From Skermanella rosea (lineage in GTDB: Bacteria > Pseudomonadota > Alphaproteobacteria > Azospirillales > Azospirillaceae), in contig NZ_CP086111.1 in NCBI RefSeq assembly GCF_016806835.2, positions 3,961,471 to 4,025,470 on the forward strand: a DNA stretch of 64,000 nt, read 5' to 3'. The translations under genes and the position numbers were made by a program. Below the pieces are notes generated by a model. That model ran no database searches and had not been told where the DNA came from. It worked only from the letters and a program-made list of their open reading frames with translations. This document shows positions 1 to 64,000 of this stretch, piece by piece. Position 1 is the stretch's first letter; the number at the start of each line of letters is the position of its first letter.

Positions 1-476
1 ATCTCATAGACGAGGAACGCGATCCTTCCATAGGCATCCCGACGGCCCTGGTCGATGATCCGCTCGCGCAGGATGCTTTCGTCCTGCAACGTACCCCACC
101 AGAGCGCCAGTGCCACGCCGGGCCGGTTGAGCAGCAGCTCGCGCATCGCGTCGCCCGGAATCGCGGCGATACGGCAGGGGGCGAGGGTGCCGATATGGTG
201 ATCCATCTCCTTCAGGATGAAGACCTCGGCGTCGCAGAGGTCGCCCGCCACCAGGAAGGCCAGGATCTGCCGCCTGCCGTCCTCCAGGATCTTGTAGCGA
301 CAGGCGAGACCCGAGATGACCAGGTGGTTCTCCGAAGAATGCTCGCCCTCGCGCAGGATATCCTCGTGCGCCCCGTAGCTCCGCAGGTTCCGCGAGGAGA
401 GTTGGTCCAGCAATTCCCTGTCCTCCCGGGAGAACCGGGTGAACTGCTCCATCTTCATGATCCAAGGGTTGGCCAT
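1..476 (-). CDS. Crp/Fnr-family transcriptional regulator, truncated by window edge
   Basis: Reading the minus strand from the ATG at 476 gives about 158 codons open to the window edge. The protein begins MANPWIMKMEQFTRFSRED and continues with a cyclic-nucleotide-binding-type beta roll: LREGEHSSENHLVISGLACR followed by LEDGRRQILAFLVAGDLCD, the pattern of the Crp/Fnr sensor domain. The DNA-binding helix-turn-helix would lie beyond the window, so only the effector half is visible. No cysteine cluster of the Fnr iron-sulfur type is seen near the N-terminus. The ligand and target genes cannot be told from this piece. Family assignment is confident, specific role unknown. Confidence 0.8.
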   Translation of the reverse strand, partial: MANPWIMKMEQFTRFSREDRELLDQLSSRNLRSYGAHEDILREGEHSSENHLVISGLACRYKILEDGRRQILAFLVAGDLCDAEVFILKEMDHHIGTLAPCRIAAIPGDAMRELLLNRPGVALALWWGTLQDESILRERIIDQGRRDAYGRIAFLVYE

Positions 477-569
477 CGATCGGTGCCTCCTGCGCTGTCC
501 CGAGACCTGACGGTACTCCGGGATAACGGAAGACAGGAGATTTGGTCCCCTCCCCGGACTACCGCCCGC

Positions 570-836
570 TCAATCGGGTGCCGGGGGTCCTGCCGCGTCC
601 GGCGACAGCAGGACGGCCCGTTCGATCGGATCCTCGCGGCGGGACGCCGACACGGCCATGGCGGCCTTGCTGCGCCCGATGCTCTCCCCGGTTCCGGCCC
701 GGAGCCTTTCAAGGTCGGTGCGCCGCTCGGCCGAGACGGTCCTGAACCGCTCCGCCGCCGCGCGGCACCGGAGGACAGCATGCTGGGCCCGGAGAATTGC
801 CCTCCGGGCCTGCTCGATCGCGTTCGGTTTGCCCAT
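570..836 (-). CDS. small hypothetical protein, helical, 88 aa
   Basis: I do not recognise a family. The start at 836 (MGKPNAIEQARRAI) is preferred over an upstream in-frame start at 890 because a G-rich ribosome binding site (AGGGGGA) sits just upstream. The protein is rich in Ala, Arg and Glu and looks almost entirely alpha-helical, with heptad-like spacing in the first 60 residues. There is no signal peptide or membrane segment. It lies between the Crp-like gene and a lipoprotein gene on the same strand with gaps of about 100 bases, so it may be its own transcription unit. Function unknown. Confidence 0.5.
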   Translation of the reverse strand: MGKPNAIEQARRAILRAQHAVLRCRAAAERFRTVSAERRTDLERLRAGTGESIGRSKAAMAVSASRREDPIERAVLLSPDAAGPPAPD

Positions 837-929
837 GCGTCCCCCTGACGGCTCTGCTGCCCCGGGGACCCTGCGCCCTTCCGCCGACAACGATGTGTCC
901 CTGTCTAGGCTAAAGAGGCCGGTGCCGCC

Positions 930-943
930 CTATACTGGTATAG
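930..943. promoter_or_regulatory. palindrome CTATAC-TG-GTATAG, possible operator
   Basis: This is a perfect 6-base inverted repeat around a 2-base centre, lying about 95 bases upstream of the small helical ORF that starts at 836 on the minus strand. The sequence is AT-rich against a GC-rich background. It could be an operator or part of a promoter. No regulator can be assigned. Confidence 0.3.
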
Positions 944-976
944 TCGCGTGAGTCTTTTCGCCGTCCTTCCGCCGAT

Positions 977-1576
977 TCACCGCGGCACCTCCGGGGCCGG
1001 TCCCGCCGCGGTCCGGCCGTCGATTATCTCGAGCCGCTCGGCGGGATTGGAGAAGGCGGTCAGGAAATAGGCGCCATCATGGCAGCCGCTGGCCAGCCAG
1101 AGCACGCCGCCCGGCTTCGTCCGGAACCCTCGCAGCGGCGTGTCGAAGACGCCGCTGTCGGCGAGGCTGCGGGTCAGCCAGTCGAACTGCTCGGGCGAAA
1201 GCCTGATGCGGGCGGCGGCGCCTTCGCCGGTGCCCAGGGCTTCTTCGGGCTGGCGCCGCGCCAGGTCGGCGGCGGGTATCTCGCGCGCTTCCACCACGGC
1301 GCCGCCCGGCCGGCCGGAGCGCCCGTCGTCGCCTTCCCCGTGCACCTCGTAGGTCCTGAGCTGGGCGCTCGACCGCGCATTGTAGATCAGGCGGTAGCGG
1401 TCGGGAGACTCGGCGGAGCACTGGGCCCGCAGATCCTCCCCGTTGACGTAGCTGAACCAGGTGAGCTTGCGCACGCCCGCATCCTCGGCCGGGCCGAACG
1501 AGGCGCACCCGGTCAGGGCTTGACCGAGCAGGAGGAGGGCCGCCGCGGCGGCCGGACCGAACGGAGGCAGGCGCAT
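977..1576 (-). CDS. hypothetical outer/inner membrane lipoprotein, 199 aa
   Basis: The start MRLPPFGP at 1576 gives a clean lipoprotein signal: a short basic start, a hydrophobic stretch AAAAALLLLGQ and a lipobox LTGC with the lipidated cysteine at residue 24. An earlier start at 1621 would only lengthen the N-terminus before this signal. After the cysteine there is no further membrane segment, so the mature protein should be anchored in a membrane and face the periplasm. The body (around residues 35-190) is not a family I can name. It is divergent from the D,D-carboxypeptidase gene, with about 200 bases between them, which fits an envelope-related role but does not prove it. Confidence 0.7.
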   Translation of the reverse strand: MRLPPFGPAAAAALLLLGQALTGCASFGPAEDAGVRKLTWFSYVNGEDLRAQCSAESPDRYRLIYNARSSAQLRTYEVHGEGDDGRSGRPGGAVVEAREIPAADLARRQPEEALGTGEGAAARIRLSPEQFDWLTRSLADSGVFDTPLRGFRTKPGGVLWLASGCHDGAYFLTAFSNPAERLEIIDGRTAAGPAPEVPR

Positions 1577-1777
1577 GACGGACAATATACCACCGCCCGC
1601 CGGGGCGGACGATAGAAGCACCCGACAATCTTCCGGTGCGTCACTGCCTCATCCTTTAGGGATCAGGGTCGGAAGTCCACCGTTGCGCCCGTTTAACGAA
1701 AGGACGGTAGACATTGATTCAACACGAACTTACCATCCGGCCAAGATTTGTTCAGAAGGTGTATTGGGGGCTCCGCC

Positions 1778-3037
1778 GTGTCAAATCCGTCCCGCCGACC
1801 GGGCTTTCTCGCCACGACCATCCTGGCCCTGTCGTTCGTTCTCATCGGATCCCTGGCGGACCCGGCACAGGCTCAATCGAAATACGCCTCCATCGTGATC
1901 GATGCCGGCAATGGGGAGGTCCTGTACCGGGCCAATGCCGACGACCCCAAATACCCGGCGTCGCTGACCAAGATGATGACCCTCTACCTGACCTTCGAGG
2001 CGCTGCAGAAGAAGCGGATCAAGCTTGGCCAGAGCCTGACGGTATCCCGCAAGGCTGCATCGCAGCCGCCGACCAAGCTGGACCTCAAGCCCGGCCAGCG
2101 GATCAAGGTCGAGCACGCGATCCTGGCGCTGGTGACGAAGTCGGCGAACGATGCCGCGATGGTCCTGGCGGAGGGAGTCGGCGGGTCCGAAAGCCGCTTC
2201 GCCACGATGATGACCCGGAAGGCGCGCCAACTCGGCATGTCGCGGACGACTTTCCGAAATCCGCACGGCCTCCCCGACGAGCGGCAGGTCTCGACCGCGC
2301 GCGACCTGGCCACGCTGGCGTCGGCGCTGATCCGCGACTATCCGAAATACTATCCCTATTTCAGCCGGGCCAGCTTCACCTATCGCGGCGTGGAGCACCC
2401 CAACCACAACCGCCTGATGGGCGCCTACCAGGGCATGGACGGGCTGAAAACCGGGTATATCCGGGCATCGGGCTTCAATCTGGCGGCATCGGCGGTGCGC
2501 CAGGGCCGGCGCCTGATCGCGGTGGTCATGGGCGGCGACACGCCGGCCTGGCGCGACGCCCATCTGGCCGAACTGCTCGACCAGGGTTTCGCCACGCCGC
2601 GCACGCCGGCGCCGCTGGTCGCCTCGCTCCGCGCGCCCGCCCGACCGGACCGCAAGCCGGACCTCGGCGGCGGCGTCGAGGTCGCCAGCCTGGAGGAGGT
2701 CGTCGACAGTTCCGACCTCGCGACGCTGGCCGCCACCTTGAGCCCGCCGCTCGGCACGGCCGGCAGCGCGGTCGCGGCGGAGACCGCCGTCTGGGGGGTG
2801 CAGGTCGGCGCCTTCAGCGATGCCGGCGCGGGCCGCAAGGCGCTCGACATGGTGAGCCGCCGCCTGCCCTCGCTGCTCGCCCAGGCCTATCCGCAGATGA
2901 TCCAGGTGACGACGGGTTCCGGCCGGCTGTTCCGCGCCCGCCTGATGGGCCTGGACGAAACCACCGCGCGGAACGTTTGCGCCAGCCTGGAGCGGGCCGG
3001 CGACGACTGCATCATGGTGGCGCCCCAGGGGCTTTGA
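1778..3037 (+). CDS. D-alanyl-D-alanine carboxypeptidase with C-terminal SPOR domain
   Basis: This is a low-molecular-weight penicillin-binding protein of peptidase family S11 that trims the terminal D-Ala from peptidoglycan stem peptides in the periplasm. The three catalytic motifs are present: SLTK (Ser62 to Lys65), SAN (122-124) and KTG (224-226). A signal peptide ends at about AQA/Q (32/33). The last 80 residues (from WGVQVGAFS) form a SPOR domain, which in this family binds denuded septal peptidoglycan and would place the enzyme at the division site. The GTG at 1778 is chosen because GGGGG lies 7 bases upstream; the alternative is a TTG at 1748 that extends the signal peptide. Beta-lactams would be expected to acylate Ser62. 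Confidence 0.92.
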   Translation: MSNPSRRPGFLATTILALSFVLIGSLADPAQAQSKYASIVIDAGNGEVLYRANADDPKYPASLTKMMTLYLTFEALQKKRIKLGQSLTVSRKAASQPPTKLDLKPGQRIKVEHAILALVTKSANDAAMVLAEGVGGSESRFATMMTRKARQLGMSRTTFRNPHGLPDERQVSTARDLATLASALIRDYPKYYPYFSRASFTYRGVEHPNHNRLMGAYQGMDGLKTGYIRASGFNLAASAVRQGRRLIAVVMGGDTPAWRDAHLAELLDQGFATPRTPAPLVASLRAPARPDRKPDLGGGVEVASLEEVVDSSDLATLAATLSPPLGTAGSAVAAETAVWGVQVGAFSDAGAGRKALDMVSRRLPSLLAQAYPQMIQVTTGSGRLFRARLMGLDETTARNVCASLERAGDDCIMVAPQGL

Positions 3038-3148
3038 GGCCCTCCGGAGGCGCCTGTCCGGCGACGGTGCCGTGCGCCGGATCCGGCGTCCCCATGCCGT
3101 TGCTCCGCCAGGGGACGCGTCAGCCGGACGCTCGCCCGCCGCGCCCGG

Positions 3149-3802
3149 TCAGCCCGCGGTGCCTGGCACCGGCGTGTTGAGCAACTGCTGCTCCCACAGG
3201 AAGGCGATGCCGCTGCCGGCGGCATGCTGCACGAGCACCTCCGAAAGCTCGGCGGCATGCTCCGTGCGGGCCCAGTCACGCTGCCATTCCGCCGCCACCG
3301 CCAGCCAAGTCATCATGTTCGCGCCGGCCGCGATCATGCGTCGGATCGCGACCTCGTGGGCCTCGACCGAAACGCCTCCGGATGCATCGGTGACCACCGT
3401 CACGTCCCAACCCTCGCCAAGAGCCTGGATTGCCGGCATCGCGACGCAGATCTCGGTCCAGAGGCCGGCAATGATGAGTTGCTTGCGGCCGGTAGCCTTG
3501 ACCGCGTCCACGACCTTCCTGTCCTCCCAGGTGTTGATGAAAGTCCGATCGATCACCTCCTGGCCGGGGAAAACGTCGGTGATCTGAGGGAAGATCAGGC
3601 CGCCCCTGTCGGCGATCACGCTTGTCAGGATCGTGGGTACGCCGAAGGCTTTGGCGGCCTTCGCCAGCGCCGTCGTATTGTTGACCACCATCTGCGGCTC
3701 GTGGCTGTTCACGTTTGCAAGCTGGTAGGGCTGGTGGTCGATCAGAACGAGGACCGAGTCTTCGGGACGAAGAAGCGAACCAAGGCCATTCCGAAAAGTC
3801 AT
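3149..3802 (-). CDS. isochorismatase-like (YcaC-type) cysteine hydrolase
   Basis: The 217-residue protein starts at MTFRNGLGSLL (3802), preceded by GGAAAGGA. It has the isochorismatase-like fold signature: Asp22 in LVLIDHQ and the nucleophile Cys119 in LWTEICVAMPA. In the YcaC group a lysine completes the triad; here the matching position appears to be Arg86 in VIDRTFINTW, which should be checked by alignment. Substrate is unknown in this family. It is transcribed away from a LysR gene with 149 bases between the starts, the classic arrangement of a LysR regulator and its target. No signal peptide, so cytoplasmic. Confidence 0.8.
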   Translation of the reverse strand: MTFRNGLGSLLRPEDSVLVLIDHQPYQLANVNSHEPQMVVNNTTALAKAAKAFGVPTILTSVIADRGGLIFPQITDVFPGQEVIDRTFINTWEDRKVVDAVKATGRKQLIIAGLWTEICVAMPAIQALGEGWDVTVVTDASGGVSVEAHEVAIRRMIAAGANMMTWLAVAAEWQRDWARTEHAAELSEVLVQHAAGSGIAFLWEQQLLNTPVPGTAG

Positions 3803-3951
3803 TGCGACGTCCTTTCCTGCCGATCGAACGGCATCGGGTTTGCGGGAGACATCCGCCTGGAGCGACTGCCCGCCCGCAATTAACCGTTCCCTCCGGCGAT
3901 GCGATAGTGCCATGGTCCGGGAAGCTGTGTCGCGTTACCGGGAACGCCGAA

Positions 3952-4845
3952 GTGGACATCGAAGATCTGCAGACATTCGTCGCCGTCGCCGATGCCGGCG
4001 GGGTATCCGCCGCCGCGCGCCGGCTCGGCGTTTCCAAATCGGTCGTGAGCCGGCGGCTCTTTCGGATCGAAGCGGAACTCGGCATCCAGCTTCTCGCACG
4101 GACGACCCGCGGTGCCGCCCTGACGGAAGCCGGCGTCACGTTTCGGGACCATGCGGCCCGGGCCAGTGCCGAGATGGACACGGCCAGAGAGGCGATTTTT
4201 CCCGATGGCGATCTGCACGGCCGCCTGCGCATCGCGATGCCGTTTTCCTTCGGGCCGACCCATTTCGCACCCGTGGTCGCGGAAATGGCAAAACGCCATC
4301 CGCGGCTGCACATCCATTCATCCTACAGCGATCGTTTCGTCGATCTCATCGCGGAGGGCTTCGATTGCGCCATCCGGGTCGGCTACCTCCAGGACTCCAA
4401 CCTGATCGCGAAGCGCGTCGGGCCGATCTACGGAAAGCTTCTGGCAAGCCCGGCTTACATCAAGTCGCACGGCGCTCCTGAGACACCCGAACAGGTGCCC
4501 AACCACCCGGCGCTCATGCAGGGAACGGAAACCTGGCAATTCGCGGATGGCGACAGGATCATCACGGTTCAGCCGCAGGGCAGCTTCAAGGCGGACAACG
4601 CGACGGCGCTTGCCGCCGCCGCCGTTGCGGGGCTGGGGATCGCCTGGCTTCCCGACTGCATCACGTACGACCACGTCGCCTCGGGCGCGCTCGTGCCGAT
4701 CATGACGGGCTATCCACCGCCCCCGGCGGCCGTCTATGTCGTCCGTCCGCCCGGCCAGCATCCCGCCCGGAAGATAAGGGTCCTCACCGAAATGATGACC
4801 GAGTATTTCAAACGAAACCCGGACCTTTGGGGTCTCGACTCCTGA
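3952..4845 (+). CDS. LysR-family transcriptional regulator
   Basis: A 297-residue LysR regulator. The winged helix-turn-helix occupies residues 1-60 (VDIEDLQTFVAVADAGG, then AARRLGVSKSVVSRRLFRIE), followed by the periplasmic-binding-protein-like effector domain (about 90-295). The GTG at 3952 is chosen because it gives the standard LysR length and start and has GGGA upstream; the frame stays open further up but that would add non-conserved sequence over the divergent promoter. The gene faces away from the YcaC-like hydrolase, so it probably controls that hydrolase and itself. Effector unknown. Confidence 0.85.
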   Translation: MDIEDLQTFVAVADAGGVSAAARRLGVSKSVVSRRLFRIEAELGIQLLARTTRGAALTEAGVTFRDHAARASAEMDTAREAIFPDGDLHGRLRIAMPFSFGPTHFAPVVAEMAKRHPRLHIHSSYSDRFVDLIAEGFDCAIRVGYLQDSNLIAKRVGPIYGKLLASPAYIKSHGAPETPEQVPNHPALMQGTETWQFADGDRIITVQPQGSFKADNATALAAAAVAGLGIAWLPDCITYDHVASGALVPIMTGYPPPPAAVYVVRPPGQHPARKIRVLTEMMTEYFKRNPDLWGLDS

Positions 4846-4943
4846 ACCGGGAACGGCGCGCAACAGGCAGGTTGGACGGGGCCGGCTGGGCAATTCGTTC
4901 GCCGCGAAACAGCCCGTCCGGCCGCACCCGCTCCGAACCGGAC

Positions 4944-5654
4944 CTAAGCCAGCCCACCCGCCAGAACGGCGCCGCGCGACGCCATGACGTACAGGCCCAT
5001 ATGGTGGGTCTCCGCCTGGGGATGGGCCGCCGTGTCGGGCAGGCCCAGGTCCCGGGCGATGGCCAGGGGAAGGTCGTAGGTGGCGCATCCGGGCTCGTAG
5101 ACCACGATGTCCTCCAGGTCCCCCGCCATGCCGTGGTTGCGCGCCGACAGCAGGGTCAACACGAAATCCATCACGCAGATGTCGGTGCAGATGCCGACCG
5201 CCAGCACCGCCTTCAGCCGGTTGCCCGTGATCCAGTCCAGCAGGCGGTTGCGGCCGTCCGGCCCGATGGCCCCGATGAAGCCGTTGATGCAGTCCTTCCG
5301 GATCAGCGTGGCACCGGGCGAATCGGCAAGCCATTCCAACTCGCCCACCAGGTTCTCCTGACCGGTGCCGATCTCGCAGTGGGGTGGATAGGGCGGCTCG
5401 GGCTTGCCTGGGATGTGGGTGTCGAGGAAGGCCAGGGTCGGCCACCCTTCCGCCTCGAACCGGCGCGCCAGCCCGACGGTCTCGGCCACCATCCGGGTGA
5501 CCTGGGCATTGGGGGCAGCGGGAGCCAGCGGACCGCACCCGACGGTGCAGAACCCGTGGACCTCGTCGACGATGACCAGACCGGTCGGCTTGGAAGCCGG
5601 ATCGAACCGGCCGAGCGCTATGGGAAGGGTCCGGCTGATGAGGGTGTCCGGCAT
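4944..5654 (-). CDS. nicotinamidase-like cysteine hydrolase of the plant NIC type
   Basis: The 236-residue protein is a second isochorismatase-fold hydrolase, only distantly like the one at 3149. The catalytic triad can be read as Asp30 (LVIVDEVHGF), Lys120 (LIRKDCINGF) and Cys160 (GICTDICVMDF), with likely metal ligands Asp78, His80 and His92. Motifs such as GFCTVG, YPPHC, RKDCINGF and GICTDICV strongly recall, from memory, the Arabidopsis nicotinamidases (NIC1-3) more than bacterial PncA. If so it converts nicotinamide to nicotinate in NAD salvage. It is convergent with the LysR gene and has a REP-like palindrome just upstream. Confidence 0.7.
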   Translation of the reverse strand: MPDTLISRTLPIALGRFDPASKPTGLVIVDEVHGFCTVGCGPLAPAAPNAQVTRMVAETVGLARRFEAEGWPTLAFLDTHIPGKPEPPYPPHCEIGTGQENLVGELEWLADSPGATLIRKDCINGFIGAIGPDGRNRLLDWITGNRLKAVLAVGICTDICVMDFVLTLLSARNHGMAGDLEDIVVYEPGCATYDLPLAIARDLGLPDTAAHPQAETHHMGLYVMASRGAVLAGGLA

Positions 5655-5674
5655 GGCGATGGTCCTTGATCACC

Positions 5675-5753
5675 GTAGGTCGGATAGAGCGAAGCGGCAT
5701 CCGACAAAGCCGGTGGGTGGATGTCGGGTGCCGCTTCGCTCTACCCGATCTAC
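5675..5753. repeat. REP-like imperfect palindrome upstream of the nicotinamidase gene
   Basis: Two 32-base arms (5675-5706 and 5722-5753) form an inverted repeat matching at 29 of 32 positions, with a 15-base loop; the three differences are G/A or C/T changes that still pair as G-U in RNA. The core reads AGAGCGAAGCGGCA. Such arms beginning GTAGGTCGG resemble dispersed REP-type elements in many proteobacteria. Only one copy is in this window. It could act as a transcript-end or mRNA-stability element between two minus-strand genes. Confidence 0.65.
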
Positions 5754-5776
5754 AGGATACGGCAAACTTCTGAAGA

Positions 5777-7162
5777 TCAGAAGTCCGCGGGAGCGGAGAT
5801 GCCGCTGGCGCCGAGTTGCTCGACCAGCAGTGCCTTCAGCCGCTCCAGCCCTTCCGGGCTGAAGGCCTCGCAGCGGGCGACCAGCACGTCCTGGGTGTTG
5901 GAGGCGCGCAGCAGCCACCAGCCGTCCTCGGTGTTGACCCGGACCCCGTCGATATCGTTCACCGTCGCCCCGCTCGCCGCGAGGCGCGCCTTGACCTCCT
6001 TCACGACGGCGAACTTGCGCTCCTCGTCGGTCTGGAAGCGGACTTCCGGGGTGTTGAACACCTCCGGCAAAACGTCCCGGAGTTCGGCCAGCGTCTTGTC
6101 GGACTTGGCGACCAGGGCCACCAGCCGGATGCCGCAATAGAGCGCGTCGTCGAAGCCGTACCACTTGTCGGCGAAGAAGATATGCCCGCTCATCTCGCCG
6201 GCCAGCGGCGAGCCCGTCTCGGCCATCTTGGCCTTGAGCAGGGAGTGGCCGGTCTTCCACATCAGCGGCTTGCCGCCCAGCCGCTCGATCTCGTCGAACA
6301 AGGTCTGGCTGGCCTTGACGTCGGCGATGATGGTGCCGCCGGGATGAGTCTTCAGCACCTCGGAGGCATAGATCGCGACGAGCTGGTCGCCCCAGACGAT
6401 CCGGCCGCCGGCATCGACGGCGCCGATCCGGTCGCCGTCGCCGTCGAAGGCGATGCCCAGGTCGCACTTGTGCTCCGCCACCGCCTGCTGGAGGTCCACC
6501 AGGTTCTCCGGCATGGTCGGGTCCGGATGGTGGTTCGGGAAGTTGCCGTCGATGTCCTCGAACAGCAGGATGTGCTTGCCCGGCAGCCTGGCGGTCAGCC
6601 GCTTCAGGATCTCGCCGGCGGCGCCGTTGCCGGCATCCCAGGCGACGGTCAGGTCGCGGGCGCCGTCATAATCCTTCAGCAGGCGCTCGACATAGGCGTC
6701 GCGGATGTCGATCTTCTCCGCCCTGCCCTCGCCCACGGCATAGTCGCCCTTGGCCGCGATCTCGCCCAGCTCCAGGATGGCCTGGCCATAGACCGGAGCC
6801 TTGCCCATCATCATCTTGAAGCCGTTGTAATCAGGCGGGTTGTGCGACCCGGTGATCATCACGCCGGCCGAGGCCTCGCGGTCGCGGACCGCGAAATAGA
6901 GCATCGGGGTCGGGCCGAGGCCGATCCGCTCGACATGCAGGCCGGTCGAGACCAACCCCTCGACCAGGGCCGCCTCCAGCTCCACCGAGCTGAGCCGGCC
7001 GTCATAGCCGACGCAGACCCGGTCGCCGCCGCCCCTTACCACCACGGTGCCGAAGCTGCGCCCGATCGCGCGGGCATCGGCGGCGGTCAGGGTCTTGCCG
7101 ACGATGCCGCGGATATCGTACTCGCGCAGGACGGTACCGTGGAACTTGTGCGTTTCACTCAT
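5777..7162 (-). CDS. phosphomannomutase/phosphoglucomutase
   Basis: This 461-residue alpha-D-phosphohexomutase interconverts the 1- and 6-phosphates of glucose or mannose. All four active-site elements are visible: the phosphoserine loop TGSHNPP (Ser106), the metal loop DGDGDR (240-245), the sugar-binding GEMSGH (322-327) and the phosphate-binding RASNT (419-423). The GEMSGH loop is typical of the bifunctional PMM/PGM group. Its start overlaps the stop of the upstream UDP-glucose dehydrogenase gene by 4 bases (ATGA), so the two are translationally coupled. With galU and ugd it feeds glucose 1-phosphate into nucleotide-sugar synthesis. Confidence 0.93.
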
Positions 7163-8514
7163 GACTCGAGGACCTTCTCGCGCAGTTCGCGATTGCTGAT
7201 GCGGAAACGCGAGGGACGCCCGACGCAGGTATAGGCGAACCCGGCCATTTCCATGTCATCCGGATTGTAGACATTGCGAAGGTCTACCATAACCGGTGTT
7301 TTCATCAACTCCCGCACGCGCTTCAGGTCTAGCACGCGGAATTCGTTCCACTCCGTGAGGAGTGCCACGGCCGAAGCGCCCTCCAGGGTCTCGTAGGCGT
7401 CGCCGCACCATTGGACGCCGGGCAGCAGCTTCTCGGCCTCGTGCCGGCCGGCCGGATCGAAGGCCCGGATCACGGCGCCCTTCTCCTGCAGGGCCGGGAC
7501 GATGTCCAGCGACGGGCTGTCGCGCATGTCGTCGGTGTTCGGCTTGAAGGTGACGCCGAGCACGGCGATGGTCTTGCCGTCCACGTCGCCGCCGCAGGCC
7601 TCTACGATACGGTCGGCCATGGATTGCTTGCGCCTGGTGTTGATGTCCACCACCGTCTCGACGATCCGCAGCGGCGAGCCGTAGTCCTGGGCGGTGCGGA
7701 CCAGGGCCAGGGTGTCCTTCGGGAAGCACGACCCGCCGTAGCCGGGACCGGGATGCAGGAACTTCTTGCCGATCCTGCCGTCCAGCCCGATGCCCTTGGC
7801 GACGTCGTGGACGTCGGCCCCGACCTTCTCGCACAGGTCGGCGATCTCGTTGATGAAGGTGATCTTGGTCGCCAGGAAGGTGTTCGCCGCGTACTTGATC
7901 AGCTCGGCGGTTTCCAGGCTGGTCATGACGATCGGCGTCTCGATCAGGTAGAGCGGCCGGTACAGGGCGCGCATCACCGCGCGGGCGCGGTCGCTGTCGG
8001 TCCCGATCACCACCCGGTCCGGGCGCAGGAAGTCGCCGATGGCGGAGCCTTCCCGCAGGAACTCGGGGTTGGACGCCACTCCGAAATCGACGTCGGGACG
8101 GGTCTTGCGGATGATGCGCGCGACCTCGCGGCCGGTGCCGACCGGCACCGTGGACTTGGTCACGATGACGGTATAGTCGTTGATGCCGCGGGCGATCTCC
8201 TCGGCGGCGGCATAGACGTAGCTGAGGTCGGCGTGGCCGTCGCCCCGGCGGGACGGCGTGCCGACGGCGATGAACACCGCGTCGGCATCGGCGACCGAAC
8301 CCGCCAGGTCCAGGCTGAAGGACAGCCGCCCGGCCTTGACGTTCTTCGCGACCAGATCGTCGAGCCCCGGTTCGTAGATCGGAATTTCGCCGCGGTTCAG
8401 CCGGTCGATCTTGCCCGCGTCCTTGTCGACGCACACGACATTGACGCCGAACTCGGAAAAACAGGCGCCCGAAACCAAGCCGACATAGCCGGTTCCGATC
8501 ATTGCGATACGCAT
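7159..8514 (-). CDS. ugd: UDP-glucose 6-dehydrogenase
   Basis: A 451-residue nucleotide-sugar dehydrogenase that oxidises UDP-glucose twice with NAD to UDP-glucuronate. The N-terminal Rossmann motif is [11 protein letters not shown] (residues 6-16) and the catalytic cysteine is Cys263 in [13 protein letters not shown], with the supporting TFLATK around 212-217. It sits between galU (85 bases upstream) and the phosphohexomutase (4-base overlap), so the three genes make UDP-glucose and UDP-glucuronate for exopolysaccharide or other surface glycans. A GDP-mannose dehydrogenase is the alternative in this superfamily, but the galU neighbour favours UDP-glucose. Confidence 0.92.
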
Positions 8515-8551
8515 GGGCCGTGCCCTCTATCTCAATATTTCAACGTGAATG

Positions 8552-8570
8552 CCGGCCGCGGAGCGGCCGG
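8552..8570. other. GC-rich stem-loop between galU and ugd
   Basis: An 8-base perfect inverted repeat (CCGGCCGC/GCGGCCGG) around a GGA loop lies 30 bases after the galU stop. No run of Ts follows on the minus strand, so it is more likely an RNA stability or processing hairpin than a strong terminator within the galU-ugd unit. Confidence 0.4.
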
Positions 8571-8599
8571 ATTACCTGGGTGACCGGATATATACCGGA

Positions 8600-9469
8600 T
8601 CAGATCAGCTTTGCGATGGCCTCGCGGACCAGGTGCCCGATGTCGGGACGCTCCAGCGCGAACGCCAGGTTCGCCTCCAGGAAGCCGACGCGGTCGCCGC
8701 AATCGTACCGGGTGCCCTCGAACCGGAGGCCGTGGAACGGCTGGTTCCCGATCAGGCGCGCCATGCTGTCGGTGAGCTGGATTTCATTGCCGGCACCGCG
8801 CTCCTGACGGTCCAGATGGCCGAAAACTTCCGGCTGGAGGATGTAGCGGCCGATGATCGACAGGGTGGACGGCGCGACTTCGGGCTTCGGCTTCTCGACA
8901 AGGCCCTTCACCGCGGCCAGCCGGCCGTCGTCGGACGCCACGTCCAGGATGCCGTACCGGTTCGTATGCTCGCGCGGCACGTCCACGACGGCGACGATGT
9001 TGCCGCCGACGTCGTCATAGGCCTCGACCATCTGCTTGAGGCAGGGGGTGCCGGCCAGCACGACGTCGTCGGGGAGCAGGACCGCGAACGGCTCGTCGCC
9101 GACCAGCTTGCGCGCGCACCAGACCGCATGGCCCAGGCCGAGCGGCTGCTGCTGGCGGGTGTAGAACAGCTTGCCGGAGCCGATCTCGGTCGACCGGACG
9201 GCCTCGAGCGCATCGAGCTTGCCGCGGGTCTCGAGGACCTTGTTGAGATCGCCGTTGATGTCGAAATGGTCTTCGATCGCCGATTTGCCCTGGCTGGTCA
9301 CGAAGATGATGTCTTCGATGCCGGCGGCGCGAGCTTCCTCGACGGCGTGCTGGATCAGCGGCTTGTCGACCAGGGGCAGCATCTCCTTGGGGATGGCCTT
9401 GGTCGCCGGCAGGAACCGGGTGCCCAGTCCGGCAACCGGGAAAACCGCTTTACGCACTGCTTTACGCAT
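8600..9469 (-). CDS. galU: UTP-glucose-1-phosphate uridylyltransferase
   Basis: GalU joins glucose 1-phosphate and UTP to UDP-glucose. The 289-residue protein begins MRKAVRKAVFPVAGLGTRFL, which includes the nucleotide-binding AGLGTRFLPATKAIPKEML, and has the downstream VEKPKPE active-site lysine segment and GNEIQLTD. Length and motifs match bacterial GalU throughout. It is the first gene of a three-gene minus-strand unit with ugd and the phosphohexomutase. It ends 85 bases before ugd with a GC-rich hairpin in the gap. Confidence 0.95.
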   Translation of the reverse strand: MRKAVRKAVFPVAGLGTRFLPATKAIPKEMLPLVDKPLIQHAVEEARAAGIEDIIFVTSQGKSAIEDHFDINGDLNKVLETRGKLDALEAVRSTEIGSGKLFYTRQQQPLGLGHAVWCARKLVGDEPFAVLLPDDVVLAGTPCLKQMVEAYDDVGGNIVAVVDVPREHTNRYGILDVASDDGRLAAVKGLVEKPKPEVAPSTLSIIGRYILQPEVFGHLDRQERGAGNEIQLTDSMARLIGNQPFHGLRFEGTRYDCGDRVGFLEANLAFALERPDIGHLVREAIAKLI

Positions 9470-9573
9470 GGGTGTCTCTTTTCGCTACGCGTGGAATGAT
9501 GGGAAGAACCCGAAGCGGCACTTTACGACTTGAATTTTCTGCCACAAGCGTGTGCTGCGGCGCAACCCACGCT

Positions 9574-10311
9574 TTACGAGCGCAGGAGCAGATCTTTGGC
9601 CTGATTGATCTTGGCAGCGAGATATGTCGACCCGCCCTGATCGGGGTGCATCTTCAGCATAAGTCTTCTGTGGGCATCCTTTATTTCGCCCTCGCTTGCG
9701 CCGGGCTGAAGGCCTAATACCTCATAGGCTTCCTCGCGCGTCATCGCGCCGCCGGTGCTGCGTGAACCCGCAGACCCGCTCCCATGTTCCCCGGCGCCGT
9801 GTTCCCCTGCCCCGGGGGCGCCGGCACGCCAATCCTCCTGCCGGGTCCTGTCGAGATAGGCTTCGAGGATCGCGGCGGACTGGGAGTCGCCGGCCCGGCA
9901 TTCCTGGAGCAGATCCAGCAGCTCGGCCAACCCCAGGTCGCCCAGGCTCCTGCCCTGGAACCGGCCGCGCAGCACCTCGCCGGTCATCCGGCCGCTGTCA
10001 TGGTCGAGCCGCATCCGCAGGAACGCGGTCTCGATCTTGGAGCTCTGCCCCTCGCTGGGACCGGCCGCGGCCTTCACGCGGTTCACCAGGGCGCGCCAGC
10101 GCAGCACCATCGGCAGGACGAAGGCGGCCACCGCCATCGCGGTGCCGAGACGTCCGGTGATCGCCAGGAAGAAGACCACCACCACCGTGACGCCGATCGT
10201 GGTGTATTTCACGCCCCGGGCGAGGGTCTTCGGGTCCGCGTTCACGAAGGCCTGCGCCAGCAGGTAGAAACCCACGAGAAGTGCTATGCCGAGCAGGAAC
10301 AGCGGGAACAT
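9574..10311 (-). CDS. membrane-anchored DnaJ-domain protein
   Basis: The 245-residue protein has two hydrophobic segments near the N-terminus (about residues 1-22 and 36-68), a basic and helical middle part, a low-complexity Gly/Ser/Ala linker rich in GEHG repeats (about 165-185), and a J-domain at the very end ([20 protein letters not shown] to the C-terminus). The HPD tripeptide needed to stimulate DnaK ATPase is present in MKMHPDQGG. The layout (membrane anchor first, J-domain last) resembles Tim14/Pam18-type and DjlA-like co-chaperones. It follows the VWA gene by 15 bases, so the two are likely co-transcribed. Confidence 0.85.
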
Positions 10312-10326
10312 CGGGGCTTCGCGTCC

Positions 10327-11043
10327 CTACCTGTTGCCGACCTGGTGGGACAGCAGGCGCACCATCTCCCCCTTGCCCCGGCTGTAGTCGGCCAACGCCG
10401 GCCGCCCGCCGGCGGCGAAGACCGCGACGGCGCTGAGCAGCTCCTTCAACTGCTGGGCGCTGGAGGCGTCGAACGGGCAATAGGCGCCGCCGCTCAGCCG
10501 GGCGATCTGCTCGAAGGCGCGCCGGGCGATCGGTTCGCCCCCCTCGTGGAACATGAACACCGGAACGCCCAGCAGCCCCAACTCGCCGGCATGGTGGCAG
10601 AGCTTGTCGACGTCCTCCTCCATGCAGTCGCCGACGAACACGACGGCGTCCACCTTCTCGCGCCGGCTCTCCTTCAGGGCGTGGTTCAGCACGCGATCGA
10701 TCTGGGTCTGGCCGCCCAGGCAGGTGACCGACGTCATCCGCTTCAGCAGGTCCTTGGCGTTGCCGACCCACGGGCTCGCCTGGCACTGGCGGAAGCCGCG
10801 ATAGAAGACGAGCTGAACGTCCAGGCCGCCGAGCGCCGCCGTCGCCTCGAACATCTCCGCCTGGATCTGGCAGGCCCTGTCCCAGGACGGCTGCCGGCTG
10901 GCGGTCGCATCCATGGCGAACATCAGGCGGCCGCGCCGCCCGGACTGCTTGAGGTTCGGCGTCGCCGCCACCTTGCGCAGGAAGGCATCCACGTCGGACT
11001 GGGTGGACTTGGTGGTCGGCAGTGTCTTGTCGTCGTCTGCCAT
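10327..11043 (-). CDS. VWA-domain-containing protein
   Basis: The start MADDDKTLPTTK at 11043 gives a 238-residue cytoplasmic protein with a von Willebrand factor A fold. The metal-binding region is DATAS in LMFAMDATAS, a DxTxS form of the usual DxSxS, and DAVVFVGDCMEEDVD is the expected later strand with acidic ligands. There is no signal peptide. Similar short VWA proteins are widespread in alphaproteobacteria but have no firm role known to me. The downstream DnaJ-like gene begins 15 bases after the stop. The upstream start at 11133 would add a non-conserved extension. Confidence 0.75.
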   Translation of the reverse strand: MADDDKTLPTTKSTQSDVDAFLRKVAATPNLKQSGRRGRLMFAMDATASRQPSWDRACQIQAEMFEATAALGGLDVQLVFYRGFRQCQASPWVGNAKDLLKRMTSVTCLGGQTQIDRVLNHALKESRREKVDAVVFVGDCMEEDVDKLCHHAGELGLLGVPVFMFHEGGEPIARRAFEQIARLSGGAYCPFDASSAQQLKELLSAVAVFAAGGRPALADYSRGKGEMVRLLSHQVGNR

Positions 11044-11158
11044 GGCGGCCCGTATCTCCTGTCTATGGGAAACCGAGGGCGTGCACTCCATAAACGGAGA
11101 TGGAACCGGATTCGTGCTGTTTCCAGAGCCCATTCTTTTGGAGATACGGGCGGAATGC

Positions 11159-13213
11159 TCACCCCGCCCGCAGCCAGACCGCCGTGTCGTGGAACACCGC
11201 CCCGCCGAGCGGACGCCCGGGGTCGGCGCCGGTCAGCACGTTGATCCCGCGGCCCTCGACGAAGCAGTCGTTGGGCCAGATCCCCTCGACCACCACCACC
11301 CCGGGCTGGAGCCCGTCGAACCGCCTGACATGGACCAGCACGCTGCCGCGGCGATTGCCGATCCGGACCAGCCCTCCGTCTGCCAGCCCGAGGCCGGCGC
11401 AGTCCTCCGGGTGGACCAGGGCGGTCGGCCGCCCCTCGCGCTTCCGGGCGCTCGGCGTCTCGGTGAAGCTGCTGTTGAGGAACTGGCGGGCCGGCGGGGC
11501 GACCAGCCGGTAGGGATGCTCGTCGGTCGCGGCTTCGATCACGTCGAAATGGTCGGGCAGCGACGGCATGTCGGCATGGTTCGGGCCGACCCGCGACCAG
11601 TCCGGCTTGAAGTGGAAGCGCCGGTCCGGCGTGCCGAACCCGTCGAGGAAATGGCTGTCGGTCTCCGCGATGCAGTCGTGCCAGCGCTGGTCGCGCAGCG
11701 TCGCGGCGTCGGGCCAGCCGGACGCCTTCAAGGTGGCGTCGACCAGTTCCCACGCGGTCATGCCGAAGCCGGGATGCTCCGCCCCCAGGCGCCTGGCCAG
11801 GCCGCGGATGACCTCGTGGTTCTCCCGGCACTCGCCGGGCGGATCGATCTGCCTGGCCCCGACCTGGAGATGCATCTGGCCGCCGGCGGTATAGAGGTCG
11901 TCATGCTCCAGCATCATGGTCGCCGGCAGGACGATGTCCGCCAGCCGGGCGGTGTCGGTCATGAACTGCTCGTGGACGCAGACGAACAGGTCGTCGCGCA
12001 GCAGGCCGGCGCGCACCTTCTCGCTCTCCGGCGCCACGGTCGCCGGGTTGGTGTTCTGGATCAGCATCGCGTGGACCTGCGGCCCGGCGCCCAGCGCGTC
12101 CCGCTCCCCGACCAGCACCGGGCCGATCCTGGACATGTCGAGCACCCGGACCTTCGGGTCCAGGCGGTCGCGCCCCTCGATCAGGGTCTTGTCCAGGCGG
12201 TAGATCGCCGAATTGCTGTAGAGCGCCCCGCCGCCCTCGTGCGCCCAGGCGCCGGTGACGACGGGCAGGCAGCTCACCGCATGCATCTGGGCGGAGCCGT
12301 TGCGGCTGCGCGAGAAGCCGTAGCCGAGCCGGAGGAAGCTTCGCCTGGTCGAGCCGTAGAGCCTCGCGAACCCGACGATCGCCTCCTCGTCGAGGCCGGT
12401 GATGGCGGCCGCCCAGGCCGGCGTGCGCGTCTCCAGATGCCGTTCCAGCTCGTCCGGCACGTCGGCGTAGCGCGCCATGTAGTCCCGGTCGGCATAGCCT
12501 TCCCTGAACAGGACGTGCATCACCGCGCAGGCGAGCGCGCCGTCGGTTCCGGGGCGCGGCGCCAGGTGCAGGTCGGCGCGCTCCGCCGTCCCGGTGCGGT
12601 AGGGATCGACGACGACCAGCTTGGCTCCCCGCTCCTTCCGGGCGCGCGAGATCCAGCTCATGACGTTGACCTGGGTCGCCACGGGGTTGCCGCCCCAGAC
12701 CACGATCAGGTCGGACAGGGCCATCTCGCGCGGGTCGGCGCCGCGCTTCACCCCGTTGCCGGCCAGCCAGCCGGCATCGGCCAGGGCCGTGCAGATCGTC
12801 GTCGCCTGGCGGGAATAGCCCATGACGTTGCGCAGCCGCTCGATGCCGTCGCGCTGAACATTGCCCATCGTGCCGGCGTAATAATAGGGCCAGACGGCTT
12901 CGGGGCCGTGCTCGCGGGCGACGCGGGCGAACTGCTCGGCCACGATGTCGAGCGCCGCCTCGAACGGTATCTCCCGCCATTTCCCCTCGCCCTTGGCGCC
13001 CACGCGCTGGAGCGGCATGGTCAGCCGGTCGGGATGGTGGACCCGCTCGGCATAGCGGGAGACCTTCGCGCAGATCACGCCGTCGGTATAGCTGTTGTCC
13101 GGAGCGCCGCGCACCCGGCCGATGCGGTTCGGGGCGATCCGCTCGACTTCCAGCGCGCAGGTGCTGGGGCAATCATGCGGACAGACGGAGGGGACGAAGG
13201 TCGAATCAGGCAC
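11159..13213 (-). CDS. molybdopterin-dependent oxidoreductase
   Basis: A 684-residue member of the DMSO reductase superfamily. The N-terminus carries a [4Fe-4S] site C-x3-C-x3-C-x28-C (Cys11, 15, 19 and 48, in VCPHDCPSTCALE and GVICAKV), followed by the molybdopterin-binding domains (IVVWGGNPVATQ, VVVDPYRTGTAERAD) and the C-terminal dinucleotide-binding domain (PARQFLNSSFTE). There is no Tat signal, so it is probably cytoplasmic. No electron-transfer subunit gene lies nearby, so partner and substrate are unknown. The GTG at 13213 gives the usual family start; an upstream start at 13300 would add 29 non-conserved residues. Confidence 0.85.
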   Translation of the reverse strand: MPDSTFVPSVCPHDCPSTCALEVERIAPNRIGRVRGAPDNSYTDGVICAKVSRYAERVHHPDRLTMPLQRVGAKGEGKWREIPFEAALDIVAEQFARVAREHGPEAVWPYYYAGTMGNVQRDGIERLRNVMGYSRQATTICTALADAGWLAGNGVKRGADPREMALSDLIVVWGGNPVATQVNVMSWISRARKERGAKLVVVDPYRTGTAERADLHLAPRPGTDGALACAVMHVLFREGYADRDYMARYADVPDELERHLETRTPAWAAAITGLDEEAIVGFARLYGSTRRSFLRLGYGFSRSRNGSAQMHAVSCLPVVTGAWAHEGGGALYSNSAIYRLDKTLIEGRDRLDPKVRVLDMSRIGPVLVGERDALGAGPQVHAMLIQNTNPATVAPESEKVRAGLLRDDLFVCVHEQFMTDTARLADIVLPATMMLEHDDLYTAGGQMHLQVGARQIDPPGECRENHEVIRGLARRLGAEHPGFGMTAWELVDATLKASGWPDAATLRDQRWHDCIAETDSHFLDGFGTPDRRFHFKPDWSRVGPNHADMPSLPDHFDVIEAATDEHPYRLVAPPARQFLNSSFTETPSARKREGRPTALVHPEDCAGLGLADGGLVRIGNRRGSVLVHVRRFDGLQPGVVVVEGIWPNDCFVEGRGINVLTGADPGRPLGGAVFHDTAVWLRAG

Positions 13214-13368
13214 CGGATGAACTTTCGGTAAAACGCGCCGCGGAGCGGTCCGGGCGGATCTGCGGTAACCAAATCTAGCCACATCCGGAGGTTCCGGCAA
13301 TCCGCCTTGCCCGGCGGCCTCTCCGCCGTGTTAACGTCGCGCACCGAAATAATCGAACCGAGGAGTTC

Positions 13369-14682
13369 ATGTTCGCCTGGGAACTGATCGTGGTCGTTCT
13401 GCTGATCGTGCTGAACGGTTTCTTCGCCATGTCCGAACTGGCCGTGGTATCCGCCCGGCGGGCAAGACTTCAGCAGATGGCCGAGGACGGCAACCGGGGA
13501 GCCCGGGCGGCGATGCGCCTGGTGGAAGACCCCAGCAAGTTCCTGTCCACGGTCCAGGTCGGCATAACCCTGATCGGCATCCTCGCGGGCGCCTATGGCG
13601 GCGCCACCCTGGCGGAATACCTTGCGGTGGAACTGCGCCGTATCCCGTCGATCCAGCCCTATGCGGACGGCGTCTCGTTCGCCGTGGTGGTCGTCTTCAT
13701 CACCTACCTGTCGCTGATCATCGGCGAGTTGGTGCCCAAGCGCATCGCCCTGGTCAATGCGGAGCGGATCGCCGCCCTGGTTTCCCGGCCGATGGGCATG
13801 ATCGCGGCCTTGGGGGCGCCCCTGGTCTGGGTGCTCGGCGTCTCGACCAACCTGGTTCTCCGCCTGCTCCGCCTCAACCAGGTCAAGCAGGCCGAGGTGA
13901 CCGAGGAGGAGGTCAAGTCGATGATCGCCGAGGGTGCGCGGACCGGGGTGTTCGACCCGGCCGAGCGCGAGATGATCGAAGGCGTGCTGCGGCTGGCCGA
14001 CCGGAGCGTGCGGACCATCATGACCCCGCGCCCGGACGTCCACTGGCTCGACATCGGGGACGACCCCGAAACGATCCGGCGGGAGATCGCAGAGAGCGGC
14101 CGGTCGCGGTTCCCGGTCAGCCGAGGCGACCTGGACGAGATCGTCGGCATCGTCAACACCAAGGACCTGCTCGACCAGCTGCTGACCGGCCGGCCCTTCG
14201 ACCTCCAGGCATGCATGGACAAGCCCCTGATCATCCATGACGGCACCCAGGTGCTCCGGGTGCTGGAACTGTTCAAGCAGACCGGCCTGCACATGGCGAT
14301 CGTGGTCGACGAGTACGGCTCGGTCGAAGGCATCGCCACCGCCACCGACATCCTGGAGACCATAGCCGGCGATTTCCCCGAGGCGGGCGAGGACGACGCC
14401 GGCGTGGTGCGGCGGGAGGACGGGACCTGGCTGGTGGACGGCATGCTGCCGATCGACGAGGTCGAGCACCGGCTGGGCCTGCGCGGCCTGCGCGGCGATC
14501 GCGACTTCCACACGCTGGCCGGGTTCGTCATGGCCGAGTTGGGGCACGTGCCCAGCGCCGGAGAACATTTCGCCTGGCGCGGCAGCCGGTTCGAGGTGAT
14601 CGACATGGACGGCCGCCGGGTCGACAAGGTCCTGGTCGCGATCCCGCCGGCGGAGGCGGAGGACGAGGATCCGTCGATCTGA
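13369..14682 (+). CDS. CorC/HlyC-type CBS-domain membrane protein (hemolysin family)
   Basis: The 437-residue protein has the usual three parts: an N-terminal DUF21 membrane domain with hydrophobic segments (about 1-185), a pair of CBS domains that bind adenosine nucleotides (about 205-330, including RTIMTPRPDVHWLD and AIVVDEYGSVEGIAT), and a C-terminal CorC_HlyC domain (about 345-430). The family is often labelled hemolysin, but characterised members act in magnesium/cobalt transport, so that label should not be taken literally. A GAGGAG ribosome binding site precedes the ATG. It is divergent from the molybdopterin oxidoreductase gene. Confidence 0.9.
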   Translation: MFAWELIVVVLLIVLNGFFAMSELAVVSARRARLQQMAEDGNRGARAAMRLVEDPSKFLSTVQVGITLIGILAGAYGGATLAEYLAVELRRIPSIQPYADGVSFAVVVVFITYLSLIIGELVPKRIALVNAERIAALVSRPMGMIAALGAPLVWVLGVSTNLVLRLLRLNQVKQAEVTEEEVKSMIAEGARTGVFDPAEREMIEGVLRLADRSVRTIMTPRPDVHWLDIGDDPETIRREIAESGRSRFPVSRGDLDEIVGIVNTKDLLDQLLTGRPFDLQACMDKPLIIHDGTQVLRVLELFKQTGLHMAIVVDEYGSVEGIATATDILETIAGDFPEAGEDDAGVVRREDGTWLVDGMLPIDEVEHRLGLRGLRGDRDFHTLAGFVMAELGHVPSAGEHFAWRGSRFEVIDMDGRRVDKVLVAIPPAEAEDEDPSI

Positions 14683-14692
14683 ACGCCGCGGA

Positions 14693-14914
14693 TCAGCCGC
14701 CCGCCCACCAGGAGCGGCCGGCATCCACCGCCGCGCGCACGGGCTTGACGATCCGCTCGACCTCCGCCGCGACCCGGTCCTCGGCCACGCCGGGAAACAG
14801 ATCGCGATAGCATTGGCTCGCCAACTCGACGGCGGTCGCGTCATCGGCCCTGAGGCTTCGCGCATTGGCGTAAGCCTCCGCCACCGCCACCTCGTCGTCG
14901 ACACCGCGCGCCAT
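14693..14914 (-). CDS. small hypothetical protein, 73 aa
   Basis: An unrecognised acidic, helical protein beginning MARGVDDEVAVAEAYANARS. The ATG at 14914 is favoured by a very strong GGAGGGG site 8 bases upstream; the GTG at 14923 would sit on that site and is rejected. It ends 10 bases from the convergent CBS-protein gene. A 14-base AT-rich palindrome lies about 58 bases upstream and may be its operator. No membrane segment or known motif is visible. Confidence 0.6.
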   Translation of the reverse strand: MARGVDDEVAVAEAYANARSLRADDATAVELASQCYRDLFPGVAEDRVAAEVERIVKPVRAAVDAGRSWWAGG

Positions 14915-14971
14915 TCGAAGCACCCCTCCAATCGATGGAGGAAACAGTACCGCGAAAACGCTTCGATATTA

Positions 14972-14985
14972 AACTAAATTTAGTT
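14972..14985. promoter_or_regulatory. perfect AT-rich palindrome AACTAAATTTAGTT, possible operator
   Basis: A 14-base perfect palindrome stands out in GC-rich DNA, in the region upstream of the 73-residue ORF. Its symmetry and position suggest a dimeric repressor site of the MarR or TetR size, but no regulator gene is adjacent. Confidence 0.4.
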
Positions 14986-15096
14986 AGGTATTTCGGTTTA
15001 GGACGTTGGAACAGGACGCGGAACGATCGTCTCGATCGCCTTATGCCGCCCCGGCCGGGGGTCGGCACCGGCCTACCGCGAACGATACCGCGGCCG

Positions 15097-16446
15097 TCAG
15101 ACCATGGACGCGACGTCGGACCCGCCGGTGGGATAGGCGAAGGGGGTCTCCGCGAGCCGGTCGGCGGCGATCCCGTGGCGGATGGCCAGCGCGAACAGGT
15201 TGATCACCTCGTCGGCATGGGGACCGACGAGATGGGCGCCCAGGATCCTGCCGGTGCCCTCCTCGACCAGGACCTTGTGGCCGGAGCAGGGCTCGTTGAG
15301 CCGCCGGGCGCTGAACCAGCCGCCGGTGACGGCGTGGTTGACCCGGAAACGCAGCCCCTGGCGCGCGGCCTCCTCCTCCTGCAGGCCGACCGACGCGAGC
15401 GGCGGCAGGGAGAAGACGACGCTCGGCATCCCGCCGTAATCCACCCGGCGCTCGGCCCGGCCGGTCAGGTTCGCGACCACCACCTCGGCATCGTGGCTGG
15501 CCTTGGGGGTCAGCGGCATGCCGGAGGCGACCGCATCGCCCGCGGCGAAGACGCGCGGGTTGGTCGTGCTGCGCAGATGGCCGTCGACTTCCACCCCGCG
15601 CTTGCCCGCGGCGACATTCCCGGCCTCCAGGTCCAGCCCGCCCAGGTTCGGCACCCGGCCGGCAGCGTGGACGACCAGGTCGGCATCGAACCGGAGGCTC
15701 CGCCCTTCCTGGTCCGCGTGGACGCGGTAGCCGTCGCCGGTCCGCTCCACCGACGTGACGGCGGTCCCGACCCTGACATCCACCGGCAGGTCGTGGGTCC
15801 GCTCGACCAGCAGGTCCACCAGGTCGGGATCGAAACCGGCCAGCAGCCGCACGCCGCGCTGGAGCATCGTGACCTCGGCGCCGGCGCGCACGGCGAGATG
15901 GGCGAATTCCATCGCGATGTAGCCGCCGCCGACCAGCGCGATGCGGCGGGGCAGCCGCTCCAGATCCAGGAAGCCGTCGCTGTGCAGCAGCAGGTCGGCG
16001 CCCCCGATCGGCAGGTCCGCTGGCCTGGAGCCCGCCGCCAGCACGAAGTGCCCGGCCTGCAGCACGGTGTCGCCGACGGCCATGGCGTCGGGAGAGACGA
16101 AGCGGGCGGTGCCGTGCAGCGTGGCGATGCCGGCTTCCGCCAGGGAGGCTTCCTTGGACGGCGTCACCGGGTCGGTGAAGCGCCGCTTGAAAGCCATCAT
16201 CGCGCGCCAGTCCGGCACCGCCGGCTCGCCGAAGACGCCGACCTCGCCGAGCTGCGCCATGGCCGCGACGGGCTCCGCCGCCGCGCGCAGCACCTTCTTG
16301 GGATCGCAGCCCCGGAGCTGGCACGTACCGCCATAGGGAAGCTCGTCGACGATCGCGACGTCGAGACCCGCCGCCCGGCAGCCTTTCGCGATGGCCGTTC
16401 CGGCGACACCGGTCCCCACCACGACGATGTCAAAGCTTCGGGTCAT
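15097..16446 (-). CDS. FAD-dependent pyridine nucleotide-disulfide oxidoreductase
   Basis: A 449-residue flavoprotein of the glutathione reductase/mercuric reductase/dihydrolipoyl dehydrogenase family. FAD site VVVGTGVAGTAIAKG (8-22), redox-active disulfide GGTCQLRGCDPKK (Cys42 and Cys47), NAD(P) site LVGGGYIAMEFAHL, second FAD motif VFAAGDAV, and the dimerisation domain at the end are all present. At the C-terminal site where glutathione reductase has HPT with its catalytic His, this protein reads YPT (FAYPTGGSD), so it is probably not a true glutathione reductase. Substrate unknown; it stands alone in the minus-strand context. Confidence 0.85.
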   Translation of the reverse strand: MTRSFDIVVVGTGVAGTAIAKGCRAAGLDVAIVDELPYGGTCQLRGCDPKKVLRAAAEPVAAMAQLGEVGVFGEPAVPDWRAMMAFKRRFTDPVTPSKEASLAEAGIATLHGTARFVSPDAMAVGDTVLQAGHFVLAAGSRPADLPIGGADLLLHSDGFLDLERLPRRIALVGGGYIAMEFAHLAVRAGAEVTMLQRGVRLLAGFDPDLVDLLVERTHDLPVDVRVGTAVTSVERTGDGYRVHADQEGRSLRFDADLVVHAAGRVPNLGGLDLEAGNVAAGKRGVEVDGHLRSTTNPRVFAAGDAVASGMPLTPKASHDAEVVVANLTGRAERRVDYGGMPSVVFSLPPLASVGLQEEEAARQGLRFRVNHAVTGGWFSARRLNEPCSGHKVLVEEGTGRILGAHLVGPHADEVINLFALAIRHGIAADRLAETPFAYPTGGSDVASMV

Positions 16447-16569
16447 ATCGGTCCTCCCCAGTCGTTCCTCCCCAGGGCCGAGCGCCCTTCGATCAGACAG
16501 CGATGCCGTTCCGCGTCCTGCAACAACATCCCGGACGGAGACTTGTCATCATGCCTCGCGCGAGGGATA

Positions 16570-17397
16570 TCAGGCGACCTGCTCCGTCCAGACAAGGAAA
16601 CTCTTGAGGGTATGGGGTCCGAAGGTCGTAATCATCGCGACATCCGCGGCATCGCGGCCCTTCGCGATGGGGATGCGGCCGATCCGCGGCCCGTTGTGGC
16701 GCGCGTCGAACAGGTGCCAGCCTCCGTCCAGGTAGACCTCGAACCAGGCGTTGAAATCCATCGGTAACGGCAGCGCCTCGATCCCGATGTCGCCCAGGTA
16801 GCCGTTGACGAACCGGGCCGGGATGTTCAGGGCCCGGCACAGCGCGATGGACAGGTGGGCGTAGTCGCGGCACACGCCCTTCCGTTCGTTGAAGGTCTCC
16901 AGCGCCGTCCGGGTATTGCGGGCGTGCCGGTAGCCGAACTCGACCGCGCCGCTCACCCAGTCGCAGACTGCCTGCACCCGGTCCCAGCCCTCCGGCACGG
17001 AGCCGAACAGGTCCCAGGCGGCATCGGACAGCAGGTCGGTCTCGCAGTAGCGGCTGCCGAACAGGAAGGGCAGCACTTCGGGCGGCAGCCGGTCGACGCC
17101 GTGCTGGCGGGCACCCGCATGCCTCAGGTCCGGCATGCCGCTGTCCCGCACCAGCCCGATGGAGCGGAAGGTGGTGACGCCGGGGCCGACCACGGCGCGG
17201 GAGCACCGGTTGCCGTAGCCGTCGAGGAATTGCTCCACCGGGATCGCGGGAAAGGTCTCCACCACGTCGCGCTTCAGCAGGCTGCGTTCGCGGCTGGGGT
17301 GGACGCCGAGCAGGAGCATGACCGTGGTCGGCCGGGCCACCTCGATGGAAAATTCATATCCGACCTTGATGACGATTCCGGGGTCGGTTTGCTCCAT
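16570..17397 (-). CDS. transglutaminase-like protease/transferase family protein
   Basis: The protein (275 residues from the ATG at 17397) has a transglutaminase-like core. The nucleophile segment is KGVCRDYAHL and the following strand is NAWFEVYLDGGWHLFDARH. The usual motif HAW, whose His is part of the Cys-His-Asp triad, reads NAW here, so the catalytic mechanism is in doubt or the His is supplied elsewhere. The N-terminal part (KVGYEFSIEVARPTTVMLLL) is the beta-rich domain usual in these bacterial proteins. Start choice is uncertain: GTG codons at 17424 and 17436 are alternatives with a weak GGAG site. Confidence 0.75.
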   Translation of the reverse strand: MEQTDPGIVIKVGYEFSIEVARPTTVMLLLGVHPSRERSLLKRDVVETFPAIPVEQFLDGYGNRCSRAVVGPGVTTFRSIGLVRDSGMPDLRHAGARQHGVDRLPPEVLPFLFGSRYCETDLLSDAAWDLFGSVPEGWDRVQAVCDWVSGAVEFGYRHARNTRTALETFNERKGVCRDYAHLSIALCRALNIPARFVNGYLGDIGIEALPLPMDFNAWFEVYLDGGWHLFDARHNGPRIGRIPIAKGRDAADVAMITTFGPHTLKSFLVWTEQVA

Positions 17398-17604
17398 CCG
17401 AAATGGTGAAATGATGATCGACACGCGCTTCGACACTCCAAGCCAAATTTCGCGGACCTTATTATTGCCGATATGTCGGGTCAAATGCCCGTGACGAATA
17501 GCTGGCTGCGGCATTTTGGGTGGATTGATTAAAAAATTTGCATCTTGCCGCCAATCCGTTCGTTACCCGTTACTGATGATCGGAACAGACGACGCCGGGA
17601 TCCT

Positions 17605-18519
17605 ATGCCGCTCCATTTCATCCTGACGGCTCTTCTTCTGCTGTTGCTGCCGCCCCCGCCGGCCCTTGCCCACGGGCTGACCGTGATCCCGCCGGAGGGG
17701 GTCTGGTACGCCTGGTCGATCGATCCCCTGGTGCTGGTCCCGCTCGTCCTCGCGCACTGGCTCTACGGGCGTGGGCTGGCGCGGATGTGGAGCCGAGCGG
17801 GAGCCGGACGGGGCGTTCCCCGCTGGCGCGCCGCCTGCTTCCTGGCCGGCGAACTCACGCTCGTGCTGGCGCTGGTATGGCCGTTCGACGCGGTGGGCGG
17901 CACGCTTTTCTCGGCCCACATGGTCCAGCACATGCTGCTGATGGTCGTGGCCGCGCCGCTGCTGGTGCTGGGAACCCCGCTCGCCCCGATGATGCGGGCG
18001 CTGCCGGAGGGCTGGCGACCCGCTGCCGCCGGGATGGTGCGGAAGCTCCGGCCGGGACGGTTCCTGACCAGGCCCTCGGTGGCGGCGGTGATCCAGGGCG
18101 TCGCCCTGTGGGGCTGGCACGCGCCGGCGCCGTTCCAGGCGGCGCTGGTGGACGACGCGATCCACACGGCCGAGCACGTCACCTTCATGGCGAGCGCGGT
18201 GCTGTTCTGGTGGAGCGTGCTGCATGCCGGGCGGGACGGTCCCGGCGGCTACGGCGCCGCCGCGGCCTGGACGCTGGTGACCGTGATCCACGGGGGCATG
18301 CTAGGAGCCCTGCTGACCTTCGCCCGGGCTCCGCTCTACCCGGCCTACGGCGATTCCGCGTCGCTCTGGGGACTGACCGCGCTGGAGGACCAGCAGCTGG
18401 CCGGCCTGATCATGTGGGTCCCGACCGGCATCATCCATCTGGGCGCCGGGCTGTGGCTGATCGGCGCCTGGCTGTCCGCCGTCTCGCGTCGCAACACAAA
18501 CGTCACGGAACCGACCTGA
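17605..18519 (+). CDS. CtaG/caa3-type cytochrome c oxidase assembly membrane protein
   Basis: A 304-residue polytopic membrane protein of the caa3_CtaG family, thought to help deliver copper or assemble haem-copper oxidase. After an N-terminal signal-like segment ending PALAHG come several membrane spans carrying the family histidines: HMVQHMLLM, WGWHAP and IHTAEHVTFM, with the closing GIIHLGAGLWLIG. The ATG at 17605 begins MPLHFILTALLLLLL directly before the hydrophobic stretch. It is divergent from the transglutaminase gene and no oxidase subunit genes are next to it. Confidence 0.88.
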   Translation: MPLHFILTALLLLLLPPPPALAHGLTVIPPEGVWYAWSIDPLVLVPLVLAHWLYGRGLARMWSRAGAGRGVPRWRAACFLAGELTLVLALVWPFDAVGGTLFSAHMVQHMLLMVVAAPLLVLGTPLAPMMRALPEGWRPAAAGMVRKLRPGRFLTRPSVAAVIQGVALWGWHAPAPFQAALVDDAIHTAEHVTFMASAVLFWWSVLHAGRDGPGGYGAAAAWTLVTVIHGGMLGALLTFARAPLYPAYGDSASLWGLTALEDQQLAGLIMWVPTGIIHLGAGLWLIGAWLSAVSRRNTNVTEPT

Positions 18520-18601
18520 GGCTGCGCTGTTGGGGACGGACGATCGCGAAGAGAGACCCCTCGACACGCGAGACGAGTTCAACCCGGCAAAGGAGCACAC
18601 C

Positions 18602-19102
18602 ATGGCTGTCAAGACGATGCAGGATCTGATGATCGAGGAACTGCGCGACATCTATCATGCGGAAAAGCAGCTGACCCGCGCGCTCCCGAAGATGGCTCGG
18701 GCCGCGTCGAACGAACAGCTCAAGCAGGCGTTCACCCAGCATCTCGAGGAGACCCGCGGCCAGATCGAGCGCCTGGAGCAGGTCTTCGAGAAGCTGGACA
18801 CCCGGACCCGCGGCAAGCATTGCCACGCGATGGAAGGCCTGATCGAAGAGGCCAAGGAGATCATGGAAATGGGCTTGGCGCCCGAGCTGCTCGACGTGGC
18901 CCTGATCGCCGCCGCCCAGAAGGTGGAGCATTACGAGATCGCCGGTTACGGCACGCTGCATGCCCTGGCCTCGGCTTCCGGCATGAACGAGGTCGCCCAG
19001 CTCCTCGAAGAAACCCTCAACGAGGAAAAGAAGACCGACGAGCTGCTGAACAAGCTGGCGGTCGGCGACGTCAACAAGAAGGCCATGAAGGCCGCCGCCT
19101 GA
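18602..19102 (+). CDS. YciE/YciF-type ferritin-like protein (DUF892)
   Basis: A 166-residue all-helical protein of the DUF892/YciF family with a ferritin-like four-helix bundle: MQDLMIEELRDIYHAEKQLT, then the repeats of E-x-x-H type such as HLEETRGQIERLE and KVEHYEIAGYGTLH, which supply the carboxylate and His ligands of a dimetal site. Members are commonly stress-induced. The ATG at 18602 has a strong AAAGGAG site upstream. A canonical terminator follows 23 bases after the stop, so the gene is probably monocistronic. Confidence 0.9.
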   Translation: MAVKTMQDLMIEELRDIYHAEKQLTRALPKMARAASNEQLKQAFTQHLEETRGQIERLEQVFEKLDTRTRGKHCHAMEGLIEEAKEIMEMGLAPELLDVALIAAAQKVEHYEIAGYGTLHALASASGMNEVAQLLEETLNEEKKTDELLNKLAVGDVNKKAMKAAA

Positions 19103-19125
19103 CCTTCCGGCGCACCTGAGGACCG

Positions 19126-19153
19126 CCCCGCCCCCTCCCGGGGGCGGGGTTTT
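19126..19153 (+). terminator. intrinsic terminator after the YciF-like gene
   Basis: A perfect 10-base stem (CCCCGCCCCC with GGGGGCGGGG) around a 4-base loop is followed directly by TTTT, starting 23 bases after the stop codon of the YciF-like gene. Confidence 0.9.
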
Positions 19154-19163
19154 CGTTGCCCGC

Positions 19164-20732
19164 CTACTCCACGATCAGCTTTTCCAGGGTCTCCAGCCGG
19201 TCGGCCTCGGCCGGCGGCTTGTCCCAACGGATGCGGGCGACGCGCGGGAAGCGCATGGCGACCCCGCTCTTGTGGCGCGTCGAGCGGTGGACGCTGTCGA
19301 ACGCCACCTCCAGCACCAGCCCCTGCTCGACCTCGCGCACAGGGCCGTAGCGCCGGGTGGTATGGTTGCGCACCCAGCGGTCCAGCATTCCCAGCTCCTC
19401 GTCGGTGAAGCCGGAATAGGCCTTGCCGACCGGCACCAGTTCGTCGCCCTTCCAGGCGCCGAACGTGTAGTCCGAATAGAAGGACGACCGCTTGCCGTGG
19501 CCGCGCTGGGCGTACATCAGCACGGTGTCCAGCGTCAGCGGCCCGCGCTTCCACTTGAACCACGGCCCCTTCGGCCGGCCGGCGACATAGGCGCTGTCGA
19601 ACCGCTTCAGCATCAGCCCCTCGATGGAGCTCTCCCGCGCGCCGTTGCGAAGCTCCGCCAGCTCGCCCCAGGTCGAGAAGGGCAGCATGGGGGACAGGTC
19701 CATCCGGCGCGGGCCGGTCCGGGCATACCAGTCCTCCAGCCGGCGGCGGCGCTCCTCGAAACCGAGCTGCCGCAGATCCTCCGGCCCGTCGAACAGGATG
19801 TCGTAGAGCCGGACATGGGCCGGGAAGTCCAGCAGCATCCTGGCGGTCACGGTCTTGCGGTTGAGGCGCTGCTGAAGGTCGTTGAACGGCGCCACGGCGC
19901 CGTCGCGCAGCACCAGAAGTTCGCCGTCCAGGACGGCGTCGAACGCCATCGCCTCCAGCATGTCGGGAAAGGCCGGGCCGATGTCGTCGCCGGTCCGCGA
20001 ATAGATCCGGCACTCGCCGCCCTTGGCGACGAGCTGCACCCGGATGCCGTCCCACTTCCATTCCGCCCGGTAGAGGTCGGCGCCCAGCGCGGCGATGTCC
20101 TCGTCCTCCAGCGGGTTCGCCAGCATCAGGGGGCGGAAGCCGGCCCCCTCGCCGACGGCGGGCCGCTCCTCCCGCCCTTCCAGCCAGGCGAACAGCGGCA
20201 GGTAGGGCGGCGTCAGGCCGTGCCAGACCTCCTCGATGTCGTCGACATTCTGCCCGCCCCACTCGGCCAGCGCCGTCTTGGCCAGACGGGCCGAGACGCC
20301 GATCCGCAGCGAGCCGGTGATCAGCTTGATCAGGGCGTAGCGGCCCTGGGCGTCCAGCGCGTCGAGCCAGCGCTCGACCAGCCGGGGCACGTCGGCGCGC
20401 TTGGTCTCGGCCAGCGTCTCGACCACCTCCGCCAGGGTCGGCTGGTGGTTGGCGCCGGGGCGCTGCGGCCAGATCAGGGAAATGGTTTCCGCCGTGTCGC
20501 CGACGAAGTCGTAGGACCAGCCGTAGAGCACCGGATCGACCCGCGTCATCACGAGGTTGCGGAGCGCCGCCGGCTTGGCGTCGGTGAAGGTCAGGCCGCC
20601 GGTCAGCGCGGCCAGCGCGATGCCCCGTTCCGGGTCGGGCGTATGGCTGAAATAGTCCGCCATCAGCCGGATCTTGCCGTTGCGCGACGGGGTGAAGACC
20701 AGGGCGTCGATCAGTTCGGCGAACCGCTTCAC
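19164..20732 (-). CDS. ATP-dependent DNA ligase (cisplatin damage response type)
   Basis: A 522-residue ATP-dependent DNA ligase. The adenylation motif is EWKWDGIRVQ with the nucleotidyl-lysine at Lys226, followed by SRTGDDIGPAFP, VLDGELLVL and the C-terminal motif MLKRFDSAYVAGRPKGPWFKWK. The N-terminal 200 residues form the ligase DNA-binding domain. The GTG at 20732 is supported by a 4-base overlap (GTGA) with the stop of the upstream exonuclease gene, which also shows the two are co-translated. In this known pair the enzymes process and seal damaged ends. The usual helicase and phosphoesterase partners are not in the window. Confidence 0.93.
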   Translation of the reverse strand: MKRFAELIDALVFTPSRNGKIRLMADYFSHTPDPERGIALAALTGGLTFTDAKPAALRNLVMTRVDPVLYGWSYDFVGDTAETISLIWPQRPGANHQPTLAEVVETLAETKRADVPRLVERWLDALDAQGRYALIKLITGSLRIGVSARLAKTALAEWGGQNVDDIEEVWHGLTPPYLPLFAWLEGREERPAVGEGAGFRPLMLANPLEDEDIAALGADLYRAEWKWDGIRVQLVAKGGECRIYSRTGDDIGPAFPDMLEAMAFDAVLDGELLVLRDGAVAPFNDLQQRLNRKTVTARMLLDFPAHVRLYDILFDGPEDLRQLGFEERRRRLEDWYARTGPRRMDLSPMLPFSTWGELAELRNGARESSIEGLMLKRFDSAYVAGRPKGPWFKWKRGPLTLDTVLMYAQRGHGKRSSFYSDYTFGAWKGDELVPVGKAYSGFTDEELGMLDRWVRNHTTRRYGPVREVEQGLVLEVAFDSVHRSTRHKSGVAMRFPRVARIRWDKPPAEADRLETLEKLIVE

Positions 20733-21841
20733 AGCAGCGCCCCCTGGGCCGGGGCCGCCCCTGCCGCCGGCGGCTGCTCCAGGTCGGGAAGCTCCCCCTG
20801 CTCCTCCCCCTGGCCCTCCTCGTCGAAGCCGACCAGCGCCAGGGCGCGGGCGCGGATGCCCCGGCCGGTGGCGTAGTGGACGAGCGCCTCCTCCCGCCCG
20901 TGGGTCACCCACACCTCGGGAGCGCCGACTTCCTCGATGGTCATGCACAGCTCGTCCCAGTCGGCATGGTCCGAGATCACCAGCGGCAGCTCGACTCCGC
21001 GCTGCCGGGCCCGCTGGCGCACCGTCATCCAGCCCGACGCCATGGCGACCACGGGGTCGGGCAGTCGGCGGGCCCAGCGGTCCGCCACCGCCGAGGGCGG
21101 CGCCATCACGATATGGCCGACGAAGGCGTCCTTCTTCAGCCCGGTCGCCGGCACCAAGTCGCCGAGGTCCACCCCCAGCTCCCGGTAGAGGTTGCACAGC
21201 GGGATGTGCGCGCCGTGCAGGAAGATCGGCTTGTCGTAGCCGGCCTTGCGGATCAGGGCGATCACCCGCTGGCATTTGCCGAGCGCGTAGGCGCCGACCA
21301 CGTGGCTGCGCTCCGGGAACAGCTCGACCGAGTGGAGCAGACGCGCGATCTCGCCGCCGTCCGGCGGGTGGCGGAACACCGGCAGGCCGAAGGTCGCCTC
21401 GGTCACGAACACGTCGCAGGGCACCGGCTCGAACGGCGCGCAGGTCGGATCGGCCCGGCGCTTGTAGTCGCCCGAGACGACGATCCTGCAGCCCCGGTAC
21501 TCCATTACCGCCTGGGCGCTGCCCAGCACGTGGCCGGCCGGGACGAACCGGACGTCCACCTCGCCGATGCGCACCGTCTCGCCGTAGGGCAGCGGTTGGA
21601 GCGATCCGCCGGCGGCCTCGCCGTAGCGGGCGTGCATGATCGCCAAGGTGTCGGGGGTCGCGAGCACCCGTTCGTTGTTGGGGCGGGCATGGTCGGCGTG
21701 ACCGTGGGTGATCACGGCGCGCGCGGCCGGGCGCACCGGGTCGACGAAGAAGTCGCCGGGTTCGACATAGAGACCCTGGGGCAGCACCTTGATCCAGGAT
21801 TCGGGAGGCCAAGCTTCTGGAAGAGCGGTCGGAGCGGTCAT
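20729..21841 (-). CDS. ligase-associated DNA exonuclease (metallo-beta-lactamase/beta-CASP fold)
   Basis: A 370-residue nuclease of the beta-CASP/SNM1-like group, named for its constant link to the ATP-dependent ligase that follows. The metal-binding signature is THGHADH, with later ligands in RFVPAGHVLGSAQ, VVSGDYKRR and the C-terminal SDHADWDEL; a THG segment lies near VWVTHGREEALVH. The ATG at 21841 (MTAPTALPEAW) matches the expected start; the in-frame start at 21889 only adds an unconserved piece. The last 35 residues are a Glu/Gly/Pro/Ala-rich tail. It shares a 4-base overlap with the ligase gene. Confidence 0.9.
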   Translation of the reverse strand: MTAPTALPEAWPPESWIKVLPQGLYVEPGDFFVDPVRPAARAVITHGHADHARPNNERVLATPDTLAIMHARYGEAAGGSLQPLPYGETVRIGEVDVRFVPAGHVLGSAQAVMEYRGCRIVVSGDYKRRADPTCAPFEPVPCDVFVTEATFGLPVFRHPPDGGEIARLLHSVELFPERSHVVGAYALGKCQRVIALIRKAGYDKPIFLHGAHIPLCNLYRELGVDLGDLVPATGLKKDAFVGHIVMAPPSAVADRWARRLPDPVVAMASGWMTVRQRARQRGVELPLVISDHADWDELCMTIEEVGAPEVWVTHGREEALVHYATGRGIRARALALVGFDEEGQGEEQGELPDLEQPPAAGAAPAQGALL

Positions 21842-21965
21842 GATGGATATATGGGCAACATCGCGGGAAAAAGCCAAACCCGCCGTCATCCCGGCTCTTG
21901 CGGTATCACCCGTTCTAAGTTCATCCTGTTCTTTAGAAGGATTCCACGAAGGAGAGGCTTACCCC

Positions 21966-22901
21966 ATGGAGCCCACCGTCGCCTGCATCGGTGCAGCGCA
22001 TATCGACCGCAAGGCCACGGCTGCCGGCCCGGTCGTCCCGGGAAGCTCCAATCCCGTCAGCATGCGGGTGGGAATGGGCGGGGTCGCCCGCAACGTGGCG
22101 GAGAACTTGGCCCGCCTCGGCCTTTCGGTGACGATGGTCAGCCGGGTCGGCGCAGACCGCGAGGGCGACTCGGTGCTCCAGGGCTTGGCCGACGCGGGCA
22201 TCGGGACGGAAGATTGCACCCGCTCCGCCGCCTCGCCGACGGCCTCCTACACCGCCCTGCTCGACCGCGGCGGCGAACTGGTGGTCGGGCTGGCCGACAT
22301 GGCGATCTACGACGAGCTGACGGTCGAGTTGATCGAGCCGCTGCTGCCCCGCCTGGAGCGCATCCCGGTCTGGTTCATCGACTGCAACCTGCCGGCGGAG
22401 TCGCTCCGCCTGCTGCTGCGCCGCAAGCCGGAGGGCTGCACCGTCTACGTGGACTGCGTCTCGGTCGCCAAGGCGGCCAGGCTCCAGGGCATCCTGCGCG
22501 GGATCGACACGCTGTTCGCCAACGGGGACGAGGCGGCCTATCTCTCCCACGTGCCGATCCGCGCGCCGCTGGACGTGTGCGAGGCCGGCTACCGCCTGAT
22601 GTGCAACGGCGTGGGCAGCGTGGTGATCACCCGCGGCCAGGAAGGGGCCTTCGTCGCCTCCCCCTTCGACTACGACTTCTTCCTGCCGCCGCCGGTCGAT
22701 GTGAACGAGGTGACGGGCGCCGGCGACGCGCTGGTGGCGGGGGTGATCTTCGGCCGGATCGGCGGCCATTCCATGGAGGACTCGATGCGGATCGGCCTCG
22801 CCTGCGCCGCCTGGGCGGTGGAGGCCGCCGAAACGGTGAATCCCGCGCTCAACGCCGATCTGGCCATCGAACGCGCGGGACTTTTGCGGAAATCCGCGTA
22901 G
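21966..22901 (+). CDS. psuK: PfkB-family sugar kinase, probable pseudouridine kinase
   Basis: A 311-residue ribokinase-fold kinase. The two PfkB signatures are present: VGMGGVARNVAENLARLG near the N-terminus and the DTxGAGD-like NEVTGAGDALVAGV with the catalytic base Asp254. The ATG at 21966 has GGAGAGG upstream. The next gene, 9 bases downstream, encodes pseudouridine-5-phosphate glycosidase, so this kinase most likely phosphorylates pseudouridine to pseudouridine 5-phosphate. The kinase family is certain; the substrate comes from context. Confidence 0.85.
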   Translation: MEPTVACIGAAHIDRKATAAGPVVPGSSNPVSMRVGMGGVARNVAENLARLGLSVTMVSRVGADREGDSVLQGLADAGIGTEDCTRSAASPTASYTALLDRGGELVVGLADMAIYDELTVELIEPLLPRLERIPVWFIDCNLPAESLRLLLRRKPEGCTVYVDCVSVAKAARLQGILRGIDTLFANGDEAAYLSHVPIRAPLDVCEAGYRLMCNGVGSVVITRGQEGAFVASPFDYDFFLPPPVDVNEVTGAGDALVAGVIFGRIGGHSMEDSMRIGLACAAWAVEAAETVNPALNADLAIERAGLLRKSA

Positions 22902-22910
22902 ACTGCCGGC

Positions 22911-23891
22911 ATGCACGATTACCTTGCCATCCACCCCGAGGTCGCCGAGGCGCTCCAGGCCAGAAAGGCCGTGGTCGCGCTGGAATCGACCATCATTTCC
23001 CACGGCATGCCCTATCCGCGGAACGTGGAGACGGCCCGCCTCGTGGAAAAGACCATCCGCGACGGCGGCGCCGTCCCGGCGACGATCGCGGTGCTCGACG
23101 GCCGCATCCGGATCGGCCTGACCGACGACGACCTGGAGCATCTCGGCAACAGCCAAGCCCAGGGCCGCGAGGTCATGAAGCTGAGCCGGCGCGACCTGCC
23201 GGTGGCGCTCGCCACCCGCGCCGACGGCGCCACCACGGTCGCCGCCACCATGATCTGCGCCGCGCTGGCCGACATCTCGGTCTTCGCCACCGGCGGCATC
23301 GGCGGCGTACACCGGGGCGCGGAAAGCACGCTCGACATCTCCGCCGACCTGGACGAGCTGGCGACCACCAACGTCGCGGTGGTCTGCGCCGGCGCCAAGG
23401 CGATCCTCGACCTGCCCAAGACGGTCGAATACCTGGAGACCCGAGGCGTCCCCGTGCTGGGCTACGGCACCGACGAGCTGCCGGCCTTCTACACCCGCTC
23501 CAGCGGCATCAGGCTGGCGTCCCGCTGCGACAGCCCGGCGATGGTCGCCCGCATCCTGCGCGCCAAGTGGCAGCTCGGCCTGAACGGCGGCGCCGTCATC
23601 GCCAACCCGATCCCGCAATCGGCGGCGCTCGACCAGGAGTTCGTCGACGGCGCCATCGCCCGGGCGCTGGCCGATGCCGACGCGCAGGGCGTCAAGGGCA
23701 AGGACGTGACCCCGTTCCTGCTGTCCCGCCTGGAGGAACTGACCGGCGGCGCCAGCCTGGAGGCCAACATAGCATTGGTCCGCAACAACGCGGCGGTCGC
23801 TGCCTCCATCGCCCACGCCTATGCCGAGCTGAGCGCGGAAACGGCGCTGCCGCCGAAGCCGCACCTGACGCGGACGCGGCCCTGGTACTGA
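22911..23891 (+). CDS. psuG: pseudouridine-5'-phosphate glycosidase
   Basis: A 326-residue PsuG/indigoidine synthase A-like protein, which reversibly cleaves pseudouridine 5-phosphate to uracil and ribose 5-phosphate. Conserved parts are VVALESTIISHGMPYP, GATTVAATM, VFATGGIGGVHRGAE, DISADLDEL and NPIPQSAAL. It lies 9 bases after the kinase gene, so the two work in one short operon that salvages the modified nucleoside from RNA turnover. Length is normal for the family and no signal peptide is seen. Confidence 0.94.
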   Translation: MHDYLAIHPEVAEALQARKAVVALESTIISHGMPYPRNVETARLVEKTIRDGGAVPATIAVLDGRIRIGLTDDDLEHLGNSQAQGREVMKLSRRDLPVALATRADGATTVAATMICAALADISVFATGGIGGVHRGAESTLDISADLDELATTNVAVVCAGAKAILDLPKTVEYLETRGVPVLGYGTDELPAFYTRSSGIRLASRCDSPAMVARILRAKWQLGLNGGAVIANPIPQSAALDQEFVDGAIARALADADAQGVKGKDVTPFLLSRLEELTGGASLEANIALVRNNAAVAASIAHAYAELSAETALPPKPHLTRTRPWY

Positions 23892-23915
23892 CGGGGAGCC
23901 GGCGCTTCCGGTTTT

Positions 23916-24033
23916 TTGGCCACAGATGGACACAGATAAACTCAGATGAGCTTCGGCATGCAGGATCTCCTGTGATCCGCCGGCGCTGATCCATGATTCA
24001 TATCTGCGCCCATCTGCGTGCATCTGTGGCCAA
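23916..24033. repeat. inverted repeat of CACAGATG units
   Basis: Two 33-base arms (23916-23948 and 24001-24033) match at about 26 of 33 positions as an inverted repeat. Each arm begins TTGGCCACAGATG and then repeats CAGAT at 10-base steps three times. The region between (about 50 bases) has a smaller CAGGATCTCCTG hairpin. It follows psuG and precedes the nasT promoter. Similar CACAGATG-rich repeats occur in many unrelated bacterial genomes; it may also end psuKG transcripts. Confidence 0.6.
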
Positions 24034-24082
24034 GAAATAGAACCTTCCAACGCCTCCCCGTTCGCCGTCAGCCATTACCCCG

Positions 24083-24098
24083 TGGCCCACGGCTTGCT
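24083..24098 (+). promoter_or_regulatory. sigma-54 (RpoN) promoter for nasT
   Basis: The sequence TGGCCC-ACGGC-TTGCT matches the -24/-12 consensus TGGCAC-N5-TTGCW with one change and keeps the GG-N10-GC spacing. Transcription should begin near 24110, about 30 bases before the nasT start. Position and strand fit. Not tested; predicted from sequence alone. Confidence 0.7.
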
Positions 24099-24141
24099 TG
24101 TCCGTCACGCGATGCAGCGGTGATGACAGCCCACAGGAACG

Positions 24142-24723
24142 TTGGAATTGCGCCTTCTGGTCGTCGACGAGAACCCCGAGAGGTCCGATGTCGTCCTGTC
24201 CGGCCTCAAGGAGGCCGGTTACGACGTGGTCGCCACCATCAGCAAGGACGACGACCTGCGCGAGGGCATCAGGGCCCACCGGCCGGACCTGGTCATCATC
24301 GACCTGGAGTCACCCTACCGCGACTATCTGGAGAACCTGATCACGATCAACCGCGAGAACCCGCGGCCGATCGCGATGTTCGTTGCCCAGGAAGACAGCA
24401 CGCTCATCAACGAGGCGATCGAGACCGGGGTCAGCGTCTATGTCGCCGACGGGCTCAGCCCGAAGATGGTCAAGTCGATCCTCCAGATCGCGATCGTGCA
24501 GTTCACCAAGTTCCGCAGGCTCCAGGAGGAACTGGACAGGTCCAAGACGGCGCTGGCCGACCGCAAGGTGGTCGAGCGGGCCAAGGGCCTGCTGATGGCG
24601 CACAAGGGCGTGACCGAAGAAGAGGCATACCGCTTCCTCCGCAAGCTCGCCATGGACCAGAACAAGCGCCTCGCGGAGATCGCGGAGAACATCCTGTCGC
24701 TCTCCCGACTGTTCAAGGGCTGA
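24142..24723 (+). CDS. nasT: NasT-type ANTAR-domain response regulator/antiterminator
   Basis: A 193-residue protein with an N-terminal receiver-like domain (LRLLVVDENPERSDVVLSGL, then LVIIDLESP in place of the usual phospho-Asp strand) and a C-terminal ANTAR RNA-binding domain (about 137-190: VVERAKGLLMAHKGVTEEEA, then LAEIAENILSLSRLF). ANTAR proteins bind paired hexaloop hairpins in nascent RNA and stop a terminator from forming. The leader before nrtA holds exactly such hairpins. Start is a TTG at 24142, or a TTG at 24148 that is better spaced from AGGAA. No NasS gene adjoins it, although NasT is normally held inactive by NasS without nitrate. Confidence 0.88.
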   Translation: MELRLLVVDENPERSDVVLSGLKEAGYDVVATISKDDDLREGIRAHRPDLVIIDLESPYRDYLENLITINRENPRPIAMFVAQEDSTLINEAIETGVSVYVADGLSPKMVKSILQIAIVQFTKFRRLQEELDRSKTALADRKVVERAKGLLMAHKGVTEEEAYRFLRKLAMDQNKRLAEIAENILSLSRLFKG

Positions 24724-24735
24724 CGAGGTCGTCAC

Positions 24736-24760
24736 CCAAGCCGTTGAAATAGCTTGGTTT
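24736..24760 (+). terminator. weak stem-loop after nasT
   Basis: A 6-base inverted repeat CCAAGC/GCTTGG with a 10-base loop is followed by TTT, 13 bases after the nasT stop. It could be a weak terminator separating nasT from the nas operon. Confidence 0.4.
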
Positions 24761-24764
24761 GCTC

Positions 24765-24779
24765 GACCAGCATCTGGTC
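24765..24779. promoter_or_regulatory. perfect palindrome GACCAG-cat-CTGGTC upstream of the nas promoter
   Basis: A 6-3-6 perfect inverted repeat lies about 135 bases upstream of the sigma-54 promoter. That is the distance range for an enhancer-binding activator, but it does not match the NtrC consensus I know (TGCAC-N7-GTGCA); a lone TGCAC half-site is at 24803-24807. It may also be a second weak hairpin after nasT. Confidence 0.35.
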
Positions 24780-24914
24780 ATTTTCCAGGCAGAATTCCGC
24801 ACTGCACAATTTTTGACCGGCAGTGGCGGGATCGCAGGCATTTCAGCGGCCGTTCGGACGGTCGGGCTGGAGCGGAAGTCAGCCTTTCCGCGGCTCTCCG
24901 CGCCTGGAGAGTAT

Positions 24915-24930
24915 TGGCACGCGGCTTGCT
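24915..24930 (+). promoter_or_regulatory. sigma-54 (RpoN) promoter for the nrt-nir-nas operon
   Basis: TGGCAC-GCGGC-TTGCT is an exact match to the sigma-54 consensus TGGCAC-N5-TTGCW. Transcription is expected near 24941, so the untranslated leader would be about 170 bases and would begin just before the first ANTAR hairpin at 24952. It implies activation by an NtrC-like enhancer-binding protein under nitrogen limitation. Confidence 0.85.
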
Positions 24931-24951
24931 AGAATAAACAGCGTGCGGCGC

Positions 24952-25011
24952 GGCGATCCAATGGCGGAGCGCCAGTCGCGCAAGACAGTGTCGGTCCAAC
25001 GGCGGAACGAC
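24952..25011 (+). ncRNA. dual-hairpin ANTAR-responsive leader RNA element
   Basis: Two stem-loops of the same design stand in tandem. P1 (24952-24973) has an 8-base stem GGCGATCC/GGAGCGCC with one mismatch and the loop AATGGC. P2 (24990-25011) has GTCGGTCC/GGAACGAC with one mismatch at the same place and the loop AACGGC. Both loops are six bases with A at position 1 and G at position 4, the published hallmark of ANTAR target RNA. A 16-base linker joins them, and an intrinsic terminator begins 15 bases after P2. NasT encoded upstream is the obvious ligand. The fold was done by eye. Confidence 0.82.
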
Positions 25012-25025
25012 CTACCCCGGATAAT

Positions 25026-25082
25026 GGCGTCCGAATGTCGAGCGGCTCCCAACAGCCCGCTCGACGTTCCGGCGCCTTTTTT
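25026..25082 (+). terminator. leader (attenuator) terminator before nrtA
   Basis: A 20-base stem (25026-25045 with 25057-25076) has one mismatch and two G-U pairs, an 11-base loop and then six Ts (25077-25082). It ends 31 bases before the nrtA start codon and after the ANTAR hairpins, so it would stop transcription of the whole nitrate operon unless NasT acts. The P2 descending arm CGGAACG could also pair with CGTTCCG (25065-25071) in the terminator. Confidence 0.9.
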
Positions 25083-25113
25083 ATTGCCGAAGTTTCGGCC
25101 GATGGAGCGAGCG

Positions 25114-26541
25114 ATGTCCAAGGACCCTGCACTGTTCACCTCCAAGCTCACCGCCCGGCAGGACCGCCGCGGCATCCTCAAGGCCGGTGCCTCGCTCGCC
25201 GGCACCGCCGCACTGCTCTCCGCGATCAGGGCGGCCACCCCGGCGGGCGCCTGGGCGGCCGGCACCGACGGGATCGAGAAGCCGAAGCTGACCCTGGGCT
25301 TCATCCCGCTGACCGACTGCGCGCCGCTGGTGATCGCCTCCGAAAAGGGCTTCTTCAAGAAGCATGGCCTGGACGTGGCGCTGTCCAAGGAGGCGTCCTG
25401 GGCGAATATCCGCGACAAGGTGATGATCGGGGCGCTCGACGGCGCGCACATGCTGGCCGGCATGCCGCTCGCCGCGACGCTCGGCATCGGCGCGATCCAG
25501 AAGCCGACGGTCACCGGGTTCTCCATGGACCTCAACGGCAACGCCATCACCGTTTCGACGGCCCTCTACGACCGCATGGTCGAGATCGACCCCGACACCA
25601 TGAGAAAGCACCCGGTCGGCGCCGCCGCCCTGAAGAAGGTGATCGATGCCGACAGGAAGGCCGGCAAGGAGCCGCTGACCTTCGCCATGGTCTTCCCGGT
25701 CAGCACCCACAATTACGAACTGCGCTACTGGATGGCGTCGGCCGGGATCGATCCGGACGAGGATGTCCGCCTGATCGTGATCCCCCCGCCGCAGATGGTC
25801 GCCAACCTCCAGGCCGGCAACATCCAGGGCTACTGCGTCGGCGAGCCGTGGAACGCGCGCGCCGTGCAGGCCGGGATCGGCCGCACCCTGGTGACGAACT
25901 ACGACATCTGGAACAACAAGATCGAGAAGGTCTTCGGCGTCAACCAGGACTGGGCCGACGCCAACCCCAACACCCACAAGGCCCTGATCCGCGCGCTGAT
26001 CGAGACGGCGCAGTGGATGGACGAGCCGGGCAACAGGATGGAGGTGGTCGAGATCGTCTCGCAGAAGGCCTACGTCAACGCCCCGGCCGACGTGGTCAAG
26101 ATGTCGATGACCGGCACCTTCCAGTACGCGCCCAAGGAACCGGCGCTGCCGATGCCGGACTTCAACGTGTTCCACCGCTACGCCGCCAACTTCCCGTGGC
26201 GCAGCCAGGCCGTATGGTACCTGACCCAGATGGCGCGCTGGGGCCAGATCGAGCAGCCCATCAATTTCGCCAGGACCGCCGAGGCGGTGTTCCGCACCGA
26301 CATCTATCGCGAGGCCGCCAAGGAACTGGGCGTCCCCTACCCGACCGTGGACTGGAAGTCGGAAGGGACCCGCTCGGAGCCTTGGGTCCTGGCGGACGCG
26401 ACCCGGCCCATCGCCATGGGACCGGACCGCTTCCTCGACGGCCGAACCTTCGATCCGGCCGATCCCGTGGGCTACCTGCGCGGCTTCGAGGTCTCCAAGC
26501 CCAGGATCGACCTGGACGCTCTCGCCCAGGCGAACGTCTGA
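25114..26541 (+). CDS. nrtA: nitrate ABC transporter substrate-binding protein
   Basis: A 475-residue periplasmic nitrate-binding protein of the NrtA/NasF group. A twin-arginine signal is visible (DRRGILKAGASLAGTAALL, residues 17-35, ending near AGAWAAG). The binding core follows from LTLGFIPLTDCAPLVIASEK, with the ligand region around HMLAGMPLAATLGIG. The signal separates it from the cytoplasmic sensor NasS, which is related but lacks export. The ATG at 25114 is chosen for its GGAG site; an ATG at 25102 is the alternative. It is the first gene of the operon, 38 bases ahead of nrtB. Confidence 0.93.
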   Translation: MSKDPALFTSKLTARQDRRGILKAGASLAGTAALLSAIRAATPAGAWAAGTDGIEKPKLTLGFIPLTDCAPLVIASEKGFFKKHGLDVALSKEASWANIRDKVMIGALDGAHMLAGMPLAATLGIGAIQKPTVTGFSMDLNGNAITVSTALYDRMVEIDPDTMRKHPVGAAALKKVIDADRKAGKEPLTFAMVFPVSTHNYELRYWMASAGIDPDEDVRLIVIPPPQMVANLQAGNIQGYCVGEPWNARAVQAGIGRTLVTNYDIWNNKIEKVFGVNQDWADANPNTHKALIRALIETAQWMDEPGNRMEVVEIVSQKAYVNAPADVVKMSMTGTFQYAPKEPALPMPDFNVFHRYAANFPWRSQAVWYLTQMARWGQIEQPINFARTAEAVFRTDIYREAAKELGVPYPTVDWKSEGTRSEPWVLADATRPIAMGPDRFLDGRTFDPADPVGYLRGFEVSKPRIDLDALAQANV

Positions 26542-26579
26542 ACCGTCCGTTCATCCCGCTTCATCAAGGATCTCCCGAC

Positions 26580-27455
26580 ATGACCAGCGTCCCGGTGGAC
26601 GAGACCACGCGCTCGCCCGCAGTCCAGCCACAATCCTCCCTTCCCGCAGCCCCGTCGGCAGCGGCCCGCCTCCGCGAACGGGTGTTCCAGGCTCTGCCCG
26701 ACATCGTGCTGCCGGCCATCACCCTGCTGGTGGTCCTGCTGGCGTGGCACCTGGTGGCCACCAACCTGGGCGGCGGCTTTCCCGGCATCGGGGAGACGTG
26801 GGACCGCGGCGTCGAGCTGCTGTCCGACCCGTTCTACAGCAACGGCCCCAACGACATGGGGCTGTTCTGGCAGGTGCTCTATTCCCTGGGCCGCGTGATG
26901 GCGGGTTTCCTGCTGGCGGCCCTGGTGGGGGTTCCGGTCGGGTTCCTGATGGGCTCCAGCGCGATCTTCCGCAAGGGCTGGGCGCCGCTGATTCAGATCC
27001 TGCGGCCGGTCAGCCCGCTGGCCTGGCTGCCGATCGGCCTGCTGCTGTTCCGGGCGGTCGATCCCTCGGCGATCTTCGTGATCTTCATCACCAGCATCTG
27101 GCCGATGATCCTGAACACCGCTGCCGGGGTCGAGGCGATCCCCAACGACTACCGCAACGTCGCCGCCGTCCTGCGACTGAACCGGATCGAGATGGTCCGC
27201 CACATCCTGCTGCCCGCCACCCTGCCCCACGTGCTGACCGGCATGCGCCTGTCCCTGGGCATCGCCTGGATGGTCATCGTGGCGGCCGAGATGCTGACCG
27301 GCGGCATCGGCATCGGCTTCTTCGTCTGGGACGAATGGAACAACCTGAACGTGTCGAGCATCATCGTCGCCATCGTCGTGATCGGGCTGGTCGGCATCCT
27401 GCTGGATCTGGGCATGACCCTGATCCAGCGCCGCTTCGACCACAGCAAGCGCTGA
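26580..27455 (+). CDS. nrtB: nitrate ABC transporter permease
   Basis: A 291-residue inner-membrane permease of the NrtB/SsuC group. The first 30 residues are a Pro/Ser/Ala-rich cytoplasmic lead, then about six membrane spans follow. The EAA-type loop that touches the ATPase is VEAIPNDYRNVAAVLRLNR, with the conserved continuation HILLPATLPHVLTGMRLSLG. The ATG at 26580 has AAGGA upstream. It lies 38 bases after nrtA and 13 before the ATPase gene, so it forms the membrane channel of the nitrate importer. Confidence 0.94.
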   Translation: MTSVPVDETTRSPAVQPQSSLPAAPSAAARLRERVFQALPDIVLPAITLLVVLLAWHLVATNLGGGFPGIGETWDRGVELLSDPFYSNGPNDMGLFWQVLYSLGRVMAGFLLAALVGVPVGFLMGSSAIFRKGWAPLIQILRPVSPLAWLPIGLLLFRAVDPSAIFVIFITSIWPMILNTAAGVEAIPNDYRNVAAVLRLNRIEMVRHILLPATLPHVLTGMRLSLGIAWMVIVAAEMLTGGIGIGFFVWDEWNNLNVSSIIVAIVVIGLVGILLDLGMTLIQRRFDHSKR

Positions 27456-27468
27456 GGAGACCGCAGGC

Positions 27469-28269
27469 ATGACCGCATATCTCAGCATCGAAGGCGTCGG
27501 CATCACCTTCAATCCCCGCAAGTCGCCGGTTCCCGCCGTGCGCGACGTGGACCTCAAGATCGCCCGGGGCGAGTTCGTCAGCATCATCGGCCATTCCGGC
27601 TGCGGCAAGTCCACCGTGCTGAACATCGTCGCCGGCCTGCTGAAGCCGACGCTGGGCGGGGTCTTCCTGGAAGGGAAACTGGTCGACGCACCGGGCCCCG
27701 ACCGGGCCGTGGTGTTCCAGAACCACTCCCTGCTGCCCTGGCTGACCGTCTACGACAATGTCCGGCTGGCCGTGGACAAGGTGTTCGGCAAGACCCGCGG
27801 CGCGCAGGAGCGCCACGACTGGACCCTGCACAACCTGAACCTGGTCGGCATGGCGCACGCCGTCGCCAAGCATCCGTCCGAGATTTCCGGCGGCATGAAG
27901 CAGCGGGTCGGCATCGCCCGGGCCCTGGCGATGGAGCCCAAGGTGCTGCTGATGGACGAGCCGTTCGGCGCGCTCGACGCCCTCAACCGCGCCCGGCTCC
28001 AGGATGCCCTGATGCAGATCCAGACCGCCCTGCGCAACACCGTCGTCATGATCACCCACGACGTGGACGAGGCGGTGCTGCTGTCCGACCGCATCGTGAT
28101 GATGACCAACGGCCCCGCCGCCACCATAGGCGAAGTGCTGGACATCCCGCTGGAGCGTCCGCGCAAGCGCCTCGACCTGGCCGACGACGCGACCTACGCC
28201 CACTGCCGCGGCGAGGTGCTGCGCTTCCTCTACGCCCGGCATCGCCCCGCCGACGCCGACGCCGCCTGA
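27469..28269 (+). CDS. nrtD: nitrate ABC transporter ATP-binding protein
   Basis: A 266-residue ABC ATPase with a Walker A motif GHSGCGKST, Q-loop VVFQNHSLLPWLTV, signature ISGGMKQR, Walker B VLLMDEPFGALD and the switch His in MITHDVDEA. It has a single ATPase domain and no NrtA-like fusion, so it matches NrtD rather than NrtC. A GAGGAG site precedes the ATG. It energises nitrate uptake by NrtAB and is 16 bases upstream of nirB. Confidence 0.94.
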   Translation: MTAYLSIEGVGITFNPRKSPVPAVRDVDLKIARGEFVSIIGHSGCGKSTVLNIVAGLLKPTLGGVFLEGKLVDAPGPDRAVVFQNHSLLPWLTVYDNVRLAVDKVFGKTRGAQERHDWTLHNLNLVGMAHAVAKHPSEISGGMKQRVGIARALAMEPKVLLMDEPFGALDALNRARLQDALMQIQTALRNTVVMITHDVDEAVLLSDRIVMMTNGPAATIGEVLDIPLERPRKRLDLADDATYAHCRGEVLRFLYARHRPADADAA

Positions 28270-28285
28270 GCCGGAGAACCGACCC

Positions 28286-30772
28286 ATGAACATGATGGCA
28301 AGAACCAGGGAACGCCTCGTCGTCGTCGGCAACGGCATGGCCGGCATCCGCACCGTCGAGGAACTGCTCAAGCGCGATCCCGACCGCTACGACATCACCG
28401 TGTTCGGCGCAGAGCCCCACGTGAACTACAACCGCATCATGCTCTCCCCGGTGCTGGCCGGCGAGAAGACCTTCGACCAGATCGTCCTGAACGACCGTTC
28501 CTGGTACGAACGGAACGGCATCACCCTGCTGACCGGCGAGAAGGTCGAGACGATCGACCGGGAGGCCCGGACGGTGACCTCGGTCGGCGGCAGGACGGTC
28601 GGCTACGACCGGCTGCTGCTGGCGACAGGGTCGGACCCCTTCATCATCCCGGTGCCCGGCCACGGCCTGCCCGGCGTGGTGACCTTTCGCGACATGTTCG
28701 ACGTGGAGGCCATGCTGAGGAAGGCGGCCGACGGCGGCAGGCACGCCGTCGTGATCGGCGGCGGCCTGCTCGGCCTGGAAGCGGCCAACGGGCTGGCGGT
28801 CAACGGCATGAAGGTGACCGTGATCCACCTGATGGGCACGATCATGGAACGCCAGCTCGACGAGGCCGCGGGCTTCCTGCTCCAGCGGGAACTGGAGGAC
28901 CGCGGCATCGACGTGATGACGAATGCCGACACCAAGGCCGTCCTGGGCGATGGACACGTGACCGGCGTGCTGCTGAAGGACGGGCGCGAGATCCCGGCCG
29001 ACCTGGTGGTCATGGCGGTCGGCATCCGGCCGAGCACCGGGCTGGCGAAGGCCGCCGGCCTCGCGGTCGAGCGCGGCGTCGTGGTGGACGACCATATGGC
29101 GACCTCCGACCCCGCCATCCTGGCGGTCGGCGAGTGCGTCCAGCACCGCGGGGCGACCTATGGCCTGGTGGCGCCGCTGTGGGAGATGGCCCGGGTCTGC
29201 GCCGACCAGCTCGCGGGCAGGCGGGACTCCGCCTATGCCGGCTCGGTCACCAGCACCAAGCTGAAGGTGACCGGCATCGACGTGTTCTCGGCCGGCGACT
29301 TCGGCGGCGGCAAGGATTGCGAGGACATCGTCTTCCGCGACGCCGCGCGCGGCGTCTACAAGCGCATCGTGCTGAAGGGGGACAGGATCGCCGGCGCCGT
29401 GCTGTACGGCGACACCAAGGACGGGGCTTGGTATTTCCAGATGCTGCGCGAGGCGGAGAACGTCGCCCCCTTGCGCGAAACCCTGATCTTCGGCCAGGGA
29501 TTCGGGGGCCAGGGATTCGGGGGCCAGGGCTTCGGGGGTGCCGCCGCAAACCCTAAGGCCGCCGTTGCCGCCCTCTCCGACGGTGCGGAGATCTGCGGCT
29601 GCAACGGCGTGTGCAAGGGCGCCATCACCAGGGCCATCGCCGACAAGGGCCTGACCACGCTGGACGACGTGCGGTCGCACACAAAGGCGTCCGCCTCCTG
29701 CGGATCCTGCACCGGGCTGGTCGAGCAGTTGCTGGAGCTGACGCTCGGCGACGGTTACCAAGCCGCCGCGGCCGCCAAGCCCCTCTGCAAATGCACCCAC
29801 CATCCCCACGACGACGTGCGCCGGCTGATCGTGGCGGGGGAGCTGAAGAGCATCCCGGCGGTGATGCAGGCGCTGGAATGGAAGACAGCCAACGGCTGCC
29901 ATGTCTGCCGGCCGGCGCTCAACTACTACCTGCTGGCGGCATGGCCGGGCGAGTACCGGGACGATTACCAGTCCCGCTTCGTCAACGAGCGGGTCCACGC
30001 CAACATCCAGAAGGACGGCACATATTCGGTCGTGCCGCGGATGTGGGGCGGCCTGACCTCCGCCAAGGAGCTGCGGGCCATCGCCGACGTGGTGGACAAG
30101 TTCGCCATCCCCACGGTCAAGGTCACCGGCGGCCAGCGGATCGACCTGTTCGGCGTGAAGAAGGAAGACCTTCCCGCCGTCTGGAGGGACCTGAACGACG
30201 CCGGCATGGTCTCCGGCCACGCCTATGCCAAGGGGCTGCGGACCGTGAAGACCTGCGTCGGGTCCGAATGGTGCCGGTTCGGCACCCAGGACTCCACCGG
30301 CATGGGCGTCAAGCTGGAGCGGATGACCTGGGGCACCTGGACGCCGCACAAGGTCAAGCTGGCGGTGTCGGGCTGCCCGCGCAATTGCGCCGAGGCGACG
30401 ATCAAGGATTTCGGCGTCGTCGCGGTGGACAGCGGCTGGGAGCTTTACGTCGCCGGCAACGGCGGCATGAAGGTCCGCGAATGCGACTTCCTGACCAAGG
30501 TCGAGACCGAGGAACAGGTGCTGGAGTATTGCGGGGCCTTCCTTCAGCTCTACCGGGAGGAGGCGCGATACCTGGACCGGACGGCGCCGTGGGTCGAGCG
30601 GGTCGGCCTCGACTATGTGAAAAGGCGGGTGGTCGAGGACGGCGAGGGCCGGCGCGCCCTGTTCGCCCGCTTCCAGTTCTCGCAGATGTTCTCGCAGACC
30701 GACCCTTGGGAGGAGCGCGCTTCCCGGGGCATCGACTCCCACGAGTTCGCGCCGCTCGCGACGGTAGGGTGA
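28286..30772 (+). CDS. nirB: assimilatory nitrite reductase [NAD(P)H], large subunit
   Basis: The 828-residue protein reduces nitrite to ammonium. It has FAD and NAD(P)H domains (VVVGNGMAGIRTVEELL and VVIGGGLLGLEAANGL), a Bfd-like [2Fe-2S] domain (ICGCNGVCKG with CGSC) and the sirohaem-[4Fe-4S] domain with Cys657, 663, 697 and 701 (TCVGSEWCRFGTQD and CPRNCAEA). An unusual short tandem repeat, GFGGQGFGGQGFGG, lies in the linker before the [2Fe-2S] domain (see the 29492 repeat). CysG, at the operon end, makes its sirohaem. NirD is 5 bases downstream. Confidence 0.96.
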   Translation: MNMMARTRERLVVVGNGMAGIRTVEELLKRDPDRYDITVFGAEPHVNYNRIMLSPVLAGEKTFDQIVLNDRSWYERNGITLLTGEKVETIDREARTVTSVGGRTVGYDRLLLATGSDPFIIPVPGHGLPGVVTFRDMFDVEAMLRKAADGGRHAVVIGGGLLGLEAANGLAVNGMKVTVIHLMGTIMERQLDEAAGFLLQRELEDRGIDVMTNADTKAVLGDGHVTGVLLKDGREIPADLVVMAVGIRPSTGLAKAAGLAVERGVVVDDHMATSDPAILAVGECVQHRGATYGLVAPLWEMARVCADQLAGRRDSAYAGSVTSTKLKVTGIDVFSAGDFGGGKDCEDIVFRDAARGVYKRIVLKGDRIAGAVLYGDTKDGAWYFQMLREAENVAPLRETLIFGQGFGGQGFGGQGFGGAAANPKAAVAALSDGAEICGCNGVCKGAITRAIADKGLTTLDDVRSHTKASASCGSCTGLVEQLLELTLGDGYQAAAAAKPLCKCTHHPHDDVRRLIVAGELKSIPAVMQALEWKTANGCHVCRPALNYYLLAAWPGEYRDDYQSRFVNERVHANIQKDGTYSVVPRMWGGLTSAKELRAIADVVDKFAIPTVKVTGGQRIDLFGVKKEDLPAVWRDLNDAGMVSGHAYAKGLRTVKTCVGSEWCRFGTQDSTGMGVKLERMTWGTWTPHKVKLAVSGCPRNCAEATIKDFGVVAVDSGWELYVAGNGGMKVRECDFLTKVETEEQVLEYCGAFLQLYREEARYLDRTAPWVERVGLDYVKRRVVEDGEGRRALFARFQFSQMFSQTDPWEERASRGIDSHEFAPLATVG
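29492..29536 (+). repeat. 3 x 15-base tandem repeat inside nirB
   Basis: Three copies of a 15-base unit (GGCCAGGGATTCGGG; the third copy differs by one base) encode three QGFGG repeats in the flexible linker between the NirB reductase part and its [2Fe-2S] domain. Its near-perfect identity suggests recent slippage and possible length variation between strains. Confidence 0.9.
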
Positions 30773-30777
30773 GGATC

Positions 30778-31122
30778 ATGAAGGAAGACATCACCTGGAT
30801 CGAGGTCGGCCGGGTCGCCGACATCCCGCCGGCCGGCGCGCGGGTCGTGAAGACGAAGCACGGCGACGTCGCGGTCTTCCGCACGGCCGACGACGACGTG
30901 TTCGCGGTACGCGACCGCTGCCCGCATGCCGGCGGCCCCCTGTCCCAGGGCATCGTCCACGGCGCTCGGGTCACCTGCCCGCTCCACAACTGGGTCATCG
31001 ACCTGGCATCCGGCGAGGCCACCGGACCGGACGAGGGCTGCGCCGGGACCTTCCCGGTGCAGGTCGAGGACGGCCTGATCCGGCTGGGCCTGCGCCTGGG
31101 CCAGCTTGCGGCGGCATCATGA
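30778..31122 (+). CDS. nirD: nitrite reductase small subunit (Rieske)
   Basis: A 114-residue Rieske-type protein with both ligand pairs, DRCPHAGGPLS and TCPLHNWVIDL (C-x-H and C-x2-H), so unlike enteric NirD it appears able to carry a [2Fe-2S] cluster. It pairs with NirB. A GAGG site precedes the ATG at 30778, five bases after nirB ends, and its stop overlaps the nasA start by 4 bases. Confidence 0.92.
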   Translation: MKEDITWIEVGRVADIPPAGARVVKTKHGDVAVFRTADDDVFAVRDRCPHAGGPLSQGIVHGARVTCPLHNWVIDLASGEATGPDEGCAGTFPVQVEDGLIRLGLRLGQLAAAS

Positions 31123-33743
31123 CCGGCTCCGTCCGCACCACCTGTCCCTATTGCGGCGTCGGCTGCGGCGTGGTCGCCAAGGCCGGCGGTGCGGGCGGCT
31201 GGACGATCTCGGGCGACCCTGGGCATCCGGCCAATTTCGGCCGGCTCTGCTCCAAGGGCAGCGCCCTGGGGGAGACGCTGGGGCTGGAGGGCCGGCTGCT
31301 GCATCCCGTCGTGGACGGCGGGCGCGCTACCTGGGACGAGGCGCTGGACAGGGTGGCGAGCCGCTTCCGCGCGGTCATCGACGAGCACGGGCCGGACTCC
31401 GTCGCCTTCTACGTTTCGGGACAATTGCTGACGGAAGACTACTATGTCGCCAACAAGCTGATGAAGGGCTTCATCGGCTCGGCCAACATCGACACCAACT
31501 CCCGCCTGTGCATGGCGTCGAGCGTGGCCGGCCACAGGCGGGCGTTCGGCGGCGACGTGGTGCCGGGCAGTTACGAGGACCTGGAGCTGGCCGACCTGGT
31601 CGTGCTGGTCGGCAGCAATCTCGCCTGGTGTCATCCCGTGCTCTACCAGCGGCTGGTGCGGGCGCGGGCAGAGCGGGGCACGCGCATCGTCGTGGTCGAT
31701 CCGCGCCGGACGGCGACCTGCGACGCCGCGGACCTGCATCTGGCGCTGAAGCCGGGCAGCGACGTGGCCCTGTTCAACGGTCTGCTCGCATATCTGGACC
31801 GCGCCGGCGCCCTGGACCGGGACTACATCGCCCGGCACACCCGCGGCTTCGCGGAGGCCTTGTCTGCCGCGGCCGGGGAGCCGCAGGCGGTGGCCGCGGC
31901 CTGCGGGCTGGACGCCGACGAGGTCGAGCGGTTCTACGGCTGGTTCGCCGGGACGGAAGCGACCGTCACGGTCTATTCCCAGGGCGTGAACCAGTCGTCG
32001 TGCGGGACCGACAAGGTCAACGCGATCGTCAATTGCCACTTGGCGATCGGGCGCATCGGCCGCCCGGGCATGGGGCCGTTCTCGGTCACCGGCCAGCCCA
32101 ACGCCATGGGCGGACGCGAGGTCGGCGGGCTTGCCAACCAGTTGGCAGCGCACATGGCGTTCACGCCGGAAGCGGTCGAGCGGGTGGAACGGTTCTGGCG
32201 GGCGCCCCGGATCGCGCGGCGGGAGGGGCTGAAGGCGGTGGACCTGTTCCAGGCGGTCGAGGACGGCCGCATCAAGGCGCTGTGGGTGATGGCGACCAAT
32301 CCTGCCGTCAGCCTTCCCGACGCCGACCGGGTGACCCGCGCGCTGGAGTCGTGCGAGTTCGTCGTGGTCTCCGACTGCACCCGCGATACCGACACCACGG
32401 CCCATGCCGACGTGCTGCTGCCGGCGGCGGCCTGGGGGGAGAAGGACGGCACCGTCACCAACTCCGAGCGCCGCGTCTCGCGCCAGCGCGCCTTCCTGCC
32501 CCCTCCGGGCGAGGCCAGGCCGGACTGGTGGATCGTCGCGCAGGTCGCGGCCCGCATGGGCTGGGGCGAGGCGTTCGGCTACGGCTCGGCGGCGGAGATC
32601 TTCCGGGAGCACGCCGCACTTTCCGGGTTCGAGAACGACGGCAGCCGGGTCTTCGACATCGCCGCCCTGGCCGATGCCGATTACGATGCGCTGGACCCCG
32701 TCCAGTGGCCGGCACCCGGAACCTCCCGGCTGTTCGGGGACGGCCGCTTCCCGACGGCGGACGGCCGAGCGGCCTTCGTGCCGGTGCGGGCGGCCGCTCC
32801 CGGAACGGTGACGGGCGCCGAATTCCCGTATGCCCTGAACACCGGCCGTATCCGCGACCAGTGGCACACCATGACGCGCACCGGCCGGGTGCCCCGCCTG
32901 TCCAGCCACATCGCCGAGCCATTCGTCGCGGTCAACCCGGCGGATGCCGAGGCGGCGAGGCTGGAGGATGGCGGGCTCGCGCTGGTCCGCTCCGCCCGGG
33001 GCCGCGCCATCCTGCGGGTCCGCGTCACCGGCGACCAGCCGCCGGGCCGGCTCTTCGCGCCGATGCACTGGAACCGGCAATTCTCGGCCGAGGGCGGCGT
33101 CAACGCGCTGGTCGCCCCGGTCACCGACCCGGTCTCGGGCCAGCCGGAGCTGAAGCATACCGCGGTCAGCCTGGTCCCCTTCGAACCGGCCTGGACCGCC
33201 TTCCTGATCACCCGGGAGGAGGCCCACCCGCCGGAAGGTGCCGAATACTGGTCGCGGACCAGGGCGGCGGGCTGCATCGTGCTGACGCTGGCGGGCACAG
33301 CCGCGCCGGCGGATGTCGCGGGCTGGGCCGAGGCGCTGCTGCCCGCGTTGCCGGGGATCGACTACCACGATGTGCGGCGCGGCGTTCACCGCTGGGCTCG
33401 GCTCGACGGCGACCGGCTGGAGGCCTGCCTGTTCCTCAGCTTCGGCCCTGCCCTGCCCGCGCGGGAATGGCTGGTCGGCCTGTTCGACACCCCATCGATC
33501 GACACGGATGCCCGTTGCGGGCTGCTGAGCGGACGGGCGCCGGCCGGAGGGCCGGACGAGGGGCGAGTCGTCTGCGCCTGCTTCAATGTGGGCTTGAACC
33601 GCATCGCCTGCGCCATCCGCGACGGCGGGCTTACCTCGGCCGAACAGGTCGGTGCGGCGCTCAAGGCCGGCACCAACTGCGGATCCTGCATTCCGGAGCT
33701 GAAGGAGCTTATCGCCGATGCGCGACGCGACCAGGCAGCCTGA
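31119..33743 (+). CDS. nasA: assimilatory nitrate reductase, catalytic subunit with C-terminal [2Fe-2S] domain
   Basis: An 874-residue cytoplasmic molybdenum enzyme that reduces nitrate to nitrite. The N-terminal [4Fe-4S] site is Cys9, 12, 16 and 44 (TTCPYCGVGCG, RLCSKG), the likely Mo ligand is Cys131 in SRLCMAS, and the last 60 residues are a Bfd-like [2Fe-2S] domain (Cys819, 821, 854 and 857), as in NasC of some enteric bacteria. No separate NasB electron-donor gene is in the operon, so electrons may come from another flavoprotein or from NirB. It overlaps nirD by 4 and cysG by 26 bases. Confidence 0.95.
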   Translation: MTGSVRTTCPYCGVGCGVVAKAGGAGGWTISGDPGHPANFGRLCSKGSALGETLGLEGRLLHPVVDGGRATWDEALDRVASRFRAVIDEHGPDSVAFYVSGQLLTEDYYVANKLMKGFIGSANIDTNSRLCMASSVAGHRRAFGGDVVPGSYEDLELADLVVLVGSNLAWCHPVLYQRLVRARAERGTRIVVVDPRRTATCDAADLHLALKPGSDVALFNGLLAYLDRAGALDRDYIARHTRGFAEALSAAAGEPQAVAAACGLDADEVERFYGWFAGTEATVTVYSQGVNQSSCGTDKVNAIVNCHLAIGRIGRPGMGPFSVTGQPNAMGGREVGGLANQLAAHMAFTPEAVERVERFWRAPRIARREGLKAVDLFQAVEDGRIKALWVMATNPAVSLPDADRVTRALESCEFVVVSDCTRDTDTTAHADVLLPAAAWGEKDGTVTNSERRVSRQRAFLPPPGEARPDWWIVAQVAARMGWGEAFGYGSAAEIFREHAALSGFENDGSRVFDIAALADADYDALDPVQWPAPGTSRLFGDGRFPTADGRAAFVPVRAAAPGTVTGAEFPYALNTGRIRDQWHTMTRTGRVPRLSSHIAEPFVAVNPADAEAARLEDGGLALVRSARGRAILRVRVTGDQPPGRLFAPMHWNRQFSAEGGVNALVAPVTDPVSGQPELKHTAVSLVPFEPAWTAFLITREEAHPPEGAEYWSRTRAAGCIVLTLAGTAAPADVAGWAEALLPALPGIDYHDVRRGVHRWARLDGDRLEACLFLSFGPALPAREWLVGLFDTPSIDTDARCGLLSGRAPAGGPDEGRVVCACFNVGLNRIACAIRDGGLTSAEQVGAALKAGTNCGSCIPELKELIADARRDQAA

Positions 33744-35139
33744 GCCGCTTCCCTATATGCCGCTCTTCATGGACCTGACGAAGGGACGGCCGTGCCTGGT
33801 GATCGGCTCCGGCGACATGGCGGGAAACAAGACGGCCCTGCTGCGCCGGGCGGGCGCCGACGTCCGCAACCTGGCCGCCGCCGACTTCACCCCGGCGGCC
33901 CTGGACGACGTCGCCCTGGTGGTGGATGCCGCCGACGACGCGCGGCTGACAATTGAGCTGGTCGCCCTCGCCAGGGCGCGCGGGGTTCCGCTGAACGTCG
34001 TGGACAAGCCGGAATTCTGCGACTTCATCTTCCCGGCAATCCTGGACCGCTCGCCGGTGGTGGTCGCCGTCTCTACCGGCGGGCTGGCGCCGGCGCTGGC
34101 CCGGCTGATCCGCCAGCGGCTGGAACTGGCGGTCCCCTCGGCTTTCGGAAGGCTGGCCCGGCTCGCCGGGGAGTTCCGCCGCAAGGTGCAGGACGCGCTG
34201 CCGACCGCGCGCCAGCGCCTGCGCTACTGGGACGAGGTCCTGGACGGGCGCGCCGGCGAGTTGGCGATGCATGGCCGGGAGGACGAGGCCCGCGCGGAGA
34301 TGGAGCGCCTGCTCGGCCGGACCGCTGCCGACGGCGCGGACTCCGGTCCCGGCATGGTCCATCTGGTGGGCGCCGGGCCGGGCGACCCCGACCTGCTGAC
34401 CCTGGCCGCGATCCGGGCCATCAAGCGGGCCGACGTCATCCTGTACGACCATTTGCTCGGCGAGGGAGTCCTGGAGTTCGCCCGCCGGGATGCCGAGCGG
34501 ATTTCGGTCGGCAAGCGGGCCGGGCGTCATTCGGTGAAGCAGGCCGACATCAACGCCCTGCTGCTCGAACATGCCTGTCGGGGCCGGCGCGTGGTCCGGC
34601 TGAAGGGCGGCGACCCGCTGATGTTCGGCCGCGCGGGCGAGGAGGCGGAATATCTGCGCCGCCACGGCATCGAGGTATCGATCGTGCCCGGCGTGACGGC
34701 GGCGCTCGGCTGCGCCGCGGCGGCGCAGATCCCGCTGACGCTCCGCGGAGTGTCGCGCAGCGTCCAGTTCGTGACCGCCCACTGCCTGGACGACGACGCG
34801 ACCCGGGCGATGGACTGGAGCAGGCTCGCCAATCCGGACGGGACGCTGGCGATCTACATGGGGCGAAGCCAGCTGGCGCATTTCAGCGCCCGGCTGATCG
34901 AGGCGGGGCTTTCGCCGGACACGCCGGCCGCCGCCATCGAGAACGGCACCCGTCCCGACGAGCGCCGCTGCTTCGCGACCCTCGCGAGCCTTCCGGCCCG
35001 TGCTACCGCGGAACTGGGCGACGGGCCGACGCTGGTCATGGTCGGAGCCGCGATCGGCCACCGCCCACAGGAGGCCGCCGCCCCGCAAAACGAGCCGGAG
35101 CCGGCGCGCTACGCGATGGAGCGTGCCGCCGCCGGCTGA
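33718..35139 (+). CDS. cysG: sirohaem synthase (precorrin-2 dehydrogenase/ferrochelatase and SUMT)
   Basis: A 473-residue CysG fusion. Residues 1-210 are the dehydrogenase/ferrochelatase part (LVIGSGDMAGNKTALLRRAG and VSTGGLAPALARLIRQRLE); residues 220-460 are the uroporphyrinogen III methyltransferase (VHLVGAGPGDPDLLTLAA, then VRLKGGDPLMFGRAGEE). It supplies sirohaem to NirB. The ATG at 33718 lies inside nasA (26-base overlap) after a GAAGGAG site, so it is coupled to nasA. Its last 31 bases overlap a convergent glycosyltransferase gene. Confidence 0.95.
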   Translation: MRDATRQPEPLPYMPLFMDLTKGRPCLVIGSGDMAGNKTALLRRAGADVRNLAAADFTPAALDDVALVVDAADDARLTIELVALARARGVPLNVVDKPEFCDFIFPAILDRSPVVVAVSTGGLAPALARLIRQRLELAVPSAFGRLARLAGEFRRKVQDALPTARQRLRYWDEVLDGRAGELAMHGREDEARAEMERLLGRTAADGADSGPGMVHLVGAGPGDPDLLTLAAIRAIKRADVILYDHLLGEGVLEFARRDAERISVGKRAGRHSVKQADINALLLEHACRGRRVVRLKGGDPLMFGRAGEEAEYLRRHGIEVSIVPGVTAALGCAAAAQIPLTLRGVSRSVQFVTAHCLDDDATRAMDWSRLANPDGTLAIYMGRSQLAHFSARLIEAGLSPDTPAAAIENGTRPDERRCFATLASLPARATAELGDGPTLVMVGAAIGHRPQEAAAPQNEPEPARYAMERAAAG

Positions 35140-36299
35140 AGCAGTTCCAGATAGCGGTCCACCGCCCGCTCGACGGTGAACTCCTCCGCCTTGGCGCGCA
35201 GCAGCTCGGCGGGGACCGGATTGTCCAGCCCCTGCTCGATCGCCCGGGCCAGCGCCTCGGAATCGCCAACGGGAACCAGCCCGCCGAGCCTGCCGTCCTC
35301 CAGGATCTCGCGCGGTCCGCTCGGGCAATCGGTCGAGACCGTGCTGGTGCCGCAGGCGATCGCCTCGATCAGGACGGTGGGCAAGCCCTCGAACTGGGAC
35401 GACAGCACGAACAGCGAGGCCTTCGCCATGAACGCCATGGGATTGTCGACGAAGCCCGGCAGCTGCACGTCCCTGGAGACGCCCAGTTCGTCGGCAAGCT
35501 GCTCCAGGTCCGGGCGGAGCGCCCCCTCGCCCAGGATCAGCAGGCGGGCCGGTCGCTTGGCCCGGATACGGGCGAAGGCGAGCAGCAGGTTGGCGAAATC
35601 CTTCTGCGGGGACAGCCGGCCCACCCCCAGGATCACTGGCGGCTCCCCTTCGGCGAACCAGGGATGGTTGACCGGCTCGGCGGCGCGGGCCAGCAGGTCG
35701 GGCGTGACCACTGGATTGTGCGCCACGTCGATTCGCCCCCGGTCCAGCCGCGCGAAGCGGGTCAGGTCGTCGGCGACGCCGCCGGACACGGCGATGATCT
35801 TCGCCGCGCGGGGATACAGGTAAGGAACGAGCCGGTAGGCCATCCGGAGCGTCGAGTTCGCCTTCGCCCCCATGTTCCGGCTGATCTGGTTGTGCTCGGT
35901 TATGGCGATCCGGGTCCGGCCGCCGGCCAGGAGACGGGCCAGCAAGGCCGCGATGTTGACATGGACCAGCGCCGTCAGCAGCACGACGGGCCGCTCGCGC
36001 CGGAGATAGCGGGCCAGCGCCACGACGCTGTTGACGGTGCGCCGCGTACCGAGCTCGACCACGCGGATGCCGGGCGGGATGTCGTCCACATAGGCCCCTT
36101 CCCGCCGTACCAGGACGAGATCGACGGGGTAGCCGCGCCGCGCGATCCCGGTGGCGAGCGCCAGCATCACGCGCTCGGCCCCGCCGCCGTAGAGATCCTG
36201 GAGAAACACGGCGATACGCGAGGGGGCTTCCTGCGCTCCGGCCCGCTGGGTCTGCAATATTTCGCCGAGGGAGATCGCGTCGTCAGTGTGCATGGTCAA
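35109..36299 (-). CDS. GT4-family glycosyltransferase
   Basis: A 396-residue GT-B fold glycosyltransferase of family GT4. The acceptor half has FLQDLYGGGAERVMLALA (glycine-rich loop) and AITEHNQISR; the donor half has GVGRLSPQKDFANLLLAF and the E-x7-E motif SQFEGLPTVLIEAIACGT. TTG at 36299 with GAGGAG 8 bases upstream is the chosen start; an ATG at 36293 is the alternative but is 14 bases from that site. Donor and acceptor sugars are unknown. It is a lone gene with its 3' end overlapping cysG on the other strand. Confidence 0.88.
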   Translation of the reverse strand: MTMHTDDAISLGEILQTQRAGAQEAPSRIAVFLQDLYGGGAERVMLALATGIARRGYPVDLVLVRREGAYVDDIPPGIRVVELGTRRTVNSVVALARYLRRERPVVLLTALVHVNIAALLARLLAGGRTRIAITEHNQISRNMGAKANSTLRMAYRLVPYLYPRAAKIIAVSGGVADDLTRFARLDRGRIDVAHNPVVTPDLLARAAEPVNHPWFAEGEPPVILGVGRLSPQKDFANLLLAFARIRAKRPARLLILGEGALRPDLEQLADELGVSRDVQLPGFVDNPMAFMAKASLFVLSSQFEGLPTVLIEAIACGTSTVSTDCPSGPREILEDGRLGGLVPVGDSEALARAIEQGLDNPVPAELLRAKAEEFTVERAVDRYLELLQPAAARSIA

Positions 36300-36802
36300 A
36301 GTGACATCTCCTCAAGGCGGGAGGATCCGGGTTGGCCGGATGCTCCACTTCGAACAAGATTTAAGTAAAAGGGACGGAGCGATGACAGTCGAAGACATCA
36401 AGCCAAGCCCATTCCAGACCTGGATCGACTCTAAAGCATTGAGTGCCTATCCTATCAACATTCTGCCTATTTTCTAGGTGTCTGAATGCACATGTTCTGA
36501 ACATTACGCAGCATACACTGCCCCACCGTCATTTATATCTGTTCTCCGTAAAGCGGTTTTCAGCCCTAACCCCGCAGATCATCAACCAATTATTGGTTTT
36601 GACCAACTCCTCTAGAAGAGGTAGCTGGTGTTTTTCTTTGTCGAAAGGCGAAGATTCCAGCCGTAAGCGGGCGGTAGCCGGACTTCCCGTCGGCCTGCGG
36701 ACTTCCCCTCAAAATCTCAGTGTCATTGGTGGTAGAAATATACTACGATCGATAGTCGCAAAGCGTGTTTCTACTTTGTAATTTTACGCGGGAGTTTTTT
36801 CG
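36300..36802. other. 503-base AT-richer intergenic region with no clear gene
   Basis: This gap has noticeably lower GC than its surroundings. I see small symmetric elements: CCAAT-T-ATTGG near 36590, and CCTCT-AGA-AGAGG near 36610 followed by T-rich sequence. A 31-codon reading frame (36382-36477) with a GGAG site is possible but unsupported. It should hold the promoter for the secreted CXXCH protein that starts at 36803; no consensus promoter is obvious. Confidence 0.5.
36382..36477 (+). CDS. possible 31-residue peptide, unsupported
   Basis: A short frame MTVEDIKPSPFQTWIDSKAL and eleven further residues ending in a hydrophobic tail (ILPIF), preceded by GGGACGGAG. It lies in AT-richer DNA divergent from the glycosyltransferase gene. 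Nothing but the start signal supports it, and the base composition is unlike nearby genes. Confidence 0.2.
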   Translation: MTVEDIKPSPFQTWIDSKALSAYPINILPIF

Positions 36803-38287
36803 ATGAAGCATCACGGCAATTTTTCGGCGTACCTGCTCGCGTCGTTGGCGCTGCTCGCCGTCCCGGCCCAAGCGTCGGATCCCGATTACGGCGTCCCGCT
36901 GCCCAATCCCGCGATTCCCGATTACGTGTTCCCGGCGCCGGAAACGGCGCTCCTCACCGCCGTCAACAACGCGGACACGGCCGCGATCTACCGGCACGGC
37001 TGGGGCCTCTGGGCCTCGCTCACGGCACCCACGAGCCAGACGGCCTATGGCATCGCCAATGCCCCCGTCTACCTCACCTGGCTGACGAAGCAGGACCTGG
37101 TCAACATGAGCACGGCCACGACCTCGGCCACGCCGTCGGCCGCGACGGCCGGCGCGACCCGGGCCGCGGCGTCCGGGCCAGGCCGCAGCCTGGGCCTGAA
37201 GCCGCTCAGCCAACTCCGGAAGTTCGGGATCGACAGCTCGGCGCCGAAGCCCAAGGCGGCGACGCGGGCCGCGGCGGTGACCCCGGACACGCAGATCTTC
37301 GAAACGGTCGCATACGATCCGACGGCCGCCAAGTTCATCAACGACAACAAGCTGTTCGTCCTGTCGACCATCCAGGCCCTGTACACGGCGGGCCAGGCAG
37401 AGATCCCGACCTTCCCGGTCACGGCGGTGTCGATCAAGCCGGTTTACAAGATCATTTCGCAGTCCGAACTGATCGGCGGCAAGTACTATGCCATGCCGGC
37501 CTGGCCGGGCACTCCGGTCGTGACCGCCGAGATCGTGGCCTCGGGATATCCGGAATCTTCGTGGCCCGGATGTGTCTACGTGGACGTCACGAATCCGGGC
37601 GCGTCCACGTCCACCGGGATCGACGGCACCTGCAGCGGCCAGTCCGCGGCATCGACCTACGGGCTCGGCGACTTCATCAATTATGCCGTGACGTCGAGCA
37701 ACGTCGCCGCGTTCAACGCCGAAGGATACAACGTCTCCGCCGGAGACTACCTCCTGCTGATGGCGATGCATGTCACATCGCGCGAGATGTCCGAATGGAC
37801 GTGGCAGACCTATTTCTGGACGCCGGCTCCCATGAACCCGCCCCTGCCCAGCAGCGACGCCATCGCCTCGGCCCAGCCCGCGGCGCTGAGCATGCCGGCC
37901 GCCCACTACGCCATGTCGATCGGCTACCAGATGATCAGCCCGAACCAGCCGATCAACGGCGGCAACAACGACGGCAAGCCCGTGGTCGTCTACAATCCGT
38001 ACCTGGAGTCCGGGTTCAATGCCCAGGTCTTCAGCGTCAGCCGGCCGGTCACCGATCCCAACACGGGCGTCGCCTGGACCGGTCAGGTGGGCGTGGAGAC
38101 CAACTGCATGACCTGCCATTCCCTGGCCGCCGTCAATTTCGGGACCGGAAGCGGCACGGGATACGCGACCACCTTCTATATCGGCCGTAACGACCCGATC
38201 TTCGCCGGGACGGTGCAGACCGACTTCCTGTGGTCCATCGCCGACGTCGTGTCCTCCCAGCAGACGGCCTCCGCGGTCAAGAAGTAG
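36803..38287 (+). CDS. secreted protein with one CXXCH haem-binding motif
   Basis: I do not recognise this 494-residue protein as a named family. A signal peptide is clear (MKHHGNFSAYLLASLALLAV, cleaved near AQA/SD), so it is exported. Residues 100-165 are a low-complexity Ala/Thr/Lys segment. At residues 435-439 it carries CMTCH in VETNCMTCHSLAAV, the motif for covalent c-type haem, placed very late in the chain. Other cysteines are in WPGCVYVD and GTCSGQ, a possible disulfide. A GGGAG site precedes the ATG. Flanking genes give no pathway hint; it may be a periplasmic electron carrier or haem-containing enzyme. Confidence 0.75.
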   Translation: MKHHGNFSAYLLASLALLAVPAQASDPDYGVPLPNPAIPDYVFPAPETALLTAVNNADTAAIYRHGWGLWASLTAPTSQTAYGIANAPVYLTWLTKQDLVNMSTATTSATPSAATAGATRAAASGPGRSLGLKPLSQLRKFGIDSSAPKPKAATRAAAVTPDTQIFETVAYDPTAAKFINDNKLFVLSTIQALYTAGQAEIPTFPVTAVSIKPVYKIISQSELIGGKYYAMPAWPGTPVVTAEIVASGYPESSWPGCVYVDVTNPGASTSTGIDGTCSGQSAASTYGLGDFINYAVTSSNVAAFNAEGYNVSAGDYLLLMAMHVTSREMSEWTWQTYFWTPAPMNPPLPSSDAIASAQPAALSMPAAHYAMSIGYQMISPNQPINGGNNDGKPVVVYNPYLESGFNAQVFSVSRPVTDPNTGVAWTGQVGVETNCMTCHSLAAVNFGTGSGTGYATTFYIGRNDPIFAGTVQTDFLWSIADVVSSQQTASAVKK

Positions 38288-38304
38288 TCCCCGGGTCCCC
38301 TGAA

Positions 38305-38338
38305 GCCGCCATGCCGGGACAAGTGCCCGCATGGCGGC
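38305..38338 (+). terminator. strong stem-loop after the CXXCH protein gene
   Basis: A perfect 10-base inverted repeat (GCCGCCATGC/GCATGGCGGC) with three further inner GGG/CCC pairs begins 17 bases after the stop. No T run follows, so it may be a Rho-assisted terminator or a transcript-stabilising hairpin. Confidence 0.5.
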
Positions 38339-38428
38339 CCCGCACCGAAGTTCCTTGGTTGCCAAGGGGGTGCCGCAGTACGATCTGATCCGAGGGACCA
38401 AGTCGGATCGGAACGGACAGAGCAAGCA

Positions 38429-39820
38429 ATGACCCAGGTCGGCAATTCGGCGGCGAGCCGCGACAAGGCGTTCTACCTGCACCCCTACACCAACCTCAAG
38501 GCGCACGAGGAAGTCGGACCGCTGGTGATCGAGCGGGGCGCCGGCGTCCACGTCTTCGACGACACGGGCAAGGCCTACATCGAGGGGATGGCCGGCCTGT
38601 GGTGCACCGCGCTGGGCTTCGGCGAGGAAAGGCTGGTGGAGGCGGCGACGCGCCAAATGCGCAAGCTGCCGTTCTACCATGCCTTCGGCCACAAGGCGCA
38701 TGATCCCGGCATCGACTTGGCCGAGGCGCTGATCCGCATCGCCCCGGTGCCGATGTCGAAGGTCTTCTTCACCAACTCCGGGTCGGAAGCCAACGACACC
38801 GTCGTCAAGCTGGTCTGGTACTACAACAACGCGCTCGGCCGGCCGAGCAAGAAGAAGATCATCGCGCGGCAGAAGGGCTATCACGGGGTTACCGTGGCGG
38901 CCGCCAGCCTGACCGGGCTGCCGCACCTGCACCGCGACTTCGACCTGCCGATCGCCGGAATCCTTCACACCGACTGCCCGCACTTCTACCGCTACGGGGA
39001 GGAAGGCGAGACGGAGGAGGACTTCGCGATCCGCCTGGCCGACCAGCTCGAGCAGCTGATCCTGGCCGAGGGGCCGGACACCGTCGCCGCCTTCATCGCC
39101 GAGCCGGTGATGGGCGCCGGCGGCGTGATCGTGCCGCCCGCGACGTATTTCGACAGGATCCAGCCGGTCCTGAAACGTTACGACATCCTGTTCATCGCCG
39201 ACGAGGTGATCTGCGGGTTCGGCCGCACCGGATCGATGTTCGGCACCCAGACCTTCGACCTCAAGCCCGACATCATCACCGTCGCCAAGGCGCTGTCGTC
39301 AGCCTATCTGCCGATCGCGGGGGTCATGATCTCCGAGCCGATCTACCGGGCCATGGTCAGCCAGTCCGAGAAGATCGGCACCTTCGGCCACGGATACACC
39401 TATTCCGGCCATCCCGTTCCCGCGGCGGTAGCGCTGGAAACCCTGAAGATCTACGAGGAACGGGACATCGTCGGCCATGTCCGGGCGGTGGCCCCCCATC
39501 TGCAGGAAGGCCTGCGCCGGTTCGCGGGCCATCCCCTGGTCGGCGAGGTGCGTGGGGTCGGCCTGATCGCCGGCGTGGAGATCGTGGCGGACAAGGCGAC
39601 CAAGGCCCCGTTCGACCCGAAGCTGGCGATCGGCGGCCATGTCGCCCGCTTCGCACAGGAGCACGGGCTGATCGTCCGCGCCATGGGCGACACCATCGGC
39701 TTCTCGCCGCCGCTGGTGATCAGCCCGTCCGAGCTGGACGACTTGGTCGAGCGGTTCGGGAAGGCTCTCGACGACACCCTCGCCATGGTGACGGAGAAGG
39801 GTCTGGCCGCCGTCGCCTGA
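38429..39820 (+). CDS. class III (omega) PLP-dependent aminotransferase
   Basis: A 463-residue fold-type I aminotransferase. The PLP Lys is at 287 in TVAKALSSAYLP and the ring-binding Asp at 258 in IADEVICGFGRTG; NSGSEAND and GYTYSGHPV are the usual phosphate and active-site loops. The best match by pattern is to beta-alanine/putrescine-pyruvate type transaminases, moving an omega-amino group to pyruvate or a similar acceptor. The exact amine is unknown. It stands alone about 200 bases before hemA and does not appear to belong to that pathway. Confidence 0.88.
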   Translation: MTQVGNSAASRDKAFYLHPYTNLKAHEEVGPLVIERGAGVHVFDDTGKAYIEGMAGLWCTALGFGEERLVEAATRQMRKLPFYHAFGHKAHDPGIDLAEALIRIAPVPMSKVFFTNSGSEANDTVVKLVWYYNNALGRPSKKKIIARQKGYHGVTVAAASLTGLPHLHRDFDLPIAGILHTDCPHFYRYGEEGETEEDFAIRLADQLEQLILAEGPDTVAAFIAEPVMGAGGVIVPPATYFDRIQPVLKRYDILFIADEVICGFGRTGSMFGTQTFDLKPDIITVAKALSSAYLPIAGVMISEPIYRAMVSQSEKIGTFGHGYTYSGHPVPAAVALETLKIYEERDIVGHVRAVAPHLQEGLRRFAGHPLVGEVRGVGLIAGVEIVADKATKAPFDPKLAIGGHVARFAQEHGLIVRAMGDTIGFSPPLVISPSELDDLVERFGKALDDTLAMVTEKGLAAVA

Positions 39821-39966
39821 TGGCGGGTTGCGACCGGGATCCTTGACCAGGATCAATGCCGGATGGACTGAATCGTCTAGTTTCTCGCGGCGGCCCGGCG
39901 GATCCGGGCCACCGCGACACGGTGCCACGCTGTATCTCCGTGCTGCCGATTTACATGTTCCATAAA

Positions 39967-39983
39967 GTGTCGAATTCTGACAC
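39967..39983. promoter_or_regulatory. inverted repeat GTGTC-N7-GACAC in the hemA promoter region
   Basis: A 5-base inverted repeat with a 7-base spacer (GAATTCT) lies 36-52 bases before the hemA start. The position suits an operator or a regulator site, but it is not an Fnr or Irr box that I can identify. Confidence 0.3.
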
Positions 39984-40018
39984 GTTGTTGAAAAAAGAGA
40001 ACCTACGGATCACGCGCC

Positions 40019-41236
40019 ATGGATTACGAAGCCTTCTTCCGGACCCAGATCGACAATCTGAAACGTGAAGGCCGATACCGGGTCTTCGCCGATCTGGAAC
40101 GCCGGGCAGGCAATTTCCCCAAGGCGAAGCGCTACGACGGGGCGAGCGGCACCGTCCAGGAAGTCACGGTCTGGTGTTCCAACGACTATCTCGGCATGGG
40201 CCAGCATCCGGCCGTCCTGCGCGCCATGCACGAGGCGCTGGAAGCCTGCGGCGCCGGTGCCGGCGGTACCCGAAACATCTCCGGGACGAACCACTACCAC
40301 GTCCTGCTGGAGCGCGAGCTGGCCGACCTCCATGGCAAGGAAGCGGCGCTTCTGTTCACCTCGGGCTACATCTCGAACCAGGCGACCCTGAGCACGCTGG
40401 GCAAGCTGCTGCCCAACTGCGTGATCCTGTCCGACGCGCTGAACCACAACTCGATGATCGAGGGCATCCGCCAGTCGGGCGCGGAGAAGTACGTCTTCCG
40501 CCACAACGACCCGGAGCACCTGGACCAGCTGATGAGCCGGCTGCCCGCCGACCGGCCGAAGCTGGTGGCGTTCGAATCGGTCTATTCCATGGACGGCGAC
40601 ATCGCTCCGCTCGCCGAACTGTGCGACGTCGCGGACAAGCATAACGCCATGACCTACCTGGACGAGGTCCATGCCGTCGGGATGTACGGGCCGCGCGGTG
40701 CCGGCGTCGCGGAGCGGGACGGCGTGATGCACCGGCTGACCATCATCGAGGGCACGCTGGGCAAGGCGTTCGGCGTGATGGGCGGCTACATCGCCGCGTC
40801 GTCGGCCCTGGTCGACGTGGTGCGCAGCTTCGCCTCGGGCTTCATCTTCACGACCTCGCTGACTCCGTCGATCGCCGCCGGCGCGCTCGCCAGCGTGCGC
40901 CACCTGAAGCAGAGCGACGCCGAGCGGATCTCCCACCAGGAACGGGCCGCGACGCTGAAGCGCCGGCTGCTGGACGCCGGCCTGCCGGTGATGCCGTCGG
41001 TCAGCCACATCGTTCCCGTCTTGGTCGGCGATCCGAGACTGTGCAAGCAGGCGAGCGACGACCTGCTGGAGCGGCACAACATCTATGTCCAGCCGATCAA
41101 CTACCCGACGGTCCCGCGCGGCACCGAGCGCCTGCGGATCACCCCCTGCCCGCTCCACACCGACGGCGACATGGACCATCTGGTCGATGCCCTGCTCGAC
41201 GTCTGGGGCCGGCTGGAGCTGAAGAAGGCGGCCTGA
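40019..41236 (+). CDS. hemA: 5-aminolevulinate synthase
   Basis: A 405-residue enzyme that condenses glycine with succinyl-CoA to 5-aminolevulinate, the first step of haem synthesis in alphaproteobacteria (C4 pathway). The PLP Lys249 is in EGTLGKAFG; other hallmarks are [34 protein letters not shown] and TTSLTP. Length and sequence are those of bacterial ALAS. It supports placing the organism among Alphaproteobacteria. The aminotransferase upstream is about 200 bases away and an inverted repeat lies in the promoter region. Confidence 0.97.
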
Positions 41237-41282
41237 TCCCCGGGGACCGGACCGCCTTCGCGACAGCTTCCGTCGTCGGGGA

Positions 41283-41984
41283 TCAGTTGCCCTGGCGCGC
41301 CTGGTCCTCGGCGGTCTGGGGCTGGATCTCGGCCTGGGTGGCGTTCACGCGGATGGTCTGGGCCCGCTTGTCCACCCCGCCCACCTTGTTCCAGGGCACT
41401 TCGTAAATCGTATCGCCGATCGCCCCGAGCAGCCCGCCGGTGCTGACCAGCAGGGTATCAATGCTGCCGGTTTCCACATTGAGGACAGTGCCCGCGACGT
41501 CGCCGAAATCCTCCTTGTCGGACAGGTCGACGGACATCTTCGCCAGATCCTCGACATAGACCTGGTTGGCCGCCAGGCCGCCGCCGCCGCGGGTATGGGT
41601 CGGCGACTGCGCCTCGGTCGTGTTGAGCGCCGCCGGACGGTCCCTATCGGACCCCGCGTCGGCCTGCGGCGTCCCCCCGTCGCGCGTCTTTCCCCCGGAA
41701 CCCGCCGGCGGCGTCACGTTGGTCGCCGCGGTGTCGCCTTCCTGGCCGCCCACGGCGGGCTGGCGGGCGCCTTGCGGCTGGACCTTCGGATCAGCCGGCT
41801 TGGCCTGCTGCGTCCCGTCGGGTCCGCCCATCTGCCGGCTCGACGGCAAGGTCTCCGGCGTCTGGACGCCTTCCATCTGGTCGGTGGTCGGGCGCCCGCC
41901 CATTGCCGGCGTATCCTGCGCATAGGCCCCGGTACCCAGGGTGGTCAGGATCGCGGTCGCCGCCAGAAGTGTTTTGAGGGACAC
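41283..41984 (-). CDS. exported PRC-barrel domain protein
   Basis: A 233-residue protein with a signal peptide (MSLKTLLAATAILTTLGTGAYAQ), a long disordered middle rich in Gly, Pro, Gln and Thr (about 25-135) and a PRC-barrel domain (about 140-215, from NQVYVEDLAKMSV to VPWNKVGGVD). PRC-barrel proteins in alphaproteobacteria are often envelope or periplasmic and sometimes stress related; precise role unknown. It is convergent with hemA and divergent from the PadR-like gene. Tail composition (QTAEDQARQ) is polar. Confidence 0.8.
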   Translation of the reverse strand: MSLKTLLAATAILTTLGTGAYAQDTPAMGGRPTTDQMEGVQTPETLPSSRQMGGPDGTQQAKPADPKVQPQGARQPAVGGQEGDTAATNVTPPAGSGGKTRDGGTPQADAGSDRDRPAALNTTEAQSPTHTRGGGGLAANQVYVEDLAKMSVDLSDKEDFGDVAGTVLNVETGSIDTLLVSTGGLLGAIGDTIYEVPWNKVGGVDKRAQTIRVNATQAEIQPQTAEDQARQGN

Positions 41985-42166
41985 GGTTGTCTCCTTGATC
42001 GTGTGAATCTGCTATGCTCCCCAACAGGACGACTCGTGCGGCGTTCCGTACCGTCGTTCGGCGGCGGACGAAATGCGAATGCGTCGCAAAAGCATCTATG
42101 GACTTATGGGCCGGGCCGCACTATCTTCTATGGCGAGCCGTTGGACTGTTCCGAGGGAGTGGCACC

Positions 42167-42712
42167 ATGTACCGCGACAATTCACTGATGCCGAAGGAGG
42201 CCGTGCGCCTCGCCGTTCTCGGAACGCTGGCCCAGGCGGGGTCCATGCGCTACGCCGATCTGGCCGGCGCGCTTCGCCATTTCACCAGCCGCATCGTCGG
42301 CCCGTCGCTCGACCTGATGGGCACGTCGCTGGAACTGCTGCGCTATGACGGCTCGATCGAGGCGCTGGACGGCACCGGGATGGAGGATAACGCGGTCCTC
42401 GCCGTGACCGACGCCGGCCGCCGGGAGTTCGAGACCCTGATGCGCGCCAATGTCCGCGCCCCGTCCTCGGACGACCTGAACAAGCTGGTCATCACCCTGA
42501 AGCTCCGCTTCCTGCATCTCCTGGACAGAGAGGAACAGCAGGAACAGATCGATATGCTCGCCAGCCTGTACGAGACGGAACTTGCCCGCCTGCAGGACCT
42601 GCGGCGCCATCACGAGGGCGACTCCGGCCACCTGACCGAGTGGCTGGACCATGACATCGCCCAGGTCGAGGCCCGGCTCCGCTGGTTCCAGGACCTGTAC
42701 GACCGCACCTGA
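42167..42712 (+). CDS. PadR-like transcriptional regulator
   Basis: A 181-residue protein whose first 90 residues look like a PadR winged helix (EAVRLAVLGTLAQAGSMRYADL, then GGTSLELLRYDGSIEALDGT-like turn and a wing NAVLAVTDAGRREFETLM), followed by a helical dimerisation domain (about 100-181, DREEQQEQIDMLASLYETEL). The ATG at 42167 has GGGAG 7 bases upstream; the earlier in-frame start at 42014 covers promoter DNA of the PRC-barrel gene and is rejected. It may regulate the divergent PRC-barrel gene 182 bases away. Ligand unknown. Confidence 0.7.
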   Translation: MYRDNSLMPKEAVRLAVLGTLAQAGSMRYADLAGALRHFTSRIVGPSLDLMGTSLELLRYDGSIEALDGTGMEDNAVLAVTDAGRREFETLMRANVRAPSSDDLNKLVITLKLRFLHLLDREEQQEQIDMLASLYETELARLQDLRRHHEGDSGHLTEWLDHDIAQVEARLRWFQDLYDRT

Positions 42713-42814
42713 CTTCCTTCGAATGCCGGGGGCTGCGCCGGTAGGCCTAGCACAAGACGAGTAGTGCCAAATTAGCGCCAAAAGGGTTATGATGTACTCC
42801 CTTTTCCCAGCGCC

Positions 42815-43600
42815 GTGGCCATGCCCCCGATGTCAGCCAATCTCGATGCCGACGACCTAGCCGATCAACTGCGTGTCGAATTCAAGGACGATGCGCAGGA
42901 TCGCCTCGATATCGTTTACCAGACGCTGGACAAGCGCCAGAACGACACCCTGTCGGACGAAGAGGCGCTGATGATCCTCCGCCGCGAGGCCAGCAAGCTT
43001 CGCGGTATCGGCGCCTCCTGCGGGTTTCCCCTGGTCAACCTGATGGCCCACCGGCTGGAGACCTATCTGGGGGGCAATCTCACCCGGCTGAACGAGCGCC
43101 AGATCGAGGACGTCACGCGGTTCGCCGACCGCCTCGCCCAGGCCGTGGACCGGGAAGAGCTTCCCGACGTCGCGACGACCAACCAGATCATCCGCTCCCT
43201 GCCCGTCCGCTACGAGTTCGACATAACCGACATCGAGGTGCACGACGTCGAGATCATGCTGGTGACGCCGTCCAAGGTGGTGAGCAAGCTGGTCAGCACC
43301 GAGATGGCGGCCTGCGGTTTCCGCACCGTCATCGTCCGCGACCCGATCGAGTCGATCGCGCTGGCGGTTCGCATGCCGCCGGACATGATCATCGCGTCGG
43401 CGGTGATGGACGGACTGGGCGGGCTCGACCTGCTACGCGGCCTGCGCGCCATGTCCCCCACACGGGACGTGCCGATGGCGCTGCTGACCAGCCTCGACAC
43501 CGTCATCAAGGATGTGCCGGACGGGATCGCGGTGATCCGGGTCGGCACCCATTTCGGCGACGACTTCGCCGGGGCGATCACGCGCTTCAACCTGGGCTGA
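42815..43600 (+). CDS. degenerate Hpt domain fused to a pseudo-receiver domain
   Basis: A 261-residue cytoplasmic protein. Residues 20-120 resemble an Hpt four-helix bundle with the family pattern LRREASKLRGIGASCGFPL, but the phosphorylatable His normally found after REA is Ser. Residues 140-260 resemble a response-regulator receiver, yet the acidic pair is replaced by TPS (MLVTPSKVV) and the phospho-Asp site by AS (MIIASAVMDG). So neither half is likely to carry phosphate; a protein-interaction or decoy role is inferred. Start is uncertain among GTG 42815, ATG 42821 and ATG 42830. Confidence 0.7.
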   Translation: MAMPPMSANLDADDLADQLRVEFKDDAQDRLDIVYQTLDKRQNDTLSDEEALMILRREASKLRGIGASCGFPLVNLMAHRLETYLGGNLTRLNERQIEDVTRFADRLAQAVDREELPDVATTNQIIRSLPVRYEFDITDIEVHDVEIMLVTPSKVVSKLVSTEMAACGFRTVIVRDPIESIALAVRMPPDMIIASAVMDGLGGLDLLRGLRAMSPTRDVPMALLTSLDTVIKDVPDGIAVIRVGTHFGDDFAGAITRFNLG

Positions 43601-43609
43601 CGGGTCCGT

Positions 43610-44614
43610 TCATTTCCACTGGCCGCAGCACCTCTTGAACTTCCGGCCGCTGCCGCAGGGACAGGGGTCGTTGCGGCCGACATACCGGTACGGATTCAGG
43701 ACGGTCTGCTGTCCGCCGAGGCCGATGGACGGCATCCCCGGGAAAGCCATGGCGGGAGAGCCGGGAGCATCCCACCCGGCCAGCGCCGGCTCACGCTGTC
43801 GCAGGGATTCGGCGATCCGGACCACCTCCTCCTCGATATCCTCCTGGTCGATGTCCTCCCGGTCTGCTTCGGATTCCGGGTCGTCGCGAATCGTCCAGCC
43901 CCGGAGTTCGGAGACGATGTCGCCGAACGGGCGGTACTCGTCGCCGATCCCGGCCATCACCTCCCCGGCCTGGGCATCGGCGAGCATCCGCTCGAAGTCC
44001 TCATGGGAGAGGAACTGCGGATCGATGATCCCGGCGCAGAAACTCTGCTCGACCGCGCCGCGCAGGTCGGAAAAGCCCAGTTGGGCGATCAGTTCAGCCC
44101 ATCCGGACGATACGAGCCCGTTCGGGTCACCGGCCAGATTGCCCTCCAGCCGGCGGAGATAATCCGCCATGGCCGGCCGTTCGATCCGGCCGGCGACCGT
44201 CAGCATTCCCATGGTGTCGAGCATGCGGCGCCTGACCTGGCAGTCCGCGGCCGGATTCTCGATCAGGTCCATCAAGGGCGCCGGATCGCCGTCGAACAGG
44301 TTGAACATCACGCGATGGATCGTGAAGGCCACGGCATCGCCCAGCAGCATGTCGAGCCTCTCGACGTCCCGTGCCAGCAGGTCCGCGACCGCTCGATAGG
44401 CCGGGGTGGCTCGCCACGAGCCGAGCAGATGCACCGCCAGGAACACCAAGCCGTCCTCCCCGGCCAGCGCCGGCATCGGCGCGTCGGCCGACCGGGCCAC
44501 GACCCCGATCAGGACCGGGACCATCTCGTCGCGCCGGGACGTGGCTTCGCGAACGGCTTCGGCCGGAACGCTCGTCGCTTCCCTGAGTGCAGCGATGATC
44601 TGCTGGCTCTCCAT
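43610..44614 (-). CDS. DUF1186 and SEC-C motif protein
   Basis: A 334-residue protein with a helical repeat-like DUF1186 region (about 1-250), an acidic stretch ([15 protein letters not shown]) and a C-terminal SEC-C zinc-binding motif ([17 protein letters not shown]), the same type of Cys tail used by SecA to bind SecB. Function is unknown. It is convergent with the Hpt/receiver gene (10 bases apart) and its start is 72 bases from the end of the TPR/OGT-like gene on the same strand. No signal peptide or membrane segment. Confidence 0.85.
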
Positions 44615-44686
44615 GGCTTCCCCCTTTGCGCCAGCCGCAGTTTAGCAGCAAGCCGGCCGGGGTGAAGTCCCTCGCGACATTTATCC

Positions 44687-46645
44687 TCAACTTGCGCAGT
44701 GTTGCCGCCACATCATGCGGTACGCCGCTTCCAGGCCGCGGGTGAATGCCGCACCGTCGCACAGGAGTGAGGCGGCCATGCGGCCGCGCAGGCCGGACCG
44801 CAGCGCGGCGAGGGCCTGGCGGTCCCGCGACAGATCGGCGGCGATCCGCACATACTCGTCGGCATCGGCCGCCGCCCACTCCGGGTGGCCCAGCACCGTG
44901 ACGTGGCTCAGGCTGTGGCGGGAGCAGAATCGCCGGCCCGGCAAGGTGACGACGGGCACTCCCATCCACAGCCCCTCCAGGGTCGTGAGGCCGCCCGAGT
45001 AGGGAAACGGGTCCAAGGCGATGTCGACTCCGGCGTAGGCCTCCAGCATGTCCGCATGACCGCCGCCCTGCGCCAGTTCCAGCCGGTCGGAGCCTATCCC
45101 GGCAGCCCCGAACCGCGCCGCGACACGGTCGCGCAGGTCGGGGCACCGGAGTTCCCGGGTACTGAGGAGCAGCCGGCTGCCGGGTACCGCATCGAGAACC
45201 CTGGTCCACAAGGCGATCACGCCATCCTGGATCTTGGCGAGCCGGTTGAAGCAGCCGAAGGTGACATGGCCCGAACCCAGGGCCGGCAGCGGTGCCACGG
45301 GCGGGGCATAGGCGGGCGGCCCATAGGGGACGTATCCCCCGGGAAGCCGGAAGATCCGTTCAGTATAGAACTCCTCCGTCCCGGCCGGGCATTGCCGCGG
45401 GTCGCCGATCAGCCAGTCCATGGCCGGAAGGCCCGACGTGCCGATCAGCCCGCCCCAGGTCGCCAGGACCGGAGCCGGAGTCCGGGCGAACACCCCAAGG
45501 CGATTGTGGGCGGTATGGCCCGAGAGATCGACCAGCAGGTCGATCCCGTCGGCGCGAATCCGCCCGGCCAGCGCCGCGTCGTCCATACCGACGGTCGAGA
45601 CCCAGGAATCGCAGTGCCGGCGCAGATGGTCGGTCACCTCATCCTCGACCACCCGGCCCGAGTAGGCATGGATCTCCACCGCCGCCGGATCATGGTTGGG
45701 CAGGACCGGCGAGAGGAACCAGCCGACCGGGTGCTTTCCGAAATCGGCGGAGACATAGCCCACGCGGAGCCGCCGGTCGGAGTCGCGCCCGCGATCCGGT
45801 CGCGGTTCGGCGAGGCTGGACAGACTGGAACCCCAGGCCCGCAGTTCCGCGGCAAGGTCCCGGTCGTCAACTGTGGGGGAAAGATGGAGGGCGTAGAGCC
45901 GGTTCTCCGTGGCGCCGCGATGGTCCGGCTCCCGTCCGATCACCCGGGCGTAGGTGGCGACGGCGGCATCGGGATCGCCGGCATCGATCAGGACGTTGCC
46001 GAGCTGCAGCAGCGCCGCGGCATCGGCGGGGGCGATCGCCGCCGCATGGCGGGCGGCGCGCTCCGCCTGCCCGATCAGGCCCGAGGAGGCCAGGACGATC
46101 GAGTGCACGACATGCGTTGCGGCATGGTCGGATCGGGCAGCAACGGCGCGGTGGGCGAGCGCCAGGGCCTCCTCGGTCCGCCCCAGGCGACTCAGGACGA
46201 TGGCGAGGTTGGCAAGGGCGTCGGCCTGCTCCGGTGCCGTCAGCACGGCGCCCTCGAGCACGCCGGCGGCATCGTCCAGTTGCCCGGCCTCCATCAGGGC
46301 GCAGCCGAGATCGTTCAAGGCGAGGGCATCATCGGGCGCCAACCGGGCCGCCGCGCGGTAATGGACAAGCGCGCCGGGCCGGTCGCCTCGCTTGTCCAGG
46401 AGCAATGCCAATGCCCGCCGGCCGTCCGCCGACTCCGGGCACAGGTCCACCGCCCGCTCCAGCAGGTCGAGCGCCTCGCCGGCTTGTCCCTGCTGGTGGC
46501 GCAGCAGCCCGAGGAACCGGAGCAGATCGGGATGGCTGGGATGGACGGCGAGGAGGCTTCGGTAAGCGGCCTCCGCCTCCTCCAGCCGGCCGGCGCGATG
46601 GAGCGCCAGAGCGTCGTCCAGGCTCATGGCCGATGCCGGTTCCAT
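44687..46645 (-). CDS. TPR-repeat protein with a GT41 (O-GlcNAc transferase/SPINDLY-like) domain
   Basis: A 652-residue protein. The N-terminal half is a chain of tetratricopeptide repeats (residues 5 to about 270; e.g. ALHRAGRLEEAEAAYRSLLA), the C-terminal half (about 290-650) is a GT-B glycosyltransferase of family 41: LRVGYVSADFGKHPVGWFLS, DLSGHTAHNRLGVFA, FGCFNRLAKIQDGVI, DIALDPFPYSGGLTTLEGLW and GVPVVTLPG. Bacterial relatives modify proteins such as flagellins or adhesins. The ATG at 46645 follows GGGGAGGAGAGGGG. It is read away from rpoC after that operon's terminator. Confidence 0.85.
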   Translation of the reverse strand: MEPASAMSLDDALALHRAGRLEEAEAAYRSLLAVHPSHPDLLRFLGLLRHQQGQAGEALDLLERAVDLCPESADGRRALALLLDKRGDRPGALVHYRAAARLAPDDALALNDLGCALMEAGQLDDAAGVLEGAVLTAPEQADALANLAIVLSRLGRTEEALALAHRAVAARSDHAATHVVHSIVLASSGLIGQAERAARHAAAIAPADAAALLQLGNVLIDAGDPDAAVATYARVIGREPDHRGATENRLYALHLSPTVDDRDLAAELRAWGSSLSSLAEPRPDRGRDSDRRLRVGYVSADFGKHPVGWFLSPVLPNHDPAAVEIHAYSGRVVEDEVTDHLRRHCDSWVSTVGMDDAALAGRIRADGIDLLVDLSGHTAHNRLGVFARTPAPVLATWGGLIGTSGLPAMDWLIGDPRQCPAGTEEFYTERIFRLPGGYVPYGPPAYAPPVAPLPALGSGHVTFGCFNRLAKIQDGVIALWTRVLDAVPGSRLLLSTRELRCPDLRDRVAARFGAAGIGSDRLELAQGGGHADMLEAYAGVDIALDPFPYSGGLTTLEGLWMGVPVVTLPGRRFCSRHSLSHVTVLGHPEWAAADADEYVRIAADLSRDRQALAALRSGLRGRMAASLLCDGAAFTRGLEAAYRMMWRQHCAS

Positions 46646-46681
46646 GCCCCTCTCCTCCCCCACACGGTCGAATGCGAACGG

Positions 46682-46713
46682 AAAAGGCCGCCCCGGTTTC
46701 CCGGAGCGGCCTT
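46682..46713 (-). terminator. intrinsic terminator of the rpoBC operon
   Basis: On the minus strand a 13-base GC-rich stem (AAGGCCGCTCCGG pairing with CCGGGGCGGCCTT) with a GAAA tetraloop is followed by TTTT. It lies 30 bases after the rpoC stop and before the TPR/OGT-like gene. Confidence 0.9.
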
Positions 46714-46742
46714 CTTTCCATGCCTGGCGTCGGACCCGCGGC

Positions 46743-51041
<4,299 letters not shown>

Positions 51042-51092
51042 TCATGACCACAAGGCCAATGCGCGGCGGTGATGTTCCGGGTGGAAACGGAC

Positions 51093-51114
51093 GGGGGCGG
51101 CTCGCACCGCCCCC
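51093..51114 (-). other. GC stem-loop between rpoB and rpoC
   Basis: A perfect 8-base repeat (GGGGGCGG/CCGCCCCC) with a 6-base loop lies 20 bases after the rpoB stop and 156 before rpoC. No T run follows, so it may be an RNA processing or attenuating hairpin. Confidence 0.5.
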
Positions 51115-51133
51115 CTGCCCCGGTCCGCCCGGA

Positions 51134-55324
<4,191 letters not shown>

Positions 55325-55507
55325 GGATGCCCCTCGTAGACTCATCCGATTTTGCGTCCCCAGGGGACGCGAAACGGTGCCGCAGCCTTTCCGTTAACCT
55401 TACGGAAGGTTGCGCACCGTATACTGTGTCATGTCCGTCGCCATACGCTGCGCGGCAGACACCGGGCACCATATGACTGCCGCCAGAAAATGCATACAAC
55501 GCCGTTC

Positions 55508-55540
55508 GACGGCATGCCCCCTTTCGGGGGGCAGGCCGTC
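55508..55540 (-). promoter_or_regulatory. stem-loop in the rplL-rpoB gap, probable attenuator
   Basis: GACGGC and GCCGTC arms enclose an inner GCCCCC/GGGGGC stem with a TTTC loop, 44 bases after the rplL stop. The 259-base rplL-rpoB gap in many bacteria holds an attenuator and RNase III site; the position fits, but here no U tract follows, so partial termination or processing is inferred. Confidence 0.55.
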
Positions 55541-55583
55541 GTCAAGCGCTTGAATATGAACTCTGTCGTTCAGCAAGACGGTC

Positions 55584-55958
55584 TTACTTAATGTCGACCG
55601 TCGCGCCCGCTTCTTCAAGCTGTTTTTTGATCTTGGCGGCCTCGTCCTTCGACACGGCCTCCTTGACCGGCTTCGGAGCGCCTTCCACCAGGTCCTTCGC
55701 CTCCTTGAGGCCCAGGCCGGTGATGGCGCGGACTTCCTTGATGACGTTGATCTTCTTGTCGCCGGCGGCGGAGAGGATCACGTTGAACTCGGTCTGCTCT
55801 TCGACCGGTGCTGCGGCGGCGGCCGGAGCAGCGGCAGCGGCGGCCACCGGAGCGGCGGCGGAAACGCCCCACTTCTCTTCGAGCATCTTGGACAGCTCGG
55901 CCGCCTCGAGGACGGTCAGAGCGGACAGGTCGTCAACCAGCTTGGCCAGATCAGCCAT
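55584..55958 (-). CDS. rplL: 50S ribosomal protein L7/L12
   Basis: A 124-residue acidic stalk protein. The N-terminal dimer domain ([20 protein letters not shown]) binds L10, an Ala/Pro-rich hinge follows (about 34-55), and the C-terminal domain contains the elongation-factor-binding region [19 protein letters not shown]. It follows rplJ by 47 bases, the usual rplJ-rplL pair. No departure from the family pattern is seen. Confidence 0.98.
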
Positions 55959-56005
55959 TTTGAACTCCGTTTGAGCTTGAACTTCTGTTTAGATCGTAAG
56001 GAGGC

Positions 56006-56536
56006 TTAAGCCGCCTCGTCCTGCTTGTTCTGGGCATCGGCGTACGCCGCGAGAACGCGGGCCACCTGGCCACCCGGAGCCTGAAGCACGCCGGCGATAC
56101 GGGTCGCGGGAGTGCTGATCATGCCCAGGAGCTTGCCGCGCAGTTCGTCGAGCGACGGCAAGGACGCGAGCGCCTTGACACCTTCGACGTCGAGGGTCTG
56201 GGTGCCGAGAGAGCCGCCGACAATCTTGAACTTGTCGTTGCCCTTGGCATAGTCGGCGGCCACCTTGGCGGCCGCGACCGGGTCCTTCGAGTAGGCGACC
56301 GCGGTCGGCCCCTTGAACAACCCGTCCAAACCTTCGAACTGCGTACCCTTGAGGGCGATGCGAGCGAGCCGGTTCTTCGTCACCTTGAAGCTGGCGCCCG
56401 CAGCGCGCATCTTGCGGCGCAGGTCCGTCACCTCGGCCACCGTCATCCCGCTCTGCTGGGTGACGACGACGAGACCGGTGTCCTGCAACGCAGAGTGCAA
56501 CGCCGCGACCGTCTCTTCCTTCTGAGTGCGGTCCAC
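56006..56536 (-). CDS. rplJ: 50S ribosomal protein L10
   Basis: A 176-residue stalk base protein starting at GTG 56536 ([20 protein letters not shown]), with GGAGA 7 bases upstream. L10 binds the 23S rRNA GTPase centre and the L7/L12 dimers. A 299-base gap separates it from rplA and probably holds the L10 autoregulatory leader. The C-terminal helix for L7/L12 binding is present ([19 protein letters not shown]). Confidence 0.96.
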
Positions 56537-56835
56537 GGATCGTCTCCGTTGCTAAATGGCCTGGGCACCCTCGACCTTGAGGAAGCCCCTGCCGTGCAGA
56601 CAATTGGAACCCCTCCCCGGGTGAGTGGGGGAACGGTCCCGGTTTACCTGTCCCAGAAGTTCAAGCCGTCAGTGCCGGCCGGGGCTTTACCCGTCCGGTA
56701 ATCGGTTGCAACTCCCGTCTATGCAGGCGAATCTTAGGCCGGCGAACCGGCGCCTGCAGTCTCGGACAGGGCGGACGGTGCGGACACCGTCCTGACGGCG
56801 GCGGTTCCGGTCGCCCGGTCCCGCCGCCATGTCCC
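56537..56835 (-). promoter_or_regulatory. rplA-rplJ intergenic region, probable L10 leader
   Basis: No gene lies in these 299 bases. In bacteria the rplJL leader mRNA folds into an L10(L12)4 binding site that represses translation. Close to the rplJ start the minus strand has GGGGCTTCCTCAAGGTCGAG followed by GGTGCCCAGG, which has the look of such a leader, but I did not fold it fully. It should also contain a promoter. Confidence 0.45.
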
Positions 56836-57552
56836 TTACGCGTTGGCGGTGGTGCCCGCCGTGGCGATGGTCGAGAGGTCCAGCTTCACGCCCGGACCCA
56901 TGGTCGAGCTGAGCGAGATCTTCTCGATGTACTGGCCCTTGGCGCCCGTCGGCTTGGCGCGGTTGATCGCGCCGACGAAGGCCCGGATGTTCTCCAGCAG
57001 CGCGTCGTCGCTGAAGCTGGCCTTGCCGACGCCCGCATGCACGATGCCGGTCTTCTCGGCGCGGAACTCGACCGAACCGCCCTTGGCCGCCTTGACGGCC
57101 TCGGTCACGTTCGGGGTCACCGTACCCAGCTTCGGGTTCGGCATCAGGCCGCGCGGACCCAGGATCTTGCCGAGCTTGCCGACCACGGCCATCATGTCCG
57201 GGGTGGCGATGCAACGGTCGAAGTTGATCTCGCCGGCCTGGATCTTCTCGGCCAGGTCATCCGCACCGACGATGTCGGCGCCGGCCGCCAGGGCCTCCTC
57301 GGCCTTGTTGGCTCGGGCGAACACCGCGACGCGGACGGTCTTGCCCGTGCCGTTCGGCAGGGTGACCATGCCGCGGACCATCTGGTCGGCGTGGCGGGGG
57401 TCGATGCCCAGGTTCATCGCGAGCTCGATGGTCTCGTCGAACTTGGCGGTCGCCTTGGACTTGATCAGCCGGAGGGCGTCTTCCAGCGGCAGGAAGCCGT
57501 CGCGGTCGATGCCCTGGTAGGCGTTCTTGAGGCGCTTTCCGATACGTGCCAT
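56836..57552 (-). CDS. rplA: 50S ribosomal protein L1
   Basis: A 238-residue L1 protein, beginning [20 protein letters not shown] and carrying the L1 signature [21 protein letters not shown]1 binds the 23S rRNA stalk and, in most bacteria, its own mRNA upstream of rplK as a repressor. It is 6 bases after rplK, so the two are translationally coupled. Confidence 0.97.
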
Positions 57553-57558
57553 GGTCTC

Positions 57559-57987
57559 TTACTCCACCACTTCCAGGCCCATGGAACGGGCGGAGCCCGC
57601 GATCATCTTGGCGGCGCCGTCAACGTCGTTGGCGTTGAGGTCGACCATCTTCGTCTGCGCGATCTCGCGGATCTGATCCATCGAGATCTGGCCGATGAAG
57701 CCCTTGCCGGTCGTCTGCGAGCCCTTGGTGATGTTGGCGGCCTTCTTGATGAAGTAGGTCGCCGGCGGGGTCTTCGTGACGAAGGTGAAGGTACGGTCAC
57801 CGAACGCGGTGATCACGACCGGGATCGGCATGCCGACCTCCAAGTCAGCGGTCCGCGCGTTGAACGCCTTGCAGAACTCCATGATGTTCAGGCCGCGCTG
57901 ACCCAGCGCCGGACCGATCGGCGGCGACGGGTTGGCCTTGCCGGCCGGCACCTGAAGCTTGATGTAGCCGATAATCTTCTTTGCCAT
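57559..57987 (-). CDS. rplK: 50S ribosomal protein L11
   Basis: A 142-residue L11 protein. The ATG at 57987 ([20 protein letters not shown]) has GGAGAGG upstream; the longer start at 58029 is rejected. The rRNA-binding and thiostrepton-site region [19 protein letters not shown] is intact. It leads the rplKA pair and follows nusG by 167 bases, where a promoter or L1 operator may lie. Confidence 0.97.
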
Positions 57988-58154
57988 CGTGATACCTCTC
58001 CAAATGGTCCTCGGAGGACCATGTCGCAACCCTCGGAACAGTCACCGCAGGGTTGCAGGGCGCGCGGTACGGCCATGGCGAGCCTCCCGCACAAATCAGC
58101 CGGGACGCCGTGGCGTTCCGACAAACGGAACGCCGGAGCGTCCCGACACCGGGA

Positions 58155-58685
58155 TCAGATCTTCTCGACCTGCCCGTATTCCAGTTCCACCGGGGTGGAG
58201 CGGCCGAAGATCGACACCGCGACCTTGAGCCTGGCCTTTTCCTCGTCCACTTCCTCGACCATGCCGGTGAAGGAGGTGAAGGGGCCGTCGTTGACCCGGA
58301 CCTGCTCCCCGACCTCGAAGGTGATCGACGGCTTGGGCCGCTCGATGCCCTCCTGGACCTGGTAGATGATCCGCTCGGCCTCGGACTGGCTGATCGGCTG
58401 CGGCTTACCGCCGCCGCCCAGGAAGCCGGTGACCTTCGGCGTGTTCTTCACGAGACTCCAGGTCTCGTCGCTCAGTTCCATCTTCACCAGGACATAGCCG
58501 GGAAAGAACTTCCGCTCGGCGTTGACCTTGGCGCCCCGGCGGACCTCGACCACTTCCTCGGTCGGCACCAGGATTTCCTCGAACATCTCGGAGAGGCCCT
58601 TCTGGGCGGCCTTCTCGCGGATGCCCTGCGCGACCTTCTTCTCGAAGCCCGAATAGACGTGAACGACGTACCAGCGCATCGCCAT
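58155..58685 (-). CDS. nusG: transcription termination/antitermination factor NusG
   Basis: A 176-residue NusG with the NGN domain ([32 protein letters not shown]) that binds the polymerase beta' clamp helices and the C-terminal KOW domain ([20 protein letters not shown]). It lies 4 bases after secE, the conserved secE-nusG pair. Start may be at 58685 or at the second Met, two codons later. Confidence 0.97.
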
Positions 58686-58689
58686 GGCT

Positions 58690-58887
58690 TCAGACCCCCA
58701 GGCCGAGAATCGTGCGGACGCCCAGCGCCAGCACCTGATCGACCAGCAGGAAGAACAGGGACGCGGCGATGACCATCACGAACACCATGCCGGAGGTGAT
58801 CGTCGTTTCCTTGCGCGTCGGCCAGGTAACCTTGGCCACCTCGCGCCGGACTTCGCGAGCGAATTCTGCAGGGTTCTTTTTAGCCAT
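58690..58887 (-). CDS. secE: preprotein translocase subunit SecE
   Basis: A 65-residue single-span SecE. The amphipathic region [20 protein letters not shown] is the conserved contact with SecY, followed by one membrane segment (about 34-60, [20 protein letters not shown]). Its short form is usual in alphaproteobacteria. It is followed by nusG at 4 bases and preceded by the tRNA-Trp gene. Confidence 0.97.
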
Positions 58888-59005
58888 CGCGGTTGGGCCG
58901 CCAGTCTCACTTAAGTACAGCCGTCGCCATCGAGGCGCCGGCCAGAAATTCAGATCGTCACGGCCTTTGCCGTCATCGCCTGCTCGGATGTCCGCCTGCC
59001 AAGAG

Positions 59006-59081
59006 TGGCAGGAGTGGAGGGGCTCGAACCCCCAACCCCCGGTTTTGGAGACCGGTGCTCTACCAATTGAGCTACACTCCT
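59006..59081 (-). tRNA. trnW: tRNA-Trp (CCA)
   Basis: The minus strand folds as a full cloverleaf with a 7-base acceptor stem AGGAGTG/CACTCCT, anticodon loop CTCCAAA (anticodon CCA), T loop TTCGAGC and an encoded CCA end. It lies between tuf and secE, the usual alphaproteobacterial order. Confidence 0.97.
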
Positions 59082-59183
59082 ACAGCGCCCGTCCGCCGGA
59101 CGATGCCCCTGTGCCGAAGACGATGATGCCTCAACTCCGGGGCGGCGGGGGGTTTTAACGGATCCGTCAGAAACAATCCAGCG

Positions 59184-59222
59184 AAAAGGCCGCCGCCGGA
59201 GAATTATTTTCCGGCGGCGGCC
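59184..59222 (-). terminator. intrinsic terminator after tuf
   Basis: On the minus strand a 13-base stem (GGCCGCCGCCGGA/TCCGGCGGCGGCC) with a 9-base loop is followed by TTTT, 14 bases after the tuf stop. Confidence 0.92.
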
Positions 59223-59236
59223 AGATCCGTGGAACC

Positions 59237-60427
<1,191 letters not shown>

Positions 60428-60518
60428 CGCTCTTTCTGTCCCCGCGGCTTTAGCCGACATCCATCCGAAGATCAAAAACCAAAACTTACCGGAGCCGGCG
60501 GCCGTCGTCGTCGAGGAA

Positions 60519-60592
60519 TGGAGCGGGTGAAGGGAATCGAACCCTCGTCACCAGTTTGGAAGACTGGAGCTCTACCATTGAGCTACACCCGC
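60519..60592 (-). tRNA. trnG: tRNA-Gly (TCC)
   Basis: Minus strand, acceptor stem GCGGGTG/CACCCGC, anticodon loop CTTCCAA (anticodon TCC), T loop TTCGATT and encoded CCA end. It is 91 bases upstream of tuf. Confidence 0.97.
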
Positions 60593-60668
60593 CCGAACCA
60601 TTTCCTGACGGCGCCATCGACACCGGTCTGCCGATCCCGGCCGGAGGATCCGGCCCTGATGGCAGAGA

Positions 60669-60754
60669 TGGTGGAAGGGGCTGGATTCGAACCAGCGTAC
60701 GCTATCGCGGGCAGATTTACAGTCTGCTGCCTTTAACCACTCGGCCACCCTTCC
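60669..60754 (-). tRNA. trnY: tRNA-Tyr (GTA)
   Basis: Minus strand, 86 bases with the long variable arm of a class II tRNA. Acceptor stem GGAAGGG/CCCTTCC, anticodon loop CTGTAAA (anticodon GTA) and encoded CCA end. It leads the tRNA-Tyr/tRNA-Gly/tuf group. Confidence 0.97.
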
Positions 60755-60879
60755 AACCGCCCCGGTCGCCCGGGACGGAGATGCGCACTATGGTAATTTC
60801 GCTCCCAATGTCAACGGCTAAAGATGGCCGAACTCAACGCTGGCGTCGTAATTCGAGCCGGGGCAAAGTCGGTTCCATC

Positions 60880-61737
60880 ATGACCAGACGCAAGCCGCCC
60901 CGCCCCGCCCATCCCGCTTCCCAGACACCCGGCCAGCCGTCCGGCCACGCCGCCGGCCAGCCCGGCCGCCGGCACAAGCCCGGCGGCGCCCAGTCCGGCC
61001 GTCCCGGCCTGCTGTTCGGGCTCCACCCGGTCGCCGCGGCCTGGACCAACCCGGACCGGCGCTGCACCCGCCTGCTCGCGACCGAGGCGGGACTCGCGAG
61101 CCTCGCGGGCGCCCTCGACCAGGCGCGCGCCGCCGGGCTTGAGCGGCCCAAGCCGTCGGTGGTCGAGCGGACCGAGTTGGACCGCCTGCTGCCGCCGGGC
61201 GCGGTCCACCAGGGACTCGTTCTGGATGCCGCCCCCCTGCCGGAGGTCGACCTGGAGGACATCGTCCGGCAGGGCTCGATGAAGGAGAGCGACGTCATCG
61301 TCGTGCTGGACCAGGTGACCGATCCGCACAACGTGGGCGCCATCCTGCGTTCCGCGGCAGCCTTCGGGGCCAGCGCGGTGGTCCTGCCCGACCGCAACGC
61401 GCCCGAATTGACCGGCACGCTGGCGAAGAGCGCTTCGGGCGCCGCCGAAGTCGTGCCGCTGGTGCGGATCGTCAACCTCGCCCGCTCGCTGACCGAGTTG
61501 CGCGAGGCCGGCTACTGGTGCGTCGGGCTGGACGAATCGGGTGCCAGGACGCTTGCCCGGATGGACCTCAAGGGCCGCGTCGCGCTGGTGCTGGGCGCCG
61601 AGGGCAGCGGGCTTCGGCGCCTCACCATGGAGCGCTGCGACGAGATCGCCCGTTTGCCGACCGGCGGGCCGATCGGCAGCCTGAACGTGTCGAACGCCGC
61701 GGCGGTGGCGCTCTACGAACTGGCCCGGCTTCGCTGA
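60880..61737 (+). CDS. rlmB: 23S rRNA (guanosine-2'-O-)-methyltransferase, RlmB/TrmH family
   Basis: A 285-residue SPOUT methyltransferase. The first 45 residues are a basic, disordered Pro/Gly/His/Arg-rich extension; an RNA-binding substrate domain follows (GLLFGLHPVAAAW) and the knotted catalytic domain contains the three motifs DPHNVGAILRSAAAFGA, LVLGAEGSGLRRL and SLNVSNAAAVALYE. The expected target is G2251 of 23S rRNA. The ATG at 60880 is the first good start after the tRNA-Tyr promoter region; it is divergent from the tRNA genes. It converges with the cpdB gene with a 9-base gap. Confidence 0.92.
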   Translation: MTRRKPPRPAHPASQTPGQPSGHAAGQPGRRHKPGGAQSGRPGLLFGLHPVAAAWTNPDRRCTRLLATEAGLASLAGALDQARAAGLERPKPSVVERTELDRLLPPGAVHQGLVLDAAPLPEVDLEDIVRQGSMKESDVIVVLDQVTDPHNVGAILRSAAAFGASAVVLPDRNAPELTGTLAKSASGAAEVVPLVRIVNLARSLTELREAGYWCVGLDESGARTLARMDLKGRVALVLGAEGSGLRRLTMERCDEIARLPTGGPIGSLNVSNAAAVALYELARLR

Positions 61738-61746
61738 GCCGGCATC

Positions 61747-63696
61747 CTACCGGGACAGGTCGATCCGGTACTTGGCGAAGCCGTCGCCGGCGTCGCCGAG
61801 CGCGCTGATCCTGCTGCCGGCGGGGATCGCCTCCTTCGCCTTCGGCGAGGAGGGGAAGGTCACCACCGCGTCGCCGCCGATCGGGCTGAGCGACCAGTTC
61901 CCCTCGGACGCCGGGTCGATGGTCCTGCGGTCGAAGATGTAGTTGACCAGCGCCGTGCGGTTCTCGTCCGGGGCCTCCAGGATGATGTTGGAACCGTCGA
62001 GGCCCGGGAATTTGCCGCCGCCCCCGGCGCGGTAATTGTTGGTCACCACGACGAACCGCCGCGACTCGTCGATCGGCCGGCCTTCGAAGGCCAGGTCCCT
62101 GATGCGGTGCGAGGCGGGCGCCACGAGCTTGCCGTCGCCGTCGTAGCGGGCCGGCTGCGACACGTCGATCCGGTAGGTCACGCCGTCGATGACATCGAAG
62201 TTGTAGCTGGGGAACGAGGGGTTCAGCAGCGGCTGCTCGCCCGCCTGCGCCGGGTCGATCCGGTTGAACGCGCCGGCCGACATCTCCAGCCACTGCCGCA
62301 CCTGGGCGCCGGTCATCACGACGGCGCGCAGGGTATTGGGATAGAGATAGAGGTCGGCCGCGTTCCTGATCGCGATCCGGCCGGCCGGAATGTCGGTGTA
62401 ATAGTCCGGCCCGCCGCGGCCGCCGGCCTTGAACGGCGCTCCGGCCGACAGCACCGGCAAGCCTTCGTACTCCGTGCCGGCAAGCATCCGCTTGGCGTAC
62501 CAGACCTGCGCGTTGGTCACGATCTGGACGGAAGGGTCGTCCTGGACCAGGGCGAAATAGCTGTTGATCGGCGCCGTCGTCTCGCCGATCGGCTGCCGGA
62601 CATAGGCCAGCGTCGCCTCGTGGTCCGCCTTCAGAGCCTCGACGATGGCGGGGTCCGACTCGACCAGCGCCACCTTCCGCTTGTCCCGGGTCTCCCAGAT
62701 CGGCCTCACGGAGGAAACCGCGTCGGCGACCGACCACTTGCCGCCTTCCTCCTTCAGCGTCAGGTCGATCAGGCCCAGGTGGCTGCCCCAGAAACCCGGC
62801 ATCACGACGGGGACGCCGCGGACCTTGCCCTTGGCCATGTCGGTGTCGGGCAGGCCGGCGAAATCCGGGCCGGGAAACACCTTGTGCTGGTGCCCCGTGA
62901 GGATCGCGTCGATCCCCTGGACTCCGGCGAGGTACCAGGTCGCGTTCTCCTCCCCGCCGACCCGCGGCTCCGCCGACAGCCCGCTGTGGCTGAGGGCGAC
63001 CACGATGTCGGCCCCCTTGGCGCGCAGTTCGGGGACATATTTCCGGGCGGCCTCGACGATGTCGGTGGTGACGACCTTGCCCTCCAGGGCGGCCTTGTCC
63101 CAGGTGGTGATCTGCGGAGTCACGAATCCGATGACGCCGATCTTCAGGGCATGGGCCTGCCCCGACTCGTCCACCACCTGCCGCGTCAGGATCTCGTAGG
63201 GCTTGAAGTAGGGCTTGCCGTCGCCGGCCCGCTCGACATTGGCGGCCACGATCGGAAAGTTAGCGCCGGCCAGGGCGTCGCCGAGGAAATCCAGGCCGTA
63301 GTTGAACTCGTGGTTGCCGACCGTGCCGGCGTCGTACTTCAGCAGGTTCATCGCCTTGTAGACGGGATGGACGTCGCCGCGCCTCAGGCCGCGCTCGCGG
63401 GCCACGAAATCGCCGAGCGGATTGCCCTGGATCGCGTCGGCATTGTCGAGCAGCAGGCTGTTCTGGGCTTCGTCCCGGGCCTTGGCGATGAGGGTGGCGG
63501 TGCGCGCCAGCCCGACCGTGACGTCCTCCTTGTCCGAATAGTAATTGTAGGGCAGCACGTTGACATGCAGGTCGGTGGTGCCGAGCAGCCGGAGCCGGAC
63601 GGTAGCGTCGGCCAGGGCGCCGGTGGCGAAGCATGTGGCGGTCAGGCATGTCGCTGCGCCGAGGGCCAGCGCGGACAGGAAGCTTCTGCGGTCCAT
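61747..63696 (-). CDS. cpdB: bifunctional 2',3'-cyclic-nucleotide 2'-phosphodiesterase/3'-nucleotidase
   Basis: A 649-residue periplasmic metallophosphoesterase of the CpdB/UshA group. The ATG at 63696 gives a twin-arginine-like signal MDRRSFLSALALGAATCLTA; the earlier start at 63747 would not. The dimetal site is read from GTTDLHVNV and VGNHEFNYGLDFL, with later His residues in VALSHSGL and LTGHQHKVFPG. The C-terminal nucleotide-binding domain is present (NTLRAVVMTGAQVRQWLEMS; VTNNYRAGGGGKFPG). It salvages extracellular 2',3'-cyclic nucleotides. It is not part of an obvious operon. Confidence 0.92.
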   Translation of the reverse strand: MDRRSFLSALALGAATCLTATCFATGALADATVRLRLLGTTDLHVNVLPYNYYSDKEDVTVGLARTATLIAKARDEAQNSLLLDNADAIQGNPLGDFVARERGLRRGDVHPVYKAMNLLKYDAGTVGNHEFNYGLDFLGDALAGANFPIVAANVERAGDGKPYFKPYEILTRQVVDESGQAHALKIGVIGFVTPQITTWDKAALEGKVVTTDIVEAARKYVPELRAKGADIVVALSHSGLSAEPRVGGEENATWYLAGVQGIDAILTGHQHKVFPGPDFAGLPDTDMAKGKVRGVPVVMPGFWGSHLGLIDLTLKEEGGKWSVADAVSSVRPIWETRDKRKVALVESDPAIVEALKADHEATLAYVRQPIGETTAPINSYFALVQDDPSVQIVTNAQVWYAKRMLAGTEYEGLPVLSAGAPFKAGGRGGPDYYTDIPAGRIAIRNAADLYLYPNTLRAVVMTGAQVRQWLEMSAGAFNRIDPAQAGEQPLLNPSFPSYNFDVIDGVTYRIDVSQPARYDGDGKLVAPASHRIRDLAFEGRPIDESRRFVVVTNNYRAGGGGKFPGLDGSNIILEAPDENRTALVNYIFDRRTIDPASEGNWSLSPIGGDAVVTFPSSPKAKEAIPAGSRISALGDAGDGFAKYRIDLSR

Positions 63697-63873
63697 CTCA
63701 TCTCCCGGAAGGGCGGAACGCGGGGCACGGACCCCACGCATGCCCATGGGTTACCGGCACCGGACGCCGGGCGTCAACCGGTCTGCTCCCCTTTCGCGCA
63801 GGGAGAGGAAATCTTCACCGCGGGCTTGTTCAGCAAGGCCCGCGGCGCTAGTCTGCATGCCGTTCGACCCGGG

Positions 63874-63948
63874 GCCGGCTTAGCACAGTGGTAGTGCAGC
63901 GGTTTTGTAAACCGAAGGTCGGGGGTTCAAATCCCTCAGCCGGCACCA
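63874..63948 (+). tRNA. trnT: tRNA-Thr (TGT)
   Basis: Plus strand, 75 bases including an encoded CCA end. Acceptor stem GCCGGCT/AGCCGGC, anticodon loop TTTGTAA (anticodon TGT), T loop TTCAAAT. The first anticodon-stem pair is mismatched (G-A), as often seen in alphaproteobacterial tRNA-Thr. Upstream gene is divergent cpdB. Confidence 0.96.
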
Positions 63949-64000
63949 GTCGAACACGGCGGCCTCTCGGAGTCGCGACTGCGCTGACTCAGGCATTTCC

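Follow-up and report, generated by a model that had tools for sequence, protein, structure and literature searches.

A leader with three tandem hexaloop hairpins upstream of the Skermanella rosea nitrate operon is very likely a NasT-type ANTAR antiterminator

Results

Three hexaloop hairpins and a terminator lie between nasT and nrtA

We analyzed a 64,000-nucleotide stretch of Skermanella rosea DNA (contig NZ_CP086111.1, hereafter the window, numbered from its first base) and concluded that the leader upstream of its presumed nitrate operon is, with high probability, an ANTAR (NasT)-type antitermination leader with three tandem hexaloops. The second and third hairpins, HpB and HpC, would form the working pair, and the first, HpA, would be an extra NasT site. 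The features on which the analysis centers are as follows.

24142..24723, + strand: nasT, encoding a receiver-like plus ANTAR protein of 193 aa
24915..24929, + strand: sigma-54-type promoter TGGCACGCGGCTTGC, the only exact TGGCACN5TTGC match in the window
24943..24981, + strand: HpA with its outer stem (core 24952-24973); the outer stem is only partly kept within Skermanella
24952-24959/24966-24973, + strand: HpA core, hexaloop AATGGC, the extra upstream hexaloop
24990-24997/25004-25011, + strand: HpB, hexaloop AACGGC, taken as canonical P1
25018-25022/25029-25033, + strand: HpC, hexaloop AATGGC, taken as canonical P2 (antiterminator)
25026..25082, + strand: intrinsic terminator (5' arm 25026-25045, 3' arm 25057-25076, T6 25077-25082)
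25102..26541, + strand: nrtA, encoding an NMT1_2-family protein with a Tat-type (RR) N-terminus
25102..35139, + strand: presumed operon nrtA-nrtB-nrtC(D)-nirB-nirD-nasA-cysG, co-directional, with gaps of at most 38 bases or overlaps

The sequence-only reading of this DNA had proposed two hairpins with loops AATGGC and AACGGC, and both are present, at 24952-24973 and 24990-25011. Their stems, which it counted as eight pairs, do have eight positions each, of which seven pair and the fifth is a purine-purine mismatch (A.G in HpA, G.A in HpB). HpA and HpB are identical at 17 of 22 positions and have loop type, closing pairs, and mismatch position in common; two of the five differences form one compensated pair. 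The terminator, described as having 20 pairs and six Us, likewise has 20 stem positions followed by six T; one of the positions is a C.C mismatch and two are G.U pairs. A simple terminator scan did not list it.

HpC emerged from a search for hairpins that close an A..G.. hexaloop; it extends eight bases into the 5' arm of the terminator. Its closing pair is U.G in Skermanella, as against C-G in 13 of 15 aligned rows (alignment A2, below). The sequence-only reading, which took HpA and HpB as P1 and P2, had missed this hairpin. It had also placed P2 14 bases clear of the terminator; 14 bases do separate HpB from the terminator, but HpC lies there. Because HpC overlaps the terminator in the canonical way, a layout with P2 clear of the terminator is unneeded, and since this terminator-proximal hairpin recurs in relatives we read HpB as canonical P1, HpC as P2, and HpA as extra. 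The layout of the leader is therefore canonical, with HpB best read as P1.

None of 5000 dinucleotide shuffles of 24930-25040 contained three non-overlapping A..G.. hexaloop hairpins with five or more pairs, and six contained two. In shuffles of 24930-25017, the second-best A..G.. hexaloop hairpin was as good as HpB in 0 of 5000, which bears out the earlier statement that the hairpin pair is unlikely by chance; a laxer count over the same interval (at least four pairs) gave two such hairpins in 19 of 5000. The motif CCAAYGGCGG alone is not significant, with two matches in the window against 0.78 expected. The loop-to-loop distance is 25 nt from HpB to HpC, in all five Skermanella genomes, and 38 nt from HpA to HpB (41 in S. 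aerolata); PMC3369931 gives 24 nt (A29-A53) for eutP. The linkers between core stems are 6 nt (HpB-HpC) and 16 nt (HpA-HpB), or 4 nt (with two predicted pairs under HpB) and 8 nt or fewer once outer pairs are counted, and eut leaders are described with P1-P2 linkers of 5-12 nt. Because of this shortening by predicted outer pairs of HpA and HpB, we gave linker lengths little weight.

HpC and the base of the terminator are mutually exclusive in silico

Pair probabilities were computed for growing transcripts of ten lengths starting at 24941. HpA stayed at 0.98 or above at all ten lengths, and HpB at 0.95 or above at nine (0.71 at 25055). HpC stood at 1.00 at 25066 (after a dip to 0.57 at 25055), fell to 0.45 at 25073, and was 0.00 from 25076, the length from which the base of the terminator reached 1.00. 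HpC and the terminator base are thus mutually exclusive in these folds. Formation of HpC leaves an upper terminator hairpin (25034-25068) that ends eight bases short of the U run; the remaining hairpin is likewise held apart from the U run in ANTAR antitermination as presented in PMC3369936 and PMC3369931.

The folding energy of the terminator plus the U run is -36.9 kcal/mol. For the full-length RNA, the terminator state has -70.2 kcal/mol versus -62.1 kcal/mol with all three hairpins held, a difference of about 8 kcal/mol in favor of the terminator. When only HpC was forced to form, the released terminator 3' arm paired with HpB; when all three hairpins were held, it paired with the outer stem of HpA. 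Given this energy difference and these alternative pairings, HpC could prevail only through timing or with the help of a protein.

The hairpins are conserved and the P1 stem covaries

Our comparison took in 29 loci that encode this type of NrtA, five from Skermanella and 24 from other bacteria. All five Skermanella genomes carry HpA, HpB, and HpC; in the four other than S. rosea, the HpA core (22/22), HpB (22/22), HpC (16/16), and the HpB-HpC linker are identical to those in the window. In the same four genomes, the intergenic DNA before the promoter is only 105/187 to 172/187 identical, and in the three Skermanella compared, 371-432 of 479 nrtA third positions are identical. The five leaders are too similar for a covariation test inside the genus.

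A terminator-proximal hexaloop followed by a T run was found at 23 of the 29 loci (five Skermanella and 18 of the 24 others), and HpC matches this hairpin in those 18 other nitrate loci. An upstream hexaloop hairpin accompanies it in 22 of the 23 leaders, equalled or beaten in at most 13 of 1000 shuffles; in L039 none was found. No such leader stands directly before nrtA at the remaining six loci (L038, L043, L044, L049, L053, and L076). Four of these (L038, L043, L053, and L076) have nasT some 1.6 kb ahead of nrtA. L044, which comes from a Nitrospirae metagenome, retains the sigma-54-type motif and has no hexaloop hairpins, and an ANTAR search of that metagenome-derived genome was without a match.

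Covariation was measured in two alignments. A2 holds 15 of the 23 leaders; near-identical ones (L004, L005, L034), L039 with no P1, and those with long spacers (L041, L056, L057, L068) were dropped. A3 holds 18 P1-type hairpins, namely HpA, HpB, and those of 16 of the 18 other loci (L039 and L057 dropped). In A2, 93.3% of cells were paired, compared with 77.2% in shuffles and at most 47.3% in slid controls, and 24 cells showed double changes versus 8.0 in shuffles. The corresponding values for A3 were 91.7% versus 57.9%, and 48 versus 15.2. On four of the five measures used, both alignments surpassed the shuffled and the slid controls. The weak measure was the number of pairs with any double change, at 6 versus 4.3 in A2 (reached by 30 of 500 shuffles) and 7 versus 6.1 in A3 (reached by 156 of 500). 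The C-G pair that closes P1 is identical in 18/18 hairpins, HpA included. In P2, two of five pairs show double changes and two are invariant, and the outermost is unpaired in 8 of the 15 A2 rows. Covariation is therefore strong for P1, with the bias that P1 rows were picked for their hairpin, and partial for P2. Stem covariation across relatives had been named beforehand as the finding on which the ANTAR reading would stand or fall; the P1 stem shows it, the P2 stem in part. The internal mismatch, pointed out earlier as a shared feature, is indeed common to HpA and HpB; as a family motif we rejected it, since the position is paired in the remaining 16 of the 18 aligned P1-type hairpins.

NasT, the promoter, and the gene neighborhood

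The neighboring gene does encode an ANTAR protein, as had been claimed: the product of nasT (24142-24723) scored 79.7 bits (E 1.3e-22) with the Pfam ANTAR family and 41.8 bits with Response_reg, and its relatives in the PDB are Rv1626 (1s8n), EutV (6wsh), and NasR (4akk). According to PMC8934654, R142, K149, E160, and Y164 of EutV contact G4 and stack on A1 of the hexaloop. All four are identical in NasT when the two proteins are aligned (numbering offset by hand); K143, R168, and R177 are also kept, while K147, N173, and R175 differ. We infer from the sequence that NasT binds the leader and that nitrate is the signal. The genome has one further ANTAR match (L002, contig C4), which by eye adjoins an AmiC-like gene and another binding-protein gene and is probably part of an AmiC-AmiR system. 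Given the covariation and a NasT with the base-contacting residues of EutV, the proposal of an ANTAR/NasT antitermination leader before the nitrate operon, already made in the sequence-only reading, is well supported in silico.

Sigma-54 promoters have the consensus TGGCAC-N5-TTGC, and the exact match at 24915-24929 suggests a transcription start near 24941. With one mismatch allowed, the window holds four matches against 3.6 expected, that is, chance level. A looser pattern occurs at most 420 bases before nrtA in 18 of the 29 loci, including all five Skermanella. A sigma-70 promoter scan gave no match, and no NtrC site stood out by eye in an alignment of the five Skermanella upstream regions. 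The sigma-54-type motif, too, had escaped the earlier reading. Within the presumed operon, nitrate permease, ntrCD, NirB, NirD, and CysG scored above their NCBIfam cut-offs; nrtA and nasA scored below and are named by Pfam family and context only. Directly upstream of nasT (21960-23891) stand genes for a pfkB-family kinase and an indigoidine-synthase-A-like protein, a pair that we take to serve pseudouridine breakdown.

NasS is undetected, and NrtA groups with signal-less homologs

NasS is described in PMC3795266 as an NrtA-like protein without a signal. An NrtA query of the S. rosea genome returned only nrtA itself and a hit at 1.2e-4, and no second strong NrtA homolog was found in the other four Skermanella genomes searched. 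As a positive contrast, the same query finds 339-351-aa proteins right after nasT in another genus, g2 (E 1e-52 to 1e-56). A PF13379 search of the S. rosea genome gave 14 members, none of which, besides nrtA and the 1.2e-4 hit, was among the NrtA-query results; a very divergent nitrate sensor may be encoded elsewhere in this genome. Among 25 genomes with this NrtA type (several of them metagenome assemblies, and two the named Skermanella again), 18 had one match only at E 1e-10, and an ANTAR match was present in 24.

In a tree of 125 proteins, several of whose other supports are low, this NrtA groups (0.98 support) with signal-less homologs, apart from canonical NrtA. The signal-less homologs (L058, L060-L062, L067, and L069, lacking a signal peptide by the start that we chose) are 55-64% identical to it and canonical NrtA 44-50%; by sequence, the former appear NasS-like. 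Only some relatives (L064, L059, and L063; 59-61% identical) adjoin nasT, and the g2 proteins in the NasS position are only 33-34% identical. The nrtA of the window (25102-26541) and those of loci L034-L057 have a Tat-type N-terminus yet fall in the signal-less grouping. Among solved structures, the best relatives of this NrtA are the regulatory C-terminal domains of NrtC/CmpC from cyanobacteria, with NrtA itself ranking behind them. By eye, no internal start that could yield a cytoplasmic NrtA was seen near the mature N-terminus.

Additional hexaloops occur in some related leaders

We surveyed relatives with a P1-P2 model, R1; because it was built with two Skermanella leaders (the window and L035), its Skermanella matches are by construction. 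At E 0.01, R1 matched 44 of 82 family genomes, comprising the five Skermanella, 38 of the 45 from genus g11, and a single further genome; leaders were read at the 30 loci listed, plus L210. It missed the leader of genome G096. In a class sample, R1 matched 11 of 385 genomes; L209 and L211-L213 were judged by eye to be chance matches, with no hexaloop pair before a terminator. Genus g11, which we call Azospirillum-type from its family and gene content, yielded 25 leaders of two kinds, and 7/7 next ORFs read are nirB-like (by eye). In type I (16 loci, L181-L196), P1 carries AACGGC and lies at -39 to -44, and between it and P2 stands a middle hairpin whose loop is GACGGC, ACCGAC, or GACGTT. Type II (nine loci: L197, L198, L200-L205, and L210) is marked by a GACGAC hairpin, placed at -19 or -20. 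A NIT-ANTAR (NasR-like) protein is encoded in one type II genome (L217). Short ANTAR proteins are encoded in a second type II genome (L219), where NasT lies beside an MCP-signalling-domain gene, and in one type I genome (L226).

A triple-hexaloop pattern matched 30 of 82 genomes in the order sample, with one match for the control pattern. Nineteen genomes were counted as having leaders: five Skermanella, 13 of type I (identical sequence), and G096; in the inspected matches L232 and L241 the P2 motif was absent. In the phylum sample, the pattern matched nine of 398 genomes against seven genomes with control matches, so it is not enriched there and shows rarity only. Besides the window genome, G752 was inspected in that sample and judged real by its hairpins, promoter, and terminator. 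G096 (L243) has four tandem AAYGGC hexaloops at -101/-58/-23/0 before a gene for an NrtA-like twin-arginine protein. In G752 (L267), from another class, hexaloops at -62/-23/0 precede an ORF that by eye is nitrate-transporter-like; the Skermanella spacing is -63/-25/0. In sets of 5000 shuffles, none attained the upstream hexaloop count of G752, one attained that of G096, and 19 that of the window. Four leaders (L041, L056, L057, and L068) have an upstream hexaloop 62-92 nt ahead of P2, and a further hairpin occupies the space between the two. L041, L057, and L068 have three hairpins by the formal A..G.. rule, and were not counted as strict since two of the middle loops (AGTGCT and AGCGCT) look wholly or partly self-complementary. 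Fifteen of the 18 non-Skermanella leaders show no second upstream A..G.. hairpin. The order 'P1, middle hairpin, P2' may be a wider theme.

Discussion

A proposed mechanism and its alternatives

We propose that sigma-54 RNA polymerase, presumably driven by NtrC under nitrogen scarcity, would start near 24941, and that HpA and HpB would fold as they emerge, followed by HpC. Left unheld, HpC would be displaced by the terminator 3' arm at about 25073-25076, whereupon the long terminator stem would abut the U run and transcription would stop. Nitrate would free NasT, which, loaded on the upstream hexaloop(s), would capture HpC and hold it. The lower terminator pairs would then be blocked, leaving the upper hairpin (25034-25068) eight bases from the U run, and the antiterminated polymerase would read on into nrtA-cysG. 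HpB and HpC would act as the working pair, and HpA as an additional landing site for NasT.

The most serious alternative concerns HpA. HpB and HpC alone might bind NasT, with HpA serving as a stabilizer of the 5' end or being a leftover duplicate of HpB that shares its fold. We consider this unlikely on balance, though it keeps a real share of the probability: HpA with its outer stem starts two bases past the presumed transcription start, its five differences from HpB over 22 nt, including one compensated pair, are what a duplication could leave, and the second upstream hairpin is absent from 15 of 18 non-Skermanella leaders. However, the HpA core, loop included, is kept at 22/22 in four Skermanella while the upstream intergenic DNA and nrtA third positions vary, and strict hexaloop arrays recur in G752 (-62/-23/0) and G096 (-101/-58/-23/0).

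That HpA and HpB are themselves the ANTAR pair, and that binding there blocks a terminator overlapping neither by some unusual mechanism, seems to us very improbable. Their 17/22 identity with a common loop type, closing pairs, and mismatch position would fit such a pair, as would the 16-nt linker (8 or fewer with the outer stem), given that PMC8164766 accepts actinobacterial ANTAR RNAs at 2-25 nt; distant upstream hexaloops with a hairpin between also occur at L041, L056, L057, and L068. Against this stands HpC, which overlaps the terminator and is the motif that relatives retain; in addition, the HpA-HpB loop-to-loop distance of 38 nt (41 in S. aerolata) contrasts with 25 nt for HpB-HpC and the 24 nt given for eutP. 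We hold out equally little prospect for a plain terminator or attenuator without NasT, either the ordinary terminator of nasT or the leader of some other RNA-binding protein. Its strength (-36.9 kcal/mol with the U run) and its place downstream of nasT would suit that role; against it, a promoter motif stands between nasT and the leader, the A1/G4 hexaloop hairpins, covariation, and ANTAR neighbor point to NasT, and the sole other ANTAR match in the genome looks AmiR-like by eye.

Implications

With NasT acting through HpB and HpC, the apparent exception of an ANTAR pair clear of its terminator returns to the rule, and is replaced by a variant with an array of three or four hexaloops. Published models disagree on whether a dimer holds two hexaloops together or one after the other (PMC3369936, PMC8934654), and a larger NasT oligomer is reported after nitrate (PMC3795266); leaders with three or four sites would be natural substrates for settling NasT stoichiometry. 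Among the literature matches listed, none describes a three-hexaloop ANTAR leader, and an earlier description is possible; PMC8934654 notes an additional single hexaloop in the EutX small RNA. With NasS undetected, the route by which nitrate acts on NasT in these bacteria becomes a direct question. A speculative answer, to which we give only a small chance, is twofold: the leader would be a multi-site loading array (three sites here, four in G096, at about -60/-24/0) fitted to a nitrate-released NasT oligomer, and the Tat-type NrtA would be the nitrate sensor, folding in the cytoplasm before export and holding NasT until nitrate binds. NrtA would then be one protein serving both as sensor and as part of the transporter.

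Comparison with known systems

The closest parallels are the ANTAR dual-hexaloop antiterminators of eut (Enterococcus), nasF (Klebsiella), and amiE (Pseudomonas). Like them, the Skermanella leader has A1/G4 hexaloops, P1 upstream, P2 over the base of the terminator, a similar loop-to-loop distance, and an ANTAR protein whose residues at G4 and A1 are identical to theirs; unlike them, it has the extra hexaloop HpA, a U.G-closed P2, and a NasT-type regulator. We count it as a probable ANTAR-target RNA on its A1/G4 hexaloops, the overlap and mutual exclusion of HpC and terminator, and its stem covariation, read with the selection of P1 rows in mind. It also resembles the nas leader of the Paracoccus denitrificans NasS-NasT system as presented in PMC3795266 and PMC5424462, with nasT just upstream, hairpins, and assimilatory nitrate genes. 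That leader is given two putative hairpins (HI and HII) where Skermanella has three, and, unlike in Paracoccus, NasS is undetected in the Skermanella genomes searched and the local nrtA is of the Tat type. As a NasT is present and no cytoplasmic NasS was detected, we do not file the Skermanella system as NasS-NasT.

The g11 nirB leaders (L181-L198, L200-L205, and L210) are like those of Skermanella in promoter type (most of them) and P2 motif, with a nitrite-reductase gene next in the seven checked. They differ in having a middle hairpin with loop GACGGC, ACCGAC, GACGTT, or GACGAC where Skermanella has a second AAYGGC, and in at least one of these genomes a NIT-ANTAR protein takes the place of NasT. 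An Rfam scan of the Skermanella leader gave no gathering-level match; narK RNA (RF03032) scored 17.2 bits against a cut-off of 43.2, so the leader is not filed as narK RNA. The RF03032 consensus shows what look like a sigma-54 promoter, a P1 whose loop is AACGGC, and possibly a small P2, in that order, and the narK RNA of Rfam may itself be an unrecognized ANTAR leader.
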